A model generated the notes under the pieces. That model saw only the letters and a list, made by a program, of their open reading frames with translations. It ran no database searches and was not told where the DNA came from. Shown here piece by piece: positions 1-17,837 of a stretch of 17,837 bases of DNA (positions within the stretch are counted from its first letter, which is position 1; every line of letters starts with the position of its first letter). The DNA lies in assembly GCA_026415985.1 (NCBI GenBank), contig JAOAGA010000031.1, positions 1 through 17,837 of the forward strand, read 5' to 3'. The DNA comes from Pseudomonadota bacterium (GTDB lineage: Bacteria > CALINM01). Made by a program: the position numbers and the translations under genes.

Positions 1-28
1 GTGATATGTGAGATGTGATACGTGAGGG
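1..28. repeat. Short imperfect tandem repeat, 14-base period
   Basis: Two copies of a 14-base unit lie side by side: GTGATATGTGAGAT (1-14) and GTGATACGTGAGGG (15-28). A partial third copy begins GTGAG at 29. The array starts at the window edge, so its true length is unknown. It lies in non-coding DNA upstream of the transporter gene. It has no spacers, so it is not a CRISPR array. Confidence 0.6.
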
Positions 29-45
29 GTGAGTGGGGAAACTCG

Positions 46-51
46 TATAAT
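46..51 (+). promoter_or_regulatory. Probable -10 box of the EamA transporter gene
   Basis: A perfect TATAAT lies at 46-51, 47 bases before the ATG at 99. The -35 region is poor: GTGAGG at 22-27 with an 18-base spacer, inside the tandem repeat. A transcript would start near 58. The ribosome site is also weak, with GAGG at 82-85 about 13 bases before the first ATG and 16 before the second. Confidence 0.4.
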
Positions 52-98
52 ACCTGCCTTAATCTTTTACTGTTATCAGGTCTGAGGTTTTTTAAAAA

Positions 99-1007
99 AT
101 GATGAATAGAAAAACTGTTATCTTTAATCTTCTTATTGTATTCGCAATGGTTATCTGGGGAGGAACCTGGGTATCAGCCAAGGCAATATCAAATATTGCT
201 GAGCCTATGGTACTAACTTTTATAAGATTTTTTTTCAGTGTAATCTTTTTTATCCCTGTCATCTTCGTTAGCAAAACATCATTGAAATTAGAGAAAGATA
301 AAGTAAAGTTTTTAATTTTTGGCTCATTTTCTATGGCTATATACTTTCTTTTGTTTTTTAAAGGTTTACAGCGAGGTTATGCCAATATGGGGGGAGTTTT
401 AGTTACCTCTCTTATCCCCATATACACGCTATTAATAAATAAGATCCTGTTTAAAAGAAAATTTGCTCCTGTCGACTACATAGGGGTTTTGATCGGTTTA
501 TCAGGCGGTATGATAATAATTAGGTTTTGGGATATTAACGTAGAAAATCTTTTTAAAACGGGTAACATATATTTTATTATATGTCCTGTTTTGTGGTCAC
601 TTGTTACTGTAAGTAGCGAAAAGATGGGAAGAGAAAGCTCTTCAATTGCCTTTGGTTTTTATAGCCATTTAGTATCAGCCATGCTTTTTCTTTTTTTTCT
701 CGATTTAAATGTTTTAAAGGGCTTGCCATTGAACCTTTTTTTCTGGGGCAATATTTTCTATCTGTCAGTAATATCAAGCGTTTTAGCAACAACACTATAT
801 TTTTACTCAACTAGTAAGATAAACTCCTTTAGGACAAGTGTTTTCACCTTCATTGTGCCGGCGAGCAGTTTGTTACTGAGCATGATTTTTTTATCAGAAA
901 AGCCGGAGGTAACTACACTTATAGGCGGAACATTATCGGTCTTTGCAACTATACTTATAAATTATGGAGGATTTAAAAGAGCAGAGTCTTTAATCGATAA
1001 ATATTAA
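99..1007 (+). CDS. EamA/DMT-family transporter (drug/metabolite exporter type)
   Basis: This 302-residue protein is almost entirely hydrophobic, with about ten predicted transmembrane segments. That matches the usual length and topology of the EamA (DUF6) drug/metabolite transporter family, which are inner-membrane permeases built from two repeated five-helix halves. The first segment ends in WGGTWVSAKAI, the typical 'WGxxF/W' region at the start of an EamA repeat. A GVLIGLSGGMIII stretch lies near residues 129-141. The C-terminal half ends in LIGGTLSVFATILINYGG, the common family ending. The substrate cannot be read from sequence; relatives export amino acids or metabolites. Two ATGs occur in tandem (99 and 102), and either could be used. 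The gene stands alone and converges on the minus-strand operon after it, with 67 bases between them and no clear terminator seen. Confidence 0.88.
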   Translation: MMNRKTVIFNLLIVFAMVIWGGTWVSAKAISNIAEPMVLTFIRFFFSVIFFIPVIFVSKTSLKLEKDKVKFLIFGSFSMAIYFLLFFKGLQRGYANMGGVLVTSLIPIYTLLINKILFKRKFAPVDYIGVLIGLSGGMIIIRFWDINVENLFKTGNIYFIICPVLWSLVTVSSEKMGRESSSIAFGFYSHLVSAMLFLFFLDLNVLKGLPLNLFFWGNIFYLSVISSVLATTLYFYSTSKINSFRTSVFTFIVPASSLLLSMIFLSEKPEVTTLIGGTLSVFATILINYGGFKRAESLIDKY

Positions 1008-1074
1008 TTGTTGTCCGGTAATTTTTATCTGTCTTCATAAAATCAGACGATCAAAACCTTAAACTATCCCTTCA

Positions 1075-1506
1075 TTAAACTTCAATCTTACCTGCCAGTG
1101 GTATATTGAAAATCCTGAAGAAAATGCCTGAAAACTTTCCTCTCAGGAGGTTATTAATCCTTTCAACATAATTGTTATAGTGATTTACCTTTAAATGTAG
1201 TTCTTCGGTAAGATTATTGATTTTAATAATTTTTTCATCTGACAGGGATGATATTTTTTCTAATTTGTCTGAAAGCTCGTGTTCCTTAAGAAATCTTTCG
1301 TAAATATTTCTTTTAGTATTATTTATATGAACAAGTATTTCTCTTATCTCAGAGAAGACCGCCTTCAGATCATCACTGTCAGAAGTTATGCCCAAGGCTT
1401 CTCTGACATACTCTTCTCTGCGATTTAATAAAGAAATTACCTGTCCGAAAATTTTTTCTGCCTTGCTCTTATAAATAAAGAGAAGATAACTCCAATAAAT
1501 TATCAA
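1075..1506 (-). CDS. Small membrane-anchored coiled-coil protein, LemA-like
   Basis: The last gene of the minus-strand operon, 143 residues from the first standard start (TTG at 1506). It has an N-terminal hydrophobic segment, then long amphipathic helices (about 15-115) rich in Glu, Lys and Leu. The tail contains LNRREEYVREAL (about 27-38) and HYNNYVERINNL (about 108-119) before a hydrophobic end. These resemble the 'RR-x-L-x-P' helix and the 'YN-x-x-V-x-x-(F/N)N' helix of LemA proteins, which are membrane-tethered helical bundles of unknown function. The similarity is partial, so this is a divergent LemA-like protein at best. The start is doubtful. A strong GGAGG at 1563-1567 lies well upstream, and codons 1560-1507 in the same frame extend the membrane helix, but no ATG, GTG or TTG lies near that RBS. 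The protein may begin near 1557-1560 at ATT or ATC. Confidence 0.6.
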   Translation of the reverse strand: MIIYWSYLLFIYKSKAEKIFGQVISLLNRREEYVREALGITSDSDDLKAVFSEIREILVHINNTKRNIYERFLKEHELSDKLEKISSLSDEKIIKINNLTEELHLKVNHYNNYVERINNLLRGKFSGIFFRIFNIPLAGKIEV

Positions 1507-1566
1507 TGTTATTATAGCAATACTAATAAATGTTAGAAAAAAGGACAGATAAAAGATAATAGCCTC

Positions 1567-2163
1567 CTACCAGAGATTTTCTTTACAAGAAGAGTTAGAG
1601 AGTAAATTTTTATACATTGCTATTTTCATTGAGTGTTCCAATGTGGATGTATAGGAAAGGGCTTCTTCAAGAAGCATTCCTGTTGCGAAGGTGCCATGTC
1701 CTTTAAGAACAACAATCTTAAAGTTTTTAAGATATTCCGGCAGTATTTCTGCTACTTCTTTTGCTCCTACGGTCAGACCTGCTGAGACAACAGGCACCTT
1801 TTTTAAGATATAACTTCCTTCGGAATCTTCCAAAACAATCTCTTCTGATATTAATGATTTTGCCACAGTAACAGGTGGATGGGAGTGAAATATAGCCAAA
1901 GCAGATGTGTTATTGTAAATGGCTCTGTGAACGATGATCTCCGTTGAGGCAACCGTTACAAAGGTATCATTTTCCTTTAAAGATGTCTCGACGATATCTT
2001 CTTCAGTAAGAGAACCAAGCATGGAACCACGCCTTGTAATTACTATTTTATCTCCTATCCTTACACTCATATTACCACCATGGGCAGAGAAAAGTCCCTG
2101 CTCCCATCCGAGTCGCCCTATCTTTATAAACTCATCAATTATATCCTGAGCTCTTTTTTGCAT
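1567..2163 (-). CDS. Class II aldolase/adducin family protein (L-fuculose-phosphate aldolase type)
   Basis: The 198 residues match the usual size of zinc-dependent class II aldolases of the fuculose-1-phosphate/ribulose-5-phosphate epimerase family. These cleave a ketose phosphate to dihydroxyacetone phosphate plus an aldehyde. Visible signatures are the phosphate-loop region AHGGNMSVR (27-35), TRRGSMLG (43-50), the catalytic Glu in STEIIVHRAIY (E75), the zinc ligands H93 and H95 in FHSHPP, and the third zinc His, H156, in KGHGTFATG. The substrate is not fixed by these motifs; fuculose-1-P, 5-deoxyribulose-1-P or methylthioribulose-type sugars are all possible. It starts with ATG 6 bases after the oxidoreductase stop codon, with no clear Shine-Dalgarno, so translation is probably coupled. 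Its own TAG overlaps the RBS of the next gene. Its position beside an aldehyde oxidoreductase suggests that enzyme oxidises the aldehyde product, which is inference. Confidence 0.88.
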   Translation of the reverse strand: MQKRAQDIIDEFIKIGRLGWEQGLFSAHGGNMSVRIGDKIVITRRGSMLGSLTEEDIVETSLKENDTFVTVASTEIIVHRAIYNNTSALAIFHSHPPVTVAKSLISEEIVLEDSEGSYILKKVPVVSAGLTVGAKEVAEILPEYLKNFKIVVLKGHGTFATGMLLEEALSYTSTLEHSMKIAMYKNLLSNSSCKENLW

Positions 2164-2169
2164 TGTTAG

Positions 2170-3864
2170 TTAATGATAAATCTTTATTTTTAATTCTTCC
2201 AGTTTTTCTTTTTTTGGAAAGCCATTGTTGTCCCATCCTCTGCCCCTGTAATACTCATCAAGCATATCATTATAACCATCAAAAATGAGCCTCTGTGGAA
2301 GTAGATCATCCTTTCTGTCAAAGCCGTTTAGGCAATTTATATATCTTTCAAGGTTATATATTCTTTCGCCTATCTTAAGGTATTCTTCTGTGGAAATCTC
2401 ACAGCCTGCATAGGCTGATATTAGTCTGGAAAGGTAGTCGTCTCCTACTGCAAGAGATAAGAATCTGCAGAAAATTGCGCTGTCTGCAGAAGAGTGTGAG
2501 TTTTGTAAATAGATTACCAAACCAGACTTGCCCTTCTTAATGAACCTGTTTTGTAGCTTTGGGATACCTAAGACCTCTACCGCTACCATATAGGCTCTCA
2601 GATGGCAGGCACCCCTGTTGGAAGTCCCGTAGGACAGGGCCATACCATAAATACTTTTGGGATGATAGGCAGGCAGTTCAAGCCCCTTTACTGTCATTGA
2701 TAAATCAGGTTTTTTAAGCTCCTTTGATAGTCTTAGACTTCCCTGAGCAATGAGTTTGCCCTCGTCTTCACTTCTTAGGGTTTTTTCTATTAATGAATAA
2801 ATAAGCTTATCATTTCCGAAGTTTAGGTTCATCGCTTCAAGATAACAGGCAATTGAGCCTCCTAATGATATGGTATCTACTCCATACTCATAACAGAGCT
2901 CATTTATCTCTATTAGTAGTTCTATATCAGATATACCTAAGTTGGCTCCCAAAGCCCAGAGTGTTTCAAACTCTGGTCCTTCTCCTCTATCAGTAACTCT
3001 CCCGCAGGCAACGGGACAGGACAGGCATGCCCTTCTTTTTTTGACATAACTCTTAAGACTTTCACCGGAGATAATATCTGCTTTATCGAAATGGTCTTCC
3101 AAAAAATTTTTATGAGGAAGAATCTTAAGCTCATTTATAAGATTCATCAGAACAGATGTACCAAAATCAGGAAGCCCCTTTGATGTAATAGGGTTTCCAT
3201 GTAACCACTTTCTGATTTCATTCTTAACGAAAGAAAATCTGTTTTCATCGTAAATACTGTCCTTTGCGTTAGCCAATTTTATTGTGATAGCGGACACACC
3301 TTTCCTGGCGAGAATATAACCAAGACCGCCTCTGCCAAAAAATCTTCTGTCAGAAACTGCATTTCCATAAAGAACACCCTTTTCTGAAGAGGGACCTATT
3401 AAAACTGACGAAATATTATCTCCAAAAAGCTCCTTTAATCTTTCTACTCTTTGAGATATTAATAAATTTTTTAGGGAAGAGTTGATAAATTTAACCTCTT
3501 CATTTTCTATAGCTATTATGCTCTCCTTTTTTGCCTTACCGATTAAAACGATACCGTCTACGCCTTGAGTTTTTAAGTAATACCCTGCTTTTCCACCGCA
3601 GGAGCTATCAAAAATGGTATTGGTCAGGGGTGATTTAAATACACTATGAAACCTGCCTGTCATAGGTGCCTTTGATAAAGTTAGTGGGCCCGTTAGGAAA
3701 AATACCGGCAAATCTTCAGGCTCTGTTTTTTTGTTGGCATAATCGATAAAAAGCCTGACCCCTAATCCCCTTCCTCCTAAGAAGTCTCTTAAATAATCGG
3801 AAGGAACCTCTTTTTTTTTGAAACTTTCCTTTTCTAAATCAATCTCTAAAAGTTTATACTTCAT
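2170..3864 (-). CDS. aor: Aldehyde:ferredoxin oxidoreductase, tungsten (AOR family)
   Basis: This 564-residue protein belongs to the AOR family. These cytoplasmic tungstopterin enzymes oxidise aldehydes to carboxylates, or reduce acids, using ferredoxin. The N-terminal domain shows FLGGRGLGVRLF (28-39), GPLT...APMTGRFH (59-73) and the CGGKAGYYLK pterin-contact region (89-98). FGRGGLGYILARKG follows at 176-189. The 4Fe-4S ligands are C280, C283 and C287 in ACLSCPVACG, with a distant fourth, probably C466 in AIFCRF. EFETLWALG (298-306) holds the conserved acidic active-site segment, and RGACHLRAY (418-426) is the second pterin loop. It is slightly shorter than typical 600-620-residue members, but all domains are present. 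The ATG lies inside the last codons of folK (11-base overlap) with no obvious Shine-Dalgarno, implying coupled translation. The substrate is unknown. The adjacent aldolase suggests a small aldehyde. Confidence 0.93.
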   Translation of the reverse strand: MKYKLLEIDLEKESFKKKEVPSDYLRDFLGGRGLGVRLFIDYANKKTEPEDLPVFFLTGPLTLSKAPMTGRFHSVFKSPLTNTIFDSSCGGKAGYYLKTQGVDGIVLIGKAKKESIIAIENEEVKFINSSLKNLLISQRVERLKELFGDNISSVLIGPSSEKGVLYGNAVSDRRFFGRGGLGYILARKGVSAITIKLANAKDSIYDENRFSFVKNEIRKWLHGNPITSKGLPDFGTSVLMNLINELKILPHKNFLEDHFDKADIISGESLKSYVKKRRACLSCPVACGRVTDRGEGPEFETLWALGANLGISDIELLIEINELCYEYGVDTISLGGSIACYLEAMNLNFGNDKLIYSLIEKTLRSEDEGKLIAQGSLRLSKELKKPDLSMTVKGLELPAYHPKSIYGMALSYGTSNRGACHLRAYMVAVEVLGIPKLQNRFIKKGKSGLVIYLQNSHSSADSAIFCRFLSLAVGDDYLSRLISAYAGCEISTEEYLKIGERIYNLERYINCLNGFDRKDDLLPQRLIFDGYNDMLDEYYRGRGWDNNGFPKKEKLEELKIKIYH

Positions 3865-4342
3865 CTATTTTTTCTATGCCAAGATTATCCTTGATATCAT
3901 TTTTGAGCTCTGAGACAGTTTTTTTTAACAAAGGATGGATAAATTGTGAATCAATCTCCCAAAGAGGATACAAGACAAAGGATCTCTCTTTCATCTTTGG
4001 ATGGGGAACTGTTAAAACGGAATCCTGATATATAAGGTCATCATAAAAAATTATATCCAGGTCTATTAATCTTGGCCCGTATTTAATGGTTTTTTCTCTT
4101 CCCATCTGTGTCTCTATCTTTTTGACTAAACAGAAGAGATCTTTAACATTTAAACCTGTCTCTGTAACCACTACAGAGTTTATAAAGAATGGCTGATCTT
4201 TCAGACCATAGGGCTCTGTTTTATAAAAAGATGAGCTCTTTATCACCTTTAGACCCTCTGCAATGAGTAGAGAAACTGCCCTGTTAATATTTTCTGCCGG
4301 GTTACCCAGATTTGATCCCAATGCAATATAAGCACGGCTCAT
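3854..4342 (-). CDS. folK: 2-amino-4-hydroxy-6-hydroxymethyldihydropteridine pyrophosphokinase (HPPK)
   Basis: FolK transfers pyrophosphate from ATP to 6-hydroxymethyl-7,8-dihydropterin, the step before dihydropteroate synthase in folate synthesis. The 162 residues match a stand-alone HPPK. Landmarks are the N-terminal ALGSNLGN (7-14), SSFYKTEPYG (37-46), QPFFINSVV (50-58), the catalytic and metal-binding stretch GPRLIDLDIIFYDD (104-117, two Asp of DLD) and VPHPKMKERSFVLYPL (about 127-142). The ATG follows the dapL stop codon with no gap, and the end overlaps the oxidoreductase start. No folP, folB or folE lies in the window, so the folate genes are scattered. Its place between an amino-acid gene and a tungstopterin enzyme need not mean a functional link. 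Confidence 0.95.
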   Translation of the reverse strand: MSRAYIALGSNLGNPAENINRAVSLLIAEGLKVIKSSSFYKTEPYGLKDQPFFINSVVVTETGLNVKDLFCLVKKIETQMGREKTIKYGPRLIDLDIIFYDDLIYQDSVLTVPHPKMKERSFVLYPLWEIDSQFIHPLLKKTVSELKNDIKDNLGIEKIDEV

Positions 4343-5506
4343 TTAAAACTTAACGCCCTTTATCCTTTCTATTGCCTCTTTAAGTCTGTTCTGATTAACG
4401 GTGAGAGCAATTCTGAAATAACCTTCTCCGTACTCTCCAAATCCGATTCCCGGGGTTAATACTACGCCTGTTTCTTCTAAAATTTTTCCACAGAAGGTTC
4501 TTGAATCTATATTATCAGGTGTTTTTACCCAGACATAAAAGGTTGCCTTAGGATAGAAGACTTCATAACCCATTTTAGAAAGCTCAGCTACAACAAAATC
4601 TCTTCTTTCCTTATATATCTTTCTGTACTCTTCTACGCAGGATTGGTCACCGGAAAGTGCCTCTATACCTGCTTCCTGAACAGCCTGAAATATTCCGGAA
4701 TCAACATTTGTTTTAATCTTTCCAAGTCCTTCGATTATTGAAGGATTTCCAACAGCAAACCCTATTCTCCATCCGGTCATACTATAAGTTTTTGATAGGG
4801 AATGCATCTCAATGGCAACTTCCCTTGCTCCTTCAACATTAAAAATGCTCATTGGTGCCTCTTCATAAAAAAGCTCTGAATAGGCCATATCATGGCAGAC
4901 GATAAATTTATAGGTTTTAGCAAGTTTTATTACTTCTTCAAAAAAGCTTTTATCTGCTACTGCTGAAGTAGGATTATTGGGGTAGTTAATGTGCATAATC
5001 TTGGTCTTTCTTAAGACATTTTCCGGGATGGCCTTAAGGTCTGGCAAAAAGTTGTTTTCTCTCTTAAGGGGCATAATATGACTTATACCACCAGCAAAGA
5101 GAGTTCCTATATTGTAAACAGGATAGGCGGGATCTGGAACAAGGACGTAATCTCCCGGGTTAACAAAAGCAAGAGGTATGTGGGCAATTCCCTCTTTTGA
5201 ACCGATTAAAGAAACTACTTCGGAATCAGGGTCAAAAGATACATCAAATCTTTTTTTCATCCAGTCGCTTGCAGATTTCCTAAACTCAAAAAGCCCTTCA
5301 TAATCGGGATATTTATGATTTTTAGGATCTTCTGCGGCCTTTTTAAGCCTTTCTATTATATGCTTTGGTGTAGGTAAATCGGGATCACCAATGCCTAAAC
5401 TTATTATGTCGATCCCTTTTTTGGCGACCTCTTTTTTCTTCCTATCTATTTCAGCAAAAAGATAGGGTGGTAATTTACTCAACCTCTCTGCCTTTTCAAA
5501 AACCAT
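4343..5506 (-). CDS. dapL: LL-diaminopimelate aminotransferase (class I/II PLP aminotransferase)
   Basis: A fold-type I aminotransferase of 387 residues. The N-terminus (FEKAERLSKLPPYLFAEID, residues 3-21) is characteristic of LL-diaminopimelate aminotransferases. These convert tetrahydrodipicolinate plus glutamate directly to LL-diaminopimelate for lysine and peptidoglycan, bypassing the succinylase and acetylase routes. PLP-site residues are visible: N178 in NYPNNPT, D206 in CHDMAYS, the Schiff-base K239 in HSLSKTYSMTGWRIGF, R247, and the substrate-carboxylate R365 in GYFRIAL. An AAGGAGA Shine-Dalgarno precedes the ATG by about 6 bases, and a good promoter lies upstream, making this the first gene of the minus-strand operon. 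A general aspartate or alanine aminotransferase is the alternative. The N-terminal signature and full-length agreement favour DapL. Confidence 0.85.
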   Translation of the reverse strand: MVFEKAERLSKLPPYLFAEIDRKKKEVAKKGIDIISLGIGDPDLPTPKHIIERLKKAAEDPKNHKYPDYEGLFEFRKSASDWMKKRFDVSFDPDSEVVSLIGSKEGIAHIPLAFVNPGDYVLVPDPAYPVYNIGTLFAGGISHIMPLKRENNFLPDLKAIPENVLRKTKIMHINYPNNPTSAVADKSFFEEVIKLAKTYKFIVCHDMAYSELFYEEAPMSIFNVEGAREVAIEMHSLSKTYSMTGWRIGFAVGNPSIIEGLGKIKTNVDSGIFQAVQEAGIEALSGDQSCVEEYRKIYKERRDFVVAELSKMGYEVFYPKATFYVWVKTPDNIDSRTFCGKILEETGVVLTPGIGFGEYGEGYFRIALTVNQNRLKEAIERIKGVKF

Positions 5507-5546
5507 TTTTGTCTCCTTATTACATAGCCTTAAAATCAGGATTTTA

Positions 5547-5574
5547 ATTATACAAAAATATTAACCCATATCAA
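5547..5574 (-). promoter_or_regulatory. Promoter of the dapL-folK-aor-aldolase operon
   Basis: Read on the minus strand, TTGATA (5574-5569) and a perfect TATAAT (5552-5547) are separated by 16 bases. This is a close sigma-70 match. Transcription would start near 5540, giving a leader of about 33 bases that contains the AAGGAGA ribosome site of dapL. Confidence 0.6.
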
Positions 5575-5652
5575 AATTAAAAATATTAAGAAAAAAACCA
5601 CGCTGCTGACTTTAAATTTTATTAAAGATAAAATTTTTTTACTGATATTAAA

Positions 5653-5689
5653 ATATTGTGTTGACACATTATAAAAACTTAGGTAAATT
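5653..5689 (+). promoter_or_regulatory. Promoter and candidate operator of the XRE-cupin gene
   Basis: TTGACA (5661-5666), a 17-base spacer and TAAATT (5684-5689, 4 of 6 matches) form a likely promoter whose start site would be near 5696. The -35 box is embedded in an imperfect palindrome at 5653-5672. The left half ATATTGTGTT matches the reverse complement of the right half, ATAATGTGTC, at 8 of 10 positions. A dimeric HTH regulator bound there would block RNA polymerase, which suggests autoregulation. Promoter and palindrome are seen in the sequence; the regulator binding is inferred. Confidence 0.5.
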
Positions 5690-5699
5690 AAAAAAACCT

Positions 5700-6275
5700 A
5701 TGGATGAAATCTCCTTTGATATAGGGAAAAAGATAAAAGATTTAAGACTTAAGGCAGGCCTTACCTTAAAGCAGGTTGCAAAAGAGACGGGCTTTTCTCC
5801 AGCTCTTATCTCACAAATTGAAAACAACAATATTTCACCGCCAATTGCTACTCTTGCAAAGCTTGCCAGCTATTTTAATGTAAAAATCGGATATTTTTTT
5901 GAGGACGACACAACCCCTGTTAAATATACCGTCTGCAGAAAAAATCAGGGGAGAAGAATAGACAGGGTAATATCCAAAAGCGGAAAAAGACATGGTTATA
6001 TTTATCAGGCCCTTGCCTTTGATTTTCCTGATAAGACAATGGAGCCTTTCCTGATTACTTTAGACTCCGGAGTTGATGATTCGGAAAATATGTATAGCCA
6101 TAATGGTGAGGAGTTCATTATGGTAACAAAGGGTGAGATACTGGTTTTAATAGAGGGAGAAAAAATTAACCTAAAGGAAGGCGATTCTATATACTTTGAC
6201 TCCTCTGCCAAGCACAGGGTATTAAACTCTTCTGATAAAGAAGCTCAGATATTAGCAGTTATTAAGGAAAAATAG
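5700..6275 (+). CDS. XRE-family transcriptional regulator with C-terminal cupin domain
   Basis: The protein is 191 residues from ATG 5700. An N-terminal HTH_XRE domain spans residues about 8-65 (IGKKIKDLRLKAGLTLKQVA, then GFSPALISQIENN as recognition helix). A C-terminal cupin_2 domain spans about 110-185 (SHNGEEFIMVTKGEI, LKEGDSIYFDSSAKHRV). Such proteins bind operators as dimers and sense a small ligand in the cupin. A longer frame opens at GTG 5658, but that codon lies in the predicted operator and directly precedes the -35 box, so it would not be transcribed from this promoter. ATG 5700 is preferred. No Shine-Dalgarno precedes it, and the predicted transcript begins only about 4 bases before it, so the mRNA may be leaderless. 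The gene lies 8 bases from the next one and heads the methylmalonyl-CoA operon, its likely target. Confidence 0.87.
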   Translation: MDEISFDIGKKIKDLRLKAGLTLKQVAKETGFSPALISQIENNNISPPIATLAKLASYFNVKIGYFFEDDTTPVKYTVCRKNQGRRIDRVISKSGKRHGYIYQALAFDFPDKTMEPFLITLDSGVDDSENMYSHNGEEFIMVTKGEILVLIEGEKINLKEGDSIYFDSSAKHRVLNSSDKEAQILAVIKEK

Positions 6276-6283
6276 GGGGAAAA

Positions 6284-6481
6284 ATGGCGATAGAAAAAAA
6301 GAAAATATCGGCAATATTATCTGCTATTGAGATTTATCTGCAGGAAGAAAAAAGAAAGGAGATTGAGTTGTATAAACCATGTATAATCAAAGCGGAAACT
6401 AAAGAAAGTCCTTGGGTTAGATACGGAAGATATTTGGCCATGTCAGTAAGAAACCAATGCCAATCAAGATTATTTAAATAA
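6284..6481 (+). CDS. Small putative accessory subunit of a biotin-dependent carboxylase/decarboxylase
   Basis: A 65-residue gene with a clear ribosome site (AGGGGGA) 8 bases after the regulator and 14 bases before the carboxyltransferase gene. The N-terminal half is a charged helix (KISAILSAIEIYLQEEKRKE), followed by a short linker and a C-terminus with W-x3-GR-x2-M-x-x-R (SPWVRYGRYLAMSVRNQ). This arrangement, a helix ending in YLxEE and then a WxxxGRxxxM tail, resembles the very small hypothetical proteins found beside oxaloacetate or methylmalonyl-CoA decarboxylase genes, including soluble OadG/MmdD/E-like peptides. There is no membrane segment. I infer a stabilising or assembly subunit for the next gene product. 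The residue pattern and context support this, but no catalytic motif exists to prove it. Confidence 0.6.
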   Translation: MAIEKKKISAILSAIEIYLQEEKRKEIELYKPCIIKAETKESPWVRYGRYLAMSVRNQCQSRLFK

Positions 6482-6495
6482 AAACAGGGGGAGTT

Positions 6496-8445
6496 ATGGC
6501 TAAGAAAACAAAAAATCCAGTTAAGGTTGTAGATTTAACATTCAGAGACGGGCATCAGTCACTTTTTGCAACAAGGATGAGAACAGAAGATATTATCCCG
6601 ATTGCAGAAGAGCTTGATAAAGTTGGGTTTCATTCCATTGAAATATGGGGTGGTGCAACCTTTGATGTTATGCACAGGTTTTTAGGAGAAGACCCTTGGG
6701 AGAGGCCAAGAATACTTAAGAAATATATCAAGAATACCCCCTTTCAGATGCTTTTAAGAGGACAGAATCTTGTAGGTTACAGAAACTATCCCGATGACGT
6801 AGCTCAGGCATTTATTGAAAAGGCAGCAGAGGTGGGTATAGATATTTTTAGGGTCTTCGATGCCTTAAATGATGAGAGAAACTTAGAGTTTTCCTTTAAG
6901 ATTATTAAAAAATGCAAAAAACATGTTCAGGGAGCCCTGTCATATACCTTAACAGAAAGAAAGTTAGGTGGCGAAATCTTTAATATAGATTATTATGTTA
7001 AAAAGGCTAAGACCTATGTTGATATGGGGGCCGATAGTATATGTATTAAAGATATGTCAGGTATTCTATCGCCTTATGATGCCTATGATTTGGTAAAGGC
7101 TTTGAAGGAAGCGGTTAAGGTTCCCATCAATGTTCATTCCCATTATACAAGCGGTATGGCAACGATGGCTATGCTAAAGGCAGTTGAGGCGGGTGCTGAT
7201 ATAATTGATACCTGTATTTCTCCCTTTGCTCTGAGAACATCACATCCCGCTGTCGAACCTCTTTTCGTAACACTTGAGGGTACCGATAGGGAGATGGAGC
7301 TTGATTTGGAAAGAATCATAAAGATAGGGGAACACTTAGAAAAAATCGCACCTAAATACAGACATCTGATGGATGATACAAAACTTTCTATTATTGATGT
7401 CGGAGTACTGTTGCATCAGATTCCCGGTGGAATGTTTTCTAATCTTGTCAATCAGTTAAGAGAAGCCGATGCCCTTGATAAACTCAATGAGGTATATAAA
7501 GAGCTTCCGGAGACAAGGAAGGAGCTTGGTTACCCGCCCCTTGTGACACCGACCAGTCAGATAGTAGGTATTCAGGCGGTTCAGAACGTATTATTTGGCA
7601 GGTGGAAGATGATTAATGCTCAGGTCAGGGATTATTGTTACGGACTTTATGGAAGACCTCCGAGACCTATATCTAAGGATGTTCTCAAGTCAGCACTTAA
7701 AGGTTATGACAAAGGTGATAAGCCTATAGATAAAAGACCTGCAGACATACTTGAACCAGAACTCGAAAAGGCAAAAAATGCTGTTAAAGATATAACATCG
7801 GATATTTTTGATGTTTTGACCTATGCATTATTTCCTGTGACAGGAATAAAATATCTTAAATGGAAATATGGTATTGAGCCACTGCCAGATGATGTCAAAC
7901 CTAAGACTTTAGAGGACGTAAAGAAAGAGCAGGAACTCATAGAAAAGGCAAAGAAGGGGCTACTTATTGAAAAACCAAAGGTTGAACTTTCCGAAAACGC
8001 CAGAAAATTCAATGTTGTCGTCGATGGTGAGAACTATGTGGTAGCAATTGAAGAGATAGGCGGTGAAGTAAAAAAGACTGTAACAAAAGCAGTGGAAGTT
8101 AAGAGAGAAGAGCCTGTAAAGATAGAGCAAAAAGCTGAAACTAAACCAATAGAAAAAAAGGCTGAATCAGCTCCGGTAACGCCAGCTCCACAGCCTAAAG
8201 CAGAACCCGCACCCGCTTCCAAACCGGTGTCAGGGAAGGGGATAACTGCACCGATGCCGGGGATTATCTCAAGATATGAAAAAGAGATAGGTGATGAAGT
8301 TCAAGAGGGAGACGTAGTGGTTATATTAGAGGCGATGAAAATGGAGAACCCCCTCCATACAGAGATTAGCGGAAAGATTAAAGCCTTTAACTTTAAGGTG
8401 GGAGACTCAGTGAAAAAGGGAGATTTAATTGTTGTTATAGAATAA
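6496..8445 (+). CDS. pycB: Carboxyltransferase (PycB/OadA/5S type) fused to a biotin carrier domain
   Basis: This 649-residue protein transfers a carboxyl group between biotin and pyruvate/oxaloacetate. Residues about 1-480 form the HMGL-like TIM barrel and conserved PYC_OADA domain: LTFRDGHQS (14-22, metal ligand D18), EIWGGATFDV (49-58), LLRGQNLVGYRNY (86-98), the carbamylated-lysine segment CIKDMSGIL (K185) and metal ligands H214 and H216 in VHSHYTSG. A flexible Ala/Pro/Lys linker spans about 535-580. The biotinyl domain occupies the last 75 residues, with EAMKME and biotinyl-lysine K615. There is no biotin carboxylase domain. With the 12S-type gene directly after it, the pair looks like a methylmalonyl-CoA:pyruvate transcarboxylase in which 5S and 1.3S are fused. 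A two-subunit pyruvate carboxylase or an oxaloacetate decarboxylase alpha subunit is the alternative. The RBS is AGGGGGAG. Confidence 0.9.
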   Translation: MAKKTKNPVKVVDLTFRDGHQSLFATRMRTEDIIPIAEELDKVGFHSIEIWGGATFDVMHRFLGEDPWERPRILKKYIKNTPFQMLLRGQNLVGYRNYPDDVAQAFIEKAAEVGIDIFRVFDALNDERNLEFSFKIIKKCKKHVQGALSYTLTERKLGGEIFNIDYYVKKAKTYVDMGADSICIKDMSGILSPYDAYDLVKALKEAVKVPINVHSHYTSGMATMAMLKAVEAGADIIDTCISPFALRTSHPAVEPLFVTLEGTDREMELDLERIIKIGEHLEKIAPKYRHLMDDTKLSIIDVGVLLHQIPGGMFSNLVNQLREADALDKLNEVYKELPETRKELGYPPLVTPTSQIVGIQAVQNVLFGRWKMINAQVRDYCYGLYGRPPRPISKDVLKSALKGYDKGDKPIDKRPADILEPELEKAKNAVKDITSDIFDVLTYALFPVTGIKYLKWKYGIEPLPDDVKPKTLEDVKKEQELIEKAKKGLLIEKPKVELSENARKFNVVVDGENYVVAIEEIGGEVKKTVTKAVEVKREEPVKIEQKAETKPIEKKAESAPVTPAPQPKAEPAPASKPVSGKGITAPMPGIISRYEKEIGDEVQEGDVVVILEAMKMENPLHTEISGKIKAFNFKVGDSVKKGDLIVVIE

Positions 8446-8460
8446 AAAGGGAGGAGTAAA

Positions 8461-10020
8461 ATGGATTATATCTCTTTGGAAGAAAGATATAGAGATTTAG
8501 AAGAAAAAAACAGATTGGCTGAAGAGGGTGGTGGTAAAGATAAAATAGAAAAACAGCATAAATCGGGAAAGTTAACTGCAAGAGAAAGAATAGAAAAATT
8601 GCTTGATAAAGGTAGTTTTGTAGAAATAGGCAAGTTCGTAACACACCGTTGTAATGACTTTGGAATGGAAAAACAAAAGTTTTTAGGCGATGGTATAGTT
8701 ACGGGCTATGGAAGGATTGATGGCAGACTTGTCTATGTCTATGCTCAGGATTTTACTGTTTTTGGTGGATCTTTAAGCCTTTCTATGGCTGAAAAGATTT
8801 GCAAGATAATGGATCTTGCCATAAAAAACGGAGCTCCTCTCATAGGCCTTAATGATTCCGGCGGAGCAAGAATACAGGAAGGTGTTGGTAGCTTAGCAGG
8901 TTTTGCCGATATTTTTTTAAGAAATACCTTAGCATCAGGAGCAATACCACAAATATCAGTAATTATGGGCCCTTGCGCTGGTGGTGCGGTTTATTCTCCT
9001 GCAATTACAGATTTTATATTTATGGTGAAAAACACAAGTTATATGTTTATAACCGGTCCTGAGGTTATTAAAGCAGTTACCGGTGAGGAAGTAACTTTTG
9101 AAAAATTAGGTGGTGCCTTAACTCATAATGGTATTTCAGGCTGTGCTCATTTTGCATCGGAAAACGATGAAGACTGTCTGGCTCAAGTCAGAAGATTAAT
9201 AAGTTTTATCCCTCAAAACAACATGGAAGAAACACCCTTAGTTGATTGTAACGATCCTGCAGATAGGGTTGATATGTCTATCAGGGATATTATTCCCGAA
9301 AGCCCCAATAAATCCTATAATATAAAGGATATTATCTATAAAGTCGTTGACAATGGCGACTTTATGGAAGTCCATGAACACTTTGCAAAAAATATTGTCG
9401 TTGGTTTTGCAAGATTCAATGGCAGGGCGGTGGGGATTGTGGCAAATCAGCCAAATTATTTAGCGGGTTCACTTGATATTAACGCCTCAATGAAAGGGGC
9501 AAGGTTTGTAAGATTTTGTGATGCCTTCAATATACCCATCGTAACCTTTGTAGACGTACCAGGATTTCTGCCGGGAACCAATCAGGAGTATGGCGGAATT
9601 ATTAAGCATGGTGCAAAACTTATTTACGCCTATGCAGAAGCAACGGTGCCGAAGGTTGCAATTATAACAAGAAAGGCCTATGGCGGTGCCTACTGTGTTA
9701 TGTCGAGCAAACATCTCAGGTCTGATATAAATTATGCCTATCCTACTGCAGAAATAGCAGTAATGGGACCGGAAGGAGCGGTAAATATAGTCTTTAAGAA
9801 AGAGATAGACATTGCAGAAGACAAGAAAAAAAGAAGAGAAGAGCTGATCGCCGAGTATAGAAGAAAATTTGCCAACCCCTATAAGGCAGCTGAGTTAGGA
9901 TACATTGATGAAGTAATTATGCCGGAAATGACGAGGTATAAAATTATAATGGCTTTAGAGTCTCTTACCAACAAGAGAGACACTTTACCACCTAAAAAAC
10001 ACGGCAATATACCTTTATAA
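8461..10020 (+). CDS. mmdA: Acyl-CoA carboxyltransferase, methylmalonyl-CoA carboxyltransferase 12S / MmdA type
   Basis: The 519 residues match the 12S subunit of transcarboxylase and the beta/alpha subunits of propionyl-CoA carboxylase and methylmalonyl-CoA decarboxylase. It moves the carboxyl group between biotin and propionyl-CoA/methylmalonyl-CoA. Two crotonase-fold halves are visible. In the N-half, [28 protein letters not shown] and [13 protein letters not shown] give the acyl-CoA oxyanion loop. In the C-half, [23 protein letters not shown], the [11 protein letters not shown] loop and [14 protein letters not shown] bind biotin. It lies 15 bases after the biotin-carrier gene with GGGAGGAG as RBS. 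The '[15 protein letters not shown]' region is shared by propionyl-specific enzymes, consistent with the mutase and epimerase downstream. No MmdB-like sodium-pump subunit is nearby, so transcarboxylase is preferred over decarboxylase. Confidence 0.92.
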
Positions 10021-10150
10021 GATTAAAAATACGGTGATTAATGAAAGTTGTTGTTGAATTAAAAGGCCAAGATTAATATTTAAAGAAATTTTTTAGTCAA
10101 TCTTAATTATTGTCAATTAGTTAATAAACTTAAGATTACAGGGGGAAGGT
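10021..10150 (+). other. 130-base gap with possible internal promoter, inverted repeat and an 11-codon ORF
   Basis: This is the only sizeable gap in an otherwise closely spaced operon. It holds an 11-codon frame (ATG 10041 to TAA 10076, MKVVVELKGQD) preceded by a weak GGTGA. It also holds an 8-base inverted repeat, AATCTTAA (10099-10106) with TTAAGATT (10130-10137), and a weak promoter-like pair, TTGTTG (10051-10056), 17 bases, TAATAT (10074-10079). The downstream GGGGGAAGG ribosome site is strong. The gap may contain a secondary promoter separating carboxyltransferase from mutase expression. None of these elements is strong alone. Confidence 0.3.
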
Positions 10151-11809
10151 ATGGAAGATAAAAATGAGATATTAAAAGAAAAAGAAAGATGGGAAAATAC
10201 CACAGCAAAGAAATCTTTAGAAAAATTTCCTGAAAGGAAAAAGGATTTTAAGACCTTCTCAAATATTCCGATAAAAAGATTATATACTCCAGCAGATACT
10301 GAGTTTTCCTATATAAAAGATTTAGGTTTTCCCGGTGAGTATCCCTTTACCCGGGGTGTTCAGCCTACCATGTATAGAGGCAGACTCTGGACAATGCGTC
10401 AGTATGCCGGTTTTGGAACTGCCGAAGATACCAATAAAAGATACCATTATCTTCTCAAGGCTGGCCAGACTGGATTATCTGTTGCTTTTGATCTGCCAAC
10501 ACAGATAGGCTATGACTCAGATGATCCAATGGCTGAGGGCGAGGTCGGAAAATGTGGTGTTGCCATAGATACCATCAAGGATATGGAGATACTTTTTGAT
10601 GGCATTCCACTGGATAAGGTAACAACATCAATGACTATCAACTCAACCTGTGCAATTATTCTTGCCATGTATATTGCTGTTGCAGAAAAGCAGGGTGTTC
10701 CGTCAAAGGAGCTTAAAGGAACCGTTCAGAATGATATATTAAAGGAGTATATTGCCAGGGGGACCTATATATTTCCACCTGAGCCATCAATGAGGCTTGT
10801 AAGGGACATAATTCTCTATTGTAAGGATAATCTGCCTCAGTGGAACAGTATTTCCATATCAGGTTATCACATCAGAGAGGCGGGCTCTACAGCAGTTCAG
10901 GAAGTTGCCTTTACTCTTGCAAACGGAATAGCCTATGTCAAAGATATTACTTCCGCTGGCGTTGACGTAGATGAGTTTGCGGGAAGGTTATCGTTTTTTT
11001 TCAATGCCCATAATAATTTTCTTGAGGAAGTTGCGAAATTCAGAGCCGCAAGGAGATTATGGGCAAAAATTATGAAAGAAAGGTTCAATGCTAAAAAACC
11101 TTCTTCAATGATGCTTAGGTTTCACACACAGACAGCGGGATGCACACTGACAGCCCAACAGCCTGAAAACAATGTGGTAAGAGTGACCTTACAGGCACTT
11201 TCAGCAGTTTTAGGGGGCACTCAATCACTCCATACAAACTCAAGAGATGAAGCTTTAGCCTTGCCTACCGAACAATCTGCCCAGATTGCTTTAAGAACCC
11301 AGCAGATTATAGGTTATGAAAGTGGTGTTTGTGATTTCATTGATCCATTAGGTGGTTCTTATGTTATAGAGAGCTTGACGAATGAGATAGAGAAATCAGC
11401 TGATGAATATATAAAAAAGATAGATGAGATTGGCGGAGTATTAAAGGCAATAGAGAAAGGATATATACAAAATGAGATAGCTCAGGCCTCCTATGAGTAT
11501 CAGAAGGCTATAGAGACCAAAGATTATATAGTTGTAGGTGTTAATCAGTTTACCATGGAAGAAGAACCACCCAAAAATATTTTAAAAGTAGATATGGAAA
11601 AAGAGGAGTATCAAAAGGATAAACTGAGAAAGATTAAGACAGAAAGGGATAACAATCTCGTTAAAGAAAAGATAGAGGCTCTTAAAAAAGTTGCTAAAAC
11701 TGATGAAAATATAATGCCTGCTATAATTGAGGCGGTTAAGGTTTATGCATCCATTGGTGAGATTTCCAATGCCTTAAGAGAAGTCTTTGGTGAATTTAAA
11801 GAAGTATAA
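10151..11809 (+). CDS. mcmA: Methylmalonyl-CoA mutase, large catalytic subunit (separate from B12 subunit)
   Basis: This subunit catalyses the radical interconversion of succinyl-CoA and (R)-methylmalonyl-CoA. The 552 residues cover the CoA-binding TIM barrel and linker but not the cobalamin domain, as in archaeal-type split mutases. [23 protein letters not shown] (66-88) contains Y85, and [14 protein letters not shown] (199-212) contains R203. These are the Tyr and Arg positions that separate methylmalonyl-CoA mutase from isobutyryl-CoA mutase (Phe/Gln). [10 protein letters not shown] (237-245) holds the catalytic His, H240. The acyl-CoA contact region [18 protein letters not shown] and the [16 protein letters not shown] segment are intact. 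The C-terminus (about 480-552) is lysine-rich and would contact the small subunit. RBS GGGGGAAGG. It is followed after 9 bases by the B12 subunit gene. Confidence 0.95.
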
Positions 11810-11818
11810 GGGGGGGAT

Positions 11819-12208
11819 ATGAAAAAAATAAGAGTTTTAGTAGCTAAACCTGGCCTTGATGGTCATGATAGAGGAGCAAAATTTGTAGCAAGGGCTTTAA
11901 GAGACGCAGGTTTTGAGGTAATTTATACGGGTATAAGACAAACTCCGGAGCAGATTGTCAGCACAGCCATACAGGAAGATGTTGATTTTATAGGCCTTTC
12001 CTGCTTATCCGGTGCACATAACACTCTCTTCCCAAAAGTTGTAAAATTGTTGCAGGAAAAAAATGCAGAGGATATAATAGTTTTTGGCGGTGGGGTAATA
12101 CCTGCTGAAGATGTTGAGTATCTTAAAAGTCAGGGGATTAAAGAAATTTTTGGTCCCGGCACACCTTCGGAAATTTTTATTAACTTTATAAAGGAAAATG
12201 CAAAGTAG
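11819..12208 (+). CDS. Methylmalonyl-CoA mutase, small cobalamin-binding subunit
   Basis: A 129-residue stand-alone B12-binding Rossmann domain that pairs with the catalytic subunit encoded just upstream. The base-off/His-on signature is complete: LDGHDRG (13-19, cobalt-ligating H16, with D14 and G19), then GLSCLSGAH (about 59-67, the S-x-L element) and [12 protein letters not shown] (about 88-99, the GG element). The end [12 protein letters not shown] is usual for the family. The ribosome site is a run of seven G. Because all three B12 motifs and the adjacent large subunit are present, the mutase should be functional, provided cobalamin is made or imported. Confidence 0.95.
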
Positions 12209-12217
12209 GAGGCTTTT

Positions 12218-12634
12218 ATGTATAAAAAGATTAGTCATATAGGTATCGCTGTAAAAGATTTGAATGAGTCATCTAAGTTTTATACTGAAACTTTAGGATG
12301 GGAGATGGAAGGAGTAGAGGAGGTACCTGACCAAAAAGTGAAAGTATGCTTTTTCACAATAGGAGAGACAAGGATAGAACTCGTTCAGCCTACGGAAGAA
12401 GGAACTGGAGTTTATAAGTTTCTTGAAGAGAAGGGTTTTAAAGATACTGTTCATCACATTGCCTATGAGGTAGATGATGTGGAGAAGGAAATTGAAAGGT
12501 TAAAGAGCATAGGAACCAAGCTTATAGATGAGAAGCCAAGAAAGGGTGCACATAATATGTTGATTGCCTTTCTTCATCCAAAATCAAGTAATGGTGTTCT
12601 CATAGAGATATGTCAGCCAATGGAAAAACATTAA
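12218..12634 (+). CDS. mce: Methylmalonyl-CoA epimerase
   Basis: The enzyme interconverts (R)- and (S)-methylmalonyl-CoA, linking the mutase to the carboxyltransferase. The 138 residues form two VOC (glyoxalase-like) modules. Metal ligands fit the family pattern: H7 in SHIGIAV, a ligand in the IELVQP strand (about 53-58), H80 in VHHIAYEV and E130 in GVLIEICQ. The short form is normal for bacterial epimerases. A TAGGAGG site precedes the ATG. It sits 9 bases from the mutase small subunit and 15 bases before etfB, so it belongs to the same transcript. Confidence 0.93.
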   Translation: MYKKISHIGIAVKDLNESSKFYTETLGWEMEGVEEVPDQKVKVCFFTIGETRIELVQPTEEGTGVYKFLEEKGFKDTVHHIAYEVDDVEKEIERLKSIGTKLIDEKPRKGAHNMLIAFLHPKSSNGVLIEICQPMEKH

Positions 12635-12649
12635 TAAAGGGGGTTAAAG

Positions 12650-13465
12650 GTGAGAGTAGTTGTTTGTATTAAACAGGTTCCCGACACAACGGAAGTAAAG
12701 ATTAATCCTGAAACAAATACCCTTATGCGTGAGGGGGTTCAGTCTATTGTGAATCCTTTTGATGAGTTTGCAATAGAGGAGGGTATCAGGATTCAAGAAA
12801 AGTTTGGTGGAGAACCCATTGTTATTACAATGGGTCCTCCTCAGGCAGAAGAGGCTTTAAAAACTGCCCTTGCTATGGGCTGTGATAAGGCATATCTTGT
12901 ATCTGACAGAGCCTTTGCAGGATCAGACACACTTGCGACAGCCTATACCTTGGCATCGGCTATCAAAAAGATTGAGCAGACAGATGGACCAGTTGATGTT
13001 GTTTTGTGTGGTAAACAGGCAATCGATGGTGATACCGGACAGGTTGGACCGGGAATAGCGGTAAGAATGAATATTCCCCCTCTGACCTATGTCTCAAAAA
13101 TCAGGGAGATTGATCCGGAAAAAAAGACCATAATAGTAGAGAGACTTATGGAAAGAGGCAAGGAAGTTGTTAAATGTTCGTTACCGGTTTTAATTACGGT
13201 TGTCAAAGATATTAACTCACCAAGGTATCCGTCACTCTTCGAAATCAAAAAGGCAGCCAAAAAACCTATGATAAAGTTAGGTCTGGCTGATATTGGAATC
13301 CCCGAAAACAGGACAGGGCTTAAAGGGTCTCCTACATGGGTAAATAAGGTTTTCTCTCCTGAACTTAAAAGCGTAAACGGAGAGATTTTTCAGGGTGATC
13401 CAGAAGAGTGTGCTGTTAAACTTGTTGACAGATTAATTAATTTAGGTAAAGGAGTAAGTCTATGA
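12650..13465 (+). CDS. etfB: Electron transfer flavoprotein, beta subunit
   Basis: A 271-residue EtfB/FixA-family protein; with EtfA it carries electrons between acyl-CoA dehydrogenases and other redox partners. Family landmarks are the N-terminal VVVCIKQVPDT (about 3-13), the nucleotide-site NPFDEFAIEEGIRI (about 36-49), and GKQAIDGDTGQVGPGIA (about 121-137). The start is GTG (12650) with AAGGGGG upstream; the protein aligns from MRVVVCIKQVPDT, which fits this start. Length and the DGDTGQVGP loop resemble anaerobe Etfs of the type that bind a second FAD and may bifurcate electrons. That is an inference from general resemblance, not a test of the diagnostic residues. It overlaps etfA by 4 bases (ATGA). 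Confidence 0.93.
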   Translation: MRVVVCIKQVPDTTEVKINPETNTLMREGVQSIVNPFDEFAIEEGIRIQEKFGGEPIVITMGPPQAEEALKTALAMGCDKAYLVSDRAFAGSDTLATAYTLASAIKKIEQTDGPVDVVLCGKQAIDGDTGQVGPGIAVRMNIPPLTYVSKIREIDPEKKTIIVERLMERGKEVVKCSLPVLITVVKDINSPRYPSLFEIKKAAKKPMIKLGLADIGIPENRTGLKGSPTWVNKVFSPELKSVNGEIFQGDPEECAVKLVDRLINLGKGVSL

Positions 13466-14649
13466 GCTATGTTACCATAAATAAAGAAGCCTGTATCGGA
13501 TGTGGTGCCTGTGTTGATGTGTGCCCACAATCCGCCTTATATATGAAAGATGATAAAGTAGAAGTTAATGAAAAGTGCAATCTATGTGGAGCCTGTATAG
13601 ATGCCTGCCCTGTAAACGCCTTGTCTATCCCAAGAGAGATAAAAGACAGTGCTTGTCTGGCCGATTATAGAGGTGTGTGGGTGCTCGTGGAACATGATGG
13701 CAAAAAACCGGTTAATGTTACCTATGAGCTCATAGGCGAAGGAAGGAAGTTGGCGGAAAAGAGAAATACCTATGTAGGTGTTGTCTTATTGGGAAACAAT
13801 GTTTCTCATATGATTGACGACTTGGGAAGCTATGGTGCGGACAAGGTTTTTCTTTGTCAGTCGCCCGTATTGGAACATTACAGAACGGAAGCCTATGGGG
13901 ATGTTATAGTTGATATGGTAAAGGCTTATAAGCCGGAGATAGTTTTGTCCGGTGCAACCACACAGGGTAGAGATTTAGCAGGGTTTGTCGCTACAATACT
14001 TGAGACTGGTTTAACTGCTGACTGTACCGGTTTAGATATAGATGAAAATGGCAACCTCCTGCAGACAAGACCGGCCTTCGGTGGTAACATTATGGCTACA
14101 ATTCTTTGCCCTAATACAAGACCTCAGATGTCAACCGTAAGGCCTAAGGTTTTTCCTGTCCCCGAAAAGACCGATAAGAAGCCAGAGGTTATAAACTTTG
14201 ACTTTGATTTCTCAAAGATAACTATCAGAACTGAAGTACTTGAATATTTGCCCTTTGAGGAAAAGATAAGCTTAGCCGATGCAGAAATAATAGTATCAGG
14301 CGGAAGAGGGTTAGGTAAACCGGAAAACTTTGAGATAATCAAAGAGTTTGCTGATACTATAGGCGCTGCAGTTGGTGCTTCAAGAGCTGCTGTTGATGCG
14401 GGTTGGATTTCCTATGAACATCAGGTAGGTCAAACTGGTAAGACCGTTAGACCCAAAATTTATATTGCCTGCGGAATATCAGGTTCTGTCCAGCATTTGG
14501 CAGGAATGAAACATTCCGATATAATTATTGCCATAAATAAGGATCCTGAAGCACCGATATTTAAGGTAGCAAGTTTTGGTATTGTTGGTGATGTAATGAC
14601 CATCATACCACTGATGACAAAAGAGCTTAAGAAAAGGATGAATGCTTAA
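13462..14649 (+). CDS. etfA: Electron transfer flavoprotein alpha subunit with N-terminal 2[4Fe-4S] ferredoxin domain
   Basis: This 395-residue protein is about 70 residues longer than a usual EtfA. The extra N-terminus (about 1-60) is a two-cluster ferredoxin: C11, C14, C17, C21 and C39, C42, C45, C49, each in CxxCxxCxxxC form. EtfA domain I follows (VWVLVEHDGKKPVN). The FAD-binding C-terminal domain follows, with SGGRGLG (about 276-282), GASRAAVDAGWISYEHQVGQTGK (about 306-328) and INKDPEAPIFKVASFGIVGD. Ferredoxin-fused EtfA is known from anaerobes, for example the caffeyl-CoA reductase Etf of Acetobacterium, where it takes part in ferredoxin-linked bifurcation. No acyl-CoA dehydrogenase gene is in the window, so its partner is unknown. 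A strong hairpin follows the stop codon, making this the last operon gene. Confidence 0.95.
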   Translation: MSYVTINKEACIGCGACVDVCPQSALYMKDDKVEVNEKCNLCGACIDACPVNALSIPREIKDSACLADYRGVWVLVEHDGKKPVNVTYELIGEGRKLAEKRNTYVGVVLLGNNVSHMIDDLGSYGADKVFLCQSPVLEHYRTEAYGDVIVDMVKAYKPEIVLSGATTQGRDLAGFVATILETGLTADCTGLDIDENGNLLQTRPAFGGNIMATILCPNTRPQMSTVRPKVFPVPEKTDKKPEVINFDFDFSKITIRTEVLEYLPFEEKISLADAEIIVSGGRGLGKPENFEIIKEFADTIGAAVGASRAAVDAGWISYEHQVGQTGKTVRPKIYIACGISGSVQHLAGMKHSDIIIAINKDPEAPIFKVASFGIVGDVMTIIPLMTKELKKRMNA

Positions 14650-14661
14650 TTTAGTTTCTCC

Positions 14662-14695
14662 GGAAGACCTTTGCAAAACTTTGCAAGGGTCTTCC
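14662..14695 (+). terminator. Rho-independent terminator after etfA, possibly bidirectional
   Basis: A 15-base stem, GGAAGACCTTTGCAA with TTGCAAGGGTCTTCC, has one G-U pair and the loop AACT. It begins 13 bases after the etfA stop. It is followed by TTATTTGATTT on the plus strand, a moderate U tract. The hairpin abuts the stop codon of the convergent cooT-like gene (14696), so it can also end that operon. On the minus strand the following bases (GAGAAACTAAATTA) are not U-rich, so it should terminate better in the plus direction. Confidence 0.85.
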
Positions 14696-14887
14696 TTATT
14701 TGATTTCAAAGACAATTTTATGATTTATCAATGAAATATGCTTTATATTACCTTTAATCTTACTCTGCTCTCCAAAAATATTTTTTAGATACCATTCATC
14801 TTCAGAGATCGGTTCTATAATATCAACACTCTCCATATATTTTTCCTCTTTGTTGTCCCTATAAATAAATACATTTGCTTCGCACAT
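14696..14887 (-). CDS. CooT-family nickel-binding protein
   Basis: A 63-residue protein beginning MCEANVFIY and containing ESVDIIEPISEDEWYLKNIFGE, then IKHISLINHKIVFEI. This is the compact beta-barrel pattern of the CooT/COG1532 family. In Rhodospirillum rubrum, CooT binds Ni(II) as a dimer through Cys2 and helps supply nickel for CO dehydrogenase maturation. Cys2 is present here. The start is ATG with a GGAGGAG site lying inside the end of the preceding gene. No CODH or hydrogenase gene is in the window, so a role beyond metal binding is open. It is the last gene of a three-gene operon. Confidence 0.8.
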   Translation of the reverse strand: MCEANVFIYRDNKEEKYMESVDIIEPISEDEWYLKNIFGEQSKIKGNIKHISLINHKIVFEIK

Positions 14888-14888
14888 A

Positions 14889-15311
14889 TTATTTCTCCTC
14901 CATGTCTTTAATCTTTTCTATAAGTTCTCTGACCAGATGAGGGAGAGGCTCCCTTTTAAGACCGACTATCTCAATTTTTTCTTGTGATATAGGCACCAGA
15001 ATTTTTTTTGCCTTTGAAAGGGCTATACTTGTAGCCATTTTTTCCGTTAGCTCTCCTAACATAGAGTTAGTAAGTAAAATACTTATTGAGCCCACTATAT
15101 AATCACAGTTGCTGGTCACATACGATATGGCACTTTCTCCCGTTGCGCCTTTATTGGCACCTGAAGAAAGCATAGCCATAGTCGCAATGGCATTGGTTCC
15201 AAGGGCTATTATCTCAAAGCTCTCACCAAAACTCTTCTTGATTTCCTTTATAATAAGGCTTCCGATTCCACCGCCCTGACCATCTACTACAGCAATAATT
15301 TTTCTGTTCAA
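14889..15311 (-). CDS. DUF3842 family protein
   Basis: A 140-residue protein of unknown function. The N-terminus IIAVVDGQGGGIGSLIIKEI (about 4-23) is a glycine-rich, Rossmann-like nucleotide-loop pattern. It is followed by EIIALGTNAIATMAMLSSGANKGATGE (about 33-59), a run typical of DUF3842, and DYIVGSISILLTNSMLGE (about 70-87), which looks like a second buried strand. Nothing indicates secretion or membrane insertion. The start is TTG at 15311, supported by AGGAGAG upstream and by a 4-base TTGA overlap with the stop of the preceding gene. It often appears beside CooT-like genes in anaerobes, as it does here, and may act in metal or redox cofactor handling. No enzyme function is claimed. Confidence 0.78.
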   Translation of the reverse strand: MNRKIIAVVDGQGGGIGSLIIKEIKKSFGESFEIIALGTNAIATMAMLSSGANKGATGESAISYVTSNCDYIVGSISILLTNSMLGELTEKMATSIALSKAKKILVPISQEKIEIVGLKREPLPHLVRELIEKIKDMEEK

Positions 15312-15553
15312 GCTACTCTCCTGTAATTTTTTTCTTCTTCTATGTATATCTCTTCCGGAGGTTCATCCTTTAAAATATTTAGTAAATCGTTTAACCCTTT
15401 ATCAAAAACCTTTATAGCAAGTCCACAGTCAGAACTTAATTTCCTCGGAACAGGGATAGTCTTGCTATTTACATAATTTTCTTTTAATATCTTTTCCGCC
15501 CTCATAACCCTATGGACTGAGTTAAAAATTAATATAAACAAATCATTAATCAT
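15308..15553 (-). CDS. DUF3343 family protein, putative Se/S-carrier-like
   Basis: An 81-residue protein with the DUF3343 pattern: SVHRVMRAEKILKEN (about 12-26), IPVPRKLSSDCGLAIKV (about 33-49, with the single conserved C43 in a CG motif) and a short acidic tail. Database names for this family mention a sulfur/selenium carrier because of the Cys and its frequent position near selenium or sulfur metabolism genes; direct proof is limited. It heads the minus-strand trio. The ATG at 15553 has no Shine-Dalgarno, and a promoter-like TTGCTA, 17 bases, TATTTT lies just upstream, so the leader would be very short. Confidence 0.72.
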   Translation of the reverse strand: MINDLFILIFNSVHRVMRAEKILKENYVNSKTIPVPRKLSSDCGLAIKVFDKGLNDLLNILKDEPPEEIYIEEEKNYRRVA

Positions 15554-15633
15554 AAATATTATTTATAAAATAGTAAACAAAAGCAATTTTAGCAAGAAAA
15601 AATCATAGCTTAAAAACAGAATTGCTAAAAATC

Positions 15634-15663
15634 TTGACAAAAGCAAATAAAATTTGATATTGT
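15634..15663 (+). promoter_or_regulatory. Promoter of the tRNA-ugd transcript
   Basis: A perfect TTGACA (15634-15639), an 18-base spacer and TATTGT (15658-15663, 4 of 6 matches) lie 35 bases before the first tRNA. Transcription would start near 15670. Just upstream, a 9-base inverted repeat, TTTTAGCAA (15587-15595) with TTGCTAAAA (15622-15630), sits between this promoter and that of the divergent DUF3343 gene. Confidence 0.5.
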
Positions 15664-15698
15664 TAATAACCACGTAGTCAGAATCCAATTATTTCATT

Positions 15699-15770
15699 GC
15701 GGGAATAGCTCAGTGGTAGAGCATCTGCTTGCCATGCAGAGGGTCGCGGGTTCAAATCCCGTTTCCCGCT
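15699..15770 (+). tRNA. tRNA-Gly (GCC)
   Basis: A full cloverleaf. The acceptor GCGGGAA pairs with TTCCCGC, and the discriminator is U73, typical of tRNA-Gly. The D-arm contains AGCTCAGTGGTAGAGC. The anticodon stem TCTGC/GCAGA encloses loop TTGCCAT with GCC at 15731-15733. The T-arm is GCGGGTTCAAATCCCGT. No CCA is encoded; a T-rich stretch follows directly, so CCA must be added after transcription. Confidence 0.97.
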
Positions 15771-15783
15771 TTTTTGTTTTTTA

Positions 15784-15857
15784 GGCACCGTCGCCAAGTG
15801 GTAAGGCAGTGGTCTGCAAAATCACTATCACCGGTTCGAATCCGGTCGGTGCCTCCA
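15784..15857 (+). tRNA. tRNA-Cys (GCA), CCA encoded
   Basis: The acceptor GGCACCG pairs with CGGTGCC, with U73 discriminator and an encoded CCA (15855-15857). The anticodon stem GTGGT/ATCAC has one G-U pair and loop CTGCAAA, with GCA at 15816-15818. The T-arm is ACCGGTTCGAATCCGGT. It lies 13 bases after tRNA-Gly. Confidence 0.97.
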
Positions 15858-15867
15858 TTCTTTAGAT

Positions 15868-15952
15868 GCCTGGGTGGTGGAATTGGCAGACACAAGGGAC
15901 TTAAAATCCCTTGGGGCTTAGCTCCGTGCGGGTTCGAGTCCCGCCCTAGGCA
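15868..15952 (+). tRNA. tRNA-Leu (UAA)
   Basis: An 85-base class II tRNA. The acceptor GCCTGGG pairs with CCTAGGC (one G-U), with A73 discriminator as expected for Leu. The anticodon stem AGGGA/TCCCT encloses CTTAAAA with TAA at 15902-15904. The long variable arm GGGGC-TTA-GCTCC is present. The T-arm is GCGGGTTCGAGTCCCGC. CCA is not encoded. It ends 19 bases before the ugd start codon, with no promoter between. Confidence 0.97.
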
Positions 15953-15971
15953 CTGCTTTCTTGGAGGATTA

Positions 15972-17276
15972 ATGAAAATCTCGGTTTTTGGCACCGGTTA
16001 TGTGGGTCTTGTTACAGCGGTTTGCCTTGCAGAAAGTGGTAATGAAGTAATTGCTGTTGATATCGACGAAAATAAAATAAATCTGCTTAAAGAAGGTATC
16101 CCACCTATCTACGAGAAGGGTCTTGAAGAGCTTCTGAAATGGAATCTGAAAAATAACAGATTAAAATTTACAACGGATCCTGCCCTCGCTGTTGAAAGCT
16201 CCCATATCATTTTTATAGCGGTAGGAACACCATCTAATCCTGATGGTTCTTGCAATCTTACCTATGTTTTTGATTGTGTAAACACAATAAAAAAATATGC
16301 CAATAATGAAAAGATTATTGTTATAAAAAGCACAGTTCCCGTAGGAACTGCAAATAAAGCTAAGGAAATTGTGAAGGATAGTAAACACAAGATATATGTT
16401 TGCTCTAATCCTGAGTTTCTTAAAGAAGGTGTTGCCATAGAAGACTTTATGAAACCCGATAGGGTAGTTATTGGTGCAGATAATGATTATGTCTTTGAGG
16501 TTATGAGAGAGCTTTATGCTCCCTTTGTAAGAAATGAAAAACCGATTATTTCCATGGATAACGAAAGCGCAGAGATGACTAAATATGCAGCAAACGCACT
16601 TCTGGCTGTTAAGATATCTTTTATGAATGAGATTGCCCTTCTCTGTGAAAAGGTCAATGCGGATGTGGAGATGGTTAGAAAGGGGGTAGGAGCTGACTAT
16701 AGAATTGGTTACCAGTTTTTATTTCCCGGTGTCGGTTTTGGAGGTTCCTGTTTTCCTAAGGATGTCAGGGCATTGATACATTTGGCAGAAGAAAATGATT
16801 TTGACCTTATGATACCAAAGTCAGCTTATAATGTTAATGAAAGACAAAAACGGCATCTTCTGAATAAAATTTTTGATTTTTTTGGAGAAGATTTATCTGA
16901 CAAAACTTTCGGAATATGGGGTTTGTCCTTTAAACCCAATACCGATGATATGAGAGAGGCTCCTTCCATTGTGATTATTAACGGACTTCTCTCGGCTGGA
17001 GCAAAAGTCAGAGCCTTTGACCCTAAAGCCATGGAAGAGGCTAAAAAGATCTTTGGCGAAAAGATTTATTATGCCGAGTCTGACTATGATGCCCTGTCAG
17101 GTGCAGATGCTATGATTCTTATAACAGAGTGGCAGGAGTTCAGAAATCCGGATTTTGATAAGATTAAGAAACTTCTTAAAAGGCCTGTAATTTTTGATGG
17201 CAGGAATCAATATAGTCCAAGAAAAATGAAAGAGTTGGGCTTTAAATACTATGGTATAGGAAGAAAAAATGTCTAA
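15972..17276 (+). CDS. ugd: UDP-glucose 6-dehydrogenase
   Basis: This enzyme oxidises UDP-glucose to UDP-glucuronate with two NAD+. From ATG 15972 it has 434 residues, the normal length, with TTGGAGG 15961-15967 as ribosome site. The open frame runs back through the tRNA genes, but that part is not coding. The NAD-binding motif is FGTGYVGL (6-13), with the acidic D30 in [19 protein letters not shown] (81-92) and STVPVGT (120-126) follow. NPEFLKEG (146-153) carries the general Glu. [20 protein letters not shown] (201-220) holds K213. The catalytic C260 is in [12 protein letters not shown], with K263 nearby. The C-terminal UDP-binding domain begins near 310 ([16 protein letters not shown]). The last 8 bases overlap the next gene, giving a UDP-sugar operon. 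Confidence 0.95.
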
Positions 17277-17837
17277 AAAAACTGTTCTTATTACCGGCGG
17301 AGCGGGATTTATCGGATCCCATCTGTGCGACTACTTTCTTCAGAAAGACTTTAAGGTTATAGCCCTTGACAATTTAATTACAGGTGATCTGAAAAATATA
17401 GAACATCTTTTTGGAAATCCCGATTTTTTGTATATAAAACTTGATGTTACCAATTATATTCATATAGCCGGTCAGGTAGATTATATTTTGCATTTTGCAT
17501 CACCTGCAAGCCCTATAGATTATGCCAATCTGCCGATACAGACATTAAAGGTCGGTGCCTTAGGGACACACAAAACACTCGGTTTGGCTAAGGAGAAGGG
17601 CGCTGTTTATCTTCTTGCTTCAACATCAGAAGTTTATGGGGATCCTCTTGTTCATCCACAAAACGAAGACTACTGGGGGAATGTAAATCCAATCGGACCA
17701 CGTGGCGTCTATGATGAGGCTAAGAGGTTTGCTGAGGCAATGACAATGGCATATCACAGATATCACAATGTTAATACAAAGATAGTAAGAATTTTCAACA
17801 CCTATGGTCCGAGGATGAGAATAAATGATGGTAGAGC
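17269..17837 (+). CDS. UDP-glucuronate decarboxylase-like NAD-dependent epimerase/dehydratase (partial)
   Basis: The gene is cut by the window end after about 189 codons; family members run about 310-320 residues. It is a short-chain extended [16 protein letters not shown] (7-19) binds NAD, D34 in ALDNLITGD selects NAD, and the catalytic pair is Y148 and K152 in VYDEAKR, with Ser/Thr in [19 protein letters not shown] (74-85) resembles the 'HLA(C/S)PASP' hallmark of UDP-xylose synthases. The upstream gene supplies their substrate, UDP-glucuronate, so UDP-xylose formation is the best guess. A dTDP-glucose dehydratase or another UDP-sugar epimerase cannot be excluded without the C-terminus. Confidence 0.85.

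Follow-up and report, generated by a model that had tools for sequence, protein, structure and literature searches.

A ferredoxin-fused Etf of the bifurcating group in a methylmalonyl-CoA operon, and a possible role in enoyl-ACP reduction

Which enzyme is served by an Etf that is encoded at the end of a methylmalonyl-CoA operon where no acyl-CoA dehydrogenase gene is found? The question is raised by the window, i.e. the whole stretch of 17,837 nucleotides analyzed here, which is the entire contig C86 of a 1.57 Mb, 161-contig MAG with an estimated completeness of 84%. The original prediction placed this Etf in a propionyl-CoA- or branched acyl-CoA-linked redox step. The phylum was sampled by three genomes, that of the window and its relatives G001 and G002.

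Operon organization

Positions 6496–14649 of the + strand display a seven-gene operon, pycB-mmdA-mutA-mutB-mce-etfB-etfA, with etfBA at its end. Each of the seven genes is preceded by a purine-rich ribosome-binding stretch. The intergenic gaps from pycB to etfA are 15, 130, 9, 9, 15 and −4 bases, the last being a 4 base overlap of etfB and etfA. The predicted position of etfBA behind mutase and epimerase genes is borne out, as mutA, mutB and mce precede it with gaps of 9, 9 and 15 bases. The operon and its flanking features are:

5658–6275, + strand: HTH-cupin regulator upstream of the operon (HTH_3 and Cupin_2), also found upstream in locus L006 (2363–2941)
6496–8445, + strand: pycB/oadA-like carboxyltransferase with fused biotin carrier (5S-like), first operon gene (Pfam HMGL-like, PYC_OADA, Biotin_lipoyl; PRK09282 above cut-off)
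8461–10020, + strand: mmdA-like carboxyl transferase (12S-like; Pfam Carboxyl_trans; TIGR01117 at 862.8 bits, below the cut-off of 998.8)
10151–11809, + strand: mutA, methylmalonyl-CoA mutase catalytic subunit (TIGR00641 above cut-off)
11819–12208, + strand: mutB, B12-binding mutase subunit (TIGR00640 above cut-off)
12218–12634, + strand: mce, methylmalonyl-CoA epimerase (TIGR03081 above cut-off)
14662–14695, + strand: terminator-like hairpin 3′ of etfA, a 15-pair stem followed by a T-rich tail

Neither a biotin carboxylase nor a membrane decarboxylase subunit is present in the gene cluster, thus the arrangement fits a methylmalonyl-CoA:pyruvate transcarboxylase. Loci L006 and L005 are from G001 and G002. 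The order of all seven genes is identical in L006, which represents a different genus, and the mutA-to-etfA portion is kept in L005. Identical gene order in another genus argues that the placement of etfBA is not due to chance.

Elsewhere in the window, an aldehyde ferredoxin oxidoreductase-family gene (AFOR_N, AFOR_C) is found on the − strand at positions 2170–3864 and is adjoined by a class II aldolase gene at 1567–2163. Also on the − strand, a DUF3842 gene overlaps a putative Se/S carrier-like gene (14889–15311 and 15308–15553). Genes for tRNA-Gly, tRNA-Cys and tRNA-Leu are clustered at 15699–15953; a long open reading frame that starts at 15729 runs through this cluster and its N-terminus is therefore not protein coding. 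L006 has a CO dehydrogenase-like catalytic subunit and a CooF-like ferredoxin (16739–18643, named by eye) several kb past etfA.

Properties of the ferredoxin-fused Etf

The two genes and their motifs are positioned as follows:

12650–13465, + strand: etfB, Group 2 (bifurcating-type) Etf beta, 271 aa, GTG start (PF01012; best PDB matches 7koe and 6fah)
12728–12739, + strand: EtfB motif RxGV (REGV), residue 27 (motif from PMC10734219)
13316–13342, + strand: EtfB motif GxxGSPTxV (GLKGSPTWV), residue 223, at the hinge (motif from PMC10734219)
13462–14649, + strand: etfA, ferredoxin-fused Group 2 Etf alpha, 395 aa (two Fer4, ETF, ETF_alpha)
13492–13524, + strand: first 4Fe-4S motif CIGCGACVDVC (CxxCxxCxxxC), EtfA residues 11–21
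13576–13608, + strand: second 4Fe-4S motif CNLCGACIDAC (CxxCxxCxxxC), EtfA residues 39–49
14068–14085, + strand: EtfA motif RPxFGG (RPAFGG), residue 203, which holds the critical Arg (motif from PMC10734219)

By Pfam, EtfA has two N-terminal Fer4 stretches, followed by the ETF and then the ETF_alpha domain. The closest match is CarE (PDB 6fah chain A, E-value = 2.5e-123), which aligns over nearly the full length including the ferredoxin part; the predicted fusion with two CxxCxxCxxxC clusters, of the caffeyl-CoA reductase type, is thus confirmed. The closest solved relatives of EtfB are the T. maritima EtfABCX (7koe) and CarD (6fah).

In Group 2 Etfs one subunit is marked by RXGV and GXXSPTXV and its partner by RPXFGG, whose Arg T. 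maritima requires for bifurcation (PMC10734219). GXXSPTXV is the printed form of the second motif; the aligned form used here is GxxGSPTxV. All three motifs are present in EtfB/EtfA, and none is found in three canonical plasmid-encoded Etfs or in a second Etf of G002. A comparison of EtfB with bifurcating-group signatures, which had been proposed as a check, gives both RxGV and GxxGSPTxV, and these are absent from the three canonical EtfBs. Rhizobial FixAB and a Sporomusa Etf also carry the Group 2 motifs. At the level of sequence, the assignment of EtfBA as a ferredoxin-fused Etf of the bifurcating group is well supported.

One EtfAB was detected in the genome of the window and one EtfA at E ≤ 1e-30 in G001. 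The second EtfBA of G002 is on contig C215 (L012/L054), which ends within etfA; it is located beside another acyl-CoA dehydrogenase and crotonase-like and thiolase-like genes, and displays neither the Group 2 motifs nor the ferredoxin fusion.

Candidate partners of the Etf

The original prediction noted the lack of an acyl-CoA dehydrogenase. This is correct for the operon and contig, but not for the genome: the search for a partner that it called for yields two, on contigs C120 and C137, both outside of the etfBA operon and both with orthologues in both relatives. GC contents of the window, C137 and C120 are 37.8–38.4%, and tetranucleotide profiles correlate at 0.88 (C137) and 0.94 (C120), which makes mis-binning of either contig unlikely.

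Judged by the nearest solved structures, the C120 enzyme is a glutaryl-CoA dehydrogenase; its gene adjoins a branched-chain-type ABC transporter gene. The orthologues in G001 and G002 show 89–90% identity. The C137 enzyme is encoded between fabH and fabD in the order plsX-fabH-acyl-CoA dehydrogenase-fabD-fabG, which is kept in all three genomes; where the fab contigs continue in the relatives, acpP and then fabF follow fabG. This fab-operon dehydrogenase is closest to the Bcd subunits of the bifurcating complexes 5ol2 and 4l1f, with 401 bits for Bcd vs 326 bits for CarC.

With these as the dehydrogenases available to the Etf, the predicted propionyl-CoA- or branched acyl-CoA-linked step, a bifurcating or confurcating reaction within the propionate/succinate pathway, is very unlikely. 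It would account for the operon position, kept in L006 and from mutA to etfA in L005, and for the bifurcating-type Etf. A second operon in the relatives, described below, could also be brought in its favor. However, the genome of the window holds only the fab and glutaryl-CoA types, and models of acryloyl/propionyl-CoA reductase score far below their NCBIfam equivalog cut-offs (AcrA 364.7 of 600, AcrB 229.6 of 475 and AcrC 444.9 of 640 bits). To our knowledge, the pathway from pyruvate through methylmalonyl-CoA to succinyl-CoA has no Etf-using step. Of the predicted electron bifurcation or confurcation, the bifurcating type of the Etf stands by its Group 2 motifs, but the tie to propionate metabolism does not.

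In the second operon (L047 of G001, L051 of G002) another acyl-CoA dehydrogenase has a MeaB-like GTPase and a crotonase as neighbors, and in L051 it is also behind mutB. These additional dehydrogenases were not found by the acyl-CoA dehydrogenase search in the genome of the window.

Known Etf complexes offer further candidates. CarCDE of Acetobacterium woodii (6fah) is similar in having a Group 2 Etf with an N-terminal two-cluster ferredoxin domain in EtfA. CarC is encoded together with CarDE, whereas the operon of the window has no CarC-type dehydrogenase; since the two dehydrogenases of the genome are Bcd-like and glutaryl-CoA types, the former nearer to Bcd than to CarC, a caffeyl-CoA reductase complex was rejected; the model scores for such a name are likewise under their cut-offs. 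EtfABCX of Thermotoga (7koe) and rhizobial FixABCX share the Group 2 motifs, but FixB has no ferredoxin fusion. An ETF-QO-like EtfC was rejected as partner because its ferredoxin domain, PF05187, was not found in the three phylum genomes, with a positive Thermotoga control. The Bcd-EtfAB complexes of Clostridioides difficile (5ol2) and Acidaminococcus (4kpu and 4l1f) have an Etf of the same group and give the best match of the fab-operon dehydrogenase. However, their EtfA chains have no match to the ferredoxin part of the window EtfA, and their substrate is crotonyl-CoA, whereas here it is probably an ACP thioester.

Ldh-EtfAB (LctBCD, 7qh2), a confurcating complex, also has a ferredoxin domain in EtfA, although LctC has one cluster and the window EtfA two. 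Both LctC and LctB rank with the top PDB matches, and a lactate or glycolate dehydrogenase (LctD/GlcD) as in Acetobacterium would convert lactate to pyruvate and so feed the transcarboxylase pathway. This partner is improbable in the extreme: a search for an LctD homologue by FAD-oxidase_C (PF02913) finds no such protein in the genome but is positive in 11 of 14 controls.

Fatty acid synthesis is the other setting in which a partner is encoded, and here the standard enoyl-ACP reductases are missing from what was found. FabK is located near fabH and fabD in some Firmicutes, the position held here by the acyl-CoA dehydrogenase. Among the PF13561 short-chain dehydrogenases of the three phylum genomes there is no FabI or FabL; the matches are FabG-like, a second FabG-like copy or, in G001, a weak broken match. 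FabG is likewise the sole match of the short-chain dehydrogenase search in an Omnitrophota genome (G003). FabK was not found above cut-off in the three genomes (PF03060; TIGR03151). FabV (PF12241) gives no match in the phylum genomes, which is uninformative as control genomes are equally silent. Given its fab position and the failure to find FabI, FabL or FabK, the acyl-CoA dehydrogenase is the best candidate for enoyl reduction, and on the grounds of context and of gene absence in incomplete genomes it may be an Etf-dependent enoyl-ACP reductase. A literature search gave nothing relevant on an acyl-CoA dehydrogenase as enoyl-ACP reductase or on Omnitrophota with such a system.

PF03060 does detect one full-size FabX-like protein in each of the three genomes (L032 at 1489–2574, L033 and L034), and the G001 copy matches H. 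pylori FabX with an E-value of 2e-65. If this protein were the enoyl-ACP reductase, the fab-operon dehydrogenase and the Etf could run backwards on acyl-ACP, e.g. for unsaturation, or act on another acyl thioester. In line with this, FabX and FabK have a common barrel and catalytic histidine (PMC8626469), and the best NCBIfam match is the FabK family TIGR03151. However, this match is only 118.9 bits vs a cut-off of 453.1, the protein has aligned counterparts of just two of the four cysteines of the H. pylori FabX 4Fe-4S cluster, and no fab genes flank the FabX-like gene in the stretches read. H. pylori FabX is itself a dehydrogenase/isomerase that forms the double bond of unsaturated fatty acids and not a regular enoyl reductase (PMC8626469), and is thus not expected to replace FabI. 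A FabX-like enoyl-ACP reductase is accordingly judged improbable, although the FabX-like protein is the chief competitor of the dehydrogenase for this step.

A purely catabolic Etf has more in its favor, but is still considered unlikely. Here glutaryl-CoA dehydrogenase would pass electrons to the Etf and from there to quinone by way of an EtfD/EMO-like protein, or the Etf would confurcate these, together with those of reduced ferredoxin, to NADH. Another role would be left for the fab-operon dehydrogenase. Glutaryl-CoA dehydrogenase is present in all three genomes, and about 2.3–2.4 kb from it G001 and G002 encode an EtfD/EMO-like protein, which displays NarI-like, Fer4_8 and two CCG domains in the G001 copy; the G002 copy is assigned by sequence. 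Its sole solved relative is the mycobacterial EtfD (PDB 9OJN), and EMO of syntrophs transfers electrons between Etf and methylmenaquinone (PMC8805022). A quinone route is therefore possible in the two relatives. An Etf that serves solely a membrane quinone oxidoreductase, which the original prediction regarded as contrary to its proposal, appears unlikely: a classical ETF-QO was not found in the three genomes, but the EtfD/EMO-like protein is found in two relatives. An RnfC/NuoF-type NADH module is present in G002, but the search gave none for G001 or the genome of the window.

The glutaryl-CoA may itself derive from aromatic degradation. On contig C85 (L055, 4381–8262) genes for a thiolase, a FabG-like short-chain dehydrogenase, an enoyl-CoA hydratase (crotonase) and a 6-hydroxycyclohex-1-ene-1-carbonyl-CoA dehydrogenase are in a row, the last with TIGR03201 above cut-off. 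This gene set suggests that the rare phylum has an anaerobic benzoyl-CoA pathway, and agrees with a catabolic Etf. However, a purely catabolic role does not account for a Bcd-like enzyme in the fab operon or for the missing standard enoyl-ACP reductase, nor for the pairing of the Omnitrophota Etf with a Bcd-like orthologue (see below).

In L049 (4534–6441) and L053 (9202–11112) the gene for the EtfD/EMO-like membrane Fe-S protein, near glutaryl-CoA dehydrogenase, is beside those for a multihaem cytochrome c, DmsB-like and NrfD-like proteins and a molybdopterin oxidoreductase.

Omnitrophota loci and the proposed role of the Etf

A scan of genome contigs gave an Omnitrophota locus in which fabG, fabF, an acyl-CoA dehydrogenase gene, etfB and a ferredoxin-fused etfA are consecutive. 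A matching EtfA is found at E ≤ 1e-70 in 183 of 285 Omnitrophota genomes. Forty loci were read, 39 from the match list, mostly evenly spaced, together with L007. EtfB is directly upstream of EtfA in all 40, and a same-strand acyl-CoA dehydrogenase is upstream in 34; the remainder have none within the upstream stretch (5) or stop at a contig edge (1). Both cluster motifs are present in 39 of the EtfAs and RPxFGG in all 40. FabF and FabG are further upstream in 12 of the 40. Many loci without fab genes have as neighbors a marC-like gene, glgC and an acetyltransferase-like gene (named by eye). As most of the sampled triads adjoin glgC or other genes, the fab linkage characterizes a subset.

The fab-operon dehydrogenase displays 59–68% identity to the Omnitrophota dehydrogenases and at most 50% to every other acyl-CoA dehydrogenase compared. 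Identity of the ferredoxin-fused Etf to those of Omnitrophota is 50–57%. In a maximum-likelihood tree the fab-operon and Omnitrophota dehydrogenases form one group (support 100/99), in which the former nest among Omnitrophota members, 10 of 11 of these being fab-linked (moderate support, 86/83); with the sampling of phyla used, this describes closeness within the set and not exclusivity. Thus Omnitrophota have an orthologous dehydrogenase and the same type of ferredoxin-fused Etf. The three genes are adjacent there, whereas in the window's phylum the dehydrogenase and the Etf are on different contigs, the former in the fab operon and the latter in the methylmalonyl-CoA operon. The occurrence of the Bcd-type dehydrogenase with EtfBA in 34 of 40 Omnitrophota loci supports the fab-operon dehydrogenase as a client of the Etf.

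From genomic context and homology we propose, with the chances evenly balanced, that the Etf is a hub for dehydrogenases encoded in trans, of which the fab-operon enzyme reduces enoyl-ACP. The sole Etf detected in the genome would serve dehydrogenases encoded elsewhere. Its first client would be the Bcd-type enzyme encoded between fabH and fabD, the orthologue of the dehydrogenase of the Omnitrophota triad, which would reduce enoyl-ACP to acyl-ACP in place of FabI or FabK. The second would be glutaryl-CoA dehydrogenase, donating electrons to the EtfAB in the catabolic direction. The location of etfBA in the methylmalonyl-CoA operon may then reflect co-regulation with fermentation or acyl-CoA catabolism and not a redox step in that pathway. 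The Etf may in this manner take up catabolic electrons and feed lipid synthesis, and may also exchange electrons with NADH, with ferredoxin and perhaps with quinone.

More tentatively, and with the balance somewhat against it, the dehydrogenase and EtfAB together could form a bifurcating enoyl-ACP reductase in Omnitrophota and the window's phylum, in which NADH reduces enoyl-ACP and ferredoxin together. NADH would reduce the bifurcating FAD of EtfAB. One electron would reach the enoyl thioester by way of the shuttle FAD and then the dehydrogenase FAD; ferredoxin would receive the other by way of the fused 4Fe-4S clusters.

A small number of anaerobes are known to have ferredoxin-fused bifurcating Etfs, which take part there in catabolic or fermentative steps; we know of no earlier link of flavin-based bifurcation to lipid synthesis, and the literature search gave none. 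If the trio does reduce enoyl-ACP, it would be a class of enoyl-ACP reductase beyond FabI, FabK, FabL and FabV, and if the reaction is bifurcating, membrane lipid synthesis would yield low-potential electrons. The trio is common in Omnitrophota, and for large phyla that are uncultivated it offers a clear candidate for the missing step that can be put to the test.
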